The notes under the pieces are model-generated. The model made no database searches. It had not been told where the DNA came from and saw only the letters and a program-made list of their open reading frames with translations. A stretch of DNA of 64,000 nt, from the NCBI GenBank assembly GCA_903838055.1, contig CAILWV010000013.1, positions 1-64,000 of the forward strand, in the 5' to 3' direction. A program made the translations under genes and the position numbers. Source of the DNA: an uncultured Bacteroidota bacterium. Its GTDB lineage: Bacteria > Bacteroidota > Bacteroidia > Flavobacteriales > Flavobacteriaceae. Positions within the stretch are counted from its first letter, which is position 1. Each line of letters begins with the position of its first letter. Positions 1 through 64,000 of the stretch are shown here, piece after piece.

Positions 1-148
1 ACATAAATTCTGCTGTCAAACTCAAGGCAACTACTTCTATATCAGACATTTTTGGCTTTCTACCAATTCCTGATTTAAAATCTAACTCAAAATTCAAAGA
101 ACTTATAACTTCTAAAACTCTAAAATAATTTTTTACTATATTTGTCAT
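1..148 (-). CDS. IS982-family transposase, N-terminal part (cut by window edge)
   Basis: This reading frame is not in the ORF track. The minus strand from 148 to the window edge is open for 49 codons starting at ATG (MTNIVKNYFRVLEV...). The stretch GRKPKMSDIEVVALSLTAE matches my memory of the conserved N-terminus of IS982-type DDE transposases, which are frequent in Flavobacterium. The catalytic DDE residues would lie outside the window. The gene reads away from pyrF. Whether the element is intact cannot be told from here. The family call is from recognition of the N-terminus only. Confidence 0.8.
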   Translation of the reverse strand, partial: MTNIVKNYFRVLEVISSLNFELDFKSGIGRKPKMSDIEVVALSLTAEFM

Positions 149-206
149 AAATGTTGGTTGTTTAGCGACTTCAAGATGCTGATTTTCAGTATCTTGACCA
201 ACATTT
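149..206 (-). promoter_or_regulatory. Imperfect stem-loop directly upstream of the transposase start
   Basis: AAATGTTGGT (149-158) is perfectly complementary to ACCAACATTT (197-206). Inside it, CAAGATGCTGA (172-182) pairs with TCAGTATCTTG (186-196) with one mismatch. The base of the stem touches the transposase ATG. Hairpins at this position in insertion sequences can hide the initiation region in transcripts that enter from outside; that role is inferred. An IS terminus may lie near 235-252, where there is a small palindrome (ACCCAACGGGTT), but I cannot define it. Confidence 0.45.
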
Positions 207-314
207 ATTCAATTTATTTTACTTCAAATAATTACACCCAACGGGTTAACTTATTCAGTTAATATTCATTTAAATCGGTTATGCCTTTTATTGAATTAGA
301 TTTCTTCGCAACTT

Positions 315-344
315 TTGTCGTTAACAAACTTTAAACTAACTTTG
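315..344 (+). promoter_or_regulatory. Predicted promoter of pyrF
   Basis: TTG at 315-317, a 19-nt spacer, then TAACTTTG at 337-344. This fits the Bacteroidota housekeeping consensus (TTG, N17-23, TAnnTTTG). Transcription would start near 350, giving a leader of roughly 25 nt before the TTG start codon of pyrF. Confidence 0.6.
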
Positions 345-375
345 CCAAACAACGAACTATAAACAACCAATAATT

Positions 376-1194
376 TTGACTACTAATCAACTTATAGAAC
401 AAATTCATATCAAAAAATCCTTTCTGTGTATTGGTTTGGATGTTGATTTAACAAAAATACCAACGCATTTACTGGAACTCGAAGATCCAATTTTCGAATT
501 TAATAAAGCTATAATTGATGCCACCCACGATTTGTGTGTTTCCTATAAACCCAATACAGCTTTTTATGAAGCCTATGGGTTAAAAGGTTGGCAATCCTTA
601 GAGAAAACTATAGAATATCTTAACGAAAAATATCCAGAAATCTTCACTATTGCCGATGCAAAACGTGGTGATATCGGAAATACATCTTCCATGTATGCCA
701 AAGCATTTCTGGAGGATTTGAATTTTGATTCAATAACAGTTGCACCATACATGGGAAAAGATTCTGTTGAACCTTTTTTAGCTTTTGAAAATAAACACGC
801 CATTATGTTGGCACTTACTTCTAATGAGGGTGCGTTTGATTTTCAAACTAAAAATATCGAAGGAAAAGAACTGTATAAAATTGTGATTGAAACTTCTAAA
901 TCTTGGAAAAATTCTCACAATCTAATGTATGTTGTAGGAGCAACCAAAGCAGAATATTTTACTGAAATAAGAAAAATAATTCCGGATAGTTTCTTGTTAG
1001 TTCCCGGAGTAGGTGCGCAAGGTGGAAGCCTACAAGAAGTTTGTAAATATGGAATGAGTGAAAATGTTGGTTTGTTAATCAACTCTTCACGTGGCATTAT
1101 TTATGCTTCTAATGGAACAGATTATGCAGAAAAAGCAAGAGAAGAAGCGTTAAAAATGCAATTGGAAATGAAAGAAATCTTGCATACTCTTTGA
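376..1194 (+). CDS. pyrF: Orotidine 5'-phosphate decarboxylase (type 2)
   Basis: Catalyses the last step of UMP synthesis, decarboxylating orotidine monophosphate in the cytoplasm. At 272 aa it has the length of the longer 'type 2' subfamily. The catalytic loop DAKRGDI lies at residues 94-100, the phosphate-binding segment [10 protein letters not shown] near 209-218, and NSSRGI near 236. The start is a TTG; no ATG fits in this frame, and MTTNQLIEQ resembles the start of relatives. The downstream hydrolase overlaps it by 4 nt. An IS982-type element lies directly upstream. In relatives, as I recall, prfA is the usual upstream neighbour; it is absent here. Confidence 0.95.
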
Positions 1195-1973
1195 TAGCCT
1201 TCACCCTTTATAAAAACGAAAACTCTACTGAATGGGTTACTTTTGTGCATGGCGCAGGAGGAAGTTCGTCAATATGGTTCAAACAAATAAGGGAGTTTCA
1301 AAAACATTTTAATGTATTGTTATTGGATTTGCGTGGTCATGGAAATTCAAATGAACAAATAAAAAAAGCGTTCAAACAAAAATATACGTTCCAATCTATT
1401 GCCGAAGATGTTTTGGAAGTTCTAGACCATTTAAAAATAAAAACTTCCCATTTTATAGGTATTTCCCTAGGAACTATTGTCATACGTCAATTAGCCGAGG
1501 TGCATCCCGATAGAGTAAAAAGTATGATAATGGGAGGTGCAATTTTAAAAATGAATTTCCGTTCTCAAATATTGATGAAATTGGGAAACATCTTTAAATA
1601 TGTATTGCCTTATTTGGTATTGTATCGATTTTTTGCTTTTGTAATTATGCCTAATAAAAACCATAAACAATCCAGATTATTATTCATTAACGAAGCAAAA
1701 AAACTCTATCAAAAAGAGTTTATTCGTTGGTTCAAACTAACTGCCGAAATTAATCCGGTTTTGAAATGGTTTAGACAACAAGAATTAAGTATTCCAACCT
1801 TTTACGTAATGGGTAAAGAAGATTATATGTTTTTACCATCTGTTAGAAAAGTAGTTGAAAGACATATTAATTATTCGAAATTATTGGTTGTTGAAAATTG
1901 CGGACATGTAGTTAATATAGAACAACCAACTATTTTTAACGAAGAAGTAATTGAATTTATCAAAAGAAATTAA
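1191..1973 (+). CDS. Alpha/beta hydrolase
   Basis: A 260-aa soluble alpha/beta-hydrolase fold protein. The oxyanion region HGAGGSSS is at residues 20-27, the nucleophile elbow GISLG puts Ser92 as nucleophile, and Asp211 (GKEDYM) and His239 (CGHVVN) complete a plausible triad. The substrate is unknown; relatives include esterases and peptidase-like hydrolases. Its TTG start overlaps the TGA stop of pyrF (TTGA), so the two genes are probably translationally coupled, although no pyrimidine role follows from that. Both genes of the pair use TTG. Confidence 0.85.
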
Positions 1974-1980
1974 ATAAAAA

Positions 1981-2014
1981 AATGCCAATGCTAAACAAAC
2001 ACTGGCAATTTTTC
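1981..2014 (+). terminator. Weak intrinsic terminator after the pyrF-hydrolase pair
   Basis: ATGCCAATG pairs with CACTGGCAA apart from one mismatch, with a loop of about 10 nt, followed by a run of T. It sits between two convergent genes. Confidence 0.45.
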
Positions 2015-2141
2015 TAACTTAACTAAACCAAACAAAAATTATAAATCCTTTTTTTATAACACTGCAAATATCTGCTCTTTTATTAGATGGAATGTTAGGA
2101 GAATGTTATTGTTAGGTTATTGATTATTAATTTTTTGTCAA

Positions 2142-2891
2142 TTACTTTTTATCTAATAATCCAAATACATTTTGCAATAAAGGAGAAGTTCTTGATTTTA
2201 AATCCGTTCGGATGTTTTTTTCTTCAACAGCAATCATTTTAAAAACACCTTCCATAGATTTATTGGTTACATAATCGGTGATATCTGGATTGACTTTATT
2301 AACAAACGGAATGGTATTGTATTTGCTAATTATAGTATTCCAAATTACATCAGCTCCAACTTTTCCTATTGATTGTTGTACTACAGGTAAAAATTTTGCA
2401 TATAAATCTTTATTGGTTGCTCCCTGAAGATATTTAGTTGCAGCATCTTCATTTCCTAACAATATTGATTTAGCATCGTTGATATTCATATTTTTTACAG
2501 CCGAAATAAAAATAGGAGTTGCTTCTTTAACAGCATCTTCAGCAGCTCTATTCATAGCGACAATTCCTTGATCGGCAAGATTGCCCATGCCTAATTTGCG
2601 TAGAGTGCTTTCTACTTTTTCTAATTCAGTAGGCATAATTATCTTAACAGCTTCATTTTTTAAAAAACCATCCACAGCAGTTAGTTTCGAAACTTCTTTA
2701 GTTATTCCGTTATTTAATGCTTCTTTAAGTCCTGCCGAAATATCTATTGTATTAGAAATCCCAGTTGTAGTTGGGGTGATTTTTGGTAACATAATTTTAG
2801 GCTTTGCAATAGTAATTTTTTTAGGAATACTTTTTAATTGCGCTATTCCAAATAGGGGAATTATCAGTAGTAAACAAAATACTTTTTTCAT
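2142..2891 (-). CDS. DUF4197 domain-containing exported protein
   Basis: A 249-aa protein with a cleavable signal peptide (MKKVFCLLLIIPLFGIAQ) and a DUF4197-like body. The pattern GLKEALNNGI, KLGMGNLADQG, AVKEATPIF and NMNINDAKSIL is typical of that family as I recall it. The body is largely alpha-helical and probably periplasmic. The function of DUF4197 is unknown to me. It is transcribed alone on the minus strand, divergently from the icmF gene. Confidence 0.8.
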   Translation of the reverse strand: MKKVFCLLLIIPLFGIAQLKSIPKKITIAKPKIMLPKITPTTTGISNTIDISAGLKEALNNGITKEVSKLTAVDGFLKNEAVKIIMPTELEKVESTLRKLGMGNLADQGIVAMNRAAEDAVKEATPIFISAVKNMNINDAKSILLGNEDAATKYLQGATNKDLYAKFLPVVQQSIGKVGADVIWNTIISKYNTIPFVNKVNPDITDYVTNKSMEGVFKMIAVEEKNIRTDLKSRTSPLLQNVFGLLDKK

Positions 2892-2945
2892 CTTTTTTAG
2901 TTTTATTTAATCAACTAAAGCAAATATGATGCCTTAATTTTTAAT

Positions 2946-2969
2946 TAGATTTAATATTTACTAAATCTA
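2946..2969. promoter_or_regulatory. 8-bp-arm inverted repeat upstream of icmF
   Basis: TAGATTTA at 2946-2953 and TAAATCTA at 2962-2969 form a perfect inverted repeat with an 8-nt spacer, and a related half site (AAAGATTTAG) follows about 15 nt later. It lies in the 167-bp gap between two divergent genes, so it could be an operator for either. In AT-rich DNA such a repeat could also arise by chance. Confidence 0.3.
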
Positions 2970-3058
2970 GTTTAATAAGTAAAGATTTAGAGGAATTAAA
3001 AGGTTATAAAATTATTAAATTCGTAAATTGCGCTCTCAAATTTGAATAAAAATCACCA

Positions 3059-6000
3059 ATGGAACCACAAACTCCCTATATTCCTAAAAATAAAGTAAGA
3101 ATCGTTACGGCTGCATCTCTTTTTGATGGTCATGATGCTGCTATTAATATTATGCGTAGAATAATTCAGTCTACCGGTGTTGAAGTTATTCATCTTGGTC
3201 ACGATAGAAGTGTGGAAGAAGTAGTAAATACTGCCATTCAAGAAGATGCTAATGCAATTGCAATGACTTCCTACCAAGGCGGGCACAATGAGTATTTTAA
3301 ATATATGTACGATTTGCTTAAAGAAAAAGGAGCAGGGCACATCAAGATATTTGGTGGTGGTGGTGGTGTAATTCTGCCTACTGAGATTGCAGAACTTCAA
3401 GCATACGGAATAGAAAGAATTTATTCGCCAGACGATGGGCGTGCTATGGGTTTGCAAGGAATGATTAATGATTTAGTTCAACGTTCTGATTATCCTATTG
3501 GTGATGTATTAAAAGAGGAGTTAGAACATATTGAAGATAAAAATCCAACTGCTATAGCGCGATTAATATCGGCAGCTGAAAATTTTCCTGAAATTGCTAA
3601 GTTAGCATTTGATGAAATTCATAAGAAAAATGAAACAAACAAAACACCTGTCCTTGGAATTACTGGTACAGGCGGTGCTGGAAAATCTTCATTGGTTGAT
3701 GAATTGGTGCGTCGTTTTTTAATTGATTTTCCAGAAAAAACTATCGGATTAGTTTCTGTAGATCCATCTAAAAGAAAAACAGGTGGAGCTTTGCTTGGGG
3801 ATAGAATTCGGATGAATGCCATCAATAACCCTAGAGTTTATATGCGTTCGTTAGCTACAAGACAATCTAATTTGGCTTTGTCTAAATATGTAAACGAGGC
3901 TATTGAAGTATTAAAAGCAGCAAAATATGATATTATAATTCTAGAAACTTCTGGAATTGGTCAAAGTGATACGGAAATAATGGACCATTCGGATGTTTCC
4001 TTATATGTAATGACACCCGAATTTGGCGCAGCAACCCAATTGGAAAAAATCGATATGTTGGATTTTGCCGATTTAGTAGCGCTTAACAAATTTGATAAAC
4101 GTGGCGCTTTAGATGCTATCCGAGATGTAAAAAAACAATACCAACGCAATCATAATCTTTGGGATGAAAATGTAGATAGTATGCCGATTTTTGGTACAAT
4201 CGCTTCCCAATTTAATGATCCCGGAATGAATACGCTCTACAAATCTATTATGGATAAAATCGTAGAGAAAACTGGAGCCGATTTAAAATCGACGTTCCAA
4301 ATTACTCGTGAAATGAGCGAGAAAATATTTGTAATTCCGCCGCATAGAACCCGTTATTTATCTGAAATTGCAGAGAATAATAGAAAATACGATGAAACTG
4401 CAATTTCGCAAGTAGAAGTAGCTCAGAAATTATATGGAATTTTCAAAACCATAGAAACTGTTTTTGGTAACAAACCAAATTTAACAAAAGCAGGAATTGA
4501 CCTCAATCTTGTCATTCCGCAAGAATCTCAACAATTTATGAGTTTGCTTGTTGCCGAATTCGACCGTGTAAAAATGAATCTTGACCCCTATAATTGGGAA
4601 GTGATTCTTACATGGGAAGAAAAAGTAAACAAATATAAAAATCCATATTACAGTTTTAAAGTTAGAGATAAGGAAATCAAAATCGCTACACATACTGAGA
4701 GTTTATCACATTCTCAAATTCCGAAAGTATCCTTGCCAAAATACCAAGCTTGGGGAGATATTTTGAAATGGAATTTACAAGAAAATGTTCCAGGTGAATT
4801 TCCTTTTGCTTCCGGATTATATCCATTTAAAAGAGAAGGGGAAGATCCAAGTAGAATGTTTGCTGGAGAAGGCGGTCCTGAACGAACCAACAAACGCTTT
4901 CATTATGTAAGTGCTGGTTTGCCTGCAAAACGACTTTCTACAGCTTTTGATAGTGTAACACTTTATGGAAATGACCCACATGTTCGTCCGGATATTTATG
5001 GAAAAATTGGTAATGCCGGAGTTTCTATTTGTTGTTTAGATGATGCTAAAAAGTTGTATTCTGGTTTCGATTTGACGCATGCAATGACCTCAGTTTCAAT
5101 GACAATTAATGGTCCTGCGCCAATGATACTCGGTTTTTTTATGAATGCTGCAATCGATCAAAATTGTGAAAAGTATATTATAGAAAACAATCTTCAAGCA
5201 GAAGTAGAAGAAAAAATAAACGAAATATATAAGAAAAAAGGTACTGTAAGACCTAAATACCAAGGAGATTTGCCAGAAGGAAACAATGGCTTAGGGTTGC
5301 TTCTTTTGGGAGTTTCGGGAGATCAAGTGCTGCCTTTAAATGTATATAACGATATCAAAGTAAGGACTTTAGCTCAAGTGCGAGGCACGGTTCAAGCAGA
5401 TATTTTGAAAGAAGACCAGGCGCAAAATACATGTATATTTTCTACCGAGTTTGCCTTGCGACTAATGGGTGATGTACAAGAATATTTCATTAAAGAAAAT
5501 GTGCGTAATTTTTATTCGGTTTCTATTTCTGGATATCATATTGCCGAAGCGGGTGCTAATCCTATTTCGCAATTGGCTTTTACCTTAGCAAATGGATTCA
5601 CTTACGTGGAATATTATTTAAGTCGCGGAATGAATATTAATGATTTCGGACCAAACTTATCTTTCTTTTTCTCTAACGGAATAGATCCTGAATATGCAGT
5701 AATTGGTCGTGTAGCTCGTAAAATTTGGGCTAAAGCCATGAAAAATAAATATGGAGCTAACGAAAGAGCACAAATGTTGAAATACCATATTCAAACTTCT
5801 GGTCGTTCTCTTCATGCTCAAGAAATTGATTTTAATGACATCCGTACGACTTTGCAAGCGTTATATGCAATTTATGACAACTGTAATTCATTGCATACCA
5901 ATGCTTATGATGAAGCAATCACAACGCCAACTGAAGAATCAGTTCGTAGAGCGATGGCAATCCAATTAATTATCAATAAAGAATTAGGTTTGGCGAAAAA

Positions 6001-6481
6001 TGAAAATCCAATTCAAGGTTCTTTTATTATAGAAGAATTAACCGATTTAGTAGAGAATGCTGTATTGCTAGAATTTGATCGAATAACAGAGCGAGGTGGT
6101 GTTCTTGGTGCAATGGAAACTATGTACCAACGTTCTAAAATTCAGGAAGAAAGTTTGTATTATGAAACCTTAAAACACACAGGTGAATTCCCAATTATTG
6201 GAGTCAATACTTTCTTAAGTTCTAAAGGTTCTCCAACGGTAATTCCAGCAGAAGTGATTCGCGCTACTGAAGAAGAAAAGCAATATCAAATTGATATGCT
6301 AACCAATTTACAAAAAACTAGCGCAGACAAAGTAGCAGAACATATTGCTATTCTTCAAGATGCAGCTATTAATAATCAAAATATTTTTGAAAAATTAATG
6401 GAAGCCACTAAAGTTTGTTCTTTAGGACAAATAACTAGTGCGTTGTTTGAAGTTGGCGGACAATATAGAAGAAATATGTAG
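3059..6481 (+). CDS. icmF: Fused adenosylcobalamin-dependent acyl-CoA mutase (IcmF type)
   Basis: Likely isobutyryl-CoA/n-butyryl-CoA mutase with its G-protein chaperone in one chain, 1140 aa. Residues about 10-140 form the B12-binding domain (DGHDAA at 23-28). Residues about 195-410 form a MeaB-like GTPase (P-loop GTGGAGKSS at 203-211, NKFD later). The rest is the mutase barrel, with [12 protein letters not shown] near the active site. Substrate-pocket residues are Phe601 (RMFAGEG) and Gln789 (QAQN), where methylmalonyl-CoA mutase has Tyr and Arg; this favours an isobutyryl-type substrate. The protein is about 50 aa longer than the bacterial enzymes I recall because of an insertion before [10 protein letters not shown]. 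It stands alone, followed by a strong terminator. Confidence 0.9.
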
Positions 6482-6504
6482 ATAATTACTATCAAAGATA
6501 TAGA

Positions 6505-6528
6505 GACGCGATTTATCGCGTCTTTTTT
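6505..6528 (+). terminator. Intrinsic terminator of icmF
   Basis: GACGCGAT (6505-6512), a TT loop, ATCGCGTC (6515-6522), then TTTTTT. The 8-bp stem is perfect. Confidence 0.85.
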
Positions 6529-6675
6529 ATTATTTTTTATTTCAATTAAAGCCGATTTTGGTTGGCAATCTAGATTTCATGATCACAATATTTGAAATTC
6601 AAAATCATTTTATATCATTCAAATCTATATCTTTGAAAATCGTATGAATTGTGAAAAAGACAAATTTTATAATAA

Positions 6676-7152
6676 ATGAATCCAATAATAAAAACATTTC
6701 CTGCAACTAAATTCATAGGTAAAAATCTTTCTTTTACCTATGCCGATTATCGTGCTTTTGAATTGTGGAGCAGTTTTATGCCTCGCAGAAAAGAGATTTT
6801 AAATCCAATAGGAACCGATTTATACAATATTCAAATCAATCCAGAAAATTTTGATTTTTCTCCGGATAAGCCTTTTATAAAATGGGCGGTTGTTCCAGTT
6901 TCAAATTTTGATTCTGTTCCAGAAGGAATGGAAGTGTTAGAAATACCCCAAGGACTGTATGCTGTTTTTAATTATAAAGGAGATCAAAGTAAGGTTGCAG
7001 CTTTTTTTAATTCTATTTATTCCGAGTGGTTGCCTGCTTCTGGATATGAATTAGGAATTCATCCTCAGTTTGAAATTCTAGGTGAAAAATACAAGAATAA
7101 TGACCCAAACTCAGAGGAGGAAATTTGGATTCCTATAAAAAGTAAAGTTTAA
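6676..7152 (+). CDS. GyrI-like small-molecule-binding domain protein
   Basis: A 158-aa stand-alone effector-binding domain of the SOUL/GyrI-like superfamily, as found at the C-terminus of AraC regulators such as Rob. Signs are FTYADYRAFELWSSFMPRR early on, the central IPQGLYAVFNYKG and the final segment around SGYELGIHPQFEILGEKY with acidic residues and EEIWIPIK. There is no DNA-binding domain. It probably binds small hydrophobic or cationic compounds, but no ligand can be named. It converges with the ychJ-like gene, and the ends overlap by 4 nt. Confidence 0.8.
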   Translation: MNPIIKTFPATKFIGKNLSFTYADYRAFELWSSFMPRRKEILNPIGTDLYNIQINPENFDFSPDKPFIKWAVVPVSNFDSVPEGMEVLEIPQGLYAVFNYKGDQSKVAAFFNSIYSEWLPASGYELGIHPQFEILGEKYKNNDPNSEEEIWIPIKSKV

Positions 7153-7520
7153 TATTCGCCATCCACATAAAACCAATTGCCATTTTCTAGAACAAAAGTA
7201 GAATGTTCTTCGTGAATTTTTGTTTTTCCTCTATAATCTATATAGTAAGCATTAAATTTTACGCGAGTTTCTGTGCTATTTAATATTTCAAGTTTAATCC
7301 AATTATTGCTTTTACTCCATTCTAGAATAGCTTCTTTTTTATGAAATTTTCGAGTAGATGGATGCGTAGTTGCCACAAGATAATCGGCATTTCCAACTGC
7401 ATATGCCGAATACCTGGATCGCATTAAAGTTTCAGCAGTAGGCGTATTTTGATAGCCATTAATATAGATTTGGCAGCAATCTTCAAATGATTTATTAGAG
7501 CCGCAATAACAATTAGCCAT
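7149..7520 (-). CDS. YchJ family protein with SEC-C zinc motif
   Basis: A 123-aa protein starting MANCYCGSNKSFEDCC, the SEC-C type zinc-binding motif, followed by the YchJ middle region (AETLMRSRYSAYAVGNADYLVATTHPS). I take the ATG at 7518-7520 as the start. The ORF track begins 19 codons earlier, but that extension overlaps a separate 48-aa gene and lies outside the family. Its start overlaps the stop of the upstream gene (ATGGCTAA), which points to coupled translation. Cellular role unknown. Confidence 0.85.
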   Translation of the reverse strand: MANCYCGSNKSFEDCCQIYINGYQNTPTAETLMRSRYSAYAVGNADYLVATTHPSTRKFHKKEAILEWSKSNNWIKLEILNSTETRVKFNAYYIDYRGKTKIHEEHSTFVLENGNWFYVDGEY

Positions 7521-7659
7521 TATTCTTAGTTTCATTGAATTTTCTAACAATTTCTTTTCGTTTCTCTTCTCGAGCAACTTTTTTGGCTTTCTCTTTGTCT
7601 TGCTCTTTATGAAGTTTGTCGTTATGCTTTTTTATATTTCTTTCGTTATTTCGGCTCAT
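7513..7659 (-). CDS. Small highly charged protein, 48 aa
   Basis: This gene is missing from the ORF track. ATG at 7657-7659 opens a frame of 48 codons (MSRNNERNIKKHNDKLHK...) ending in TAA at 7513-7515. About half of the residues are Lys, Arg, Glu or Asp in a helical pattern with no hydrophobic segment. It begins 2 nt after the stop of the DUF1543 gene and its last codons overlap the start of the ychJ-like gene, so all three form one operon. I recall similar short basic proteins in Flavobacterium but know no function. The tight fit between two genes is the main evidence that it is real. Confidence 0.65.
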   Translation of the reverse strand: MSRNNERNIKKHNDKLHKEQDKEKAKKVAREEKRKEIVRKFNETKNNG

Positions 7660-7661
7660 AA

Positions 7662-8225
7662 TTATACTATTTTATCCATTTTTAAATATCCAATATGCAA
7701 TATGTCCTCTTCTTTATTTGTATTTGAAACTATTTGTATTTCAAAGTGGTCTGTAAAATTTTTGGCTAAGATTTCTTTAACCTTAAAGGCATCATCAATA
7801 TCAATTCCGAATTTATCGTCAATGTGCGATGTTGCTCCTTTAAATCCGCAATGTTTATAGAAAGCAGTGTCTTTTGCTTTTTTAGTAACTTCTGATAAGG
7901 AATCACCAACGGCTAACATTTTATAATGGTATTCTTCAAATTCATTTTCTTTGTAACCACCAAGATTGATGAAAAAAAGTTGCGAAGTCGTGGTTTTTGC
8001 AGTTCCTTTAGGAAGCACTTTTATTTGAAAATCATCTACTACAGTAACTTCGCGCCAAGCATCAATATGAATTTGTCCTTTTGCTTCTGGCCAAAAAGCG
8101 TTCATACTCGTAATTAATTCTTTCAGAGAACTTCCAATGCCAAAAAAAATGTCATGTTGCTCAGTACATCTTCCTTTAGGTCGACAGCCAAGCATTATCA
8201 TGTATAGTTTTACTTCTTTTTCCAT
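7662..8225 (-). CDS. DUF1543 domain-containing protein
   Basis: A 187-aa soluble protein. The N-terminal half shows the DUF1543 pattern (LYMIMLGCRPKGRCTEQHDIFFGIG, then HIDAWREV), and a second copy follows from SQLFFINLGGYKENEFEEYHY with a conserved His and AVGDSLSEVTKKAK. The function of this family is unknown to me. It is the first gene of a three-gene minus-strand operon with the 48-aa protein and the ychJ-like gene. Confidence 0.8.
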   Translation of the reverse strand: MEKEVKLYMIMLGCRPKGRCTEQHDIFFGIGSSLKELITSMNAFWPEAKGQIHIDAWREVTVVDDFQIKVLPKGTAKTTTSQLFFINLGGYKENEFEEYHYKMLAVGDSLSEVTKKAKDTAFYKHCGFKGATSHIDDKFGIDIDDAFKVKEILAKNFTDHFEIQIVSNTNKEEDILHIGYLKMDKIV

Positions 8226-8313
8226 CCTTCAAAGGTACAATTTTTTGTTTATTGAAAAGTTTGGCACAAGTATTGAATAGGGTTAATTAATACTAACTTT
8301 TAAATTAAATATT

Positions 8314-8829
8314 ATGAAAAAATTTACCATATTTTTTGCTATTATTGGGATGCTATCTTTTCAGTATTGTACTGTTCACGATACCACACCAATTAAGACT
8401 ACCGACAACGATACTATAAGTGAGGTTTGGGAGTTTACTAGATCATTTACAACCACAAATAATTTTAGTAATTTAATTACTTTTCCACATGCTATCTATA
8501 CTTCCGATATGGTTTTAGTATACCGACTGTCAGGAGTTTCAAGCGGAGCTGATGTATGGAAATTATTGCCAGAGTCTTATTTTATGGGCAATGGAACTTT
8601 AGATTTTAGATATGATTTTGATTTTACTAGATACGACGTTAATATTTTTATGGATGGGTTTGATTTAGCGGGTGTTTCAAATGCTTACAGAACTAATCAA
8701 GTTTTTAGAGTTGTTGTAATTCCTGGTTACTTCGGAAATAAAAATACAAATACTGTTGACTTTAAAGATTATAAAGCAGTGTTAAATGCTTACCATATTG
8801 ATCCTACTAGAGTGCTTAAAATAAAATAG
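8314..8829 (+). CDS. Flavobacterial lipoprotein, unknown function
   Basis: A 171-aa protein with a lipoprotein signal (hydrophobic FFAIIGMLSFQYC with Cys19). It resembles a family of Flavobacteriaceae lipoproteins I remember only as hypothetical, with the elements MVLVYRLSG, LDFRYDFDFTRYDV, and FRVVVIPGYFG near the C-terminus. It is probably anchored in the outer or inner membrane facing the periplasm. It forms a single-gene unit with its own terminator. Confidence 0.7.
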   Translation: MKKFTIFFAIIGMLSFQYCTVHDTTPIKTTDNDTISEVWEFTRSFTTTNNFSNLITFPHAIYTSDMVLVYRLSGVSSGADVWKLLPESYFMGNGTLDFRYDFDFTRYDVNIFMDGFDLAGVSNAYRTNQVFRVVVIPGYFGNKNTNTVDFKDYKAVLNAYHIDPTRVLKIK

Positions 8830-8861
8830 ATTTTTTGGTTAGTCTATAGTTTGTTTGTTTG

Positions 8862-8896
8862 AAAAGAGGTTGTTTCTAATGAGCAACCTCTTTTTT
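8862..8896 (+). terminator. Intrinsic terminator after the lipoprotein gene
   Basis: AAAAGAGGTTG at 8862-8872 pairs with CAACCTCTTTT at 8884-8894, loop of 11 nt, followed by T. The A-rich left side lets it also serve the convergent terC-like gene. Confidence 0.75.
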
Positions 8897-9870
8897 TATT
8901 CTTCGTCTCGAGAAGGTTTTTCGTAAATATCTTTATTTGCCTTTTTTAGTGAAACCACAATTCCCGTTAGTAAGGATATGGCAATGAAACTTAAAGAAAC
9001 CCATTCTGGGAATTTGTAGAAGTGAATTATCAGCATTTTTATCCCGATGAAGCTTAGAATTGCAATTAAACTATATTCTAAATAACTGAATTTTTGTAGC
9101 ATGTTTGCTAAGAAGAAATACATAGAACGCAATCCTAATATAGCAAAAATATTAGAGCTGAACACTAAAAACGGATCGGATGTTATTGCTAGTATAGCAG
9201 GTACACTATCCATAGCAAAAACCACATCCATTACTTCAATAACTAATAAAGCTACCAAAAGTGGGGTGGCATAATTTCGATTATTTTCTTTAATTATAAA
9301 ATGTTCCTTATCACGGTGGTGAACGATTGGTATAAACTTTCCAATAATTTTATAAATAGTAGATTGTTTAGGATTGAATTCTTCTTCCTCTTCTTTTTTG
9401 AATACCATTTTTAATGCTGTAAATACCAAAAAACTTCCAAAAACATAAGTAATCCAGTCAAATTTTCTGATTAATATTACTCCAAAGAAAATCATTAATC
9501 CTCGAAAAATAATTGCCCCAATAATTCCCCAAAACAAAACGCGATGTTGGTATTTTTGGGCTATCTGAAAGGAAGTGAAAATAATTGCTATTACAAAAAT
9601 GTTGTCAGCACTTAATGATAATTCTATTAAATATCCTGTAATAAACTTAATCGAAGCCTCGGCAGGTTTTAATTGGTCGGGATTGGCAATTAGGTTAGTT
9701 TGGTATAACCAATATATTACTCCCGAAAAAGCAACCGAAAGCGAAACCCATATTGCAGTCCACATTCCAGCTTCTTTAGAGCTAATAACATGAGGGGTTT
9801 TATTAAAAACTCCCAGATCTAATGTTAGGAAAATTAGTACAGCAACTATAAAAAGTATCCAAATGATCAT
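8896..9870 (-). CDS. TerC/Alx family integral membrane protein
   Basis: A 324-aa polytopic membrane protein with about nine hydrophobic segments. The family signatures are ELSLSADNIFVIAIIF and, in the second half, VIEVMDVVFAMDSVPAILAIT, each with the conserved acidic residues thought to coordinate metal. TerC relatives such as Alx are linked to manganese export and tellurite resistance; the substrate here is inferred only from the family. I place the start at the ATG at 9868-9870 (MIIWILFIV) rather than 17 codons earlier, since the upstream stretch is unlike the family. Confidence 0.85.
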   Translation of the reverse strand: MIIWILFIVAVLIFLTLDLGVFNKTPHVISSKEAGMWTAIWVSLSVAFSGVIYWLYQTNLIANPDQLKPAEASIKFITGYLIELSLSADNIFVIAIIFTSFQIAQKYQHRVLFWGIIGAIIFRGLMIFFGVILIRKFDWITYVFGSFLVFTALKMVFKKEEEEEFNPKQSTIYKIIGKFIPIVHHRDKEHFIIKENNRNYATPLLVALLVIEVMDVVFAMDSVPAILAITSDPFLVFSSNIFAILGLRSMYFFLANMLQKFSYLEYSLIAILSFIGIKMLIIHFYKFPEWVSLSFIAISLLTGIVVSLKKANKDIYEKPSRDEE

Positions 9871-10017
9871 AAGTTTCTTTTTTACAAATGTAAGCAATAT
9901 CAATTTCAATGGCAATAACAATTCTAAATAACAAAATGTGCCAAAATAGAAGCTTATAATTTAATTAATTCAAGTTTTGAACAGTATTTTTATTATTTAT
10001 TAACATTACCCCTAAAA

Positions 10018-10082
10018 AAATAGGGTATAAATAAAATTTAATTAAAATATTATTATATTTGCAGTAAATAAATAGGGTATAA
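10018..10082 (+). promoter_or_regulatory. Promoter of glutamine synthetase with repeated AAATAGGGTATAA motif
   Basis: A -7 type box TATATTTG is at 10054-10061. It lies between two exact 13-nt copies of AAATAGGGTATAA (10018-10030 and 10070-10082), and an inverted relative (TACCCCTA) precedes the first copy. No good -33 TTG is present at the expected distance. The arrangement suggests a regulator binding on both sides of the promoter; that is inference. Confidence 0.5.
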
Positions 10083-10100
10083 CTTTTAAAATTAATTTTT

Positions 10101-12290
10101 ATGTCAACTTTACGTTTTCAAGCATTAAAAGAAGCATCAGGTAGAAAGCCTGTAAAATTTGAAGAATCTGGTAGAAAATCGGATCTTTTTGGTTCGAATG
10201 TGTTCAATGATAAAGCAATGAAGCAATTTTTGACTTCTGATGCACACAAGGGAGTAAAAGATGCCGTGCAGCACGGAACTAAAATTGATAGAAAATTAGC
10301 GGATTATATCGCTATGGGAATGAAAGAATGGGCTTTAAGCAAAGGTGTTACACACTACACCCACTGGTTTCAGCCTTTAACAGGAACTACTGCAGAAAAA
10401 CACGATGCGTTCTTTGAAACTTCTTATGATGGTTCAGATCCTGTAGAGAAATTTGGTGGTGGTCAATTAGTACAACAAGAGCCAGATGCTTCTTCTTTTC
10501 CAAATGGAGGAATTAGAAATACTTTTGAAGCTCGTGGTTATACTGCTTGGGATCCAACTTCTCCTGCGTTTATTTTTGGAACTACTTTGTGTATTCCAAC
10601 CGTGTTTATCTCTTATACGGGTGAAGCATTAGATTATAAAACACCTCTTTTACGTGCTTTGAATGCAGTGGATGAAGCTGCAACTGATGTTTGTAAATAT
10701 TTTGATAAAAATGTTAAGAAAGTTACCGCAACTTTAGGTTGGGAACAAGAATATTTTTTAGTAGATAGTTCGTTAGCTAATTCTCGCCCAGATATTGTAA
10801 TGACGGGTAGAACTTTGTTAGGGCACACCTCTGCTAAAGGGCAACAATTAGACGATCATTATTTTGGTTCTATTCCTTCTCGTGCCTTAAATTACATGAG
10901 AGAATTGGAGGAAGAATGTATGTTATTAGGAATACCTGTTAAAACTCGTCACAATGAAGTTGCGCCAAACCAATTTGAGTTAGCCCCAATTTTTGAAGAG
11001 ACAAATTTAGCTGTAGATCACAATTCTCTATTGATGGATGTAATGTCTAAAGTTGGAGAACGTCATGACTTTAAAGTGCTTTTCCATGAAAAACCATTTA
11101 AAGGTGTTAATGGATCTGGAAAACATAATAACTGGTCTTTAGCAACAGATACTGGTGTAAATTTACTTTCTCCAGGTAAAACTCCAATGAGTAACTTACA
11201 GTTTTTGTCTTTCTTTATTAATACCATTAAGGCGGTTAACGAATATGAAGAATTACTTCGTGCGGCTATTGCAACCGCTAGTAATGACCATAGATTAGGA
11301 GCTAATGAAGCGCCACCTGCAATTATATCTGTATTTATAGGAGAACAATTAACTAAAGTATTAGCAGAATTAGAAGGGGTTTCTAATGGGAAATTATCTC
11401 CAGAAGAAAAAACAGATTTAAAATTGAATGTTGTTGGTAAAATTCCAGACGTAATGTTGGATAATACTGATAGAAATAGAACATCACCATTTGCCTTCAC
11501 CGGAAATAAATTCGAATTTAGAGCCGTTGGATCTTCTGCAAACTGTGCAAATGCTATGACAACTTTAAATTCTATTGTTGCAAAACAATTGAAAGAATTT
11601 AAAAAAGAAGTAGATGCATTAATTGAAACAAAAGATTTAAAGAAAGACGAAGCTATCTTTAATGTGTTGAGAGAATATATTAAAGGGACTAAAAAAATAC
11701 TTTTTGAAGGTGACGGTTATAGCGATGCTTGGGAAAAAGAAGCGAAAAAACGTGGATTAAGTAACCATAAAACTACGCCATCAGCATTGAAAGCTAAGGT
11801 TTCTCAAAAAGCTTTAGACTTGTTCAAAGATTTAAACGTAATGAACCACATTGAGGTGGAAGCTCGTTATGAAATTGAATTGGAAGAGTACACTAAAAAA
11901 ATCCAAATTGAAGGAAGAGTATTAGGTGATATTGCTCGTAATCATGTTATTCCGACTGCTATTCGTTACCAAAATACATTAATTGAAAATGTTCGTGGTT
12001 TGAAAGAAATCTTTGGAAAAGATTTTGAAAAAATTGCTAAAGAGCAAATTGTATTAATTAAAGAAATATCAGAACATATTGAAGGTATTAATATACAAGT
12101 AGACGCAATGACGGAGGCTCGCAAGAAAGCAAATGCTTTAACTGACGCGCAAAAAATGGCTGAATCCTACTGTGATAAAGTAAAACCATACTTTGAAGTG
12201 ATTAGAGCACACTGCGATAAGTTGGAGTTATTGGTAGATAATGAAACTTGGACTTTGACTAAATACAGAGAGTTGTTATTTACTAGATAG
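10101..12290 (+). CDS. glnN: Glutamine synthetase type III
   Basis: Assimilates ammonium by ATP-dependent amidation of glutamate. At 729 aa it is the long GSIII class common in Bacteroidota, not the GSI class of about 470 aa. Visible signatures: HYTHWFQPLTG near residue 90, the ATP/metal region ATLGWEQEYFLVD, RHNEVAPNQFELAPIFEE, the catalytic loop KGVNGSGKHNNWSL, and GNKFEFRAVGSSAN. The C-terminal helical extension (from about residue 590) is also typical of GSIII. It is monocistronic, with a repeat-flanked promoter and its own terminator, fitting nitrogen-dependent control. Confidence 0.93.
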   Translation: MSTLRFQALKEASGRKPVKFEESGRKSDLFGSNVFNDKAMKQFLTSDAHKGVKDAVQHGTKIDRKLADYIAMGMKEWALSKGVTHYTHWFQPLTGTTAEKHDAFFETSYDGSDPVEKFGGGQLVQQEPDASSFPNGGIRNTFEARGYTAWDPTSPAFIFGTTLCIPTVFISYTGEALDYKTPLLRALNAVDEAATDVCKYFDKNVKKVTATLGWEQEYFLVDSSLANSRPDIVMTGRTLLGHTSAKGQQLDDHYFGSIPSRALNYMRELEEECMLLGIPVKTRHNEVAPNQFELAPIFEETNLAVDHNSLLMDVMSKVGERHDFKVLFHEKPFKGVNGSGKHNNWSLATDTGVNLLSPGKTPMSNLQFLSFFINTIKAVNEYEELLRAAIATASNDHRLGANEAPPAIISVFIGEQLTKVLAELEGVSNGKLSPEEKTDLKLNVVGKIPDVMLDNTDRNRTSPFAFTGNKFEFRAVGSSANCANAMTTLNSIVAKQLKEFKKEVDALIETKDLKKDEAIFNVLREYIKGTKKILFEGDGYSDAWEKEAKKRGLSNHKTTPSALKAKVSQKALDLFKDLNVMNHIEVEARYEIELEEYTKKIQIEGRVLGDIARNHVIPTAIRYQNTLIENVRGLKEIFGKDFEKIAKEQIVLIKEISEHIEGINIQVDAMTEARKKANALTDAQKMAESYCDKVKPYFEVIRAHCDKLELLVDNETWTLTKYRELLFTR

Positions 12291-12323
12291 TTTTTTCTAT
12301 TCAATAAATTAAAGAATTCAGAG

Positions 12324-12359
12324 AAACCCGATTCAATATTTTTTTGAATCGGGTTTTTT
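12324..12359 (+). terminator. Intrinsic terminator of glutamine synthetase
   Basis: AAACCCGATTCAA (12324-12336) pairs perfectly with TTGAATCGGGTTT (12344-12356), followed by T. Confidence 0.85.
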
Positions 12360-12407
12360 ATTTAGTAAATTTTGTTTAGCAAAATATATTTTCCGTAAAT
12401 TCGTTTT

Positions 12408-13283
12408 ATGAATATGAGTAAATTTATTTTTTTTGTGCTTCTTTTTATTTCCTTTCAATATGCAAAGGCTCAAGAACAGTTTTCTGTTTTTTTTGAAAGT
12501 AATAAATCAAATTTAACAAAAACTGAAAATCTAAAACTTCAAAACTGGATTGAATCCAATAAAGAAGTTAAAATTATTGCTATTCATGGGTTTACCGATG
12601 AAGATGGAAGTTCAAGTTTTAATGATACTCTTGCAAAAAAAAGAGTTGATTTTATAAATAGTAGGATAAAAGGTAAAATCAATATCAGAGAAGATTTTAA
12701 AACTATTAGTTTTGGAGAAAACTTTAAGCAATTAAATGATAAATCTAAAAATAGAAAAGCAATTATTTTTTATTTGCTTCCGAAGGATTTTTCTCGCGAA
12801 AATGAAATTTTAGGAATAACTAAGCCTGAAACAAAGCCAATTGTAGAAGTTATTCCAGAATTGGTTCCTATTGAAGAAGATGTAATGAACTTTCCTGAAG
12901 GTGCTACTCTTGAAGACAAGATTAAGCTATCTCAAAAAGGAACACTTATTCGGTTGAATGAAATTAATTTTTATGTCAATACTTTTGCGATAATGCCAAC
13001 ATCAAAGAAATCTATTGATGAATTGATTACTGTTTTGAAATTATTTCCCGATTTAAGAATCGAAATTCAAGGTCATATTTGTTGTGTAAATAAAGACTCC
13101 CGAAATTTATCTGCAGATAGAGCTAAACAAGTAAAGCGAATTTTAGTTTCGGAAGGGATTTCCGATCAAAGAATCCAAACAAAAGGTTTTGGAGTTTCAA
13201 AACCTAAATTTGCAATTCCTGAAAAAAGTGAGTTCGAGGCCTCTAGAAACCGACGCGTAGAAATTATGATATTAGATAAATAA
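12408..13283 (+). CDS. Secreted protein with two OmpA-like domains (first paralogue)
   Basis: A 291-aa exported protein (signal peptide ending near YAKAQ). Two OmpA-C-like domains: about 25-125 (HGFTDEDGSSSFNDTLAKKR) and about 190-291 (EIQGHICCVNKDSRNLSADRAKQV, ending NRRVEIMILDK). The second domain has GHICC where typical members have GHTD, so the Asp that contacts diaminopimelate in peptidoglycan-binding OmpA domains is not in its usual place. Start could be the first Met or Met3. Its downstream paralogue begins 2 nt after its stop. Role in the envelope is inferred. Confidence 0.8.
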   Translation: MNMSKFIFFVLLFISFQYAKAQEQFSVFFESNKSNLTKTENLKLQNWIESNKEVKIIAIHGFTDEDGSSSFNDTLAKKRVDFINSRIKGKINIREDFKTISFGENFKQLNDKSKNRKAIIFYLLPKDFSRENEILGITKPETKPIVEVIPELVPIEEDVMNFPEGATLEDKIKLSQKGTLIRLNEINFYVNTFAIMPTSKKSIDELITVLKLFPDLRIEIQGHICCVNKDSRNLSADRAKQVKRILVSEGISDQRIQTKGFGVSKPKFAIPEKSEFEASRNRRVEIMILDK

Positions 13284-13285
13284 TA

Positions 13286-14065
13286 ATGAAAAAATACAGT
13301 TTACTTTTTCTAATGGTTCCTATGTTTTTCTATTCTCAAGAAAAACTAAATGTTTATTTTGATTTTGATAAATACGATTTAAATGAGCAAGGAGTTAAAA
13401 AAATAAATTCATGGATTGCCGAAGGGAAAAATTATGAAGTAACTAAACTTTATGGTTTTTGCGATTGGAAAGGATCAAACGAATACAATGATACTTTGGC
13501 AATGAAACGAGTGTATACTGTTTATGAATTTTTGAAACAAAGTAAAATTAATGTCAAAAAAGAAATCGAAATTCGTGGTTTCGGAGAAGACTTTGAGCAA
13601 TCTGAAGACCAAGGAGAAAACCGAAGAGTAACAATAATTTTTCAAGAAAAGAAAGAAATTCCAGTGGTAGTAACCTCCGAACAAAAACTAAAAGATAAGT
13701 TTAAAGGTTCAAAAATTGGAGATTTAATTCGAATGCCAAACTTATACTTTTTCAATAATTCAGCAAAAGTTGTCCCTAAATCCCAGCCGGTATTGTACGA
13801 TTTACTGTGTTTAATGAACGATAATCCTAAATTAAAAATTGAAATTCAAGGACATATTTGTTGTAAACTGCCAAGTGATTATGATGCTGTTTCTTCCGCT
13901 AGAGCGCGTGCTATTTATAATTTTTTGGTAATAAATAAAATAGATAGAAAACGTTTAGCATTTAAAGGTTACGGAGTGTCGCGTCCTATTCATCCAATAC
14001 CAGAAAAAAATTCGGAAGAAGAAGATGAAAACAGAAGAGTTGAAATTTTGATAATTGATAATTAA
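13286..14065 (+). CDS. Secreted protein with two OmpA-like domains (second paralogue)
   Basis: A 259-aa paralogue of the preceding gene with the same layout: signal peptide (MKKYSLLFLMVPMFFYS), first OmpA-like domain with FDFDKYDLNEQGVKKI and GFCDWKGSNEYNDTLAMKR, and a second domain with EIQGHICCKLPSDYDAVSSARA and NRRVEILIIDN. The unusual GHICC replacement is shared, so it predates the duplication and is probably functional. A 2-nt gap indicates one transcript. Confidence 0.8.
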   Translation: MKKYSLLFLMVPMFFYSQEKLNVYFDFDKYDLNEQGVKKINSWIAEGKNYEVTKLYGFCDWKGSNEYNDTLAMKRVYTVYEFLKQSKINVKKEIEIRGFGEDFEQSEDQGENRRVTIIFQEKKEIPVVVTSEQKLKDKFKGSKIGDLIRMPNLYFFNNSAKVVPKSQPVLYDLLCLMNDNPKLKIEIQGHICCKLPSDYDAVSSARARAIYNFLVINKIDRKRLAFKGYGVSRPIHPIPEKNSEEEDENRRVEILIIDN

Positions 14066-14247
14066 CTCTTCTCAATATAAAATTCACCAATTTACATTAA
14101 TGATAAACTTTCATTAATCTAAAATGAAATACGTGTAATCTATAATTACCATATCCTAATTTGTGTAAATTCGTGCAATCCCTAACAATTTTTTTTCTTT
14201 AGATTGTAATACCTAATTGATAATTCGTGATTCGTAATTCAAATTAC

Positions 14248-14255
14248 TATCTTTG
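14248..14255 (+). promoter_or_regulatory. -7 box of the purM promoter
   Basis: TATCTTTG matches TAnnTTTG 24 nt before the purM ATG. No TTG lies at the standard upstream distance, so only the -7 element is claimed. The 213-bp gap before it holds low-complexity sequence with no ORF. Confidence 0.45.
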
Positions 14256-14278
14256 CACCACAACACAACAACTACACA

Positions 14279-15457
14279 ATGAGTTCTGATAACAGCCAAC
14301 GTTACGCCTTACGCGGAGTTTCTGCATCTAAAGAAGATGTTCATAATGCCATAAAAAATATTGATAAAGGATTGTTCCCTAAAGCTTTTTGCAAAATCGT
14401 TCCTGATTATTTAACCCATGATCAAGATTATTGTATTATCATGCATGCCGATGGTGCTGGTACTAAATCATCTTTGGCCTATATGTATTGGAAAGAAACT
14501 GGCGATATTTCCGTTTGGAAAGGAATTGCTCAAGATGCTTTGATTATGAATATTGACGATTTATTGTGTGTTGGTGCAACCAATGATATTTTACTTTCGT
14601 CTACTATTGGAAGAAATAAAAATCTAATTCCCGCTGAAGTTTTATCTGCAATTATTAATGGTACCGAAGAACTTATTGCGGAATTAAAATCATTTGGTGT
14701 AACCATTCATTCTACAGGTGGTGAAACTGCCGATGTAGGTGATTTGGTACGAACTATTATTGTAGATTCAACGGTTACTGCTAGAATGAAACGTAGTGAT
14801 GTTGTTGATAATGGTAACATAAAAGCTGGTGATGTTATAGTAGGTTTGGCTTCTTTTGGTCAAGCCAATTATGAAAAAGAGTATAACGGCGGAATGGGTA
14901 GTAACGGATTAACTTCTGCACGTCATGATGTGTTTGCACATTATTTGGCAGATAAGTTTCCAGAAAGTTATGATAGTTCTGTGCCTAAAGATTTGGTGTA
15001 TTCTGGTAGAGTTCAACTTACAGATGCAGTTGCTAATTCACCAATTGATGCTGGAAAATTAGTATTGTCACCAACAAGAACCTATGCTCCAATTATAAAA
15101 TCTATATTAAATAAATATACACCAACAGAAATTCACGGAATGGTGCATTGCTCTGGTGGAGCGCAAACTAAAGTATTACACTTTGTAGATGCCGTTCACG
15201 TAATTAAAGATAATTTATTTCCGGTGCCTCCATTGTTTCAGTTAATACAGGAGCAATCTAAAACCGATTGGAAAGAAATGTACCAAGTTTTTAATTGTGG
15301 TCACCGTATGGAATTATATGTCTCTCAAGAAATTGCCGAAGATATTATTGCAATCTCTCAATCGTTTGGTGTTGAAGCCCAAATTGTTGGTAGAGTAGAA
15401 TCTAGCGGCGTTAAAAAACTTACAATTGTAAGTGAATATGGTACTTTTGAGTACTAA
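14279..15457 (+). CDS. purM: Phosphoribosylformylglycinamidine cyclo-ligase (AIR synthetase)
   Basis: Fifth step of purine synthesis: ATP-dependent closure of FGAM to AIR. At 392 aa it is the longer Bacteroidota form. Signatures are HADGAGTKSSLAY near residue 59, the metal/ATP region DDLLCVGATNDI, STGGETADVGDLVRTI, and IHGMVHCSGGAQTKVLHF near 285. A downstream GHRMELYV segment fits the C-terminal ATP-grasp-like half. It stands as a single gene; in relatives I recall it beside prfA and pyrF, but pyrF is 13 kb upstream here. Confidence 0.92.
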   Translation: MSSDNSQRYALRGVSASKEDVHNAIKNIDKGLFPKAFCKIVPDYLTHDQDYCIIMHADGAGTKSSLAYMYWKETGDISVWKGIAQDALIMNIDDLLCVGATNDILLSSTIGRNKNLIPAEVLSAIINGTEELIAELKSFGVTIHSTGGETADVGDLVRTIIVDSTVTARMKRSDVVDNGNIKAGDVIVGLASFGQANYEKEYNGGMGSNGLTSARHDVFAHYLADKFPESYDSSVPKDLVYSGRVQLTDAVANSPIDAGKLVLSPTRTYAPIIKSILNKYTPTEIHGMVHCSGGAQTKVLHFVDAVHVIKDNLFPVPPLFQLIQEQSKTDWKEMYQVFNCGHRMELYVSQEIAEDIIAISQSFGVEAQIVGRVESSGVKKLTIVSEYGTFEY

Positions 15458-15555
15458 TAGTTTATATACTTTTTATTAATAAATTTCTTTACCTAAAATT
15501 TCCAAATTGTATTTCCTTTACTAGGTAATTATAATTTGCGAATTTGCGTTTAAAT

Positions 15556-15954
15556 TTATTTCTCTTTATCCATCAAATCACTTAAATGTACGCGTAAGGC
15601 GTTTACTGAAATACTAATTTCCCAAAAAGAAATTCCTAAGGAAATCAGTAAGCAAAGTAAACTTGCTCCAAAAAAATAAATGCCCATCATTTGCCATTCT
15701 AGGAACAAAACCAACATTGAAAATACCGAAAGAAATAAGCACAATACTCCAAAAAGTTGCATGTATCTAATTAACGTTAATCTTAAGTTGAGGTTGGTGA
15801 TTTCTACTAAAATACTTTTGTTTTTAACTTCGTCATAATTTTTTTTCAAACTGCGTACTATTTGAGCAATCGTTAAAAATCGATTGGTGTATGCTAGTAA
15901 TATTAAGGAAGTTGCAGAGAATAATAGTGCAGGGGTTTCTATGTGTAGTGTCAT
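15556..15954 (-). CDS. DUF2721 domain-containing membrane protein
   Basis: A 132-aa membrane protein with one N-terminal hydrophobic segment (PALLFSATSLILLAYTNRFL) and two more around residues 68-110. The RFLTIAQIVRSL and NLRLTLIRYMQLFGVL patterns fit DUF2721. No function is known to me. It is monocistronic on the minus strand and converges with purM. Confidence 0.75.
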   Translation of the reverse strand: MTLHIETPALLFSATSLILLAYTNRFLTIAQIVRSLKKNYDEVKNKSILVEITNLNLRLTLIRYMQLFGVLCLFLSVFSMLVLFLEWQMMGIYFFGASLLCLLISLGISFWEISISVNALRVHLSDLMDKEK

Positions 15955-16050
15955 GATTTTGTTATTTGAAGGGCAAAGGTCGATAATTTTATTTTATATA
16001 AGTAAAAAAGATAGACTATCTAAGTTTTCAAAAAATAATAAAAATCGATA

Positions 16051-16293
16051 TTAGTGAATAAAACTAAATAATTCGTTTAAGGATACACCTAATGATTTTG
16101 TTATTTTAAGCATTGTAGATACCTTCATCTCTTGCTTGCCTTTAATGTATTTTCTTAGGTTTTCAACATCCAAATCTGCATCATGAGCAACCTCTCTGGT
16201 TTTTAACCCTTTAGATTTTATTATTTCTTCAATACGTTTGCCAAGACTTATTATCTCTGGGTTTATTGTAGATTTTCTAATTCTCTTTTCCAT
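16051..16293 (-). CDS. Small XRE-family DNA-binding protein
   Basis: An 80-aa single-domain helix-turn-helix protein: LGKRIEEIIKSKGLKTREVAHDADLDVENLRKYIKGKQEM followed by STMLKITKSLGVSLNELF. It covers only the Cro/CI-type domain, with no effector or dimerisation domain. No toxin gene is adjacent, so it appears to be an orphan regulator. It is divergent from the T9SS/collagen operon, whose promoter lies between the two genes, so that operon is a possible target. Confidence 0.8.
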   Translation of the reverse strand: MEKRIRKSTINPEIISLGKRIEEIIKSKGLKTREVAHDADLDVENLRKYIKGKQEMKVSTMLKITKSLGVSLNELFSFIH

Positions 16294-16343
16294 ATGGAAA
16301 TTTACTTACGTCTAATTAACTTTAAGTGATTGTAAACAATAAG

Positions 16344-16372
16344 TTGTATGTAACTGATTTTTTATATATTTG
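16344..16372 (+). promoter_or_regulatory. Predicted promoter of the T9SS/collagen operon
   Basis: TTG at 16344-16346, 18-nt spacer, TATATTTG at 16365-16372: a good match to the Bacteroidota consensus. About 50 nt separate it from the first ATG. Confidence 0.65.
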
Positions 16373-16422
16373 TAGTTCAAAATAGAGAAATTAAATACTC
16401 TAAGCTTTTAATATTTAAAGTC

Positions 16423-16905
16423 ATGAAGTTAATTTACTTACAAATTATATTGGTTTTTTCAAGTGCTACAGCCCAGCAGTTGCACCATCAAATGCTATCT
16501 TCTCAAGGTACTAGCAAGAATCTTTCTAACGGAATGTATGTGAGCCAGAGTATAGGACAACAAAGTGTAATTGGTAATAATACTGTTGGGGGATATACCT
16601 ACGGTCAAGGTTTTCAACAGAGTACTTGGAGCAAGTACATTACTACTTCATCCAACGCTTCAATAAAAACTATCACCTATCCAAATCCTTTTGTAAGCAC
16701 TGTTAATTTTCAGTTTTCACAAGCAATTAATGATAATATCACAGTGTCTATTTTTGATATTAGGGGAAGACTTGTTTACAATGAAGAAAAAAAAGCAGCA
16801 GGAACTATTTTAACTATTGAATTGCCAAATATGGCCTCAAGTAATTACTTGGTTAGATTAAGTTCTTCGAATTATACTTATTTCACTCAAATATTAAAAC
16901 AATAA
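16423..16905 (+). CDS. Small T9SS type A sorting-domain protein
   Basis: A 160-aa exported protein. After a signal peptide (cleavage near SATAQQ), residues about 20-80 are polar and repeat-like (LSNGMYVSQSIGQQSVIGN). Residues about 88-160 are a type A C-terminal sorting domain (ITYPNPFVSTVNFQF, VSIFDIRGRLVY, YLVRLSSSNYTYFTQILKQ). Such domains are recognised by the type IX secretion machinery, and the protein is then anchored at or released from the cell surface. The cargo part is only about 60 aa. First gene of an operon whose next ATG overlaps its stop codon region. Confidence 0.85.
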   Translation: MKLIYLQIILVFSSATAQQLHHQMLSSQGTSKNLSNGMYVSQSIGQQSVIGNNTVGGYTYGQGFQQSTWSKYITTSSNASIKTITYPNPFVSTVNFQFSQAINDNITVSIFDIRGRLVYNEEKKAAGTILTIELPNMASSNYLVRLSSSNYTYFTQILKQ

Positions 16906-17516
16906 TGAAAAAACTACTTTTTTTATCCTTGGTAATTTTAGCTTATCAAGGTGTTCGATCTCAAGAGATCTATTTGCAAACTGGTAAAAACTACACCCAG
17001 TATGATTATAAAAGTGACACTAATAATCCACCTTCTTTACAGGCAGGTACAGGAAACTTTTACGAAATAGGATACATTACCAACCTAAATAATGAAAAGC
17101 TGAAGTATGCAATTGGGTTGAATGTTAATGAATTTAATGCTATTGGCGGCGACAATAACGATTCTTATTCTTGGAATACTCAATATTTAGGATTGCAAAA
17201 TACTTTTTCAATTGCGTTTATAAATAAAAGTGGATTTGAAGTAGCCGCAAATGCAGGATTAGGAATATCTAGTCTTATTTACGGAAAACAAAATAGTAAT
17301 GGACATTATCTCGATTTAAGTTCGCAAAAAGAATTTTCAGGTCTTTGGGTTGCACCTAAATTAGGTTTGCAAGCAAGTTATAATGTTAAAAACGATATTT
17401 TTTTAAGTTTAGGTTATGGATATTCAAGAAACCTTAATTTATCAAATAGCACCCCAGAGAAACTATCCTTTAATAACAACCAAATACAATTTGGTGTTCA
17501 TTTCTTATTCCGATAA
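16905..17516 (+). CDS. Outer-membrane beta-barrel protein
   Basis: A 203-aa protein with a signal peptide (LFLSLVILAYQGVRSQ) and alternating hydrophobic strands, ending in FGVHFLFR. The terminal aromatic pattern is typical of outer-membrane barrels; I count about eight likely strands. It overlaps the T9SS-domain gene by one nucleotide and lies 12 nt before the collagen-like gene. Its role is not known; the operon suggests a surface complex. Confidence 0.7.
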   Translation: MKKLLFLSLVILAYQGVRSQEIYLQTGKNYTQYDYKSDTNNPPSLQAGTGNFYEIGYITNLNNEKLKYAIGLNVNEFNAIGGDNNDSYSWNTQYLGLQNTFSIAFINKSGFEVAANAGLGISSLIYGKQNSNGHYLDLSSQKEFSGLWVAPKLGLQASYNVKNDIFLSLGYGYSRNLNLSNSTPEKLSFNNNQIQFGVHFLFR

Positions 17517-17528
17517 AAATTATTAATT

Positions 17529-18908
17529 ATGAAAAAAATATACCTATTAGCCCTTGTTCTATTTAGTTCAGTAATCTATTCTCAAACTAAAGGAATTACT
17601 TATCAAGCAGTAATATTAAACCCTGAAGGACAACATATACCAGGCTTTAACAATGAGAGAACTCCACTTGCTAATACAGCAATTTGCTTGCGTTTCAGCA
17701 TTTATAAAGAAGGTGTTTTAGAATACCAAGAAACAAAAAATACCATAACCGATGAGTTTGGAATGGTGAATGTAATAATTGGATCCGGAGTTTATGTTGG
17801 TGGTACTTCTACCACTTTGGCAGGTGTAAATTGGGATGGAAATGCTAAAAACTTAGTGGTTGAAGTAGATTCAAAAGGAATTTGTACCAATTTCATTGAA
17901 ATTAGCAACCAACCTTTTGCCTATGTGCCTTATGCATTTTACGCTGAAAATTCAGGAACACCAGGTCCGCAAGGACCTCAAGGACAACAAGGACCTCAAG
18001 GAGTTTCTGGGCCTCAAGGACCACAAGGACCAGCGGGAACTTCTGGATTGCCAGGAGCAACTGGCCCAGCAGGTCCGCAGGGTGCACAAGGAATAGCTGG
18101 ACCAACTGGAGCAACAGGTCCACAGGGTTTGCAAGGAGTGGTAGGAGCAAATGGGAAAAATACATTAATCAATACTGCAGTTGAACCTTCAGGAATTAAT
18201 TGTGCTAATGGTGGAACTAAAATAGAAGTTGGTTTGGATAGCAATAGTAATGGAATATTGGATAGCACTGAAATAAATACAAATTTGACTAAATATGTTT
18301 GTAATGGTTCAAATAATTCTATAGGCAGCATTGGCAGTCCTAGTTTTTCAATAGTTAATCAATTATACAATAATAATGCTGGATTTATTTCAGCAAGTGG
18401 ATTTTTTAATCCTTCTAACTACCCGTTTCAAATAGTACATACTTATAATAATTTAAATGCAATTGAATTTGAATTCAATTCAATTAGAGATTATGGATAT
18501 AGGTGTTTTTCAGTTGATGTTAATTTAAAATTTTATGATATTAATAATAATTTAGTAAATGTACTTTTTATTGATAAAGAAATATATCAAACTTTTAATT
18601 CAACAAGTGGTTGGACCAATGAAGCACCTATCATAACTACTAGTAATTCAACGAATACAACAATCACATTGAGAGCCAGTTATTACCAAAGTTATAGTTC
18701 ACAGGAAAAGATTTTAGAAAGAAATCTTAAAATTAAAGCTCAAACAAGGGTAGCTAAAGTTGAAGTGATATTTACTACCTCAAATGTCTATGCCCCTACA
18801 ACTACAGAGGCTGGTGTTACGTGCAGTCAAGCTTGGCTTAATGGTCCAAATGACCCCTATGGGGCTTACTTTGGAGATGTTACTTATAGTTTGATTAGCT
18901 TCGAATAA
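17529..18908 (+). CDS. Collagen-like surface protein
   Basis: A 459-aa exported protein. Order of parts: signal peptide (cleavage near VIYSQT); an N-terminal domain (KGITYQAVILNPEG... to FAYVPYAFYAE, about 20-140) common in flavobacterial collagen-like proteins; about 22 Gly-X-Y triplets (about 143-208, rich in GPQ, GPA and GAT); a segment INCANGGTKIEVGLDSNSNGILD that looks like a Ca-binding DUF7151-type motif; and a C-terminal domain of unknown fold. No T9SS domain is evident. Probably a surface or extracellular fibre. Last gene of the operon. Confidence 0.85.
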   Translation: MKKIYLLALVLFSSVIYSQTKGITYQAVILNPEGQHIPGFNNERTPLANTAICLRFSIYKEGVLEYQETKNTITDEFGMVNVIIGSGVYVGGTSTTLAGVNWDGNAKNLVVEVDSKGICTNFIEISNQPFAYVPYAFYAENSGTPGPQGPQGQQGPQGVSGPQGPQGPAGTSGLPGATGPAGPQGAQGIAGPTGATGPQGLQGVVGANGKNTLINTAVEPSGINCANGGTKIEVGLDSNSNGILDSTEINTNLTKYVCNGSNNSIGSIGSPSFSIVNQLYNNNAGFISASGFFNPSNYPFQIVHTYNNLNAIEFEFNSIRDYGYRCFSVDVNLKFYDINNNLVNVLFIDKEIYQTFNSTSGWTNEAPIITTSNSTNTTITLRASYYQSYSSQEKILERNLKIKAQTRVAKVEVIFTTSNVYAPTTTEAGVTCSQAWLNGPNDPYGAYFGDVTYSLISFE

Positions 18909-18942
18909 AATAATATAAAAAAATTAAAAAATTTTTCATTAT

Positions 18943-18999
18943 TTCAGATTTCCAATCCGTTCCGACAAATAAAGTAAGACAAACTTTTACTATATATAC
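18943..18999 (+). repeat. Partial copy of the ~222-bp repeat (tail part)
   Basis: AATCCGTTCCGACAAATAAA followed by GTAAGACAAACTTTTACTAT corresponds to the segment preceding the terminator module in the later copies (19170-19222 and 20320-20370). This starts the 566-bp gene-free stretch after the collagen-like gene, which otherwise consists of the repeats listed next. Confidence 0.6.
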
Positions 19000-19222
19000 A
19001 ATCCACAGAACATAATTATCTGTGGATTTTTTTTATTTTGATAAGAAGAATATATTGTAAATCTAATTTTGCGAAGTTGCGGAAACAACGTTGTTGAATT
19101 ATATTGATTATTAAACCTCAAAGGTTTTTAAAACCTTTGAGGTTTGTGAGTTAGAACCTGGATAGCGCGGATTTTCAATCCGTGCCTACAAAGAAAATAA
19201 GACAAACTTTTGCTATTAATAC
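19000..19222 (+). repeat. ~222-bp repeat, copy R1 (terminator + palindrome + REP-like element)
   Basis: The unit begins with a terminator hairpin (AATCCACAGA / TCTGTGGATT plus T8, 19000-19034). It continues with a conserved stretch containing AACAACGTTGTT and a palindrome with 16-bp perfect arms (AAACCTCAAAGGTTTT, 19113-19145). It ends with a REP-like inverted repeat (GCGGATTTTCAATCCGTGC, 19166-19184) and the lead-in to the next copy. The distance to the next copy is 223 nt. No ORF of its own is convincing. Confidence 0.8.
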
Positions 19223-19374
19223 AATCCACAGAACTTAATTTTCTGTGGGTTTTTTTATTTTGATTAGAAGAATATATTGTAAATCTAATTTCGCGAAGTT
19301 GCGGAAACAACGTTGTTGAATTATATAGATTATTAAACCTCAAAGGTTTTTAAAACCTTTGAGGTTTGTGAGGT
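19223..19374 (+). repeat. ~222-bp repeat, copy R2 (lacks the REP-like end)
   Basis: Same terminator hairpin (19223-19257, one changed base in the right arm), same central stretch and the same perfect palindrome (19335-19367). It stops just after GAGGTTTGTGAG, so the REP-like part is missing before the DUF6934 gene. The remaining 100 nt to that gene hold its promoter (TAGTTTTG at 19449-19456). Confidence 0.8.
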
Positions 19375-19474
19375 AGTAAGTATATTGATAAATCGATTCA
19401 GTGAAAGTTAAAAAAAATTATAAAAGAATATTATCGTAAAAATTTTATTAGTTTTGTTATGAATTCAAAAAATA

Positions 19475-19921
19475 ATGAAATATACAAGATACGAATATTC
19501 AACCGAAGCAGAATTAAATATTTTTGAGTTTGAGAGTGTTGGACCAAAAGGGAAAATAACCAAATTAGTTCAATACACTGAAATGAACATAAAAGATTAT
19601 TATAATTTAGCTTTTGGAGATTTAGACGTAATTACCAGGGAAATAAATGATGGTGTAATAACAAATAATGGCGACGCCATAAAAGTTTTAGCAACTGTAG
19701 TTTCTACTGTTTATGCGTTCACAGGTAAATATCCAGAAGCTTATATTTTCGCAACTGGGAGTAGTGAAGCTAGGACAAGATTATACAGAATGGGTATAAC
19801 AAATAATTTAGAAGAATTAAAAAATGATTTTTATGTATATGGTTTAAGAAATGATGATACATTTGAACCATTTATTGTTGGAGATGATTATTTGGGTTTT
19901 TTAATAACAAGAAAATATTAA
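19475..19921 (+). CDS. DUF6934-like protein
   Basis: A 148-aa soluble protein. The core VLATVVSTVYAFTGKYPEAYIFATGSSEARTRLYRMG, followed by a short alpha-beta C-terminus ending YLGFLITRKY, matches a widespread Bacteroidota family I know as DUF6934; its function is unknown to me. A -7 box (TAGTTTTG, 19449-19456) lies 18 nt upstream. A 52-aa gene follows after 4 nt. The small size, pairing with a tiny partner and location among repeats recall toxin-antitoxin modules, but nothing in the sequence proves it. Confidence 0.65.
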   Translation: MKYTRYEYSTEAELNIFEFESVGPKGKITKLVQYTEMNIKDYYNLAFGDLDVITREINDGVITNNGDAIKVLATVVSTVYAFTGKYPEAYIFATGSSEARTRLYRMGITNNLEELKNDFYVYGLRNDDTFEPFIVGDDYLGFLITRKY

Positions 19922-19925
19922 AATT

Positions 19926-20084
19926 ATGAAAGTTGAAGATTTAAATAAAGCAAAAATACCAGTGGTTAAAATAAATAAGAAACTGGAAGAATTTAAAGGG
20001 AAAATATTGTTTCCTGAAAAACTGGATTTAGCCAATAAAATGCTAGAAAAAGTAAAATTACCAAAAGCAGAAACTCTGAAATAA
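19926..20084 (+). CDS. 52-aa partner of the DUF6934-like gene
   Basis: This gene is too short for the ORF track. ATG at 19926 opens 52 codons (MKVEDLNKAKIPVVKINKKL...) ending in TAA at 20082-20084. The product is Lys-rich and probably helical, with FPEKLDLANKMLEKVKLP near the C-terminus. It begins 4 nt after the stop of the DUF6934-like gene. I recall small ORFs in this position in other Bacteroidota but cannot give a family name. The context is that of an antitoxin- or adaptor-like partner. Confidence 0.6.
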   Translation: MKVEDLNKAKIPVVKINKKLEEFKGKILFPEKLDLANKMLEKVKLPKAETLK

Positions 20085-20148
20085 CCAATATCGGAAAATT
20101 TGTAAACTGAGAAAACAGTTAGCCCGAATAAGCCTATACTACTTATAC

Positions 20149-20370
20149 AATCCACAGAACTTAATTTTTTGTGGATTTTTTTTATTTTGATTAGAAGTAT
20201 ATATTGTAAATCCAATTTCGCGAAGTTGCAGAAACAACGTTATTGAATTATATTGATTATTAAACCTCAAAGGTTTTTAAAACCTTTGAGGTTTGTGAGT
20301 TAGAAACTGGATAGTGTGTATTTTCAATCCGTGCCTACAAATTAAGTAAGATAAACTTATGCTATTATAC
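20149..20370 (+). repeat. ~222-bp repeat, copy R3
   Basis: A full-length copy: terminator (20149-20182), central stretch with two or three base changes (GCAGAAACAACGTTATTG), identical palindrome (20262-20294), and a decayed REP-like end (GTGTATTTTCAATCCGTGCC near 20315). The next terminator module follows after 222 nt, as with R1 and R2. It follows the 52-aa gene by 64 nt and probably terminates that transcript. Confidence 0.8.
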
Positions 20371-20408
20371 AATCCACAGAACTAAATTTTTTGTGGATTT
20401 TTTTTATT
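20371..20408 (+). repeat. ~222-bp repeat, copy R4 (terminator module only)
   Basis: AATCCACAGAAC...TTGTGGATT followed by T8 is kept, but the sequence departs from the family right after the T run. The following 110 nt to the nucleotidyltransferase gene hold its promoter and no ORF. Confidence 0.7.
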
Positions 20409-20496
20409 GAGGCAAGGAGGAAAATACCTGATATCATTATGTCAATAAGTGTTTTAATAAATGAATTGTTGTAAATGCTAAAAAAATCAATTAAAA

Positions 20497-20526
20497 TTGA
20501 CAGCTAATTTATTTTATGTACTTTTG
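20497..20526 (+). promoter_or_regulatory. Predicted promoter of the MNT nucleotidyltransferase gene
   Basis: TTG (20497-20499), 19-nt spacer, TACTTTTG (20519-20526). The transcript would begin near 20531, so the upstream TTG start in the ORF track cannot be used and the ATG at 20545 is the likely start. Confidence 0.65.
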
Positions 20527-20544
20527 ATTAAAATTACTAATTAC

Positions 20545-20844
20545 ATGAGATTAATAGAAAATCATAATAAAGACATCTTGAATTTATGCAAAGCGCATAA
20601 AGTAAAATCTTTATATGCTTTTGGTTCTGTTTTAACAGATAAATTCAATAGCGAAAGTGATGTAGATTTCATTGTAGATTTTGAAAATTTAGATGTTTTA
20701 GATTATGGAGATAATTATTACAATTTAAAGTTTTCACTTGAAAATGTTCTAAAAAGAAGCGTAGATTTATTGGAAGAAAAAGCCATAAAAAATCCTTATT
20801 TTAGAAAAACAATAAATCAAAATAAAGTATTGATATATGGATGA
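20545..20844 (+). CDS. MNT-domain nucleotidyltransferase (MntA-type antitoxin), orphan
   Basis: A 99-aa minimal nucleotidyltransferase: AFGSVLTDKFNSESDVDFIVDF carries the GS-x10-DxD metal/nucleotide motif. In HEPN/MNT toxin-antitoxin pairs this protein neutralises the HEPN RNase, in studied cases by adenylylating it. I start it at ATG 20545 (MRLIENHNKD) because of the promoter. Its TGA stop overlaps the ATG of what was the HEPN gene, but that gene is cut after about a dozen codons, so the protein has no intact partner here. Confidence 0.85.
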   Translation: MRLIENHNKDILNLCKAHKVKSLYAFGSVLTDKFNSESDVDFIVDFENLDVLDYGDNYYNLKFSLENVLKRSVDLLEEKAIKNPYFRKTINQNKVLIYG

Positions 20845-20893
20845 CACTACTAAAACATGGCTTTATGATATTTATTCAATCCACAGAACTTAA
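20837..20893 (+). pseudogene. HEPN toxin gene remnant, truncated by repeat sequence
   Basis: ATG at 20837 overlaps the stop of the MNT gene (ATGGATGA) as in normal MNT-HEPN pairs. The first codons read MDDTTKTWLYDIY, which resembles the start of HEPN (DUF86-like) proteins. From about 20876 the sequence becomes the repeat terminator (TTCAATCCACAGAACTTAA), whose TAA ends the frame after 18 residues. The catalytic R-x4-6-H part of the toxin is therefore absent. Confidence 0.6.
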
Positions 20894-20920
20894 TAATCTG
20901 TAGATTTTTTTATTTTGATT
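20876..20920 (+). repeat. ~222-bp repeat, copy R5 (terminator module)
   Basis: TCAATCCACAGAACTTAATAATCTGTAGATTTTTTTATTTTGATTA continues the family for about 45 nt, with one mismatch in the right stem arm. It fuses directly to the cut HEPN gene and is followed, convergently, by the HigA-like gene. Confidence 0.7.
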
Positions 20921-20942
20921 ATGGGAAGATGTAATGTTTTCT

Positions 20943-21248
20943 TTATAATTTAATTGCGAGTTCTAATTTCCCGCCTAAGCCTAGTTCTACAATTTTTTGT
21001 AAAGTGGAAAATCGTACTTCTTTTACGTTATTTTCTATTCTTGAAATATACGATTTAGTTGTGCCGCTTTTAATAGCAAGTTCTTCTTGAGTTAAGCCTT
21101 TTTCAATTCGGGCTTCATGAATTAAAGCCCCAAGTTTAAATTGTTCGTAGCCTTTTTCTAATTTGTCCCGTTTTTCAGTTCCGGTTTTACCATAAAATTC
21201 CTCTTTGAATTCGTCTAGTGTTTTTAGGTTATTTGTTTTCGTTTTCAT
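20943..21248 (-). CDS. HigA-like XRE antitoxin
   Basis: A 101-aa protein with a C-terminal Cro/CI domain (GALIHEARIEKGLTQEELAIKSGTTKSYISRIENNVKEVRFSTLQKIVE) after a basic 35-aa N-terminus that would contact the toxin. In this arrangement the antitoxin neutralises the upstream toxin and represses the operon. It overlaps the toxin gene by 20 nt and is the second gene, the order typical of HigBA. Confidence 0.85.
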   Translation of the reverse strand: MKTKTNNLKTLDEFKEEFYGKTGTEKRDKLEKGYEQFKLGALIHEARIEKGLTQEELAIKSGTTKSYISRIENNVKEVRFSTLQKIVELGLGGKLELAIKL

Positions 21249-21579
21249 AATCTTTTTTTATTTTTAGGGCTTTGTCAATTTCTTTTTTTGGTGTTTTTTG
21301 TACTTTCTTTTGAAAGCCATTTGCTAAAACAATTAATTTTCCTTTATCGAAAAAACAAAATATTCTAAAAATATCACTTCCTTGTTTTATTCTTATTTCG
21401 TAAAGACCCTCAGTATTTTCAATATGCTTTAAATAGGTCTCAGGTATTTTTTCTAATTGTTCCAATAATTCTAAAGTCCAAGTTATTTTATCTTGAACTT
21501 TTTCACGTTGTTTTACAAAGAATTCTGTAAAATAATCTTTGTAAAAAGTAACGGTTCTTATTTTGATTTCTTTTCCCAA
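21229..21579 (-). CDS. RelE/HigB-family toxin
   Basis: A 116-aa RelE/ParE-superfamily protein of the phage Gp49-like HigB kind: VTFYKDYFTEFFVKQREKVQDKITW, then GLYEIRIKQGSDIFRIFCFFDKGKLIVLANGFQKKVQKTPKKEIDKALKIK. Family members cleave mRNA on the ribosome. It is the first gene of the pair. Its ATG lies only 4 nt from the -7 box, so the mRNA may be leaderless. Confidence 0.87.
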   Translation of the reverse strand: MGKEIKIRTVTFYKDYFTEFFVKQREKVQDKITWTLELLEQLEKIPETYLKHIENTEGLYEIRIKQGSDIFRIFCFFDKGKLIVLANGFQKKVQKTPKKEIDKALKIKKDYENENK

Positions 21580-21583
21580 AACA

Positions 21584-21613
21584 CAAAATTAATAAAGTTG
21601 TACTAAAGTACAA
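21584..21613 (-). promoter_or_regulatory. Promoter of the HigBA-like pair with palindromic operator
   Basis: On the minus strand, TTG (21611-21613), 19-nt spacer, TAATTTTG (21584-21591). A perfect palindrome TTGTAC-N4-GTACAA (21598-21613) covers the -33 element and the spacer, an ideal place for repression by the antitoxin or the complex. The toxin ATG at 21577-21579 is where the transcript should start. Confidence 0.65.
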
Positions 21614-21698
21614 TATTTTTATTTCTTTTAGTTGAAGTTTTTTATTTTTTTATAAAGGTTTTCTTTTGAAATTCTAATTTCACAAAAGACATAACCTT

Positions 21699-21838
21699 TT
21701 TAGCCCTGACAGAAGTGGAAATCCTGGCATTGCGTAAAAGGAGAAGTGCTTTGATATTGCTACGTGCCTCGCAATGCCAGATTGCAACGGATGGCAGGAA
21801 TTACCTTTGCTAAAATGCCCAATGTTTCGCTCCTAAAA
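21699..21838 (+). repeat. Dispersed hairpin repeat family, copy 1
   Basis: TTTAGCCCTGACAGAAGTGG, then stem CTGGCATTGCG (21724-21734) and its perfect complement CGCAATGCCAG (21770-21780), then ATTGCAACGGATGGCAGGAA and a tail ending AATGTTTCGCTCCTAAAAA. Related copies are at 37702, 51811 and 55413. It fills most of the 330-bp gap between the toxin gene and htpG; the remainder holds the toxin promoter and the htpG terminator. Confidence 0.75.
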
Positions 21839-21845
21839 ATGACAA

Positions 21846-21877
21846 TAAAAAAACCTGCAAGTTTGCACTCGCAGGTT
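21846..21877 (-). terminator. Intrinsic terminator of htpG
   Basis: Read on the minus strand: AACCTGC (21877-21871), a loop of 12 nt, GCAGGTT (21858-21852), then T7. Confidence 0.75.
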
Positions 21878-21909
21878 AGTCTTACTACTTAATTCTTTTA
21901 TCTTACTAC

Positions 21910-23799
21910 TTATTTAATCAATTCAAAACTACGCTTTACAAAAGCGGTTAGTTCTTCACCTTTTAATAATCCTTGCGAGATTTTCGCCAAGTCTAATGCT
22001 TGTTTAATTAGACTTTCTTGAGCCGTTTTGTCTTCGGTTTGTAGGATAGTAGTTGCCAATTCGGAGTTAGAGTTCACCACTAAATTGTACATTTCTGGAA
22101 AATTACCCATACCGAACATTCCGCCACCACCGCCAGATTGACTCATTTCTTTCATTCGACGCATGAATTCAGGTTGTGTAATCATGAAAGGTGCTGCTGC
22201 GCTATCCATTGGCTCCAATTGTACCGAATAGTTGGCTTTAGGAACAAATTCTTCTACTACAGTTTTCAAATTTGTTTGTTCTTCTTCTGATAATTTTGAG
22301 ATTTGAGTATCTTCTTTATCAATTAATTTATCTAGATGATCCGAGTCCACACGAACAAAGGTTAAATTCTCATTATCGCCTTCTAATTTTTGAATTAAAT
22401 GCGAAACAATAGGAGAATCTAATAACAATACTTCGTATCCTTTTTCTTTTGCAATGTCTATATAACTGTGTTGCGCTTCTTTGTTGGAAGCATATAGAAC
22501 AACTAATTTTCCGTTTTTGTCAGTTTGATTAGCAGCAAGATTTTCTTTTAATTCAGCTAAAGTGTAATATTTTTCATTTACCGTTGGGTATAAAACAAAA
22601 TCCCCTGCTTTTTCATAAAATTTAGGCTCGGATAACATTCCGTATTCCAAAACGATTTTAATATCGTTCCATTTTTTTTCAAAATCCTCGCGGTTGTCTT
22701 TGAACAACGATTTCATTTTGTCGGCAACTTTACGTGTAATGTAATTTGATATTTTCTTTACATTACTATCTGCTTGCAAGCCAGAACGAGAAACGTTTAA
22801 CGGGATATCTGGTGAATCAATTACTCCTTTCAGCATTCCTAAAAATTCAGGAACAATTCCTTCTACATTATCGGTAACATACACCTGATTTTGATACAAT
22901 TGGATTTTATCTTTTTGTAACTGTAAATCAGAAGACATTTTAGGGAAATATAAAATACCAGTCAAATTAAACGGATAATCTACATTTAAATGAATATTAA
23001 AAAGTGGCTCTTCAAATTGCATTGGATACAATTCATGGTAGAATTGTTTGTAATCTTCCTCTTTTAAATCAGCAGGAAGTTTTGTCCAAGCAGGATTTGG
23101 GTTGTTGATAATGTTGTCAACTTCAATAGTCTCAGCTTTGTAATCTTCAGGAGCATCTTCTGGTTTAGGAAGTGTTTCTGTTTTAGTTCCGAATTTAATC
23201 GAAACAGGCATGAATTTATTGTACTTAGTAAGTAATTCTTTGATTTTATGTTCTTCTAAAAACTCTAAAGAATCTTCGGCAATGTGGAGGATTATTTCCG
23301 ATCCACGAGAAGTTTTATCGGAAGGTACTAAAGTAAATTCAGGACTTCCATCACATGTCCAATGAGCAGCTGGTTCCTCTTTGAATGATTTGGTTATGAT
23401 TTCAACTTTTTCTGCAACCATAAAAGCAGAATAAAAACCTAAACCAAAATGACCAATAATTCCTGAATCCTTAGCAGAGTCTTTGTATTTTTCTAAAAAC
23501 TCTTCCGCTCCAGAAAATGCAACTTGGTTGATGTATTTTTCAACTTCTTCAGATGTCATTCCCAAACCTTGGTCAATGATGTGCAGTTTTTTACCTTCTT
23601 TGTCAATTTTGACTTCAATAATTGGATTACCATATTCTACTTTGGCTTCACCAATACTAGTTAAATGTTTTAATTTTAAAGTAGCATCCGTTGCATTAGA
23701 AACTAATTCGCGAAGAAAAATTTCATGATCGCTATAAAGAAATTTCTTAATCAATGGGAAAATGTTTTCTACTGAAACATTAATTTTTCCTGTACTCAT
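21910..23799 (-). CDS. htpG: Molecular chaperone HtpG (Hsp90)
   Basis: ATP-dependent cytosolic Hsp90 chaperone, 629 aa. The N-terminal ATPase domain shows FLRELVSNATDA near residue 33, DQGLGMTSEEV, and GHFGLGFYSAFMVA; the middle domain has NVSRSGLQADSNVKKI. The start is taken at MSTGKINVSVENIFP (ATG 23797-23799), where family members begin; the ORF track adds 19 codons. A near-repeat TGACAAAATGACG lies about 70 nt upstream (23868-23880) and may be a heat-shock element. Confidence 0.95.
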   Translation of the reverse strand: MSTGKINVSVENIFPLIKKFLYSDHEIFLRELVSNATDATLKLKHLTSIGEAKVEYGNPIIEVKIDKEGKKLHIIDQGLGMTSEEVEKYINQVAFSGAEEFLEKYKDSAKDSGIIGHFGLGFYSAFMVAEKVEIITKSFKEEPAAHWTCDGSPEFTLVPSDKTSRGSEIILHIAEDSLEFLEEHKIKELLTKYNKFMPVSIKFGTKTETLPKPEDAPEDYKAETIEVDNIINNPNPAWTKLPADLKEEDYKQFYHELYPMQFEEPLFNIHLNVDYPFNLTGILYFPKMSSDLQLQKDKIQLYQNQVYVTDNVEGIVPEFLGMLKGVIDSPDIPLNVSRSGLQADSNVKKISNYITRKVADKMKSLFKDNREDFEKKWNDIKIVLEYGMLSEPKFYEKAGDFVLYPTVNEKYYTLAELKENLAANQTDKNGKLVVLYASNKEAQHSYIDIAKEKGYEVLLLDSPIVSHLIQKLEGDNENLTFVRVDSDHLDKLIDKEDTQISKLSEEEQTNLKTVVEEFVPKANYSVQLEPMDSAAAPFMITQPEFMRRMKEMSQSGGGGGMFGMGNFPEMYNLVVNSNSELATTILQTEDKTAQESLIKQALDLAKISQGLLKGEELTAFVKRSFELIK

Positions 23800-23858
23800 A
23801 TTTTGAATTTTAAGTGAAACAATTATTAATTCACTACTATTCAAATTCAATACCAAAG

Positions 23859-23880
23859 CAAATAATATGACAAAATGACG
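23859..23880 (-). promoter_or_regulatory. Possible heat-shock promoter region of htpG
   Basis: On the minus strand CGTCATTTTGTCA is followed by TATTATTTGC, which is a -7-like box with a spacing one nucleotide off the consensus. The doubled TGAC/GTCA elements could bind a stress regulator. This is a guess from position and symmetry. Confidence 0.3.
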
Positions 23881-23979
23881 CGAAAATTATTTTTATTTTT
23901 AAATAATTATGCTTACTTTTAAACTAAATTAATGACATAAAACTTAGATGTTTTTGTTATTTTAACTCACTCATAAAAA

Positions 23980-24453
23980 ATGAAAAAAAGATTAATTCTA
24001 CTGTTACTGACAGTAATTTTTGTTGGCTGTAAACCAAAGCAAACTATTGCGAGTACTAAATTGGATACTAAATTGGAAGTTGCTATAAAAGGAAATTGGA
24101 AAATCACTTCGGTGACATATCCTGGTTCTGATTATATTAAAATAAATTCCTTTGATCTAGCTGATTCTAAATGTTTTGTGGGTAGTACTTGGAAATTCAT
24201 TTCTAATAATAACAAAGGAGAAATGACTTTGACTAATACAACTTGTACAGCATTTTCGTCTCCAATTACTTGGTATATAAATAAGGACGGAAATTTTGTT
24301 ATGAAGATTATTAATGATTCTAAAGCGAAGAAAGTGCTAGAAGGTTACCTATTAACGATTGCAAATTCTACCGAAACTGGTTTTCAATTAGTTGATAAAG
24401 TTAATGTAGGAGGTCAGTATGTTAACGTAGTTTATCAATTCAATAAAAATTAA
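23980..24453 (+). CDS. Lipocalin-like lipoprotein
   Basis: A 157-aa lipoprotein (lipobox LTVIFVGC, Cys17). The mature part begins the lipocalin-like fold with IKGNWKITSVTYPG, then STWKFISNNNKGEMTL, TWYINKDGNFVMKI and GYLLTIANSTETGFQLVD. It probably sits in an envelope membrane and may bind a lipid or hydrophobic molecule; no ligand can be named. It lies 88 nt before an OmpA-type lipoprotein gene, a pairing I remember from other Flavobacterium genomes. Confidence 0.75.
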   Translation: MKKRLILLLLTVIFVGCKPKQTIASTKLDTKLEVAIKGNWKITSVTYPGSDYIKINSFDLADSKCFVGSTWKFISNNNKGEMTLTNTTCTAFSSPITWYINKDGNFVMKIINDSKAKKVLEGYLLTIANSTETGFQLVDKVNVGGQYVNVVYQFNKN

Positions 24454-24541
24454 TGGTTTGTTGAGTTGTCAGTACAGCACGGAATGAATTTTTAAAATCT
24501 AATAAAAATAAGAGTAGGCAGAATTTATAATAATAAATATA

Positions 24542-25273
24542 ATGAAATTTAAAATGGATGTAAATAAAAAAGGAATGTTACAGAAAATCACAATATTAAT
24601 TTTAGTGGTTAGTTTTAGTTTTGGATCGTTGTTGACCAGTTGTGATGCTGCGAAAAACACTAATAAAACCCAGCGTGGAGCAGCAATTGGTGCTGTAGCA
24701 GGAAGTCTGTTAGGAGCGGTTCTTGGTAATAATTTAGGAAAAGGAGGCAATGGGGCTTTAGGTGCTGTTCTTGGCGGAGTAATTGGCGGCGTTGCAGGAG
24801 GTGTAATAGGAAATAAAATGGATAAGCAAGCACGTGAAATACAATCTGCTTTACCTGGTGCAACTGTAGAACGAGTAGGAGAGGGTATTAAATTAACATT
24901 AGGTGAAAATTCAGTTCGATTTGATACTAATAAATCTACGCTAACGGCTACTGCTAAAGCAAATTTAGATAGGTTAGTGCCTGTTTTTCAAAGTTATGGT
25001 GAAACTAACATTGTTATTTACGGATATACGGATATTACGGGAACTCCTGAACATAATCTAACCTTATCAGAGCAAAGAGCCGCATCGGTAATGGCATATT
25101 TTACCACTAAAGGATTGTCTGCTTCCCGCTTTGCTACTACTGGTATGGGGATAGCAGATCCTATTGCAACGAATGAAACTCCAGAAGGTAGGACCCAAAA
25201 CCGAAGAGTTGAATTTGCTATTGTTGCAAATGAAAAAATGGTTGATGATGCCAAAAAAGAAGCAGGTAAATAA
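24542..25273 (+). CDS. OmpA-family lipoprotein with glycine-zipper domain
   Basis: A 243-aa protein. Lipobox LLTSC near residue 34, a glycine-zipper segment (about 45-92: GAAIGAVAGSLLGAVLGNNLGKG...) likely to insert in a membrane, and a C-terminal OmpA domain (about 120-230: SVRFDTNKSTLTATAKANLDRL, YGYTDITGTPEHNLTLSEQRA, GRTQNRRVEFAI). It keeps the Asp of the peptidoglycan-binding site (YGYTD), unlike the paralogues at 12.4-14 kb. Expected to link the outer membrane to peptidoglycan. Start may be Met1, Met5 or Met12. Confidence 0.85.
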   Translation: MKFKMDVNKKGMLQKITILILVVSFSFGSLLTSCDAAKNTNKTQRGAAIGAVAGSLLGAVLGNNLGKGGNGALGAVLGGVIGGVAGGVIGNKMDKQAREIQSALPGATVERVGEGIKLTLGENSVRFDTNKSTLTATAKANLDRLVPVFQSYGETNIVIYGYTDITGTPEHNLTLSEQRAASVMAYFTTKGLSASRFATTGMGIADPIATNETPEGRTQNRRVEFAIVANEKMVDDAKKEAGK

Positions 25274-25383
25274 TTTAATTTTTTTTATATCGATAGTCCT
25301 AATAAATCATAAAGATTTTTTAGGACTATTTTATAATATAATTATCCAATATTGATTAAATAATCTAAAACAAATCTTAAATA

Positions 25384-25415
25384 TTGTGTTGTTAACAATA
25401 TTTTAAATACTTTTG
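25384..25415 (+). promoter_or_regulatory. Predicted promoter of the TlpA-like gene
   Basis: TTG at 25384-25386 and TACTTTTG at 25408-25415, spacer 21 nt; a second TTG at 25389 gives 16 nt. The ATG follows 24 nt after the -7 box. Confidence 0.55.
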
Positions 25416-25438
25416 CGGAAATTTAAATAGTATACAAA

Positions 25439-26613
25439 ATGAAAAAAATAGTTTTATTATTGGTTCTTTCTTTAACCATTTTCAGCTGTAGTAAAGTTCG
25501 TAAAGGAGAATTCCTAATTACTGGTAATGCCAAAGGACTTGCTGATGGAATAATGGTAGTTGTTAAAAAACAAAACGAATTTGGGCTTGTTGTGGGTGTT
25601 GACTCTGCTAAAGTAAAAGCTGGAAAGTTTGAAATCAAAGGAAAAGTAAATGAGCCTAGTATGCATGCTTTATTTATTAAAGGATTGCAACAACCAATTC
25701 CATTTATTTTAGAAACTGGAGAAATAGAAGTAAAAGTAGATAAAGATAGTATCTGGAAGTCGGAAATTGGAGGTACAAACAACAATGAAGAATTTCAAAA
25801 ATTCAATGTGAAATTGAATGGATTTCAGAAAAAACTTGTTGATTTTCAAAATAAAAACATCCAAAAATTAATGGATGCACAAAAGAAAAACGACAATGCT
25901 ACAGTTGAGAAATTAAAAAAACAGTATTCAGATATTCAAAAAGGAATGGATGATTATATGGCTGTTTACCCAGAGCAAAACTCGGATTCTTATATTTCAT
26001 TATTATTAATTCAAAACATGTTTAACTCTCCTAAATTTGATTTAGCGAAAGTTACTAAAACGTATTCTAATTTAGATTCAGATCTTAAAGCAACTAAAAT
26101 TGGTAAAGAAATTGGATTAAAATTAAAAACGATCCAAAACACTCAAAACGCTCAAAAAAAAAAGTAGTAGTACCAACTGAAATTGGTAGTATTGCACCTG
26201 ATTTTTCAGCAAAAACTCCTCAGGGAACTGTTGTTTCACTAAAGGAATCTTTAGGAAAAGTTACAATTATTGATTTTTGGGCTTCATGGTGTGGACCTTG
26301 TAGAAAAGAAAATCCAAATGTTGTTGCACTATTCAATGAGTTACATAGCAAAGGATTAAATATTATCGGTGTTTCTCTAGATAAGGATTTAGCTAGTTGG
26401 AAGCAAGCAATTGCAAAAGATAATATTACTTGGGTGCAAGTTTCTAATTTAAAAGAATGGTCGGAGCCAATTGCAAAACAATATGGTGTAGAGCAAATCC
26501 CTACAACCTTTTTATTAGATGCAGCTGGAAAAATTGTTGCAAAAGATTTAAGAGGAGAAGAATTAAAAGCGAAAGTATTGGAACTTCTTAATGAGGATTC
26601 TGCTAAAAAATAA
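25439..26613 (+). pseudogene. TlpA-like thiol-disulfide lipoprotein, frame interrupted at an A10 tract
   Basis: The first frame (25439-26167, 242 aa) has a lipobox (LTIFSC), a DUF4369-like domain and a helical linker, ending QNAQKKK-stop. The second frame (26164-26613, 149 codons) continues without its own start: EIGSIAPDFSAKTPQG, FWASWCGPCRKE (redox CXXC), PTTFLLDAAGKIVAKDLRG. Together they make the usual flavobacterial TlpA/AhpC-type protein of about 390 aa. The junction is CAAAAAAAAAAGTAG with ten A; eleven would join the frames. It could be a sequencing error, a true mutation, phase variation or transcriptional slippage. The ORF track lists only the first half. Confidence 0.85.
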
Positions 26614-26635
26614 TAAGATTAATAATAAAATAAAA

Positions 26636-26660
26636 AAAATCTCCTAGTGAGATTTTTTTT
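26636..26660 (+). terminator. Intrinsic terminator of the TlpA-like gene
   Basis: AAATCTC (26637-26643), 5-nt loop, GAGATTT (26649-26655), then T. Confidence 0.7.
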
Positions 26661-26715
26661 ATTTTATTCAAAACCATAGGGTTAAAATTTATTTTCAAAT
26701 TATGTTTTAATTTAA

Positions 26716-26746
26716 TTTGAAAACTTAAAAAGTGTTCCTATATTTG
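26716..26746 (+). promoter_or_regulatory. Promoter of tRNA-Tyr
   Basis: TTTG (26716-26719), 19-nt spacer, TATATTTG (26739-26746): the best promoter match in the window, 18 nt before the mature tRNA. Confidence 0.75.
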
Positions 26747-26764
26747 CTCCCTCGTTAAGCGAAA

Positions 26765-26846
<82 letters not shown>

Positions 26847-26854
26847 CAAAAAAA

Positions 26855-26880
26855 AACTTCAACATAATGTTGAAGTTTTT
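26855..26880 (+). terminator. Intrinsic terminator of tRNA-Tyr
   Basis: AACTTCAACAT and ATGTTGAAGTT pair perfectly around a single A, followed by T6. Confidence 0.8.
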
Positions 26881-26928
26881 TGTTTTAATAAATATCTTGA
26901 ATTTAGATCTCCGTAGTTTTTATTTATA

Positions 26929-27693
26929 TTAGAGTTCTTTATTTTGTGCTTTTCTAATTTTTTTAAACAAATTAGAAGAGTAAACAAAATCTACAATTGC
27001 TTCATTATCGGTCCTAAAAATGTCTTTATTTGTTCCTTCCCAAGCTAAAATCCCTTCTTTAAGAAAAACAATTTTTTTGCCAATTTCCATTACAGAATTC
27101 ATATCGTGGGTATTAATTACAGTTGTAATGTTATATTCTTCTGTAATCTCTTGAATTAGATTATCTATTAATATTGCAGTTTTCGGATCTAAACCGGAGT
27201 TTGGTTCGTCACAAAAAAGATATTTTGGGTTATTTACAATTGCTCTAGCAATAGCAACTCTTTTTTGCATTCCTCCTGAAATTTCGGAAGGTTTTTTATG
27301 ATTTGCATTTATTAAATTTACCCTTTGAATAACAAAATTCACGCGTTCTTTTATTTCTGCAGGAGTTTTATTGGTGAACATTTTTAATGGAAAACCTATA
27401 TTCTCTTCAACGGTCATTCCATCAAACAATGCACTACCTTGAAAAACCATTCCGATTTCGGTTCGCAATGTTCTTTTTTCATCCCCAGATAATTCGGAAT
27501 AAATTCTACCATCAAAAGAAATAGTTCCAACTTCTGGAGTGAAAATTCCTAATAAAGATTTTAATAATACTGTTTTTCCGGAACCGCTTTGTCCAATTAT
27601 TAAATTGGTTATTCCTGTTTCAAAAGTGGTAGAAATACCCTTAAGTATTTTAGTTCCGTCAAATGATTTTTCTACATTTTTTACTTCTATCAT
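26929..27693 (-). CDS. ABC transporter ATP-binding protein, MlaF type
   Basis: A 254-aa ATPase: Walker A GQSGSGKT near residue 37, signature SGGMQKRVAIARAI, Walker B YLFCDEPNSGLDP. Sequence and pairing with an MlaE-like permease point to the phospholipid (Mla-type) transporter that keeps outer-membrane lipid asymmetry. The start is taken at MIEVKNVEKSF (ATG 27691-27693); it shares one base with the TAA of the permease gene (TAATG). The periplasmic MlaD-like component is not in the window. Confidence 0.88.
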   Translation of the reverse strand: MIEVKNVEKSFDGTKILKGISTTFETGITNLIIGQSGSGKTVLLKSLLGIFTPEVGTISFDGRIYSELSGDEKRTLRTEIGMVFQGSALFDGMTVEENIGFPLKMFTNKTPAEIKERVNFVIQRVNLINANHKKPSEISGGMQKRVAIARAIVNNPKYLFCDEPNSGLDPKTAILIDNLIQEITEEYNITTVINTHDMNSVMEIGKKIVFLKEGILAWEGTNKDIFRTDNEAIVDFVYSSNLFKKIRKAQNKEL

Positions 27694-28439
27694 TATGCTA
27701 ATAATAATTGGGTTAAAATATAGTTTACTAAAATTATTACAACACTTGTCCAAACGAAAGAGATTGTACTTGCTTTACCAACTTCTAAAGCGCCACCCTT
27801 CATATAATATCCATGAAAAGATGGTATTGTTGAAAGAAATAGAGCGAAAATAATAGTCTTTATTACAGCATAAGTAATATGGTAAGGGATAAAATTGATT
27901 TGTATTCCTGCAACAAACTCGTTACTAGAAACAAATCCACCATAAACCCCGGCTATCCACCCACCTAATATGCCAAGAAACATAGCGATTCCAATAATGA
28001 ACGGATATAAAAGAGAGGCTATTATTTTAGGAAATACTAAATAATTTAAAGAATTAACTCCCATTACTTCCAAAGCATCAATTTGTTCAGTTACCCGCAT
28101 TGTTCCAATGCTAGATGTGATGAAAGAACCCATTTTTCCTGCCATTACTATCGAAATAAAGGTAGGAGCAAATTCTAAAATAATCGATTCTCGAGTTGCA
28201 AAACCTATTATTTCTCTGGGAATTAATGGATTATTTAAGTTTAAAGCTGTCTGTATAGAAACAACCCCTCCAACAAAGAACGAAATAAATGCTACAATTC
28301 CTAAAGAGCCAATGATTAAGTCGTCAATTTCCTTTAAAATCAATCCACGCATTACTGACCATTTGGTAGGTTTATTAAATACTTCTTTTAGCATTAAAAA
28401 GTACTTTCCGATATAAGATAAATAGCGAAAAAGAATCAT
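27693..28439 (-). CDS. MlaE-family ABC transporter permease
   Basis: A 248-aa inner-membrane protein with five or six hydrophobic segments. The MlaE signature region reads FAPTFISIVMAGKMGSFITSSIGTMRVTEQIDALEVMG (residues about 90-128). Works with the ATPase encoded next to it. First gene of the two-gene operon, with the downstream ATG overlapping its stop. Confidence 0.9.
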   Translation of the reverse strand: MILFRYLSYIGKYFLMLKEVFNKPTKWSVMRGLILKEIDDLIIGSLGIVAFISFFVGGVVSIQTALNLNNPLIPREIIGFATRESIILEFAPTFISIVMAGKMGSFITSSIGTMRVTEQIDALEVMGVNSLNYLVFPKIIASLLYPFIIGIAMFLGILGGWIAGVYGGFVSSNEFVAGIQINFIPYHITYAVIKTIIFALFLSTIPSFHGYYMKGGALEVGKASTISFVWTSVVIILVNYILTQLLLA

Positions 28440-28540
28440 TTATTTAGTTCAGTTAATTATAATCTGTTTGAAAATAAGATTGCAAAAATACTATTTTTTG
28501 TTGGGATTTTGGTTTTTGTTTTGATGTGAATGAAGGTATT

Positions 28541-29389
28541 CTAAAACAATTTTTCTTTCATTTTTTTTAAACGATAATTTCTGATGAATTTCGCTTGTTC
28601 TTTAGTTACTAATAATTCTTTTTTATTTGATTTAGCAAGCCAAAATCCTTTTATATAATCCAAAAATAAAAGTGGCTTTTTCTTCATCATTGATAATTTT
28701 GCAGAAGCAATAGCGGTTATCCAAAAGCCATATCCTAAACAATAAAAAGCTTCTCCTTGTTTGTAACGTGCTGTTTTGTTGTAATTTGCACCTGTTGGTT
28801 TTAGATGTTTTACCTTTAAAGAAGAGTCGGTAATAACTCTCCAATTGTAAAATTTGCATAGTAATTCATCCACGGTATCCCAACCCATTGCAGGTTTAAG
28901 TCCGCCAATTTGTTGGAAAGTTTCTTTTCGATAGGCTTTAAAAGCACCCCGAATATGGTCTTTGTCAGTTAGGTTTTCTAGAATGAACTCTCCATTTTTT
29001 TCAATATAAGCGAATCCTCCAGCCATTCCTATACTTTGGTCTGATTGAAAATGAGATACTATAGTTTCAAAATAATTAGCTGGAAAAATTAAATCAGCAT
29101 CAGCTTTCACTATGATGTCATAATTAGTATCTAAAGTTTCTAATCCTTTTTGAAAGGCTTGAATTACCTTACTTCCTGGCAAATGTATTGCATCCGAAGT
29201 TTTATTAACTAATGAAATAAATGGATATTTTTCAGCAAATTCTAATACAATTGTAGCAGTATTATCTGTAGAATTGTCGTTTACTACTACAATTTTATTA
29301 GGCAATACGGTTTGTTCAACTAAAGATTGCAGAGTTAGAGCAATAAATTCTTCTTCATTATGTGAAGGAATGACAATGTAAAATTTCAT
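28541..29389 (-). CDS. Family 2 glycosyltransferase
   Basis: A 282-aa GT-A type transferase. FYIVIPSHNEEEFIALTLQSLVEQT at the N-terminus, VVVNDNSTDNTA, and the metal-binding KADADLIF near residue 95 are visible. A C-terminal amphipathic segment may bind the membrane. The acceptor is unknown. Directly downstream of a methyltransferase gene (the two abut) and near a ketoacyl synthase III gene; together they may build or decorate a surface glycolipid, which is an inference from context. Confidence 0.85.
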   Translation of the reverse strand: MKFYIVIPSHNEEEFIALTLQSLVEQTVLPNKIVVVNDNSTDNTATIVLEFAEKYPFISLVNKTSDAIHLPGSKVIQAFQKGLETLDTNYDIIVKADADLIFPANYFETIVSHFQSDQSIGMAGGFAYIEKNGEFILENLTDKDHIRGAFKAYRKETFQQIGGLKPAMGWDTVDELLCKFYNWRVITDSSLKVKHLKPTGANYNKTARYKQGEAFYCLGYGFWITAIASAKLSMMKKKPLLFLDYIKGFWLAKSNKKELLVTKEQAKFIRNYRLKKMKEKLF

Positions 29390-29914
29390 TTATTTTACTT
29401 TTTCAGCATAAACAATATAATACCGTGGCGTGAAATAACGCAGTAACGGACGGAAACCAATTTTTTTAACTGGGTGTGTAAATTTCTCTCTCGAAGTTAT
29501 TTTCCAACCTGTTTTTTCTAATAACCAATCTAATTGCCAATCTTCAAATTCATGGTAATGTCTGTCCCACATATCTGTTTTACTTCGGTATGCGGGTGAA
29601 AACCATAGTCGTAATGGAATGGAAATTAGTAATTTATCGCATTTTACATTTTGTAAAATAGTATACGGATTTAATAAATGTTCAAATATTTCAAAAGCCG
29701 TAAAAACAGAATAAGTTTCTGTTTGTAATGCAGTTTGATTAGTGTCTAAATCTTCTCCGGTAGTATTTTTTACGGTATAACCGTTTTCCTCCATAATTTT
29801 GGAAAACGGATTAGGAACTCCTAAATCAAAAATCGTTTCGCTAGTTGAAACGTGCTTTTGTAAAAATTCTAAAGTATGTTTGAATCTTTTATTTGGATAT
29901 GTTTTTTCGTACAT
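29390..29914 (-). CDS. SAM-dependent methyltransferase-like protein
   Basis: A 174-aa class I methyltransferase-type protein: IFDLGVPNPFSKIMEENGYTVKNTTGEDLD corresponds to motif I and the acidic end of the second strand, and FTAFEIFEHLLNP is the typical motif after it. The glycine-rich loop is reduced (DLGVPNP rather than DxGxGxG), so cofactor binding should be checked. The stop is immediately followed by the glycosyltransferase start. Confidence 0.75.
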   Translation of the reverse strand: MYEKTYPNKRFKHTLEFLQKHVSTSETIFDLGVPNPFSKIMEENGYTVKNTTGEDLDTNQTALQTETYSVFTAFEIFEHLLNPYTILQNVKCDKLLISIPLRLWFSPAYRSKTDMWDRHYHEFEDWQLDWLLEKTGWKITSREKFTHPVKKIGFRPLLRYFTPRYYIVYAEKVK

Positions 29915-30024
29915 TATTGAAATCGTTTGTTTAATGTTTCAAGGTATAAAACAGTCTGTAAAATTAGTGATTTAACCTGAAACTTTAGTCTATTAACTTT
30001 CACAAAAATTACTTTTTTCGTGCT

Positions 30025-31083
30025 TTACATTTTGTAAACGATAGCATTAATGTTCATTCCAGATCCAACAGAAGCAAATAAAATGATATCACCTTTAGTA
30101 ATAGATTGGTCTTTTATCTTGCCTTTAACTAGGGAATCGTAAAGCGTTGGAACGGTTGCAACACTAGAGTTTCCTAATTCATGAATACTCATTGGCATTA
30201 TTCCTTCTGGCATTTTTTGGTCGTAGAGTTTATAAAAACGTTGTACAATTGCTTCGTCCATTTTTTCATTTGCCTGGTGAATAAGTATCTTTTTTAATTG
30301 GCTAATGTCTACACCACTTTTGTCTAGGCATTCTTTCATTGCTTTTGGAACGTTTGATAAAGCAAATTCATATATTTTTCTGCCATGCATTTTTAAGTAT
30401 CTAATATCTGGATTGTGATCCTTATTGAATGATTTTCCAAAGAACAAAAAATAGGCTTCGTCATAGGTGAATGTAGCGGTTTCATGTGCTAATATTCCGC
30501 CTTCTTCTTCACTAGCCTCAATAATTGTTGCGCCAGCTCCATCAGAATAAATCATTGAATCTCTATCATGAGGATCTACAACTCTTGATAAGGTTTCTGC
30601 ACCAATAATTAAACATTTTTTAGCCATTCCGGCTTTGATATATGCTTGTGCTTGTATTACACCTTCTACCCATCCTGGACAACCAAAGAGCATGTCATAG
30701 GCAACACACTTTGGGTTTTTAATTCGTAAATTATGTTTTACTCGACTTGCTAAACTTGGTAGCAAATCGGTTTGAATAGTTCCTTTTTTTACATCACCAA
30801 AATTATGAGCAAAGATTATATAATCTAAAGTTTCTGGATCTATTTTTGAGTCTTCAATAGCTTTTTTTGCTGCTATGAAACCAATATCTGATGTTGTTAA
30901 TTCATCAGTAACATATTTACGCTCTTGTATCCCTGTAATGCCATAGAATTTTTCTGTAATTACCTCATTCGGAAGCGCAAAATTTGAACCATCTTCGTTT
31001 AAAAAAATATGATTTGAAAAGTCTTTATTTGTTACTCTCACAGTAGGAATATAACTTCCTGACCCCGTTATTTTTATGTTCAT
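30025..31083 (-). CDS. Beta-ketoacyl-ACP synthase III family protein
   Basis: A 352-aa thiolase-fold condensing enzyme with the FabH triad: Cys135 (FGCPGW), His269 (HQANEKM) and Asn305 (GNSSVATVP). It is somewhat longer than housekeeping FabH (about 320-335 aa) and has a divergent N-terminus (IFLNEDGSNFALPNEVI), so it may serve a special lipid or surface product rather than general fatty-acid initiation. A glycosyltransferase and a methyltransferase gene lie downstream in the same direction. Confidence 0.85.
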   Translation of the reverse strand: MNIKITGSGSYIPTVRVTNKDFSNHIFLNEDGSNFALPNEVITEKFYGITGIQERKYVTDELTTSDIGFIAAKKAIEDSKIDPETLDYIIFAHNFGDVKKGTIQTDLLPSLASRVKHNLRIKNPKCVAYDMLFGCPGWVEGVIQAQAYIKAGMAKKCLIIGAETLSRVVDPHDRDSMIYSDGAGATIIEASEEEGGILAHETATFTYDEAYFLFFGKSFNKDHNPDIRYLKMHGRKIYEFALSNVPKAMKECLDKSGVDISQLKKILIHQANEKMDEAIVQRFYKLYDQKMPEGIMPMSIHELGNSSVATVPTLYDSLVKGKIKDQSITKGDIILFASVGSGMNINAIVYKM

Positions 31084-31198
31084 TTTAAAAGAATTACTAA
31101 ACGAATATATTTAAAAAAAATTAAAAATTATCTATAAAAATTAAAAAATCTTGCTTAATTATGATATCTTTAATAAAAAGATTAATAAATTATTAATA

Positions 31199-31585
31199 CT
31201 ATAATTTTTCTTCATCTGCTTTTGCAATTTTAATTTGCATAATGGTTGATAAATTATGTGCCTGGTTTTTCATACGTTCACAATTAATACCAATAAAATT
31301 TTCATTTATAGCAGATTCAAAGTGGAATAACCATATATCAAAAAGTTCTTTAGATAAATAGGATTTTGTATTTAAATCGAGATGAATTTGTGTAAGATTA
31401 TTGAAATATCCCCCGGTGCCCAATATAGATTGAGACCAAAATGAAACTAAAATAGGTAAGTGTTCTTCTAGTTTTACTTTTACCACATCGGTAAAAATGT
31501 AACGGATTGAAGTATCCGATAATAGTTTTTTGTAGAAATTATCTACGACTTTATATAAATCTTCTTGGGAATTAATATCGTTCAT
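31199..31585 (-). CDS. Truncated haemoglobin, group III
   Basis: A 128-aa haem protein of the group III (P) truncated haemoglobin kind. FYKKLLSDTSIRYIFTDV and HLPILVSFWSQSILGTGGYFNNLTQIHLDL are typical; His68 is the probable proximal haem ligand, and FDIWLFHFESAI follows as helix G. Group III members are linked to oxygen or NO chemistry, but a specific role is not established. Single gene between the ketoacyl synthase and gcvP. Confidence 0.85.
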   Translation of the reverse strand: MNDINSQEDLYKVVDNFYKKLLSDTSIRYIFTDVVKVKLEEHLPILVSFWSQSILGTGGYFNNLTQIHLDLNTKSYLSKELFDIWLFHFESAINENFIGINCERMKNQAHNLSTIMQIKIAKADEEKL

Positions 31586-31654
31586 ATTGCTAAAAAATCA
31601 GTTTACAAATTTAATTTATTAGAAGTTTAATAACTTGATTATTATCATTTTTTA

Positions 31655-31693
31655 AGAAAAAGAAAAGGTTTCAAATTATTATTTGAAACCTTT
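31655..31693 (-). terminator. Intrinsic terminator of gcvP
   Basis: AAAGGTTTCAAAT (31664-31676) and ATTTGAAACCTTT (31681-31693) form a perfect 13-bp stem with a 4-nt loop; on the minus strand a T-rich tail follows. Confidence 0.8.
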
Positions 31694-31716
31694 CTAACTA
31701 TACATTTATTTCTAAA

Positions 31717-34560
31717 TTACATGTATGCCTCAATTGGAGCACAACTGCAAACTAAGTTTCTATCGCCATAAGCATCATCTACACGACGAACACTTGGCCA
31801 GAATTTATTGTCGGCAATATATTTCAAAGGAAATGCGGCTTGCTCACGAGTGTAAGGAAAATTCCAAGTATCTGCTGTAAGCATTGCCAAAGTGTGAGGT
31901 GCATTATGTAAAACAGTATTGTGGTCGTCTGCAGTTGCATTTTCAATTTCTTTACGAATTGAAATTAATGCATCACAAAAACGATCTAACTCAGCAACAT
32001 CTTCACTTTCTGTTGGTTCAATCATCAAAGTTCCAGCAACTGGAAAAGAAACCGTTGGTGCATGAAAACCATAATCCATTAATCTTTTAGCGATATCGGT
32101 AACTTCAATTCCTTGTTGTTTGAAAGCACGGCAATCTAAAATCATTTCGTGAGCCGCTCTTCCCATTTCGCCTGAGTATAAAACAGGATAACTAGATTCC
32201 AAACGAGCCTTCATGTAATTGGCATTCAATATTGCATATTGTGTAGCTTTTTTCAAACCTTCAGCACCAAGCATTGTTATATATCCATAAGAAATTAAAC
32301 AAACTAATGCCGATCCATAAGGAGCAGATGAAATTGCAGAAATTGCTTTTTCTCCTCCAACTTTTATAAATGGATTGGTAGGTAAAAAAGGAACTAATTT
32401 TTCGTTTACACAAATTGGTCCCACACCAGGTCCTCCACCACCGTGCGGAATAGCAAATGTTTTATGTAAGTTTAAATGGCAAACGTCAGCACCAATAGTT
32501 GCAGGATTTGTTAATCCAACTTGGGCATTCATGTTAGCGCCATCCATATAAACTAAACCTCCATTTTCATGGATAAGATCTGTGATTTCAATTATGGTAC
32601 TTTCAAAAACTCCATGAGTGGAAGGATAAGTTACCATTAAACAAGATAGATTGTCTTTGTGCTCAATTGCCCTAGCTCTTAAATCTTCAACATCAATATT
32701 TCCTTCTGGAGTAGTTTTAGTAACAATAATTGTCATTCCAGCCATTGCAGCAGAAGCAGGATTTGTTCCGTGTGCCGATGATGGAATCAAACATATATTT
32801 CTGTGGTTGTCTCCTCTTGATAAATGGTATGCACGAATAGTCATTAAACCTGCGTATTCTCCTTGAGCTCCAGAGTTTGGTTGTAAAGTAGTTCCTGCAA
32901 AACCAGTAACCACATTAAGTTGGTGTTCTAATTTTTTTAGCATTATTTGGTAACCTTCGGCTTGTTCAATAGGGGCAAATGGGTGAATACTGTTCCAATT
33001 TGCCATAGATAAAGGTAACATTTCAGCAGCAGCATTTAATTTCATTGTACAAGATCCTAACGAAATCATAGAATGATTTAACGATAAATCTTTGCGTTCT
33101 AATCTTTTTATATAACGCATTAATTGCGATTCCGAATGGTGGTTGTTGAAAACATCATGCATTAAAAAACTAGAAGTTCGTGCTAATGAAGAAGGAAAAT
33201 TAGTAGAATTAGTTAATTCGCTAATTGTAAAAATATCTTTATTTAATGCTTCCGCAAAAATTGAAATAATTTGATTTAGGTCTTTTATGGAAGTAGTTTC
33301 ATTTACAGAAATAGAAATAGTTTCGTTATCTACATAAAAGAAATTTACTTCATGTTTTTCTGCAATTACTTTCACTTTAGAAGCATCTGCTTTTAATAAA
33401 AGAGTATCAAAAAACGAAGTGTTTGTTTGATAAACACCTAATTTATTTAGGGCATCCGCTAATGTTACTGCAGAAGCATGAACTTTATTAGCAATATATT
33501 TTAATCCTTTTGGGCCATGATATACTGCATACATTCCAGCCATAACAGCAAGTAAAACTTGGGCAGTACAAATATTAGAAGTTGCTTTTTCACGTTTTAT
33601 ATGTTGCTCACGGGTACCTAAAGCCATTCGTAAAGCACGATTTCCATTCACGTCAATCGTTACTCCAATAATTCTTCCTGGCATTGAACGCTTGTATTCT
33701 TCTTTGGTTGCAAAATAAGCAGCATGGGGACCGCCATAACCCATCGGAATTCCGAAGCGTTGGGTAGTTCCAACAACAACATCAGCACCAAATTCACCAG
33801 GAGGAGTTAGCGTTACTAAAGATAAAATATCAGCAGCAACTGCAACTTTTATTTCAGCAACATGTGCTTTTGAAACAAAACCTGCATAATCATTTATTTG
33901 ACCATGTTTTCCCGGATATTGCAATAATGCTCCGAAGAAGTCTGTTGAAAAATCGAAAGTTTCATGATTTCCTATAACTAATTCAATTCCTTTTGGAGTA
34001 GAACGCGTTTGTAAAATAGAAATAGTTTGTGGCAAAACTTCTTCAGACACGAAGAATTTTACTACATTATTTTTCTTTTGATCTCTTGTACGAACATCAT
34101 ATAATAATGCCATTGCTTCAGCGGCAGAAGTACCCTCGTCTAATAAGGATGCATTGGCAATTTCCATTCCCGTTAATTCGATGATGGTCGTTTGATAGTT
34201 CAGTATAGCCTCTAAACGACCTTGAGCAATTTCTGCTTGGTATGGTGTGTAAGCGGTATACCACCCTGGATTTTCAAAAATATTTCTTTGAATAACTGCA
34301 GGAATAATTGTTGGATGGTATCCTAAACCAATATATGACTTGAAAACTTTATTCTTTTTTCCTAGTTCCTGAATGTGTGATAAATAGTCATATTCTGTCA
34401 TTGGAGTTTCCAAATCTAAATCCTTTTTCAACCGAATAGATTCTGGAACTGTTTCAGATATTAATTGTTCTAATGTTTCAACTCCAATGGTTTTAAACAT
34501 ATTTTGAAGGTCATTTTCACGTGGACCTAAATGGCGTAAAGCAAATGCGTCTGTTTTCAT
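31717..34560 (-). CDS. gcvP: Glycine dehydrogenase (P protein), full-length form
   Basis: PLP-dependent decarboxylase of the glycine cleavage system, 947 aa, with both P-protein halves in one chain. Visible features are [14 protein letters not shown] at the N-terminus, [23 protein letters not shown], and in the second half [14 protein letters not shown] and the PLP-lysine region [21 protein letters not shown] (about residue 700). The start is at [12 protein letters not shown] (ATG 34558-34560); the track adds 23 codons. gcvT and gcvH are not in the window. Confidence 0.95.
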
Positions 34561-34732
34561 TAAATAGAAATAAAGGTAAGTTTTGTTGTGTGTTGCCTTA
34601 TGATTTAAGGTGAAATTTAAAGCAAACAAAAGTAATTATTAAACTTCTAATTTTATATTAAACAAGTCGTAATATTTTGAGAATTTTTCAACCAAAATAA
34701 GGTCTTATTAACAGATTGCCTATTTTTGTGCA

Positions 34733-35506
34733 ATGAAATTTCTTCAGCGCCTTCTTAATTTCTATATACAATCGTCCATTCATGTTGGATTTGCTGTTTT
34801 TTGTTTAGTTTATATTACTACTTTTTCAAATAACTTAAATATGGATATTAATTATCCAAGTTGTGTCTTTTTTGGAACTATTCTTGGGTATAATTTTTTA
34901 AAATATTTTTATGTTTTTTGGAATGGTAACTTTGCTTCCAAAAAATATTATTTTATTTTCATAATAAGTATTTTATCATTTGTTGGTTTTTTGTTTTTCT
35001 TATTATTGCTTAAAAGAAGTATTCAAATTAATTTGTTTTTTTCAGGAATAGCGGTAGTAGTTTATCCTTTTTTGCGAAAATTTGGTTGGTTGAAATTATT
35101 TTTTGTAAGTGCTGTGGTAACCTATATTTCCGTATTTATTCCTTATGACAATGTAATAGGAACTAGATTTGAATTTGAAATTAACTGCCTTCAAAGATTT
35201 TTAATTCTATCTAGTTTATTGATGCCTTTTGAAATAATGGATAGCATTCAAGATCCAGTTTCGCTGCAAACGTTACCTCAAAAATTTGGAATTAATAAAT
35301 CTAAATTGTTCGGAATGTTATTGGTAATTCCTTTTATTATTTTAGAATTTTTAAAATTCAATAGCTCTCTAGTTTCTTTATTTATTGGATTAGTAACTGT
35401 TATATTAATTCATTTTTCTTCAGTTCATCGCAATAAATATTATGCCAATTTTTGGGTTGAAAGTGTACCTATATTTTGGATGGTTGCTCTTTTATTTAGC
35501 AAATAA
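34733..35506 (+). CDS. UbiA-like integral membrane protein, unknown function
   Basis: A 257-aa polytopic protein with about seven to eight hydrophobic helices and few polar loops. It superficially resembles the UbiA prenyltransferase fold: FLKYFYVFWN in an early loop and MPFEIMDSIQDPVSLQTLPQKFG in a later loop recall the DxxxD motifs of that family, but the first aspartate-rich motif is not clear. I recall such proteins near gcvP in flavobacteria. Enzymatic activity is uncertain. Confidence 0.5.
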   Translation: MKFLQRLLNFYIQSSIHVGFAVFCLVYITTFSNNLNMDINYPSCVFFGTILGYNFLKYFYVFWNGNFASKKYYFIFIISILSFVGFLFFLLLLKRSIQINLFFSGIAVVVYPFLRKFGWLKLFFVSAVVTYISVFIPYDNVIGTRFEFEINCLQRFLILSSLLMPFEIMDSIQDPVSLQTLPQKFGINKSKLFGMLLVIPFIILEFLKFNSSLVSLFIGLVTVILIHFSSVHRNKYYANFWVESVPIFWMVALLFSK

Positions 35507-35507
35507 A

Positions 35508-35531
35508 AAAACCGAAGATTAACTTCGGTTT
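35508..35531. terminator. Bidirectional intrinsic terminator
   Basis: AACCGAAG (35510-35517) pairs with CTTCGGTT (35523-35530), with A-rich and T-rich flanks. It lies between convergent genes and can serve both. Confidence 0.75.
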
Positions 35532-35569
35532 CTAACTAATAATTTATAAAGTCTTACTTATATATTTTA

Positions 35570-37624
35570 CTACACCAATCCTGCTCGTTTCAACAACGCA
35601 TCAGCATTTGGTTCGTGTCCTCTAAAACGTTTGTAAAGTTCCATTGGTAATTCGGTGCCACCTTTAGAAAGAACATTTTCTTTGAATTTTGTAGCCACTT
35701 CTTTATTGAAAATTCCTTTTTCTTGAAAATAAGCAAAAGCATCAGCATCTAATACTTCGGCCCATTTATAACTATAATATCCTGAGGAATATCCGCCTTG
35801 AAAAATATGTGAGAAAGAAACGCTCATACAGTTTTCGGTAACATCTGGATATAAAGTAGTTCCTTCCATTGCTTGTTTTTCAAATGATTTTACATCGCTA
35901 ATTTCATATGGATTGTTGCTGTGGAAAGCCATATCTAGAATTCCGAAACTCAATTGGCGTAGGGTAGCCATTCCTTCTAAGAAACTTGCACTTTCTTTTA
36001 TTTTTTCTACATATTTCTGCGGAATAATTTCTCCAGTTTCATAATGATTAGCAAATAATGCTAATGCTTCAGGTTCGTAACACCAGTTTTCCATAATTTG
36101 ACTTGGTAATTCAACAAAATCCCAATAAACAGAAGTGCCTGATAAACTTGGATAGGTTGTGTTAGCTAGCATTCCGTGTAAAGCGTGACCAAATTCATGG
36201 AACAAAGTGGTTACTTCGTTAAAAGTTAATAACGAAGGTTTAGTTTGCTTTGTTTGTTCACTATCGCTTGATTCAATTGGTGGAGTAAAATTACAAACGA
36301 TGGAAATATGCGGTCTATCGTTAGTGCCGTTTTTTATCGATTGTGATTTATAAGAAGTCATCCACGCGCCATTTCTTTTTCCTTTTCTTGGAAAAAAGTC
36401 AGAGTAGAAAATTGCAACTAGATTTTTTTCAGCATCATAAACTTCAAAAGTTTGAACATCTTTATGGTATTTATCAATGTCAAAAACTTCATTAAAGGTT
36501 ATTCCGTATAATTTTTCGGCAACAAGGAATGCACCGTTTAATACATTTTCTAATTTAAAATAGGGTTTTAATAATTCATCGTCCAAATTGAATAATTTTT
36601 GTTTCAATTTTTCAGAATAATAAGCGCCATCCCATTTTTCTAATTGCTCAACTCCATCTAACTCTTTTGCAAATGCAGTTAATTGCGCCATTTCTCTTTC
36701 TGCAGCTGGTTTTGCCTTTTCAAGTAAATCTTTTAAAAACGATTTTACTTTATTTGGGTTTTGTGCCATTCTTTCTTCTAAAACAAAATCCGAATGGGTA
36801 GCATAACCTAATAAATTAGCGCGATCAAAACGCAATTTAGCAATCTTTAAAGTGATTTCTTTGTTGTCGAATTCGTTTCCTTGAAATGCTTTTTTACCTG
36901 CGGCAATTGCCATTTCTTTTCTCAATTCTCTGTTGTCGATATAGGTTACAAATGGTAAATAACTTGGAAAATCCAAAGTGAAAACCCAGCCTTCAAGTTC
37001 TTTAGATTTCGCCATTGATTTTGCCATTTCTTTAGCATCTTCTGGCAAACCTTTTAAATCATTTTCATTAGTAATATGCAATTGATACTTGTTGGTTTCT
37101 GCCAAAACATTTTCACCATAAGTCAATTTTAATTTAGCTAATTCAGTATCAATTTCACGTAATTTTTCTTTTTTATCCTCAGAAAGTAAAGCGCCATTTC
37201 GAGCAAAACTCTTATATTTTTTGTCTAATAAAGTTGTTTGTTCTGGAGTCAAAGTCAGATTTTCTTTTTGATCGTATACCGCTTTTACTCTTTTAAATAA
37301 ATCTTCATTTAGCGAAATATCATTGCTGAAAGCGGTCAAAAGTGGAGAAACTTCTTGAGCTATTTTTTGCATTTGCTCACAAGTTTCTGCGGAATTTAAA
37401 TTAAAGAAAATGGAAGATAATCGATCCAATTGTTCACCAGAAAAGTCTAAAGCAACGATTGTGTTTTCAAATGTAGGTGTATCTTGATTATTAATTATTG
37501 CATCAATTTCGGCTCTTGCTTTTGAAATATTTTCAATAAATGCAGGCTGATAATCGTCTAATTTTATTTGTGAAAATGGTGCAGTATTGTGTTTTGTATT
37601 GAATTTATGGGTAAGTGTTTTCAT
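35570..37624 (-). CDS. M3-family metallopeptidase (oligopeptidase/dipeptidyl carboxypeptidase)
   Basis: A 684-aa zinc peptidase with the catalytic motif LFHEFGHALHGM near residue 475 and the conserved downstream SGTSVYWDFVELPSQIMENW, where a Glu completes the zinc site. Length and the C-terminal YKRFRGHEPNADALLKRAG match the Dcp/OpdA branch. No signal peptide, so cytoplasmic turnover of peptides is likely. Monocistronic. Confidence 0.92.
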   Translation of the reverse strand: MKTLTHKFNTKHNTAPFSQIKLDDYQPAFIENISKARAEIDAIINNQDTPTFENTIVALDFSGEQLDRLSSIFFNLNSAETCEQMQKIAQEVSPLLTAFSNDISLNEDLFKRVKAVYDQKENLTLTPEQTTLLDKKYKSFARNGALLSEDKKEKLREIDTELAKLKLTYGENVLAETNKYQLHITNENDLKGLPEDAKEMAKSMAKSKELEGWVFTLDFPSYLPFVTYIDNRELRKEMAIAAGKKAFQGNEFDNKEITLKIAKLRFDRANLLGYATHSDFVLEERMAQNPNKVKSFLKDLLEKAKPAAEREMAQLTAFAKELDGVEQLEKWDGAYYSEKLKQKLFNLDDELLKPYFKLENVLNGAFLVAEKLYGITFNEVFDIDKYHKDVQTFEVYDAEKNLVAIFYSDFFPRKGKRNGAWMTSYKSQSIKNGTNDRPHISIVCNFTPPIESSDSEQTKQTKPSLLTFNEVTTLFHEFGHALHGMLANTTYPSLSGTSVYWDFVELPSQIMENWCYEPEALALFANHYETGEIIPQKYVEKIKESASFLEGMATLRQLSFGILDMAFHSNNPYEISDVKSFEKQAMEGTTLYPDVTENCMSVSFSHIFQGGYSSGYYSYKWAEVLDADAFAYFQEKGIFNKEVATKFKENVLSKGGTELPMELYKRFRGHEPNADALLKRAGLV

Positions 37625-37701
37625 TGCTCACAAAGGCGCAAAGGCGCAAAGTTTTAGGATTAAGAATAATTCTTTGTATTAGGATTAATGTTTGCCGGTA
37701 T

Positions 37702-37790
37702 CTTAGCCCCGATAGAAGTGGAAATCCTTTTCTTTTTTTTCTTTAAAAAAAGAAAAGATTGCAACGGATAGCGGGATTAGCTCCTGAAAA
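37702..37790 (+). repeat. Dispersed hairpin repeat family, copy 2
   Basis: TTAGCCCCGATAGAAGTGG, stem CTTTTCTTTTTTT (37727-37739) and perfect complement AAAAAAAGAAAAG (37745-37757), then ATTGCAACGGATAGCGGGAT and a short tail (TAGCTCCTGAAAA). The flanks agree with copy 1, but the stem sequence is entirely different. It lies between purE and the M3 peptidase gene. Confidence 0.75.
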
Positions 37791-37793
37791 AAA

Positions 37794-38276
37794 TTATTTT
37801 TTCAATTCAGAAGCAGCCTTATTCACCGCTTCTTTTAGGCTTTCTTTATAGAAAATAATTTTGTCAAGCACACATTTATCCGAGGTTCCGATAATTTGAG
37901 CGGCAAGAATTCCGGCATTTTTTGCTCCGTTTAATGCAACAGTTGCAACAGGAACTCCGCCCGGCATTTGCAAAATAGACAAAACCGAATCCCATCCATC
38001 AATAGAATTACTCGATTTTATAGGGACTCCAATTACAGGTAATGGTGACATAGATGCTACCATTCCAGGTAAATGCGCTGCACCTCCTGCACCAGCAATA
38101 ATTACTGAAATTCCACGAGTATGTGCATTTTTACTAAAATCAAATAATTTTTCAGGTGTTCTATGGGCCGAAACAATATCTACTTCAGTTTCAATATCAA
38201 ATCCTTTTAGGATATCAATTGCTTCTTGCATTACTGGCATATCGGATATGCTTCCCATTATTATAGCTACTTTCAT
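37794..38276 (-). CDS. purE: N5-carboxyaminoimidazole ribonucleotide mutase
   Basis: A 160-aa class I PurE that converts N5-CAIR to CAIR in purine synthesis, acting after PurK. AIIMGSISDMPVM at the N-terminus, DIVSAHRTPEKL and IIAGAGGAAHLPGMVAS are the usual active-site motifs. It begins 7 nt after purK in the same operon. Confidence 0.95.
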   Translation of the reverse strand: MKVAIIMGSISDMPVMQEAIDILKGFDIETEVDIVSAHRTPEKLFDFSKNAHTRGISVIIAGAGGAAHLPGMVASMSPLPVIGVPIKSSNSIDGWDSVLSILQMPGGVPVATVALNGAKNAGILAAQIIGTSDKCVLDKIIFYKESLKEAVNKAASELKK

Positions 38277-38283
38277 ATTTCTA

Positions 38284-39438
38284 TTATAATTTTATACTAA
38301 TCACTCTAATACTATTCTTAACTACCTCCGCAATTTTTCTAGCTTCCGTCATATTCTCATTTACAATCGTAACGTGTCCCATTTTTCGGAAAGGGCGTGT
38401 TTCTCGTTTGCCATAAATATGTGGAGTTACCCCGTCAATTGCCATTATTTTATCTATGTTTTGATAAGTAACGGGTCCTGAAAATCCTTCTTCACCGACC
38501 AAATTTACCATAATTCCTGCAACTTTACTAGCGGTACTTCCTAAAGGTAAGTTTAAAATGGCTCGTAAATGGTTTTCAAATTGCGACGTGTAACTGGCTT
38601 CAATGGTGTGATGTCCCGAATTGTGTGGTCTTGGCGCCACTTCATTAACTAAAATTTCGTCATTTTCGGTTTGAAACATTTCTACAGCCAAAAGACCAAC
38701 ATGATTAAAAGCTTCGGAAACTTTTAGCGCAATTTCTTGTGCCTTTTGCGTAATTTTTTGGTCAATTCTTGCAGGGCAAAGTACATATTCTACTTGATTT
38801 GCTTCAGGATGGAATTCCATTTCAACCACCGGATAAGTTTTTACTTCTCCAGATGCCGAACGAGCTACTATTACAGCTAATTCATTTTTAAACGGCACCA
38901 TTTCTTCTGCAATGCATTCTACATTAGGTAAATTATCCAGATCGGAATAAGAGCGAACCACTTTAACTCCGTTACCATCATAACCAAATTGAGTACATTT
39001 CCAAACAAAAGGAAATAGTAATGTTTCTATTTCTGATTTTAGATTTTCAAGATTCTCAAATCGTTTGTGCTTAGAAGTTGGAATATTATTTTCAACATAA
39101 AAATCTTTTTGAACTCCTTTATTCTGAATTAATCGTAAAGTCTTAGGCGAAGGAAATACTGGCAAGCCTTCCGATTCCAATTTGTCTAATGCATCTAAAT
39201 TTACATTTTCAATTTCTATTGTTAAGAGATTTACTTTTTTACCAAAGTGATAAACAGCATCAAAATCCATTAAATCACCAATGAAAAATTGAGTTGCTCC
39301 AAACTGACTTGGCGCTTCTTTACTTGAATCTAAAATATAAGTTTGGATATCAAATTTTCGAGTTTCGGCTAAGAGCATTTTGCCTAATTGTCCGCCGCCG
39401 AGAATTCCTAGTTTAAAATCAGAAGAAAAGTAATTCAT
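38284..39438 (-). CDS. purK: N5-carboxyaminoimidazole ribonucleotide synthase
   Basis: A 384-aa ATP-grasp enzyme making N5-CAIR from AIR, bicarbonate and ATP. LGILGGGQLGKMLLAE at the N-terminus and EVAPRPHNSGHHTIEA near residue 265 are diagnostic. It precedes purE, so the pair carries out two successive steps. A hypothetical gene lies 36 nt upstream on the same strand. Confidence 0.95.
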   Translation of the reverse strand: MNYFSSDFKLGILGGGQLGKMLLAETRKFDIQTYILDSSKEAPSQFGATQFFIGDLMDFDAVYHFGKKVNLLTIEIENVNLDALDKLESEGLPVFPSPKTLRLIQNKGVQKDFYVENNIPTSKHKRFENLENLKSEIETLLFPFVWKCTQFGYDGNGVKVVRSYSDLDNLPNVECIAEEMVPFKNELAVIVARSASGEVKTYPVVEMEFHPEANQVEYVLCPARIDQKITQKAQEIALKVSEAFNHVGLLAVEMFQTENDEILVNEVAPRPHNSGHHTIEASYTSQFENHLRAILNLPLGSTASKVAGIMVNLVGEEGFSGPVTYQNIDKIMAIDGVTPHIYGKRETRPFRKMGHVTIVNENMTEARKIAEVVKNSIRVISIKL

Positions 39439-39474
39439 TTTTGTTGTGTTTGCGCAAAGATAAACATTTGAAAA

Positions 39475-40008
39475 TTATTTTAATCGCTTCAAAATATCTT
39501 TCACGGCAAAACAATATCCAGGGGATTGATTTTGTAAATCTCTTGAAAGAAGCATTTTTAATTCTTCATTTATCCAAGAATGTTTTTTTCCTAGTTCAAA
39601 TAATGCTCGCATTGAGTAGGCAGCAGTTGCTGCTAATTTAACATCAATTAGAAAATCTAAACAGGTTTCAATAATTTTTTCTTCTTGGTATTTCGTTAAT
39701 TTGACTTTTTTGTTCTTGCATAAAAATAAACATATTTTAGAGACCGGTCTTATTGCAGAATTATTTTTGAAGTTTGGGAGTGCTTCACAAAATTCATCAA
39801 TAAATGGTAGGAACAATTCCATACGTTCTTCACAAATTAATTCTAATATCCAACAAGCTTTATGATGATTTTTATCTTCAGTCGTACAAGCTATTCCTAC
39901 TAATTGACTCAAATAGTTTGGGTAGGTAAAAATGAATTGTTTGTTTTCATCTCTACTTTTTCTGTGAGCTGTACTATTTGCTATCTGATTATAATATTTT
40001 GCATTCAT
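39475..40008 (-). CDS. Helical protein of unknown function
   Basis: A 177-aa soluble, mostly alpha-helical protein (KACWILELICEERMELFLPFIDEFCEAL, LAATAAYSMRALFELGKKHSWINEEL) that may form HEAT-like repeats. No enzymatic motif is visible. It may be cotranscribed with purK-purE (36-nt gap), and it is divergent from hpt. Similar proteins near purine genes in Flavobacterium are sometimes given purine-enzyme names through context; I see no support for an enzyme here. Confidence 0.65.
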   Translation of the reverse strand: MNAKYYNQIANSTAHRKSRDENKQFIFTYPNYLSQLVGIACTTEDKNHHKACWILELICEERMELFLPFIDEFCEALPNFKNNSAIRPVSKICLFLCKNKKVKLTKYQEEKIIETCLDFLIDVKLAATAAYSMRALFELGKKHSWINEELKMLLSRDLQNQSPGYCFAVKDILKRLK

Positions 40009-40072
40009 TTTGTAAATATATTAATTTAGCAAAAAAGTTTCTATACTTACTATGTAATACTTATTTCTTCAC

Positions 40073-40080
40073 TAAATTTG
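40073..40080 (+). promoter_or_regulatory. -7 box of the hpt promoter
   Basis: TAAATTTG matches TAnnTTTG 26 nt before the hpt ATG; no TTG stands at the expected distance upstream. Confidence 0.45.
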
Positions 40081-40106
40081 CATCGTTAATTTTAAATTAA
40101 TTTACT

Positions 40107-40643
40107 ATGATACAGCTTCACGATAAAAGTTTTGAGCCATTTATTTCTTCCGAAGAAATTGATTTTGCAATTTCAAATATGGCAAAGCAAATGGATGATG
40201 ATTTCTTTGATGAGGTTCCTGTATTTGTAGGAATTCTAAATGGTTCATTTATGGTTTTGTCGGATTTAATGAAGCAATATAGAGGAATGTGTGAGGTAAG
40301 TTTCTTGAAATTAGCTTCATATGATGGAACCCAAACTACAAATACAGTCAAGCAACTTATTGGAATTAACGAAAACCTGGAAGGAAGAACTGTCATAATT
40401 GTTGAAGATATTGTTGATACTGGAAATACGATTGAGGAATTGAAAGCTATTTTCAAAGAAAAAAAAGTAAAACATCTTAAAATTGCAACTCTTTTCTTCA
40501 AACCAGAAGCATACAAAAAAGACATTAAAATTGATTATATTGGAATTCGTATTCCTAATAAATTCATCGTTGGTTATGGTTTAGACTATGATGGATTAGG
40601 GAGGAATTTAGCAGACGTATACCAACTAGCACAAGAAAAATAG
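40107..40643 (+). CDS. hpt: Hypoxanthine phosphoribosyltransferase
   Basis: A 178-aa purine salvage enzyme making IMP or GMP from PRPP and the base. The PRPP loop VIIVEDIVDTGNTIEEL is near residue 95, and FVGILNGSFMVLSDL near residue 41 and the C-terminal KFIVGYGLDYDGLGRNLADVY are typical. adk follows after 44 nt, so the two may share a transcript. Confidence 0.93.
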   Translation: MIQLHDKSFEPFISSEEIDFAISNMAKQMDDDFFDEVPVFVGILNGSFMVLSDLMKQYRGMCEVSFLKLASYDGTQTTNTVKQLIGINENLEGRTVIIVEDIVDTGNTIEELKAIFKEKKVKHLKIATLFFKPEAYKKDIKIDYIGIRIPNKFIVGYGLDYDGLGRNLADVYQLAQEK

Positions 40644-40687
40644 AGCCAAATCTTACATTAAATAACTATAACATACAACTTTACAAA

Positions 40688-41260
40688 ATGATTAATATTG
40701 TTCTTTTCGGGAAACCGGGAGCTGGAAAAGGCACACAAGCCGAATTTTTAAAAGAGAAATATAATTTAACACATCTTTCTACAGGAGACATTTTTAGATT
40801 TAATATTAAAAATGATACCGATTTAGGAAGACTTGCAAAAACCTTTATGGATAAAGGAGATTTAGTGCCTGATGAAGTTACTATTCAAATGTTGCAAAGT
40901 GAAGTAGATAAAAACCCTCAATCAGCAGGATTTTTATTCGATGGTTTTCCAAGAACTCTTGCTCAAGCAGCAGCATTAGATAATTTTTTAGAATCTAAAG
41001 GTCAAAACATTACAGCAACAGTAGCTCTTGATGCTGATGATTCGGTTTTAGTTGCTAGATTATTGGAAAGAGGAAAAACTTCGGGCAGACCAGACGATCA
41101 AGACGAAGAAAAAATAAGAAACCGTTATCAAGAATACAACGAAAAAACTGCTCCTTTGATGGATTATTACAAAGGACAAAATAAATTTCATGCTGTAAAC
41201 GGAATAGGAACTATATTAGAAGTTAACGAAAGATTGAATTTTGTTTTCGATAATTTATAG
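40688..41260 (+). CDS. adk: Adenylate kinase
   Basis: A 190-aa kinase interconverting ATP + AMP and 2 ADP. The P-loop GKPGAGKGTQ is at residues 8-17, then HLSTGDIFR, GFPRTLAQA and LERGKTSGRPDDQDEEKIRNR. It has the short LID typical of Bacteroidota enzymes, lacking a zinc finger. Confidence 0.95.
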   Translation: MINIVLFGKPGAGKGTQAEFLKEKYNLTHLSTGDIFRFNIKNDTDLGRLAKTFMDKGDLVPDEVTIQMLQSEVDKNPQSAGFLFDGFPRTLAQAAALDNFLESKGQNITATVALDADDSVLVARLLERGKTSGRPDDQDEEKIRNRYQEYNEKTAPLMDYYKGQNKFHAVNGIGTILEVNERLNFVFDNL

Positions 41261-41319
41261 TCATTCTAATAGACTATAATTTAAATTTCGAGCATTCATT
41301 TTTTTTTTAGATATTTGCA

Positions 41320-41368
41320 ACCAGAAAAAGAGCAATTTCCGGAACTCGGGATTCAGGCTCTTTTTTTG
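41320..41368 (+). terminator. Stem-loop after adk (terminator or short transcript)
   Basis: AAAAAGAGC (41324-41332) pairs with GCTCTTTTT (from 41357), followed by T and enclosing a loop of about 24 nt that contains CCGGAACTCGGG. A promoter-like ATATTTGCA lies immediately before it (41311-41319). It may simply end the adk transcript; the long loop is unusual. Confidence 0.4.
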
Positions 41369-41380
41369 TAATATTAAATT

Positions 41381-42658
41381 ATGGAACTTTTAATTATTCT
41401 TTTTTTAATTTTGCTTAATGGCATCTTCTCTATGTCGGAAATTGCCTTAATTTCGGCAAGAAAAATTCGTTTAGAAACTGCAGCAAAAAAAGGAAATGCT
41501 AATGCTAAAGTTGCATTAGACTTAGTGAATTCTCCCAATAAACTGCTTTCTACAGTTCAAATAGGAATTACCTTAATTAGTATATTAACCGGAATTTATT
41601 CTGGAGATAAAATAACAACAGATGTTCAGAATTTTATTGCAACTTTTGGTGGTTTAAAAGTTTATGCCCATTCAATTGCAGTGGGAATTGTAGTAGTTAT
41701 TTTAACTTTTTTCTCTTTGGTTTTAGGTGAATTATTGCCAAAAAGAATAGGATTGAATTATCCTGAAACAATAGCTAAAGGAATGGCTGTTCCCATGAAA
41801 ATAATTTCACAATTAACTGCGCCTTTTATTTGGCTACTCACCATTTCTACAGATGCTTTATTGAAATTGTTTAATATTAAGCCAACTGCCGATGGTAAAG
41901 TTACTGAAGATGAAATTAAAGCGATAATTAAAGAAGGTACTGAAGGCGGCGAAATTCAAGAAATTGAACATGATATTGTAGAACGCGTTTTTCATATTGG
42001 TGACAGAAAAATTAATTCTTTAATGACACACCGATCTGATATTGTTTATTTATCGGTTGAGGATAGTTTGAACCAAATTAAAGCAAAAGTTATAAACGAT
42101 TTACACACTGTTTTTCCAGTTTGTAAAGACAGTTTAGACGAAATTATAGGAGTGGTTTCTTTAAAAGAATTGTTTTCCAATTTTGATAAAGAAAACTTTA
42201 AACTACAAGATATAGTTAAAGATCCAGTATATTTAATTGAGCAAACATCGGTATATAAAGCATTAGAAAACTTTAAGAAAACCCGTGTTCATTATTCGTT
42301 TATTGTTGATGAGCATGCTGTTTTTCAAGGAATTATAACGCTTGATGATATTCTAGAAGCACTTGTTGGAGAAGCTTCTGATTTTGATGAAAACGAATAT
42401 CAATTAGTTTCTAATGATGATGGTACTTGGTTAGTAGATGGACAGTATTCATTACATGATTTTCTTACTTATTTTGATATGGATGAACTTACTAACGATT
42501 ATGAAGTGACTACAGTAAGTGGATTTTTCATAACCGAATTAGGTTCGATACCAAAACAAGGTGTAAAATTAATTTGGAACCAATTAGTATTTGAAGTAAT
42601 AAAAATGGATGGCGCTAAAATTGACAAAGTGTTGATTAGTGCATATAAAGAAAATTAG
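41381..42658 (+). CDS. CNNM/CBS/CorC-HlyC family membrane protein
   Basis: A 425-aa protein: CNNM transmembrane domain (about 1-195, starting LLIILFLILLNGIFSMSEIALISARKIR), a CBS pair (about 205-330; MTHRSDIVYLSVEDSL, VYKALENFKKTRVHYSFIVDE), and a C-terminal CorC/HlyC domain (about 345-425). Relatives affect magnesium or cobalt efflux; 'hemolysin' names in databases are historical. It lies between adk and obg but has its own gaps of over 100 nt. Confidence 0.88.
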   Translation: MELLIILFLILLNGIFSMSEIALISARKIRLETAAKKGNANAKVALDLVNSPNKLLSTVQIGITLISILTGIYSGDKITTDVQNFIATFGGLKVYAHSIAVGIVVVILTFFSLVLGELLPKRIGLNYPETIAKGMAVPMKIISQLTAPFIWLLTISTDALLKLFNIKPTADGKVTEDEIKAIIKEGTEGGEIQEIEHDIVERVFHIGDRKINSLMTHRSDIVYLSVEDSLNQIKAKVINDLHTVFPVCKDSLDEIIGVVSLKELFSNFDKENFKLQDIVKDPVYLIEQTSVYKALENFKKTRVHYSFIVDEHAVFQGIITLDDILEALVGEASDFDENEYQLVSNDDGTWLVDGQYSLHDFLTYFDMDELTNDYEVTTVSGFFITELGSIPKQGVKLIWNQLVFEVIKMDGAKIDKVLISAYKEN

Positions 42659-42761
42659 GTTTGAATAGTTGGGTTCAGGGTGTAAGGTTCAAGGTTTAAG
42701 TGTTTACTTCTACTTGTAACCAAAATCCAAACCAAAAATCTAAAACCCAAAACAAAAAAAA

Positions 42762-43796
42762 ATGACAGAGGGAAATTTTGTAGACTACGTAAAAATTTAT
42801 GTTACTTCTGGTAGAGGAGGTAAGGGATCTACGCATTTGCATAGGGAGAAATTTATAGAAAAAGGTGGTCCAGATGGAGGAGATGGTGGTCGTGGAGGAC
42901 ATGTGTATTTAAAAGGAAATAAAAGTCTTTGGACCTTGTTTCATTTGAAGTTTGTAAAACACATGCGTGCTGGTCATGGTGGTGATGGAGGAAGCTCTAG
43001 AAGTACAGGTCACGATGGAGAAGATAAATTTGTTGAAGTGCCACTTGGTACAGTGGTTAGAGATATTGAAACAGGAGAAATCTTGTTTGAAATTACCCAA
43101 CATGATGAGGTTAAAATTTTAGCTCAAGGTGGAAAAGGCGGATTAGGAAACTGGAATTTTAGAAGTTCCACTAACCAAACTCCAAGATATTCCCAACCTG
43201 GATTGCCCTCACAAGAATTGGATGTTATTTTAGAGCTAAAGGTGCTTGCAGATGTAGGATTGGTTGGTTTTCCTAATGCTGGAAAATCTACATTACTTTC
43301 TGTACTAACTTCTGCAAAACCAAAAATTGCAGATTATCCATTTACAACTTTAAAACCAAATTTAGGAATTGTTGCTTACCGTGAATTTCAATCGTTTGTA
43401 ATTGCTGATATTCCCGGAATTATAGAGGGTGCAGCCGAAGGAAAAGGATTAGGTCATTATTTTTTACGTCACATAGAAAGAAATTCAACTTTATTGTTTT
43501 TAGTTCCTGCAGATGCCGATAATATAAAGAAAGAATACGAAATACTATTGGATGAATTGCGTCGTTATAATCCTGAAATGTTAGACAAAGATCGTCTTCT
43601 TGTAATTTCTAAGTGTGATATGTTAGACGACGAATTAAAAGCAGAGATGAAGCAACTTTTGGATAAATCCAAATTAGGAATTCCATATTTATTTATTTCT
43701 TCTGTAGCCCAACAAGGTTTAACAGAGTTAAAAGATAAACTTTGGGAAATGCTAAATGTAGAAGACGAGAAACCCGGAAATAGCCATAATATTTAA
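42762..43796 (+). CDS. obg: Obg family GTPase (CgtA)
   Basis: A 344-aa ribosome-assembly GTPase. The Gly-rich Obg fold is at about 1-160 ([30 protein letters not shown]), then the G domain with [27 protein letters not shown] and SKCDMLDD. A distinct C-terminal TGS or OCT domain is absent, as is common in Bacteroidota. Confidence 0.95.
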
Positions 43797-43820
43797 TTTA
43801 CTACTATAGATCATACTTTA

Positions 43821-43847
43821 AAGTCTCGAAATTTTCGAGACTTTTTT
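43821..43847 (+). terminator. Intrinsic terminator of obg
   Basis: AAGTCTCGAAA pairs with TTTCGAGACTT, followed by T. Confidence 0.8.
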
Positions 43848-43991
43848 GTTTCACTCAAAATCCTTTTCAACTATGGTTATAATTTCCACAAAAAATAGTA
43901 ATTTCGCATTCCTATTCGTAAAGTAAATATTTAAATAATCCCTTTGTTTAACGATTAGAAACAAACAAATAACCTTTTACTACTAAAAAAA

Positions 43992-46142
43992 ATGAAGAAA
44001 ATTATTTTATCTCTTCTTGCTGCAATTCTGCTCATTCCAATGAGTGTAAAAGCTGATGAAGGAATGTGGTTTTTAATGTTTATCGAAAGATTAAACCACC
44101 GAGACATGCAAAAAATGGGCTTGCAATTAACAGCCGAAGAAATTTACAGTATCAACCACCACAGTTTGAAAGATGCAATTGTTCAATTTAACGGAGGATG
44201 TACTGCCGAAATCATTTCTAAAGATGGTTTAGTGCTTACAAATCATCACTGCGGTTATGATGGAATTGCTGAGCTTTCTACCCCTGAGGATAACTTATTG
44301 AAAAACGGATTTTGGGCTGCCAACAGAGCTGCTGAGAAAAAACCGTCTAGTTTATATGTACGTTTCTTTGTTCGTATGGACGATTGTTCTAAAAGAATCT
44401 TAGCAAAAGTAAACCCTTCTATGAGTGAAGCCGATAGAGAAAAAGCAATCAATGCCGAAATCTCTATTATTGAAAAAGAAAATAATGAAGGTGGAAAATA
44501 TACCGTTTCTGTTCGTCCATTTTTTCAAGGAAACGAATACTACTATTTTGTTTATCAAGATTATAAAGACGTTCGTTTAGTAGGAGTACCACCTGAAAGT
44601 TTAGGAAAATTTGGAGGAGATACTGACAACTGGGAATGGCCTCGTCAAACAGCCGATTTTTCTATGTTTAGAGTTTATGCTGATAAAGATGGAAATCCTG
44701 CAGATTATTCTACCAGCAATGTTCCATTGCAACCAAAACACTATTTGCCAGTTAATTTGTCTGGAGTAAAAGAAGGTGATTTTGCAATGATTCTTGGTTA
44801 TCCAGGAAGAACTAACCGTTGGATGCCTGCAAGCGGAATCGAGCAAAATGTAAAATTTGCTTATCCTGCATGGGTGGAAGGTGCTAAAACGGGTATGGAT
44901 AACATGAAGAAATATATGGAAATGAGTGATGCACTTCGTTTAGTGTATGCTTCTAAATATGCTTCTACTGCCAACTATTGGAAAAATCGTCAAGGAATGA
45001 TTGATGCTCTTTCAAAATTTGAAACCGCCAAATCTAAAACAGCACAAGAAACAAAATTTGACAAATGGGCTAATAAACCAGAAAATAAGGCAAAATATGG
45101 TTCGGTAGTTTCTACAATCAACAAATATTATGCTCTTACAAACGAAAAATCGCGTCATGATAATTATTTACAGCAATTGTTTAGAACTTCTGCTTATGGT
45201 TCATTAACGCGTAACTTAGGAAATCAATTGAATGAATATGCAAAGGCAGATGCAACTAAACGAGTTGCTTTAGGTCCAAAAATAATTGAGACGGCAACTG
45301 AATTTTTTAATGACTTGTATATTCCTGCAGAAAAAGATATTCTTGCTGCACAATTACATTTATATGCCACCAAATCTTTAGGATATAAAATTGCTCCTAT
45401 AGTTGAAAAAATGAATGCGGAAAACAATGGTGATTTCTCAAAGAATATTAATGCTGCTATTGACTTAAGTATATTTTCATCGTTAGATAGAGTTAAAGCA
45501 TTTTTAAACTATCCATCGGAATCTATGTTAGCTAATGATCCAATTTATAGTTTAATGTCTAATTTATTTTCACATTACAGCTCAAAATCAGATGAAATTG
45601 CAAAAGCTCAGAATGATTATGGTTCTGCATTTCGTTTGTTAGTAGAAGGTTTACGTGAGTCTAAAATAGGAACTATTAAATATCCTGATGCAAACTCTAC
45701 GTTGCGTTTAACCTACGGAAAAGTTCGTGCTTTGCCTGCTGACAAGCGTAACGATGCTAAAATTAACAATTACACTACATTAGATAGTCAAGTAAAAAAA
45801 TACAAAAAAGGAGATGAAGAATTTGATCTTCCTACTCGTGTTTTAGATATGGCAAAAAATAAAGAATATGGTCGTTATGTTGATAAAGATGGTTCGTTAC
45901 ACGTAAATTTCTTGACAGATAATGATATCACTGGTGGAAATTCTGGTTCTCCGGTTCTTAACGGAAAAGGAGAATTAATTGGGATTGCTTTTGACGGAAA
46001 CATTGAAGCTATGGCTGGTGACGTAATATTTGATAATAAATTACAAAGAACTATTAATGTAGATATTCGCTATGTTTTATGGGTAATTGAGAACTTTTCT
46101 AACGCCAAACATATCGTTGATGAAATGACTTTGGTTAAGTAA
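43992..46142 (+). CDS. S46-family dipeptidyl-peptidase (DPP7-like)
   Basis: A 716-aa periplasmic serine exopeptidase releasing dipeptides from peptides. The signal peptide ends near SVKADE. The N-terminal chymotrypsin-like half carries LTNHHCGYD (His86), the region GGDTDNWEWPRQTADFSMFR holds the catalytic Asp, and GGNSGSPV contains Ser651. The position 18 residues after Ser651 is Gly669 (FDGNIEAM), as in DPP7; DPP11 has Arg there. So a preference for hydrophobic rather than acidic P1 residues is predicted. Single gene with its own terminator. Confidence 0.92.
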   Translation: MKKIILSLLAAILLIPMSVKADEGMWFLMFIERLNHRDMQKMGLQLTAEEIYSINHHSLKDAIVQFNGGCTAEIISKDGLVLTNHHCGYDGIAELSTPEDNLLKNGFWAANRAAEKKPSSLYVRFFVRMDDCSKRILAKVNPSMSEADREKAINAEISIIEKENNEGGKYTVSVRPFFQGNEYYYFVYQDYKDVRLVGVPPESLGKFGGDTDNWEWPRQTADFSMFRVYADKDGNPADYSTSNVPLQPKHYLPVNLSGVKEGDFAMILGYPGRTNRWMPASGIEQNVKFAYPAWVEGAKTGMDNMKKYMEMSDALRLVYASKYASTANYWKNRQGMIDALSKFETAKSKTAQETKFDKWANKPENKAKYGSVVSTINKYYALTNEKSRHDNYLQQLFRTSAYGSLTRNLGNQLNEYAKADATKRVALGPKIIETATEFFNDLYIPAEKDILAAQLHLYATKSLGYKIAPIVEKMNAENNGDFSKNINAAIDLSIFSSLDRVKAFLNYPSESMLANDPIYSLMSNLFSHYSSKSDEIAKAQNDYGSAFRLLVEGLRESKIGTIKYPDANSTLRLTYGKVRALPADKRNDAKINNYTTLDSQVKKYKKGDEEFDLPTRVLDMAKNKEYGRYVDKDGSLHVNFLTDNDITGGNSGSPVLNGKGELIGIAFDGNIEAMAGDVIFDNKLQRTINVDIRYVLWVIENFSNAKHIVDEMTLVK

Positions 46143-46165
46143 TTTATCAATTTATATAATTTTTA

Positions 46166-46197
46166 AACTCCAATCTTAATTAGATTGGAGTTTTTTA
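46166..46197 (+). terminator. Intrinsic terminator of the S46 peptidase gene
   Basis: AACTCCAATC (46166-46175) pairs with GATTGGAGTT (46183-46192), followed by T. Confidence 0.8.
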
Positions 46198-46272
46198 TTG
46201 CTTTAAAATTCAAAATTGTTAAGAAAATAAATATTTAAAGTATATTTGTTTTGTGAAAATTTGACACAAATT

Positions 46273-46971
46273 ATGAAGTCAAAAATAGTATTTTTCTTAT
46301 TTATTACTCAATGTATTTTTTCTCAATCTAATTTTGAGAAAGGCGAAAAACTATATGATCAAGGTAAGTATTCGCTTGCTAGACCTGTATTTGAATCCAT
46401 TATAAAAGACAATCCCAATCAAATAAAAGCTATTGAATACTTAGGTGATATTTCTATTCAACTTAAAGAATGGGATAAGGCAATTAGTTTTTATCAAAAA
46501 CTCAAAAATCTGAAACCTACTGAAGCAAATTATTATTATAAATATGGAGGAGCTCTTGGACTAAAATCCAAAGAAGGAGGAAAATGGGTGGCAATTCGTT
46601 TAATTGGTGATATGAAAGAATCATTTGAAAAAGCACTAATGTTAAATCCTAAGCATTTAGAAGCTCGATGGGCATTAATAGAATATTACTTACAAGTTCC
46701 GGTTATTTTTGGAGGTAGTGAGAAAAAAGCACAACATTATGCTGATGAACTCCTTAAATTGTCTCCGGTAGACGGTTATTTATCTAAAGGAAGAATAGAT
46801 GAATATTTTGAAAGATATAAAAGCGCAGAGAAAAATTACATAAAAGCAATTGAAATTAGCGGTTCTAAAATCACATATGAACGACTTGCAGCTCTATATA
46901 AAGTTAAACTTCATAATTCAGATAAGGCATTAAAAATATTAGAACAATACCAAGAAAAAAATAAATCATAA
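46273..46971 (+). CDS. Exported tetratricopeptide-repeat protein
   Basis: A 232-aa protein with a signal peptide (KIVFFLFITQCIFSQS). TPR units are seen at about 20-85 (EKGEKLYDQGKYSLARPVFESIIKDNPNQ, WDKAISFYQKLKNLKPTEA) and again in the C-terminal half (SAEKNYIKAIEISGSK, SDKALKILEQY). I start it at ATG 46273, in front of the signal peptide, not at the TTG-like start 9 codons earlier. mpl follows after 1 nt, so both are cotranscribed. Confidence 0.75.
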   Translation: MKSKIVFFLFITQCIFSQSNFEKGEKLYDQGKYSLARPVFESIIKDNPNQIKAIEYLGDISIQLKEWDKAISFYQKLKNLKPTEANYYYKYGGALGLKSKEGGKWVAIRLIGDMKESFEKALMLNPKHLEARWALIEYYLQVPVIFGGSEKKAQHYADELLKLSPVDGYLSKGRIDEYFERYKSAEKNYIKAIEISGSKITYERLAALYKVKLHNSDKALKILEQYQEKNKS

Positions 46972-46972
46972 C

Positions 46973-48328
46973 ATGAGAACACACTTCATAGCTATTGGCG
47001 GAGCAGCAATGCATAATCTAGCACTTGCATTACATAACAAAGGATATCATGTAACTGGTAGCGATGATGCAATTTTTGAGCCATCTAAATCCCGTTTAGA
47101 AAAGAAAGGATTATTGCCAGTAGAACTTGGTTGGTTTCCAGAGAAAATCACCCAAGATATTGAAGCTGTAATTCTTGGAATGCATGCCAAAGAAGATAAT
47201 GCTGAATTGCTAAAAGCACAAGAATTAGGATTGAAAATATACTCTTATCCTGAGTTTTTATACGAACAATCAAAAAATAAAACACGTGTAGTTATTGGTG
47301 GTTCCCACGGGAAAACCACTATTACTTCAATGATTTTACATGTAATGCATTACCATAACATTGAAGTAGACTATATGGTAGGGGCACAGTTGGAAGGTTT
47401 TGATACCATGGTGCATTTAACTGAAAACAACGATTTTATTGTTTTAGAAGGAGACGAGTATTTGTCTTCTCCTATGGACAGACGACCAAAATTTCATTTA
47501 TACCAACCCAACATTGCATTGCTTTCGGGAATTGCTTGGGATCATATTAATGTTTTTCCAACTTTTGAAAATTATGTAGAGCAATTTGAAATTTTTGCAA
47601 ATCAAATTACTAAAGGAGGAATACTAATTTACAATGAAGAAGATAGTACTGTAAAAAAAGTGGCCGAAGAAACTACCAATGCTATTCGCAAGATTCCATA
47701 TTCTACTCCAAGTTACACTGTTTCTGACGGAACAACTTTATTAGACACTCCTGAAGGACCAATGCCTATAGAAGTTTTTGGAGCACATAATTTAAATAAC
47801 CTAGCAGGAGCAAAATGGATTTGCCAATGTATGGGTGTAGATGAAGCCGATTTTTATGAAGCTATTGCTAACTTTAAAGGAGCAAGTAAACGTTTAGAGA
47901 AAATTGCTGAAGGAAAAGGTAAGGTAGCTTATAAAGATTTTGCACATTCACCAAGTAAAGTTTCTGCTACTACCAAAGCTGTAAAAAACCAATATCCGGA
48001 TAGAAAGTTAATTGCTTGTTTAGAATTGCATACCTATAGCAGTTTGAATGCAGAATTTCTTAAAGAATACCAAGGTGCTCTGGATGCTGCCAATGTTGCA
48101 GTAGTATTCTATTCTCCAGATGCAGTAAAGATTAAACAATTAGAAGAAGTTTCTTACGAGCAAATTGCGCAATCATTTCAACGTGAGGACTTAATAATTT
48201 ATACAAATCCTGCGGATTTCAAGAATTTCTTATTCGGACAAAATTTTGATAATTCTGCTTTATTGTTAATGAGTTCAGGGAATTATGGTGGTTTGAATTT
48301 TGACGAGGTAAAGGATTTAATGAAATAG
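46973..48328 (+). CDS. mpl: UDP-N-acetylmuramate:tripeptide ligase (murein peptide ligase)
   Basis: A 451-aa Mur-ligase family enzyme that attaches recovered L-Ala-gamma-D-Glu-meso-DAP to UDP-MurNAc in wall recycling. Signatures: FIAIGGAAMHNLALALH at the N-terminus, P-loop GGSHGKTTITSM near residue 109, EGDEYLSSPMDRRPKFHLY, GAHNLNNLAGA and YKDFAHSPSKV. The fused form of MurC-type domains and the HSPSK motif distinguish it from MurC. Confidence 0.9.
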   Translation: MRTHFIAIGGAAMHNLALALHNKGYHVTGSDDAIFEPSKSRLEKKGLLPVELGWFPEKITQDIEAVILGMHAKEDNAELLKAQELGLKIYSYPEFLYEQSKNKTRVVIGGSHGKTTITSMILHVMHYHNIEVDYMVGAQLEGFDTMVHLTENNDFIVLEGDEYLSSPMDRRPKFHLYQPNIALLSGIAWDHINVFPTFENYVEQFEIFANQITKGGILIYNEEDSTVKKVAEETTNAIRKIPYSTPSYTVSDGTTLLDTPEGPMPIEVFGAHNLNNLAGAKWICQCMGVDEADFYEAIANFKGASKRLEKIAEGKGKVAYKDFAHSPSKVSATTKAVKNQYPDRKLIACLELHTYSSLNAEFLKEYQGALDAANVAVVFYSPDAVKIKQLEEVSYEQIAQSFQREDLIIYTNPADFKNFLFGQNFDNSALLLMSSGNYGGLNFDEVKDLMK

Positions 48329-48381
48329 TTTTTTGCCCCGAAAAAATATCGTATTTTAGGTATTCAAAAAAATGCCGAAAT

Positions 48382-49065
48382 ATGTACACACCAATAAACC
48401 AATGGGCGGAAGATGATCGGCCTCGAGAAAAATTTCTACTAAAAGGAAAATCTGCTTTATCTGATTCTGAATTGCTGGCAATATTAATTAGTTCGGGTTC
48501 CCGAAATGAAAGTGCTGTGCAGTTATGTCAACGTATATTGGCATTGGCTAACAATAATTTGAATCAATTAGGAAAGCTTTCGGTGCAGCAATTAATGGAA
48601 TTTAAGGGAATTGGAGAAGCTAAAGCAATTTCTATAGCAGCAGCATTAGAATTAGGACGACGAAGAAGAAATGAAGAAGCAGTAGAATTAGATAAAATTA
48701 CTTCTAGTAAAGCCGTATTTCAAATTATGCAACCAATAATAGGGGAGTTGCTTCATGAAGAATTTTGGGTATTGTATCTTAATAATTCTAATAAAGTTAT
48801 TCATAAAGCACAACTTTCTAAAGGTGGAATGACAGGAACAGTTGTTGATACTAGAATAGTTTTTAAAATCGCATTAGAATACAATGCAATTTCACTAATT
48901 TTGACACATAATCATCCATCGGGAAAAATGCTGGCAAGCGAATCGGATAAAGAAATTACTCGGAAATTAAAACTTGCCGGAAAACAAATGGATATTTCTG
49001 TATTAGATCATATTATCATTACGGAATCTAGTTACTATAGCTTTGCTGACGAAGGAATATTTTAA
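48382..49065 (+). CDS. radC: RadC-family JAB-domain protein
   Basis: A 227-aa protein: helix-hairpin-helix region (ALSDSELLAILISSGSRNESA... FKGIGEAKAISIAAAL) and a C-terminal JAB/MPN domain with LTHNHPSGKMLASESD, the metal-binding HxH-x7-D signature. Its actual biochemical role is unclear despite the DNA-repair name. The HAD gene starts 2 nt after its stop. Confidence 0.92.
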   Translation: MYTPINQWAEDDRPREKFLLKGKSALSDSELLAILISSGSRNESAVQLCQRILALANNNLNQLGKLSVQQLMEFKGIGEAKAISIAAALELGRRRRNEEAVELDKITSSKAVFQIMQPIIGELLHEEFWVLYLNNSNKVIHKAQLSKGGMTGTVVDTRIVFKIALEYNAISLILTHNHPSGKMLASESDKEITRKLKLAGKQMDISVLDHIIITESSYYSFADEGIF

Positions 49066-49067
49066 AA

Positions 49068-49751
49068 ATGAAACATATTACGGACATATTTTTTGATTTA
49101 GATCACACCCTATGGGATTTTGAAAAAAATTCTGCTTTAGCTTTTGAAAAAGTATTAAAGAAATACCAAATTAAAATAGAATTGGATATTTTTTTGAAAT
49201 ATTATGTGCCATTGAATTTGAAATATTGGGAATTATACCGACACGAAAAAGTAACCCAACCCCAATTGCGTTATGGCAGATTAAAAGATACTTTTGATCA
49301 ATTAAATTATGAAATATCAGACGAATTAATAGATTTGCTTTCTACAGAATATATACATTATTTGCCAGAATTTAATTATCTCTTTGATGGTACTATTGAA
49401 GTTTTAGAATATCTAAATGATAAATATTGTTTGCATATTATTACAAATGGTTTTCAAGAAGTACAGGCGGGTAAGATGAAGAATTCAGGTATAGATAAGT
49501 ATTTTAAAACAATTACCAATTCGGAAATGGCTGGAGTTAAAAAACCGAACCCAAGAATATTTGAATATGCTTTGCAAAAAGCAAATGCTCAAAAACAAAA
49601 TAGTATTATGATTGGTGATTGTCTGGATGCGGATATTAATGGTGCATTAAATTTTGGTATGGATGCCATTCATTTTAATGAAAATAAAAAAGAAATTCCG
49701 AATCATGTTAAGCAAGTAAATCACTTAATAGAATTAAAAAATCACCTATAA
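49068..49751 (+). CDS. HAD-family pyrimidine nucleotidase (YjjG type)
   Basis: A 227-aa phosphatase: FFDLDHTLWDFEKN (motif I), IITNGFQEVQAGKM (motif II), KKPNPRIFEYAL (motif III) and MIGDCLDADINGA (motif IV). The LWDF pattern after motif I and the alpha-helical cap match YjjG-like enzymes that hydrolyse non-canonical pyrimidine nucleotides. In a tight series with radC and the next gene, which overlaps its stop codon by one nucleotide. Confidence 0.85.
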   Translation: MKHITDIFFDLDHTLWDFEKNSALAFEKVLKKYQIKIELDIFLKYYVPLNLKYWELYRHEKVTQPQLRYGRLKDTFDQLNYEISDELIDLLSTEYIHYLPEFNYLFDGTIEVLEYLNDKYCLHIITNGFQEVQAGKMKNSGIDKYFKTITNSEMAGVKKPNPRIFEYALQKANAQKQNSIMIGDCLDADINGALNFGMDAIHFNENKKEIPNHVKQVNHLIELKNHL

Positions 49752-50464
49752 TGAAAAAGTTTTTAATAGTATTTTTATTGTTTTCTTCAGTGGCATTTGC
49801 TCAAAATTTGAATGGATATAAATACGCTATGGTTCCTGCTAAATTTACTTTCTTTAAGGAAGAAAATATGTATAATTTGAATTTACTAACAAAAATGTAT
49901 CTTCAAAAGTATGGTTTTGAAACCTACTATAATAATGAAACTGCTCCGGATGAATTTGTGATTTCAAACTGTAATAAGATTTTTATAGATGTATTGGAAA
50001 ACAATAATCTTTTTACTACAAAGCTGAAAGTTATAGTTAAAGACTGTAAAGGAAATGTTCTGGCTACATCCGATGAAGGAACTAGTAGAGAAAAGGAATA
50101 TGCAGTTTCTTATAATTTGGCTTTGCGAATGGCTTTAGATAATTTTGGAATATTAAAATCACATAAGTACCAGCCTTCTGAAAAAAGCCTTGGAATGATT
50201 GGAGAACCATTGCGAAAAGAAATAGCTCAAAGCCAGATGTTTAGTAAGCAATATAATGTAATAGCTACTGAAAATGGTTATAATTTAATTACTGTAGATG
50301 CTGATTATAAGATTTTTCAAATTTTTAAAACAACCTCAAATGAAATTTTTATAGCCAATAGAGATTCTATTTTTGGTGTACTAATTAAAAAAACTGATAA
50401 TTGGTTTTTTGAGTATTATGATGGAAGTGTATTAAAATCAGAGTTGATTAAAGTTACTTTTTAA
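49751..50464 (+). CDS. Exported protein of unknown function
   Basis: A 237-aa protein with a signal peptide (FLIVFLLFSSVAFAQN). Mature segment: YKYAMVPAKFTFFKEENMYNLNLLTKMYLQKYGFETYY, later TKLKVIVKDCKGNVLATSDEGTSREKEYAVSYNLALR and a C-terminal beta-rich part. It resembles a conserved flavobacterial envelope protein without a known role. Its ATG overlaps the stop of the HAD gene by one nucleotide, so it is in the radC operon. Confidence 0.7.
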   Translation: MKKFLIVFLLFSSVAFAQNLNGYKYAMVPAKFTFFKEENMYNLNLLTKMYLQKYGFETYYNNETAPDEFVISNCNKIFIDVLENNNLFTTKLKVIVKDCKGNVLATSDEGTSREKEYAVSYNLALRMALDNFGILKSHKYQPSEKSLGMIGEPLRKEIAQSQMFSKQYNVIATENGYNLITVDADYKIFQIFKTTSNEIFIANRDSIFGVLIKKTDNWFFEYYDGSVLKSELIKVTF

Positions 50465-50475
50465 TTTATTTATAC

Positions 50476-51753
50476 CTAATACCCATACTTATCTTTCCAT
50501 CTATTTTTTAAAAATTCTCGCGTTCCATTTTCTCTTGAATTATTTCCTGGATTGTAAAATGCAGTATTTGATATAGCATCCGGTAAATATTCTTGTTCAC
50601 TAAAATTATTTGCATAATCGTGAGAATATTGGTACTCCTCACCATATCCCAATTCTTTCATTAATTTAGTTGGTGCATTTCGTAAATGAATAGGAATAGG
50701 TAAATCTCCTGTTTGTTTTACCAAAGCCTGCGCATCATTAATTGCCATATAACTAGCATTGCTTTTTGGAGAAGTTGCTAAATAAACGGCACATTGACTT
50801 AATATTATTCTACTTTCTGGATAGCCAATTGTAGCTACTGCCTGAAAAGTGTTATTTGCCATTATGAATGCTGTTGGATTCGCGTTTCCAATATCTTCGC
50901 TGGATAATATTAGCATTCGTCTTGCAATAAATTTTACATCTTCACCGCCTTCAATCATTCTTGCCAACCAATAAACAGCTCCGTTAGGATCGCTTCCGCG
51001 GATGGATTTAATAAAAGCCGAAACTATGTCATAATGTTGTTCTCCAGTTTTGTCATACAATACCGTGTTTTGTTGTACTAAATCTAAAACTTTGGCATTG
51101 GTGATTATAATTTGACCTTCAGGGCTTGCGTTTACAACAAGTTCAAAAATATTTAATAGTTTTCTTCCGTCACCGCCAGAAAGTCTCAATAATGCCTCCG
51201 ATTCTTTAATTTTTATTTTTTTGGATGAAATAACGATGTCTTCTTTCATTGCTCTTTCTAAAAGTGATAATAAATCTTCTTTAGAAAACGGATTTAATAC
51301 ATAAACCTGACAACGGGAAAGTAATGCCGGAATCACCTCAAAACTCGGGTTTTCAGTAGTAGCGCCAATTAAAGTTACCCAGCCTTTTTCTACTGCTGCC
51401 AACAAGGAATCTTGTTGTGATTTACTAAATCTATGAATCTCATCAATAAATAATATCGGATTTTTTGCCGTAAATAATCCTCCACTTTGTTTTGCTTTTT
51501 CAATTACATCCCGAATGTCTTTCACTCCCGAATTAATTGCGCTCAATTCATAAAACGGGCGATTACTTTGCTTAGCAATAATTTGCGCTAAAGTTGTTTT
51601 TCCAGTTCCTGGTGGACCCCAAAAAATCATGGAAGGAATAATACCTCGCGTAATTTGTTGCGTTAACGATCCACTTGGTCCAACCAAATGTAATTGACTG
51701 ATATAATCTTCTAATCTCTGCGGACGAATGCGCTCGGCTAATGGTGCTTCCAT
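50476..51753 (-). CDS. rarA: Replication-associated recombination protein A (MgsA/RarA ATPase)
   Basis: A 425-aa AAA+ ATPase acting at stalled replication forks. Walker [10 protein letters not shown] near residue 47, Walker [16 protein letters not shown], sensor [11 protein letters not shown] and the C-terminal tetramerisation part ([25 protein letters not shown]) are all present. It converges with the preceding operon. Confidence 0.94.
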
Positions 51754-51810
51754 GGGGTAAAATTACATATTATTTTATTTGGTAGCGAATCGTTTAGTCT
51801 TTTTTTGTTG

Positions 51811-51918
51811 TGATCGTTCCCGCTTTTCGTTCCTATCTGCCATTGCGAGGAACGAAGCAATATCACTACACCTATCATTTGTCGCAATACCAGGATATCC
51901 TCTGTAATCGGGGCTAAA
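51811..51918 (-). repeat. Dispersed hairpin repeat family, copy 3 (inverted)
   Basis: On the minus strand it reads TTTAGCCCCGATTACAGAGG, then CTGGTATTGCGA ... TCGCAATGGCAG (arms with two mismatches), then AACGAAAAGCGGGAACG. The centre contains GATATTGCTTCGTTCCTCGC, related to copy 1. It lies in the 293-bp gap between rarA and the rhomboid gene, the rest of which holds no ORF. Confidence 0.7.
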
Positions 51919-52046
51919 TGATTTTCCATTTTTTTATAATTTCATTTTCAAAACAACTAATTTATTAAATTCATTTTATGACATTATTGCAGGCTAAATT
52001 CTTTGGTTGTATTTTTGATTGGAATACTATTCAAAATACAATATAA

Positions 52047-52823
52047 ATGAACGAACACAATCATTTTAAATTCTCTCCAGCAACGTGGATTATTCCAACG
52101 TTCCTTTTGGTCGTGGTTTGGTTTGTATTTTATTTAAATAATACATTTAATTTGCATTTGAATGTTCACGGAATACTACCTAGAACTTTTTCTGGGTTGC
52201 AAGGTGTTATTTTTAGTCCGTTTTTGCATGGCGATATTAATCATATTGCAAGTAATTCATTGCCTCTATTAATATTGACCACTGCTTTAATTTATTTTTA
52301 TCGTGAAGTTTCTCTTAAGGTATTAGTGTTTGGAATTTTACTTTCTGGAATTATTACCTGGATAATTGGTCGTGAATCCTATCATATTGGTGCTAGTAGT
52401 TTGATATATGTATTATTCTCGTTTATTTTTTTTAAAGGAATGATGACACAATATTATAGATTGATGGCTTTGTCCTTGGCAGTTGTGGTATTGTATGGAG
52501 GAATGATTTGGTATGTTTTTCCCGATGTAGATAAGTCAATTTCTTGGGAAGGGCATTTGGCTGGATTGTTAACTGGGTTTGTATTTGCTGTAAGATTTAA
52601 AACTCCAGATTATATAAAGGATATTCAATACGATTGGGAAAAACCTGATTTCAACCCACAAGAAGACCCATTCATGAAACGATTTGATGAAAATGGCAAC
52701 TTTGTAAATCCTCCAAAACCAGAAGAACTAGAAGTGGTGCAAGAAGAAATTGTCTCACCACCGATTCAGTATGTTTATGTTTTTAAGGAAAATAGAGGTG
52801 AAGATCTTGAACAAGGAATCTAG
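52047..52823 (+). CDS. Rhomboid-family intramembrane serine protease
   Basis: A 258-aa protein with about six transmembrane segments. The catalytic serine is Ser117 in HIGASSLIY and the His is His170 in WEGHLAG. FLHGDINHIASNSLPLLI corresponds to the loop/helix-2 region with the conserved HxxxN. The C-terminal 65 residues are a hydrophilic cytosolic tail. Substrates are unknown. Confidence 0.88.
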   Translation: MNEHNHFKFSPATWIIPTFLLVVVWFVFYLNNTFNLHLNVHGILPRTFSGLQGVIFSPFLHGDINHIASNSLPLLILTTALIYFYREVSLKVLVFGILLSGIITWIIGRESYHIGASSLIYVLFSFIFFKGMMTQYYRLMALSLAVVVLYGGMIWYVFPDVDKSISWEGHLAGLLTGFVFAVRFKTPDYIKDIQYDWEKPDFNPQEDPFMKRFDENGNFVNPPKPEELEVVQEEIVSPPIQYVYVFKENRGEDLEQGI

Positions 52824-52856
52824 TAATTTTCAGTAATTCCAGATGGATGTTAAAAT

Positions 52857-52888
52857 ACAAATGGCCCAAATTGTTTTGGGCCATTTGT
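52857..52888. terminator. Bidirectional intrinsic terminator
   Basis: ACAAATGGCCCAAA (52857-52870) and TTTGGGCCATTTGT (52875-52888) form a perfect 14-bp stem with a 4-nt loop between convergent genes. Confidence 0.8.
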
Positions 52889-52916
52889 ATTTACGATTTA
52901 ATTTATGAAGATGACT

Positions 52917-53651
52917 TTAACTCCTTTGACGCACTGTTTCATACAAAAAAGCACCACAAGCCACAGAAACATTCAAAGAACCAATAGTTCCGAACATTGG
53001 TAATTTAGCTTTTGCATCAACAATTTTTAATACTGAAGGGTTAATTCCTCTGTCTTCACTTCCCATTATAATGGCAATAGGTTCATTAAGTGAGATGTCA
53101 TAAATACTATCTTCTGTTTTTTCAGTAGCCGCAACGGTTTTGATTCCGCTTCCTTGAAGATAAAAAATAGCATCTTTAATATGATCTACTTTGCAAATTG
53201 GAACATTAAATACAGCTCCTGCAGAAGTTTTTACGGTATCTCCATTTACCGGTGCTGAACCTGTTTTTTGAACGATAATTCCATCTACACCAGTACATTC
53301 GGCAGTTCTAATGATAGCACCAAAGTTTCTTGCATCACTCAATTGATCTAATATTAAAAACAAGGGAATTTTGCCGCTTTCCACTACGCTGTCTACTAAA
53401 GTTTCTAGTTTCACAAACGAAATAGGAGCAATGGTTGCTACTGCGCCTTGGTGGTTATTTGGAGTTAATCTGTTTAATTTTTCAACAGGAACATAAGAGA
53501 AATTGATGCTGTTTTTTTTCATTGCTTTCATCAATTCCTGCATCAATTCACTTTGGGCATCGCTTTGCACGAATACTTTGTCTATTTCTTTTCCTGCATT
53601 TATAGCCTCTATAATTGCTCTAATCCCGAAGATTTGGTTTTCTTTTTCCAT
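52917..53651 (-). CDS. rlmB: 23S rRNA 2'-O-methyltransferase (TrmH/RlmB family)
   Basis: A 244-aa SpoU/TrmH-type enzyme. Substrate-binding N-terminal domain starting NQIFGIRAIIEAINAGKEI, then the knotted domain with LDQLSDARNFGAIIRTAECTGVDGI, IMGSEDRGI and the final GSLNVSVACGAFLYET. Length and the N-terminal domain favour RlmB, which modifies G2251 of 23S rRNA, over TrmH. Confidence 0.9.
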   Translation of the reverse strand: MEKENQIFGIRAIIEAINAGKEIDKVFVQSDAQSELMQELMKAMKKNSINFSYVPVEKLNRLTPNNHQGAVATIAPISFVKLETLVDSVVESGKIPLFLILDQLSDARNFGAIIRTAECTGVDGIIVQKTGSAPVNGDTVKTSAGAVFNVPICKVDHIKDAIFYLQGSGIKTVAATEKTEDSIYDISLNEPIAIIMGSEDRGINPSVLKIVDAKAKLPMFGTIGSLNVSVACGAFLYETVRQRS

Positions 53652-53737
53652 GTAGCAAAGGTAATCAAATAAGAATTAAAAATTATGAATTAATAATCGT
53701 GCTGGTATTATAAATTTTACTCTCATTGTGTAGTTGT

Positions 53738-55402
53738 TTAAAAACTCGCTTTCAAACTAATATGCACAATAGAGCTAGAGAATTTTATTGCTTGATCTTT
53801 AGTGCTTCCATTTGCATATACTAAATTAAAAAGTCCGTTTTTAGTAAGAAGCCCAAAACCAAAACCAAGTCCAAGAAGATTGCCTTTAATATTAGTCGTT
53901 TTATCTTGAAAATAGGCGTAATCCATAATGGAATGAACATATATACTCGGAGAAAGAACATAGCGATATTCCGAAAGTACTGAAGAAAAAATATTCCCTT
54001 GCAAGGTGTTTTCATTAAATCCGCGAATAGAATTAATTCCACCAAAGCGGTACAGCTCATTCAATATATATGCATCACTTTGTAAATAGTAATTTTGACT
54101 TTTTAGGTTAAGTATGTTTTTCGAATTCAAATATATGTTGTGACTTAAATTCACGCTACCATAAAACTGGAAATTATTTTGAAATTTAGAATCCCTTCTT
54201 CCGGTTCCAATTTTGATATTAAAATTGCTTTTTTCAGGAAATAAATAATCATCGTCTTTGTATTCTACAAATTCAAAATTGCTTGTATAAAATTTATTAG
54301 TATAATCGCTTAACAACAAAGTATTACTATTTTTAATATCGCTTGATTCTGTAGATTGGTATCCAAAATATAACCTAGTGTTGTAATTAAAATAGTAGCC
54401 AAAATCAATTGAAGTTTGGGTGTTTTGATAAGTACTATCTTGCTTAAAAATATTCAACTGCACTTTTATTCCAATCGGACTTTTAAAAACATACGGGATT
54501 TCGGCTCCTACACGAAAAGTCTTTTGGTCCTTTCCATTGCTTTTCCAGTATAATGCCAACTTCTCTCCGCTGTTCATAGCATTATTCAAAGTCAAATCTA
54601 AATACCCATTAAAAATAACTTTCCTGTTTTCATCGTTAGAAAAACCAATAAAGCCATCAAACGAATTCGACTTCGCTTTTTCCATATACACAAAAACCTT
54701 TGTAGAATCTTTAGTAAATAAAATCTCAGGATATTTAGTTTGTTTTACAAACTGAAATTGCCCAATATCTTTATACAATTTCTCTAGATTCTCCTGATTA
54801 AAAATCCGTTTTTTGTACAGCCGTTTCAGGTTGTTTTTATACCCTTCCGGAAACTTATCATATCCGTTAATTACAATATCATTCCACTGTCGTTTCTTGT
54901 CTGAAGTCACTTTCAAATCGGCACTTACAAAATTGGTATGTTTTTTAAGGTTCGTCAACTGCACCTTCGCCATCGAAAATCCTTTGGCTTCCAATTTTCT
55001 CAAAGTTGAATTCAAGAATGTTTCGCTTTGATCAAATGGAATTACAAGCGTATCTTTATTTGCAGTATATAAATCCCAATCTCCAACCTCCAAATTCCTA
55101 CCTATATATATATGTATAAAATTTGTTTTTGCACCTATAGTATATAAGTACAAAAAAGTACTATCGTTTTGCTTTCTACTTTCCAAAACCTCCTGCTCTA
55201 AAAAACCGGCTTGCAACAACTTTTTCGAAAACAAATTCGTCTCGTCCAAAATACCTTTTGCATTTCCAAAAGATTTTGTGTAACCAATTGAATCAATAGC
55301 CTTGGTTTGCAAATCATTCTTTCCAACAATTTTCAAATGCAGTTGCTGCCCAATGCCATTTAGGGAAATTAAAAAAAGAAAAAAGATAAGAATTCTAAGC
55401 AA
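53738..55402 (-). CDS. Omp85-family outer-membrane protein (BamA/TamA-like)
   Basis: A 554-aa protein with a signal peptide (LIFFLFLISLNGIGQ), about two POTRA-like repeats (about 70-200, e.g. SETFLNSTLRKLEAKGFSMAKVQLTNL), and a beta-barrel ending LVYANGSTKDQAIKFSSSIVHISLKASF. FRFGGINSIRGFNENT carries the Omp85 motif. It is too short for BamA (about 850 aa), so it may export or insert a particular partner. Such short forms are common in Bacteroidota; no function is known. Confidence 0.78.
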   Translation of the reverse strand: MLRILIFFLFLISLNGIGQQLHLKIVGKNDLQTKAIDSIGYTKSFGNAKGILDETNLFSKKLLQAGFLEQEVLESRKQNDSTFLYLYTIGAKTNFIHIYIGRNLEVGDWDLYTANKDTLVIPFDQSETFLNSTLRKLEAKGFSMAKVQLTNLKKHTNFVSADLKVTSDKKRQWNDIVINGYDKFPEGYKNNLKRLYKKRIFNQENLEKLYKDIGQFQFVKQTKYPEILFTKDSTKVFVYMEKAKSNSFDGFIGFSNDENRKVIFNGYLDLTLNNAMNSGEKLALYWKSNGKDQKTFRVGAEIPYVFKSPIGIKVQLNIFKQDSTYQNTQTSIDFGYYFNYNTRLYFGYQSTESSDIKNSNTLLLSDYTNKFYTSNFEFVEYKDDDYLFPEKSNFNIKIGTGRRDSKFQNNFQFYGSVNLSHNIYLNSKNILNLKSQNYYLQSDAYILNELYRFGGINSIRGFNENTLQGNIFSSVLSEYRYVLSPSIYVHSIMDYAYFQDKTTNIKGNLLGLGFGFGLLTKNGLFNLVYANGSTKDQAIKFSSSIVHISLKASF

Positions 55403-55412
55403 TTTTTATTGT

Positions 55413-55531
55413 TTTTAGGAGCGAAACATTTGGCATAATCAGTAAAGGCAATTCCCGCTTTTCATTACAATCTTTTGTTTCGCTTTAAAGAAAAGCACAA
55501 CAAAAGGATTTTCACTTCAATCGCGGCTAAA
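55413..55531 (-). repeat. Dispersed hairpin repeat family, copy 4 (inverted)
   Basis: On the minus strand it reads TTTAGCCGCGATTGAAGTGA, then CTTTTGTT ... AACAAAAG (8-bp arms), then ATTGTAATGAAAAGCGGGAA and the tail AAATGTTTCGCTCCTAAAAA shared with copy 1. It lies in the 322-bp gap before rpsL, whose remaining part holds the rpsL promoter and leader. Confidence 0.75.
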
Positions 55532-55663
55532 GAGCCAATTATTTGAATTTTTGTTATCGTTGTAAAAATAACGTAAATTATACTATTTTAATATAAAATT
55601 ATAAAAACAAGAAATCTTATTGAAAATTAATTAATTATGATTTTTTTATTTAAAAAAAAGTAC

Positions 55664-55695
55664 TACATTTGCAACCCCGTAAAAAGCGGGAATTT
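55664..55695 (+). promoter_or_regulatory. rpsL promoter (-7 box) and short leader hairpin
   Basis: TACATTTG (55664-55671) fits TAnnTTTG. The predicted transcript begins with a small GC hairpin, CCCG-TAAAAAG-CGGG (about 55676-55690), about 35 nt before the rpsL ATG. Its role, if any, in ribosomal-protein control is unknown. Confidence 0.5.
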
Positions 55696-55724
55696 TATAA
55701 ACAAGTAATTTTTAGTATTTAATT

Positions 55725-56108
55725 ATGCCAACTATTCAACAATTAGTAAGAACAGGAAGAACTCAAATCACTAAGAAGAGTAAATCGGTTGCTTTAGATT
55801 CTTGTCCTCAAAGAAGAGGTGTTTGTACGCGTGTTTACACAACTACTCCAAAAAAACCAAACTCAGCAATGCGTAAAGTAGCGCGTGTACGTTTGACTAA
55901 TGGAAATGAAGTGAATGCTTACATCCCTGGAGAAGGACACAATCTACAAGAGCACTCGATAGTATTAGTGCGAGGCGGAAGAGTAAAAGATTTACCAGGA
56001 GTTAGATACCACATCGTTCGTGGTGCGCTTGATACCTCAGGTGTAGCAGGAAGAACGCAACGTAGATCTAAGTATGGTGCAAAACGTCCAAAAGAGGCGA
56101 AAAAGTAA
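55725..56108 (+). CDS. rpsL: Ribosomal protein S12
   Basis: A 127-aa decoding-site protein: [40 protein letters not shown] and [12 protein letters not shown]. Lys43 and Lys88 are both lysine, i.e. the usual streptomycin-sensitive residues. First gene of the str/S10-type cluster. Confidence 0.97.
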
Positions 56109-56133
56109 TTTTTAAAACTCAAAAAGAAAAGAC

Positions 56134-56610
56134 ATGAGAAAAAGAGCAGCAAAGAAAAGACCTCTTTTACCAGATCCAAGGTTTAATGACCAATTGGTAA
56201 CGCGTTTTGTAAACAACTTAATGTGGGACGGTAAAAAGTCAACAGCTTTTAAAGTATTTTATGATGCAATTGACATCGTAGAAGCAAAAAAGAATAATGA
56301 TGAAAAATCATCATTAGAAGTTTGGAAAGATGCGTTAACTAACGTTATGCCTCACGTAGAAGTACGTAGTCGTAGAGTTGGTGGAGCTACATTCCAAATA
56401 CCAATGCAAATCAGACCAGATCGTAAAATCTCTATGGCAATGAAGTGGATGCTTCTTTATGCTCGTAGAAGAAATGAGAAATCAATGGCTCAAAAACTTG
56501 CTTCCGAAATTTTAGCAGCTGCTAAAGAAGAAGGTGCTGCAGTTAAAAAGAGAATGGATACTCACAAGATGGCTGAAGCAAACAAAGCATTCTCACATTT
56601 TAGATTTTAA
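56134..56610 (+). CDS. rpsG: Ribosomal protein S7
   Basis: A 158-aa primary assembly protein of the 30S head: [35 protein letters not shown] and [10 protein letters not shown] are typical. 25 nt after rpsL, 11 nt before fusA. Confidence 0.97.
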
Positions 56611-56621
56611 TACATAGAGAA

Positions 56622-58778
56622 ATGGCTAGAGATTTAAAATTCACGAGAAATATTGGTATTGCAGCACACATTGATGCTGGAAAAACTACTACAACAGAGC
56701 GTATATTATTCTATACTGGAAAATCACACAAAATTGGTGAAGTGCACGATGGTGCTGCAACAATGGACTGGATGGCACAAGAGCAAGAAAGAGGTATTAC
56801 TATTACTTCTGCTGCTACAACTTGTGAATGGAGTTTTCCTACAGAACAAGGTAAACCATTACCAGGTTCAGAAGATTATCACTTTAATATTATTGATACC
56901 CCAGGACACGTTGACTTTACCGTTGAGGTAAATCGTTCTTTACGTGTATTGGATGGTTTAGTTTTCTTGTTTAGTGCTGTGGATGGTGTTGAGCCACAAT
57001 CAGAAACTAACTGGAGACTTGCAGATCAATATAGAGTTCCACGTATGGGATTCGTTAATAAAATGGACCGTCAAGGTTCTAACTTCTTAATGGTTTGTCA
57101 ACAAGTTAGAGATATGTTAAAATCTAACGCTGTTGCAATCACATTGCCTATCGGTGAAGAAAACGATTTTAGAGGTGTTGTTGATTTAGTAAAAAACCAA
57201 GCTATCGTTTGGCATGATGCTACTCAAGGTGCTACTTTTGACGTTGTTGATATTCCAGCTGATATGGTTGCTGAAGTTAAAGAATATAGAGATATCCTTA
57301 TTGAAGCAGTTGCAGATTATGATGAAAACTTGCTTGATAAATATATGGAAGATCCAGATTCTATCACCGAGGATGAAATTAATATTGCTTTAAGAGCTGC
57401 AACTATCGACATGGCTATCATTCCTATGATCGCAGGGTCTTCTTTCAAAAACAAAGGAGTTCAATTCATGTTAGATGCAGTTTGTAAATATTTACCATCT
57501 CCTTTAGATAAAGAAGGTATTGAAGGAATTCATCCTGATGATGCTGATTTATTAGAAGAAGATCAAACTAAAATCTTACGTCGTCCAGATGTAAAAGAGC
57601 CTTTCGCGGCTTTAGCATTTAAAATTGCTACCGATCCTTATGTTGGTCGTTTAGCTTTCTTCCGTGCTTATTCTGGTCGTTTAGATGCTGGTTCTTATAT
57701 CTTGAACACTCGTTCAGGAAATAAAGAAAGAATTTCTCGTATCTACCAAATGCATGCTAACAAACAAAATCCAATCGATTATATCGAAGCTGGAGATATT
57801 GGAGCAGCTGTTGGATTTAAAGATATTAAGACTGGAGATACTATGTGTGATGAAAAACACCCAATTATTCTTGAGTCAATGAAATTCCCAGCGCCTGTAA
57901 TTGGTATCGCAATTGAGCCAAAAACTAAAGCTGACGTTGATAAAATGGGTATGGCTTTAGCAAAATTAGCTGAAGAAGATCCAACATTTACAGTTAGAAC
58001 AGACGAAGCTTCAGGTCAAACTATCATTTCAGGGATGGGTGAGTTACACTTAGATATCCTTGTTGATAGAATGAAACGTGAATTCAAAGTTGAAGTAAAC
58101 CAAGGTGAGCCTCAAGTTGAATATAAAGAAGCTTTCACAAGATCTGCTCAACATAGAGAAACTTACAAAAAACAATCTGGAGGTCGTGGTAAATTCGGTG
58201 ATATCGTATTTAGACTTGAGCCAGCAGATGAAGTTGATGGAAAAACTCCAGTTGGATTGCAATTTGTTAACGAAGTAAAAGGTGGTAACGTTCCTAAAGA
58301 ATATATTCCATCTGTAGAAAAAGGTTTCCGTGAAGCTATGAAAACTGGTCCTTTGGCAGGATACCAAGTAGATAGTTTGAAAGTAACTTTATTAGACGGA
58401 TCTTTTCACCCTGTGGATTCTGATGCTCTTTCTTTTGAATTAGCTGCTAGAATGGGTTATAGAGAAGTTGCTAAAGCTGCCGGAGCTATAATATTAGAGC
58501 CAATCATGAAAATGGAAGTTATTACGCCTGAAGAAAACATGGGAGATATCGTTGGTGATATTAACCGTCGTAGAGGTCAAGTAAACGACATGGGTGATAG
58601 AAATGGTGCTAAAACAATTAAAGCAGACGTGCCATTATCTGAAATGTTTGGATATGTTACTACATTAAGAACTCTTTCATCTGGTAGAGCAACCTCTACT
58701 ATGGAATTTTCTCACTATGCAGAAACACCATCTAATATCTCAGAAGCAGTTATCAAAAAAGCAAAAGGAAACGCATAA
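56622..58778 (+). CDS. fusA: Elongation factor G
   Basis: A 718-aa translocation GTPase with [14 protein letters not shown], the switch element [21 protein letters not shown] and [10 protein letters not shown]. All five domains are present by length. It is followed by rpsJ after 11 nt; tuf is not between them, as in other Bacteroidota. Confidence 0.97.
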
Positions 58779-58789
58779 TTCTAATCAAG

Positions 58790-59095
58790 ATGAGTCAAAA
58801 AATCAGAATAAAATTAAAATCTTACGATCACATGTTGGTAGATAAATCTGCTGAAAAGATTGTAAAAACTGTAAAAAGTACAGGTGCTGTTGTAACAGGT
58901 CCAATTCCGTTGCCAACTCACAAAAAAATATTTACTGTATTACGTTCTCCTCACGTTAATAAAAAATCGAGAGAACAATTTGAAGTTATGTCATACAAAA
59001 GACTAATTGACATTTACAGTTCATCATCAAAAACCATTGATGCTCTAATGAAATTAGAGTTGCCAAGTGGTGTAGAAGTAGAGATTAAAGTATAA
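58790..59095 (+). CDS. rpsJ: Ribosomal protein S10
   Basis: A 101-aa protein with [20 protein letters not shown] and [31 protein letters not shown]. The gap after it (109 nt) is the largest within the cluster and contains a hairpin. Confidence 0.97.
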
Positions 59096-59120
59096 TTCTA
59101 CTTTTAAAAATTTAAGTTTT

Positions 59121-59154
59121 AAGTATTAGAATTTTTAATATAATTCTAATACTT
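59121..59154 (+). promoter_or_regulatory. 13-bp-arm hairpin between rpsJ and rplC
   Basis: AAGTATTAGAATT (59121-59133) and AATTCTAATACTT (59142-59154) pair perfectly with an 8-nt loop. A-T rich, with no T-run directly after it, so it is not a standard terminator. It may be an attenuating or protective element in the transcript. Confidence 0.45.
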
Positions 59155-59204
59155 AATTCTTATAAAGATTTAAAATCAATTTATTAATTAATAATTAGTT
59201 TACT

Positions 59205-59822
59205 ATGTCTGGGTTAATTGGAAGAAAAATCGGCATGACTAGCATTTTCGACGAGAACGGGAAAAACATTCCTTGTACTGTGATCGAAGCTGGGCCTTGT
59301 GTCGTTACCCAAGTCAGAACCATTGCGGTTGACGGGTATGAAGCCTTGCAACTTGGTTTCGATGACAAAACAGAAAAACACGCAACTAAAGCTGACTTAG
59401 GTCACTTTAAAAAAGCTGGTACTTCTGCAAAAAAGAAAGTCGTTGAATTCCAAAGTTTTGAAGGAGAGTTTAAACTTGGTGATAATATCACCGTAGATGT
59501 TTTCAGCGAAGGAGAGTTTGTTGATGTACAAGGAGTATCAAAAGGTAAAGGTTTTCAAGGGGTTGTTAAACGTCACGGTTTTGGTGGTGTTGGACAGGCA
59601 ACTCACGGTCAACATAACCGTTTAAGAGCGCCAGGTTCCGTAGGAGCATCTTCTTATCCATCACGTGTATTCAAAGGAATGCGCATGGCAGGAAGAATGG
59701 GTGGTGATAATGTTAAAGTACAAAATCTTAGAGTTTTGAAAGTAGTTTCTGAAAAGAACTTGCTTGTTGTTAAAGGAGCTATTCCTGGATGCAAAAACTC
59801 TTATGTAATCATTCAGAAGTAA
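59205..59822 (+). CDS. rplC: Ribosomal protein L3
   Basis: A 205-aa 50S assembly protein: [19 protein letters not shown], and the central loop [51 protein letters not shown]. Its TAA stop overlaps the ATG of rplD by one nucleotide (TAATG). Confidence 0.97.
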
Positions 59823-60451
59823 TGGAAGTAAAAGTTTTAGATATCAAAGGAAAAGATACTGGAAGAAAAGTACAACTTTCTGATTCAGTATTCGGTATAG
59901 AGCCAAATAAACACGCAGTATATCTTGATGTTAAGCAATACTTAGCTAATCAAAGACAAGGGACTCATAAAGCTAAAGAAAGAGCTGAAGTTGCTGGAAG
60001 TACTCGTAAGATTAAAAAGCAAAAAGGTACAGGTACTGCCCGTGCTGGTAGTGCTAAGAACCCTTTATTCAAAGGTGGGGGTACAGTTTTTGGTCCAAGA
60101 CCAAGAAGTTACTCTTTTAAATTGAATAAAAGTTTAAAGAGATTAGCAAGAAGATCTGCATTCTCTTTAAAAGCAAAAGAATCTAATTTAATAGTAGTTG
60201 AAGATTTTACTTTTGATACTCCAAACACAAAAAACTTTTTATCAGTTTTAAGTGCTTTAGGGTTAGAAAACAAAAAATCTTTATTTGTGTTGGGTGATTC
60301 AAATAAAAATGTATATTTGTCGTCACGCAATTTAAAAGCTTCTAATGTAGTAACTAACTCAGAATTAAGCACTTACGCAATTTTACATGCGAATAATTTA
60401 GTGTTATTAGAGGGTTCTTTAGAAGGAATTGAAGATAATTTAAGTAAATAA
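59822..60451 (+). CDS. rplD: Ribosomal protein L4
   Basis: A 209-aa protein starting [21 protein letters not shown], the start I prefer because it overlaps the rplC stop; the ORF track begins 11 codons earlier inside rplC. RQGTHKAKERAEVAGSTRKIKKQKGTGTARAGS is the conserved tunnel loop. In E. coli L4 also regulates this operon. Confidence 0.97.
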   Translation: MEVKVLDIKGKDTGRKVQLSDSVFGIEPNKHAVYLDVKQYLANQRQGTHKAKERAEVAGSTRKIKKQKGTGTARAGSAKNPLFKGGGTVFGPRPRSYSFKLNKSLKRLARRSAFSLKAKESNLIVVEDFTFDTPNTKNFLSVLSALGLENKKSLFVLGDSNKNVYLSSRNLKASNVVTNSELSTYAILHANNLVLLEGSLEGIEDNLSK

Positions 60452-60457
60452 CAAGCC

Positions 60458-60748
60458 ATGAGTATACTAGTTAAGCCTATTATTACAGAAAAAATCACCA
60501 AAGAAGGTGAACTTTTCAATCGTTTTGGTTTCGTTGTAGATAAAAAAGCAAACAAAGTACAAATTAAGAAAGCTGTAGAAGCTACTTACGGAGTATCTGT
60601 TGTAAATGTAAATACAATGAATGTTAGACCAGATAGAACTACTAAATACACTAAAAGTGGATTGATAAGTGGAAAGTCAAATGCTTACAAAAAAGCAATT
60701 GTTCAAGTACAAGAAGGAGAAACAATAGATTTTTACAACAATATCTAA
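60458..60748 (+). CDS. rplW: Ribosomal protein L23
   Basis: A 96-aa protein at the polypeptide exit site: ILVKPIITEKITKEGE, YGVSVVNVNTMNVRPDRTTKYT. 6 nt after rplD. Confidence 0.96.
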   Translation: MSILVKPIITEKITKEGELFNRFGFVVDKKANKVQIKKAVEATYGVSVVNVNTMNVRPDRTTKYTKSGLISGKSNAYKKAIVQVQEGETIDFYNNI

Positions 60749-60757
60749 TAAACAAAG

Positions 60758-61582
60758 ATGTCAGTAAGAAAATTAAAACCTATTACCCCGGGTCAGCGAT
60801 TTAGAGTTGTTAATGGTTTTGACGCCATTACAACTGATAAGCCGGAGCGTTCATTGATCGCACCGATAAAAAACTCAGGAGGTAGAAATAGTCAAGGAAA
60901 AATGACCATGCGTTACACAGGCGGTGGTCACAAACAAAGATATCGTATCATTGATTTTAAAAGAACTAAAGTTGGAATTCCAGCTACAGTAAAATCAATT
61001 GAGTATGATCCAAACAGAACTGCTTTTATCGCATTATTATGGTATGCCGACGGAGAGAAAACATATATTGTTGCTCAAAACGGTTTACAAGTAGGACAAA
61101 CTGTAATGTCAGGCGAAGTTGCTACTCCAGAAATAGGAAATACTTTACCGTTAAGTAAAATTCCTTTAGGAACTGTAATTTCATGTATTGAATTACGTCC
61201 AGGTCAAGGAGCTACTATCGCAAGAAGTGCAGGTACTTTTGCTCAATTAATGGCAAGAGATGGTAAATATGCAACAATTAAAATGCCGTCTGGTGAAACA
61301 AGATTAATCTTGTTAACTTGTTCTGCAACAATTGGAGCTGTATCTAATTCTGATCATCAATTAATTGTATCTGGTAAAGCAGGTAGAACAAGATGGTTAG
61401 GAAGAAGACCAAGAACTAGACCAGTAGCTATGAATCCTGTCGATCACCCAATGGGTGGTGGTGAAGGTCGTTCATCTGGAGGTCACCCACGTTCTAGAAA
61501 AGGTCTTCCTGCTAAAGGTTATAGAACTCGTTCTAAAGTTAACCCGAGTAATAAGTATATTGTTGAACGCAGAAAGAAATAA
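60758..61582 (+). CDS. rplB: Ribosomal protein L2
   Basis: A 274-aa protein: [29 protein letters not shown], and the C-terminal [24 protein letters not shown] with the conserved His of the peptidyl-transferase region. Confidence 0.97.
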
Positions 61583-61592
61583 TTAGATAGAT

Positions 61593-61871
61593 ATGGCACG
61601 TTCATTAAAAAAAGGACCTTTTGTACACTACAAATTAGATAAGAAAGTTCAAGAAAATATTGAAAAAGGAAACAAAGGTGTTGTTAAGACTTGGTCTAGA
61701 GCATCTATGATAACTCCTGATTTCGTAGGACAAACTATCGCAGTACACAATGGTCGTCAATTTGTTCCGGTTTATGTAACTGAGAACATGGTAGGACACA
61801 AATTAGGAGAGTTTTCACCAACTAGATCTTTTAGAGGTCACGCTGGAGCAAAAAATAAAGGTAAAAAATAA
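61593..61871 (+). CDS. rpsS: Ribosomal protein S19
   Basis: A 92-aa protein: [54 protein letters not shown]. Confidence 0.97.
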
Positions 61872-61875
61872 GAAG

Positions 61876-62286
61876 ATGGGAGTTCGTAAAAGAGAAACAG
61901 CAGACGCAAGAAAAGAGGCTAATAAGTCTATAGCTTTTGCAAAATTGAATAACTGCCCTACTTCACCTAGAAAAATGCGCTTAGTAGCAGACTTGGTAAG
62001 AGGTCAGAAAGTGGAAAGAGCTTTAAATATATTAAGATTTAGCTCCAAAGAAGCTTCAAGAAAATTAGAGAAATTAGTATTATCTGCAATCAACAATTGG
62101 GAGCAGAAAAATGCAGATGGAAATGTTTCTGAAGCAGGCTTATTTGTAAAAGAAATCCGTGTTGATGGTGGAATGATGTTGAAAAGACTTCGTCCAGCTC
62201 CACAAGGAAGAGCACACAGAATTAGAAAGCGTTCTAATCACGTTACAATCGTATTAGGACAAGTAGATAACACACAAAGCAATTAA
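61876..62286 (+). CDS. rplV: Ribosomal protein L22
   Basis: A 136-aa protein: [30 protein letters not shown] and the tunnel-lining hairpin with [32 protein letters not shown]. Confidence 0.97.
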
Positions 62287-62291
62287 TTAAG

Positions 62292-63047
62292 ATGGGACAA
62301 AAGACAAATCCAATAGGAAACAGACTTGGTATCATCAGAGGATGGGACTCTAACTGGTATGGTGGAAATGATTACGGTGATAAAATCGCTGAAGATTATA
62401 AAATCAGAAAGTATATCCATGCTCGTTTATCAAAAGCTAGTGTATCAAAAGTAATTATCGAGAGAACTCTAAAACTTGTAACCGTTACTATCACTACTGC
62501 AAGACCTGGTATTATTATCGGGAAAGGTGGTCAAGAGGTAGACAAGTTAAAAGAAGAACTTAAGAAAGTTACCGACAAAGAAGTTCAAATCAATATCTTT
62601 GAAATTAAAAGACCTGAGTTAGATGCTTATTTAGTTGCAACAAGTATTGCTCGTCAAATTGAAAGTCGTATTTCTTACAGAAGAGCTATTAAAATGGCTA
62701 TCGCTGCATCCATGAGAATGAATGCTGAAGGAATTAAAGTTTTAATTTCTGGTCGTTTGAACGGAGCTGAAATGGCGCGTTCAGAAGGTTTTAAAGAAGG
62801 TAGAATTCCATTGTCAACTTTCAGAGCTGATATTGATTATGCTTTGGCAGAAGCGCATACTACTTATGGTAGAATGGGTATCAAAGTGTGGATCATGAAA
62901 GGTGAAGTGTACGGAAAACGTGATTTATCTCCACTAGTTGGAATGGATAAAAAACAAGCTTCTGGCGGTAAAGGTGGAGATTCTCCTAGAGGAGACAGAA
63001 AACCTTTTAACAAAGGAGGAAAACCAGATGCACGTAAAAGAAAGTAA
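62292..63047 (+). CDS. rpsC: Ribosomal protein S3
   Basis: A 251-aa protein: [27 protein letters not shown]-type motif [16 protein letters not shown], and a Lys/Gly-rich C-terminal tail ([20 protein letters not shown]). Confidence 0.97.
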
Positions 63048-63066
63048 TTTTTTAAATTAAAGAAAA

Positions 63067-63492
63067 ATGTTACAGCCTAAAAGAACAAAATACCGTAAGG
63101 TACAAAAAGGTAGAATGAAAGGTCTTTCCCAAAGAGGACATGCACTTTCAAGTGGAATGTTTGGAATTAAATCTGTACATGAAAAAGGTATGTTTTTAAC
63201 TTCACGTCAAATTGAAGCTGCGCGTATTGCTGCAACTCGTTTTATGAAAAGAGAAGGACAACTTTGGATTAATGTATTTCCAGACAAACCTATAACAAAG
63301 AAACCTCTTGAGGTACGTATGGGTAAAGGTAAAGGTGCCGTTGAATATTGGGCTGCCGTTGTTAAACCCGGGAAAATTATGTTTGAAGTTGGAGGAGTGC
63401 CTTTGGCAGTTGCAAAAGAGGCTTTACGTCTTGCAGCACAAAAACTTCCAGTAAAAACTAAATTTGTTATCGCTAGAGATTTCGAAGCATAA
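63067..63492 (+). CDS. rplP: Ribosomal protein L16
   Basis: A 141-aa protein: [48 protein letters not shown]. Confidence 0.97.
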
Positions 63493-63504
63493 TATATATA
63501 AATT

Positions 63505-63693
63505 ATGAAACAATCAGAAGTTATTAGTCTGTCTACAGCTGAGTTACAAGTTAAACTTAGTCAAGTAAAGAAAACATATGCTGAATTAAAAACCGCTCAC
63601 GCTATTTCACCAATTCAAAACCCACTTCAAATTAAAACAATGAGAAGAGTGGTTGCGAGATTGGCAACGGAATTAAGCAAAAGAGAATTGTAA
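63505..63693 (+). CDS. rpmC: Ribosomal protein L29
   Basis: A 62-aa two-helix protein at the exit tunnel: EVISLSTAELQVKLSQVKKTYAELKTAHAIS, then MRRVVARLATELSKREL. Confidence 0.95.
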   Translation: MKQSEVISLSTAELQVKLSQVKKTYAELKTAHAISPIQNPLQIKTMRRVVARLATELSKREL

Positions 63694-63704
63694 TCTGCTG
63701 AAAG

Positions 63705-63965
63705 ATGGAAGATAAAAGAAATTTAAGAAAAGAAAGAATTGGTGTAGTTACTAGCAACAAAATGGAGAAATCTATAGTTGTTTCTGAAACAAGAAGAGTA
63801 AAGCATCCAATGTATGGTAAGTTCGTGTTAAAAACAAAAAAATATGTTGCACACGACGAAACAAATGACTGTAATATTGGAGATACAGTAAAGATCATGG
63901 AAACAAGACCTTTATCAAAATCTAAATGTTGGAGATTAGTTGAAATCATTGAAAGAGCGAAATAA
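63705..63965 (+). CDS. rpsQ: Ribosomal protein S17
   Basis: An 86-aa protein: [35 protein letters not shown], and [22 protein letters not shown]. Confidence 0.96.
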
Positions 63966-63967
63966 TT

Positions 63968-64000
63968 ATGTTACAACAAGAATCAAGATTAAAAGTAGCA
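63968..64000 (+). CDS. rplN: Ribosomal protein L14, N-terminal part (cut by window edge)
   Basis: ATG at 63968 opens MLQQESRLKVA, the usual start of L14, and runs off the window. It begins 2 nt after the rpsQ stop. Too short for the ORF track. Confidence 0.88.
   Translation, partial: MLQQESRLKVA

Follow-up and report, generated by a model that had tools for sequence, protein, structure and literature searches.

Background

The closest described counterparts of the element reported here are the GlnR/TnrA regulons of Bacilli, in which MerR-family proteins control the same kinds of genes, often from two sites and as activator or repressor (PMC9948412; PMC4475385). The flavobacterial sites described below resemble these regulons in their targets (glnA, amtB-glnK, and gltAB), in the use of dyads, often two per promoter, and in an activator-type site near −50. 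They differ in that the Bacilli motif, TGTNAN7TNACA, is absent from them and unrelated to ACCCCTA-A/T-TAGGGGT, in a strict 52–54 bp pairing that is specific to the flavobacterial operators, and in phylum and promoter type, and no GlnR/TnrA gene was found among the flavobacterial candidates.

Three other systems invite comparison. First, the NtcA regulon of cyanobacteria, controlled by a CRP-family protein, likewise serves nitrogen metabolism, counts glnN (GSIII) and glnA among its genes, and has operators upstream of the promoter, but the flavobacterial dyad carries neither GTAN8TAC nor CRP-like TGTGA half-sites. Second, the NtrC/sigma-54 system of Proteobacteria shares physiological role and targets, whereas the promoters studied here lack −24/−12 elements and have the housekeeping TAnnTTTG box at a fixed distance; the sigma-54 genes reported for F. 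psychrophilum relate to protein quality control, envelope stress, and gliding motility (PMC9723704). Third, Lrp/AsnC multi-site operators (e.g., E. coli gltBDF) show phased paired sites and nitrogen or amino-acid targets, but with different spacing and half-site sequence, and here a protein of that family is a candidate regulator. For Bacteroidota themselves, we found neither a description of an ACCCCTA…TAGGGGT nitrogen motif nor a named regulator of nitrogen assimilation in the open-access literature, and glutamine synthetase, amtB, and glnK all go unmentioned in a regulatory atlas of Bacteroides (PMC12596196).

Here, we examined the promoter of glnN in a 64,000-nucleotide window (positions 1 to 64,000 of contig CAILWV010000013.1) and followed its repeats through relatives, the family, and the phylum. 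As far as sequence comparison can tell, the window repeat belongs to a DNA switch that is shared across the family and precedes genes for ammonium uptake and assimilation.

Results and discussion

A dyad and a half-site flank the glnN −7 box

The window belongs to a Flavobacterium close to F. dankookense, with whose glnN its own is 96% identical. The gene (10101–12290, forward strand, as are the promoter features below) encodes a 729-aa type III glutamine synthetase (Pfam GSIII_N, 1.4e-76), and the gene upstream of its promoter region is divergent and encodes a TerC/Alx-family protein. Further downstream, two neighboring, mutually similar OmpA-C-like proteins are encoded between glnN and purM (12408–14065).

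The original prediction had described two exact 13-nt copies on either side of a promoter box, preceded by an inverted copy, and each of these elements is in place: AAATAGGGTATAA at 10018–10030 and, 52 bp further on, at 10070–10082, TATATTTG between them at 10054–10061, and inverted TACCCCTA at 10007–10014. The copies are thus real, but what repeats is a dyad with a further site at +52, not a pair of direct 13-mers. Inverted TACCCCTA and the upstream 13-mer together make up the dyad ACCCCTAAAAAAATAGGGTA (operator A, 10008–10027), with a left arm ACCCCTA (10008–10014 as scored for the dyad), a right arm TAGGGTA (10021–10027), and six A residues between them. The downstream 13-mer contains the TAGGGTA right arm of a putative operator B (10073–10079), which also lies 52 bp from the right arm of operator A and is present as one arm only; the position of its left arm overlaps the −7 box, and that arm was apparently lost because the box occupies its place. 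Besides the two copies at this promoter, the 2.96-Mb genome contains one further exact copy of the 13-mer, inside an ORF, for a total of three.

Flavobacterial −7 boxes follow TAnnTTTG and span −12 to −5 (PMC9723704), so that transcription is predicted to start at 10066, five bases past TATATTTG, with the center of operator A at about −48.5 (−49 below) and the second site at about +4. Between the dyad and the −7 box, the −33 TTG is absent.

The dyad is conserved before glnN

The dyad recurs in glnN upstream regions of relatives (79 relatives examined). When scored against ACCCCTA-N5-7-TAGGGGT, 76/106 glnN upstream regions reached at least 11/14 vs 1.2% of mononucleotide shuffles, which preserve base composition only, the 106 regions including a F. 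johnsoniae-type group whose site is that of the divergent glnA promoter, ~370 bp off. In this group (five loci), no dyad was found directly before glnN, and a weaker A/B pair is retained before the divergent glnA; control of glnN has therefore changed within the genus.

The distance from the end of the dyad to the start of the −7 box is 26–30 bp for most Flavobacterium dyads (~30 glnN promoters), 17–19 bp in Gillisia, Nonlabens, and two Tenacibaculum, 26 bp in a third Tenacibaculum, and 39 bp in one Bizionia, so that between clades (17–19, 26–30, 39) it steps by about one helical turn. Of 44 distinct glnN promoters with the window layout, 25 carry the downstream GGG repeat, 52–53 bp from the GGG of the dyad.

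Targets within the genome, the family, and the phylum

Within the window's own genome (2.96 Mb), the best dyad, with one mismatch, precedes amtB, and four dyads have two mismatches, among which glnN is the sole non-coding one while the other three lie within ORFs; glnN and amtB are hence the top two non-coding sites. The amtB promoter also has a right-arm repeat, ATGGGGT, 53 bp further on. Across Flavobacterium, 40/66 amtB upstream regions scored at least 11/14 vs 0.5% of mononucleotide shuffles, with dyads mostly ~118 or ~67 bp ahead of the start codon. At the amtB locus of the window's genome (contig C67, ~60400–62900; 4101–6602 of locus L157), amtB is followed by a gene for a BBP2 (OmpL-like) outer-membrane porin, and in other genera BBP2-family porins stand behind the same dyad, either divergent from gltB or alone. 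This placement suggests that the BBP2 protein may be a porin for nitrogen compounds. Another dyad-like sequence of this genome, CCCTATTTTTCATAGGG (C3:53774; ~3975–3991 of locus L156), is flanked by alaS and an M23 peptidase-MerR operon and looks less like an operator than like a piece of some repeated palindromic element.

At the family level, the perfect dyad was found at 26 sites in 24 of 151 Flavobacteriaceae genomes (each genus represented once, Flavobacterium twice) vs 2 sites for the reversed pattern. Of 24 sites inspected, 20 precede nitrogen-assimilation genes, a porin, or alanine dehydrogenase: glnN or glnA/glnN (7), glnK (8), amtB (1), gltB divergent from a porin (2), and alanine dehydrogenase (2), although many of these loci are related and the counts are not independent events. 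A looser pattern gave ~55 sites in 46/151 genomes vs 3 control sites, with the same target genes at 25/30 inspected loci. Pfam assignments of the target genes comprised P-II, Ammonium_transp, BBP2 porin, AlaDh_PNT_N, GATase_2 (the N-terminus of gltB), and glutamine synthetase. Operators are thus concentrated before glnA/glnN, glnK, amtB, and gltB, as in a nitrogen-assimilation regulon. Alanine dehydrogenase carries a paired operator in several genera (five loci).

The original prediction had proposed to look for the motif before glnN, amtB, and gltBD of related genomes. It was found before glnN and amtB, and before gltB in other genera (four loci); within Flavobacterium, no strong dyad was found upstream of gltB, 15/16 usable regions having no site and one a weak candidate. 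Far from being missing before glnN in relatives or equally frequent elsewhere, either of which was to count against a regulatory role, the motif is conserved there and not equally frequent elsewhere, and it also precedes amtB, glnK, glnA, gltB, and the alanine dehydrogenase gene ald.

Beyond the family, a sample of 297 genomes across the phylum showed the perfect dyad to be nearly limited to Flavobacteriaceae, with exceptions in three scattered genomes only, two with a single site and one with four. The four perfect dyads of the latter, which comes from a different class of the phylum, lie within 17 kb of one contig (G403:C105) and perhaps form a repeat family of their own, with no relation to the operator.

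Paired sites five helical turns apart in two layouts

In ~200 nitrogen-gene upstream regions, secondary dyads (at least 10/14) lie between −54 and −51 and between +51 and +56 relative to the best dyad, with 136 at 51–56 bp (mode 52–54), a tally that can count one site twice at neighboring centers, and almost none elsewhere; the exception is three at −106, which is twice 53. A partner scoring at least 9 was found at 51–55 bp in 40/60 family loci vs 0–7 in 17 other offset windows of equal width, some rows of this count labelled amtB being mis-anchored glnK-amtB operons. At one glnK promoter (L345), a distance of 52.5 bp separates two near-perfect dyads. A pairing of 52–54 bp corresponds to five helical turns, which would put both sites on the same face of the helix. 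The concentration of dyads at nitrogen genes genome-wide, together with pairing at 51–56 bp, shows that the motif is functional DNA, and the target genes and this pairing across the family support the nitrogen link of the original prediction.

The pairs occur in two layouts relative to the −7 box. In the first (glnK, glnA, most amtB, and the porin), the center of the box lies +80 to +83 from the upstream dyad, which places the operators near −91/−38, and a conserved ATAAAAAT lies about halfway along the spacer. In the second (Flavobacterium glnN, including that of the window, and one amtB group), the center of the box lies +39 to +42 from the dyad, which places the operators near −49/+4.

A proposed nitrogen-responsive factor and the direction of its control

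The best overall explanation, which we regard as highly probable, is that these operator pairs serve one Flavobacteriaceae transcription factor that responds to nitrogen. We infer that a single factor would bind cooperatively and respond to a nitrogen signal. It would recognize the dyad ACCC(C/T)TA-A/T5-7-TA(G/A)GGGT, and, as an oligomeric protein, would jointly occupy either a pair of dyads or one dyad plus a half-site, 52–54 bp apart. Under nitrogen scarcity, it would most likely activate from the promoter-nearest site. In the first layout, the nearer site (−38) would take the place of the −33 element; in the second, the strong dyad at −49 would act from one turn further upstream. At glnN, the +4 site would dampen expression, the half-site over the start serving as a brake at high occupancy. 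An operator over the −33 region, as in the first layout, is typical of activator-dependent promoters that lack this element.

The main alternative is that control runs in the reverse direction, with a GlnR-like repressor on the same operators shutting the genes when nitrogen is plentiful and the −38/+4 sites blocking polymerase, a reading to which we give a tangible but clearly lesser chance. Both the +4 site and the site covering the −33 region are repressor-type positions, and GlnR of Bacillus and Paenibacillus represses glnRA and amtB-glnK, several of them from two sites (PMC9948412). On the other hand, the promoters lack the −33 TTG, as activator-dependent promoters do, and in most Flavobacterium glnN promoters the strong full dyad is at −49, off the usual repressor position, while the +4 site is only half a site. 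The original prediction had read the missing TTG as a sign of activator dependence; the absence does fit an activator, but the +4 site could equally serve repression. Knowing in which direction alanine dehydrogenase is regulated would help to distinguish activator from repressor.

Candidate regulators

Gene clustering around the glnN, glnK, and amtB loci revealed no recurrent factor gene except a BlaI-like one in a few loci, which we rejected as the regulator, one of these loci (L110) having no dyad. A search for autoregulation at AsnC, MerR, and CRP loci found no convincing paired dyads. One AsnC/Lrp orthologue and one MerR protein are treated below as candidates and leads only.

An Lrp/AsnC-family factor, perhaps a conserved 159-aa AsnC orthologue, is an unlikely but reasonable candidate. 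Its single orthologous group has one member in each of the seven dyad-bearing Flavobacteriaceae tested; within Flavobacterium the branches are very short, and the best PDB relative is E. coli AsnC. Proteins of the Lrp family form oligomers, bind to phased sites, and frequently regulate ald, gltBD, or glnA. However, the orthologue is also present in G478, from another family of the order, in the few sampled genomes of which the perfect dyad is absent; its own promoter has no dyad in most loci; and, of the many factor families, the comparison covered CRP, MerR, and AsnC/Lrp.

We consider it improbable that the factor is a 110-aa MerR protein acting as a functional analogue of TnrA/GlnR. The protein is present in 9/9 genomes tested, the 19–20 bp ACCC…GGGT dyad has the form of MerR-family dyads, and −49 is about where TnrA activation sites lie. 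GlnR and TnrA are among its weak PDB matches, but they match no better than other MerR proteins do, and it also occurs in genomes of a family where the dyad was not found, with neither linkage nor autoregulation.

Poorer still are the prospects of an NtcA/CRP-family activator with class II/III tandem geometry, which we judge very improbable. With its CCCTA-N6-TAGGG core, the dyad shares the 5-6-5 spacing of CRP sites, and the tandem arrangement, ~52 bp apart with one site near −40, is reminiscent of class III CRP promoters. The dyad spacing, however, shifts by a base or two, and the 2.0-Mb genome G039 (99% complete) has a 13/14 dyad before glnN yet, in a profile search, no HTH_Crp_2 protein above the cut-off; at that cut-off, a CRP/FNR-family regulator does not accompany the operator in every genome, and a CRP/NtcA-type factor is disfavored.

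A chance repeat, a terminator, or an RNA element with no regulatory role has a negligible probability, for although the dyad could fold into a short hairpin and AT-rich promoters yield low-complexity matches, conservation, regulon content, and 52–54 bp pairing stand against it, the element is not a terminator of either gene because it lies between divergent genes, whose intergenic region therefore needs none, and upstream of the −7 box, and an Rfam search found no match.

The picture may extend further: we see about even chances that Flavobacteriaceae have a global nitrogen regulator of their own, outside the known nitrogen-regulator families, which functions solely in a higher-order complex spanning two dyads at a distance of exactly five helical turns, and whose effect, activation or dampening, is set by whether the pair sits at −91/−38 or at −49/+4.

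Conclusions

Flavobacteriaceae are abundant in soil, freshwater, and marine habitats, and the transcriptional control of nitrogen assimilation in Bacteroidota is poorly known. A family-wide operator with defined targets and a rigid two-site geometry makes this question directly testable, and the nitrogen response predicted from it would extend beyond ammonium uptake and assimilation to BBP2 outer-membrane porins and alanine dehydrogenase.

What the first reader, a model, noticed from the sequence alone, without database searches (positions are those of the whole stretch)
20545..20920. HEPN toxin gene cut off after about 13 codons at a repeat boundary, leaving an orphan MNT antitoxin
The MNT stop overlaps an ATG reading MDDTTKTWLYDIY, a plausible HEPN start, in the classic overlapping arrangement. 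The sequence then turns into the repeat terminator, whose TAA closes the frame. The junction at about 20876 coincides with the edge of repeat copy R5, so a repeat-mediated deletion or insertion probably removed the toxin while the antitoxin kept its good promoter. This marks the repeat as active in rearrangement at least once.
Basis: partly seen in the sequence, partly recalled or inferred. Interest (0 to 1): 0.66.

Follow-up and report, generated by a model that had tools for sequence, protein, structure and literature searches.

The report
Orphan antitoxin after toxin gene deletion
In a freshwater Flavobacterium the self-poisoning half of a two-gene toxin-antitoxin pair has been cut off after 12 codons while its antidote gene stays intact; relatives show the toxin is lost again and again and the antidote almost never, which is a well-documented instance of an expected kind of gene decay.

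Summary
Confirmed. At 20545-20844 lies an intact MntA-like (MNT) gene. A start codon overlapping its stop (20837) opens 12 codons of a HepT-like HEPN gene, which then run into repeat copy R5. Most relatives carry the full HEPN at this offset. The orthologous locus in one relative (G026) keeps a full-length HEPN with one nonsense codon, and two other species (G028, L227) share the identical junction, so it is not an assembly error.

The junction is a 5-bp overlap (TATTT, 20869-20873) between HEPN and the left flank of R. Only one side is a repeat: microhomology-type deletion, not repeat-repeat recombination. R does mark a turnover hot spot before htpG, where DUF6934, MNT, HigBA-like and GNAT modules come and go.

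New here: among 116 MNT-HEPN loci in 400 genomes of the genus, HEPN alone is broken or gone in 20 (one only a contig end), MNT alone in 1. The orphan and its promoter stay conserved: 12 synonymous against 5 non-synonymous changes between two species carrying the truncation. The locus has recombined between species, so timing is uncertain. Known kind (orphan antitoxin of a type VII HepT/MntA pair); a continuing function is possible, unproven.

The parts
20497..20526 (+). Flavobacterium-type promoter of the MNT gene: TTG-N19-TAnnTTTG (TTGACA...TACTTTTG)
   Evidence: 23 such matches in 64 kb on both strands, 4 in the 4 kb scanned, so the match alone is weak; the stretch TTGACAGCTAATTTATTTTATGTACTTTTGATTAAAATTACTAATTACATG is identical in G000, G026, G028 and L227 although L227 diverges just upstream
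20545..20844 (+). intact MNT (MntA-like) antitoxin gene, 99 aa, motif GS-x10-D-x-D at residues 27-41
   Evidence: genus hits
20837..20873 (+). 5' stub of the HEPN (HepT-like) toxin gene: 12 codons plus 1 nt, overlapping the MNT stop by 8 nt
20869..20873 (.). TATTT microhomology at the junction: HEPN GA-TATTT-TGAG / R (G138 copy) AC-TATTT-ATTC
20869..20930 (+). repeat copy R5 (terminator-like hairpin AATCCACAGAACTTAATAATCTGTAGATT + T run), its left arm missing
   Evidence: full-length form in G106
20943..21579 (-). HigA-like (HTH_3) / HigB-like (Gp49) pair directly after R5; in G028, L227 and G106 only about 70-80 bp of the HigA 3' end remain, ending at the place of 21010
18981..20410 (+). repeat copies R1-R4 (unit about 222 bp, with palindrome AAACCTCAAAGGTTTTTAAAACCTTTGAGGTTT in R1-R3) around the DUF6934 module 19475-20084

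Best explanation
An MNT-HEPN (MntA-HepT-like, type VII) toxin-antitoxin pair sat in a module-turnover hot spot in front of htpG. An illegitimate deletion joined HEPN codon 12 to the left flank of the downstream repeat R5 across a 5-bp TATTT microhomology, removing codons 13-112, the spacer and the left arm of R5. The antitoxin survived because loss of the toxin frees the cell from needing it, whereas loss of the antitoxin with a live toxin would be harmful. The truncated allele then spread by descent and recombination among related pond Flavobacterium species; R5 now stands as the terminator-like element behind the MNT gene. Shown: the junction, its sharing, the ancestral HEPN, the asymmetry of decay, conservation of MNT and promoter. 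Inferred: deletion rather than insertion, toxicity of the HEPN, and that the MNT is expressed.
For: HEPN start at the same offset and full-length in most relatives; PF01934 and RX4HXY motif (RNRIIHGY) in the intact gene. Orthologous synteny in G026: collagen-like gene, one R, MNT, full-length HEPN with one nonsense codon, htpG. Identical junction in G028 and L227. G106 has R5 with its complete left arm in front of the same HigA tail and no MNT. Decay asymmetry in the genus: 90 both intact, 20 MNT intact with HEPN broken or absent (one, L162, is a contig end), 1 MNT broken with HEPN intact (L204), 5 other; 19:1 against equal rates per codon p about 7e-5.
Against: MNT sequences of G000 (truncated) and G026 (full-length HEPN) group together against G028/L227 (truncated), bootstrap 83, so the junction and the MNT do not share one simple history. 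No genome was found with a live HEPN followed by the full R5 at this site, so the direct precursor is not seen. The loci are sequence predictions; toxicity in Flavobacterium is not tested.
Confidence: 0.8

Rival explanations
1. The MNT gene with a HEPN stub was pasted next to a pre-existing R5-HigBA module (insertion or module exchange), and the HEPN was lost in that exchange instead of by a simple deletion between HEPN and R5.
For: The site is a turnover hot spot: MNT is absent in G106 and G138 while R5-HigA tail or DUF6934 modules are present. MNT and promoter are far more alike between G000 and G026 (3.0% and 0.0% different) than htpG (11.1%), so the block moves between species.
Against: The joint needs only one breakpoint pair with a 5-bp overlap, as in an ordinary deletion; the HEPN stub and R5 are joined identically in three species.
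Confidence: 0.18
2. The orphan MNT has a selected function of its own (anti-addiction against incoming HEPN toxins, or adenylylation of another target), and toxin loss is a route to it. This concerns what happened after the deletion and is compatible with the best explanation.
For: G000-G028, both with the truncated toxin: 12 synonymous against 5 non-synonymous changes in 99 codons, neutral chance about 1e-4. MNTs with dead HEPN compared with their nearest relatives show pN/pS 0.097 against 0.094 for pairs with live HEPN in one set. Promoter and GSx10DxD motif retained.
Against: In a second, partly different set the same comparison gave 0.158 against 0.096 for MNT, so relaxation is not excluded. 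Recombination may have brought the junction in after the MNTs diverged; then part of the constraint predates toxin loss. Terminal comparisons include time before the toxin died.
Confidence: 0.3
3. Assembly or binning artefact joining two unrelated contigs at a repeat.
For: The joint lies at a repeat, a common place for misassembly.
Against: Same joint in three independently assembled genomes with differing flanks; R5 is followed by the same unique HigA tail in all three.
Confidence: 0.01
4. The 18-aa ORF is a real small gene or leader that never was a HEPN.
For: It is open in G000 and G028.
Against: L227 lacks the stop; the first 12 codons are homologous to HEPN in dozens of genomes.
Confidence: 0.01

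Closest known systems
HepT/MntA type VII toxin-antitoxin system (Shewanella oneidensis SO_3166/SO_3165; PMC7641770)
   Same: Antitoxin-first order with adjacent genes, GSx10DxD in the MNT (residues 27/28/38/39/41, the same numbers as in S. oneidensis MntA), RX4HXY in the HEPN of relatives.
   Different: In this genome the HEPN is only a 12-codon stub, so no working pair; the MNT scores below the curated MntA cut-off of NCBIfam (43 against 60 bits).
Orphan antitoxins left by toxin decay (for example in Klebsiella, PMC7192599)
   Same: Intact antitoxin frame without a partner, relatives with the full pair, proposed anti-addiction role.
   Different: Here the exact junction, the ancestral pair and a genus-wide ratio of toxin to antitoxin loss are available; the family is HEPN-MNT of Flavobacterium.
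PADLOC candidate PDC-S09 (phage-defence candidate family)
   Same: The MNT protein matches these profiles well (1.3e-29).
   Different: A candidate label only; no defence activity was tested, and most members here are half of a pair.

Membership tests
MntA antitoxin (type VII) | nucleotidyltransferase family PF01909/Polbeta | tested here: met
MntA antitoxin (type VII) | GSx10DxD motif | tested here: met
   G27 S28 ... D39 V D41, invariant in alignment A1; motif as in PMC7641770
MntA antitoxin (type VII) | NCBIfam MntA_antitoxin equivalog cut-off | tested here: not met
   43 bits against cut-off 60: a relative, not the equivalog group
MntA antitoxin (type VII) | adjacent HepT gene with RX4HXY | tested here: not met
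   absent in the window and in G028/L227; present in relatives
MntA antitoxin (type VII) | adenylylates its HEPN partner | not testable with these tools
   needs biochemistry
HepT toxin | PF01934 domain with RX4HXY, full length | tested here: not met
   12 of 112 codons remain
Orphan antitoxin from toxin loss | intact antitoxin, toxin remnant, relatives with a full pair | tested here: met
Repeat-mediated (homologous) deletion | same repeat on both sides of the lost segment | tested here: not met
   left side is unique HEPN sequence; only TATTT is shared

The most novel reading that the evidence does not exclude
Solitary MNT antitoxins of Bacteroidota are kept by selection after their HEPN toxins die, as stand-alone adenylyltransferases that immunise the cell against HEPN toxins brought by mobile elements (anti-addiction), and toxin loss with antitoxin retention is a frequent, one-way evolutionary route in this family.
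Probability: 0.3. Interest if true: 0.62.

Novelty: new member of a known kind. Interest (0 to 1): 0.42.

Why it matters
It turns an assumed rule (lose the toxin first) into a countable natural experiment: about 19 toxin-only losses against 1 antitoxin-only loss in one genus is indirect evidence that these uncharacterised HEPN proteins are toxic in their own hosts. The orphan alleles, some conserved with their promoters, also offer ready material to test whether a solitary antitoxin protects against incoming toxin-antitoxin modules.

Tried and rejected
No relative in viral contigs. No solved structure close to the HEPN by sequence; MNT only to 1wot. A claim of clear relaxation, or clear lack of it, in MNTs with dead toxin was dropped because two overlapping sets disagree. 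A vertical dating of the deletion was dropped because the MNT tree and the flanking gene distances conflict. The short match at G000:C60 was not followed. Cross-talk with the second MNT-HEPN pair of the genome (C64) looks unlikely on sequence (23% identity). One protein comparison failed on wrong coordinates and was repeated.

Full report
What is there. The window is part of a Flavobacterium-type genome (G000, contig C13; named relatives of the locus are Flavobacterium and Flavobacteriaceae). At 20545-20844 an intact 99-aa minimal nucleotidyltransferase is encoded. Its residues G27, S28, D39 and D41 make the GSx10DxD motif, which marks MntA antitoxins (PMC7641770). An ATG at 20837 overlaps its stop codon and opens 12 codons, MDDTTKTWLYDI, that match the beginning of a HEPN gene. 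Then the sequence changes to repeat copy R5, whose TAA at 20891-20893 closes an 18-aa frame.

The lost gene. In 200 and then 400 genomes of the genus the MNT has homologues in dozens of genomes. In most, a HEPN gene of 110-116 codons starts at the same offset, 5 nt before the MNT stop. The intact gene of G104 is PF01934 HepT-like at 1.2e-18 and carries RNRIIHGY, the RX4HXY motif of HepT. In G026 the orthologous place (same upstream collagen-like gene, same htpG behind) has MNT followed by a full-length HEPN with one nonsense codon at codon 20, directly followed by htpG and without R5. G028 and L227 (MAGs of other species; htpG 10.8% different from the window) have exactly the same stub-R5 joint.

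The joint. Aligned side by side, HEPN reads TATGATATTT-TGAG in G026 and the R copy of G138 reads AAACTATTT-ATTC; the window reads TATGATATTT-ATTCAATCC. The overlap is TATTT at 20869-20873. In G106 the same R5-HigA tail exists with a complete left arm of R and without MNT. So the event removed HEPN codons 13-112, the spacer and the left arm of R5, most simply by deletion across a 5-bp microhomology. Only one end is a repeat, hence 'repeat-mediated' is too strong. An alternative, that the MNT-stub block was set next to R5 by module exchange, remains possible.

The hot spot. Between the upstream genes and htpG the related genomes carry different modules separated by R copies: DUF6934 (window, G138), MNT with or without HEPN (window, G026, G028, L227), a HigBA-like pair (window; 3' remnant in G028, L227, G106), a GNAT gene (G028, L227, G106). 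The full R unit is rare in the genus: 8 of 400 genomes matched. The MNT block has moved between species: window and G026 differ by 11.1% in htpG but by 3.0% in MNT and 0 of 137 nt in its promoter region, and the MNT is a mosaic (no difference in the first 100 nt, about 4-5% after it). A tree of the 3' part joins G000 and G026 against G028 and L227 (support 83). The deletion can therefore not be dated by simple descent.

Asymmetric decay. Using both the MNT and the HEPN as queries in the same 400 genomes and fetching the loci, 116 distinct loci were classified: 90 with both genes intact, 20 with MNT intact and HEPN broken or missing, 1 with MNT broken and HEPN intact, 5 with both broken or the MNT missing or out of view. 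One of the 20 (L162) is a contig end, and two (window, G028) share one event. The single opposite case (L204, genome G271) comes from a one-contig assembly of 86% completeness and may be a sequencing error (inference). 19 against 1 has p about 7e-5 against equal loss per codon, 18 against 1 about 1e-4. A scan of one genome for each of 84,980 species (80 loci kept) shows the same: many broken or missing HEPNs behind intact MNTs, also in Sediminibacterium, Ferruginibacter, Pedobacter and Symbiothrix; that scan cannot count MNT losses because it was made with the MNT. Where the 3' end of HEPN is gone, mostly only a short stub remains (codon about 12 in L159, 14 in L165, 2 in L166, 5 in L297, about 18 in L254, about 23 in L275, 41 in L284); in L076 a GNAT gene stands in its place.

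Is the orphan still used? The promoter-like stretch TTGACA-N-TACTTTTG (20497-20526) is identical in all four genomes that have the MNT in the hot spot. Between the window and G028, both truncated, the MNT shows 12 synonymous and 5 non-synonymous differences; under neutrality 5 or fewer of 17 has a chance of about 1e-4. This suggests purifying selection after toxin loss, but it holds only if the junction is older than the MNT divergence, which recombination leaves open. Across the family, MNTs beside dead toxins gave pN/pS 0.097 against 0.094 beside live ones in one set, and 0.158 against 0.096 in another (dead HEPNs 0.165 against 0.094). So a kept function is plausible, not shown.

Known or new. 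Orphan antitoxins are common (PMC7192599) and the HEPN-MNT pair is a known type VII system (PMC7641770). The MNT matches the PADLOC candidate family PDC-S09 and lies below the NCBIfam MntA cut-off. This is a new, well-resolved member of a known kind; the genus-wide ratio and the shared microhomology joint are the additional value.

Noticed in passing
window 21698-21805 (+): A Flavo-1 RNA (Rfam RF01705, 66.7 bits, above its gathering score of 42) lies at the right edge of the hot spot, between the HigB-like gene and htpG; the G026 match resumes only at 21834, so the element seems missing there.
   Followed up: partly
window 18900-21840: Module-turnover hot spot in front of htpG, with R repeats between DUF6934, MNT, HigBA-like and GNAT modules in related species.
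   Followed up: partly
L114 5600-5860 (-) and L038 about 6322-6470: In G106, G028 and L227 the HigA-like gene is reduced to the same 3' remnant ending at window position 21010, then a small gene and a GNAT acetyltransferase follow: a second module replaced at a shared joint.
   Followed up: partly
L076 1793-2250: In genome G274 (Flavobacterium franklandianum LB3P56, L257) a GNAT acetyltransferase gene starts at the HEPN start codon position right behind an intact MNT, as if it had replaced the toxin.
   Followed up: no
L159, L165, L166, L297: Independent HEPN 3' losses elsewhere stop within the first 14 codons, close to the MNT stop; intermediate lengths are rare. May reflect deletion up to the selected MNT end.
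   Followed up: partly
G000:C64:24228-24795 (L219): A second, intact MNT-HEPN pair of another subfamily (23% identity to the window MNT) with GSx10DxD and RX4HXY motifs.
   Followed up: partly
window 20408-20660: MNT promoter plus the first 100 nt of MNT are identical between the window and G026 although htpG differs by 11%: recent recombination between species.
   Followed up: partly
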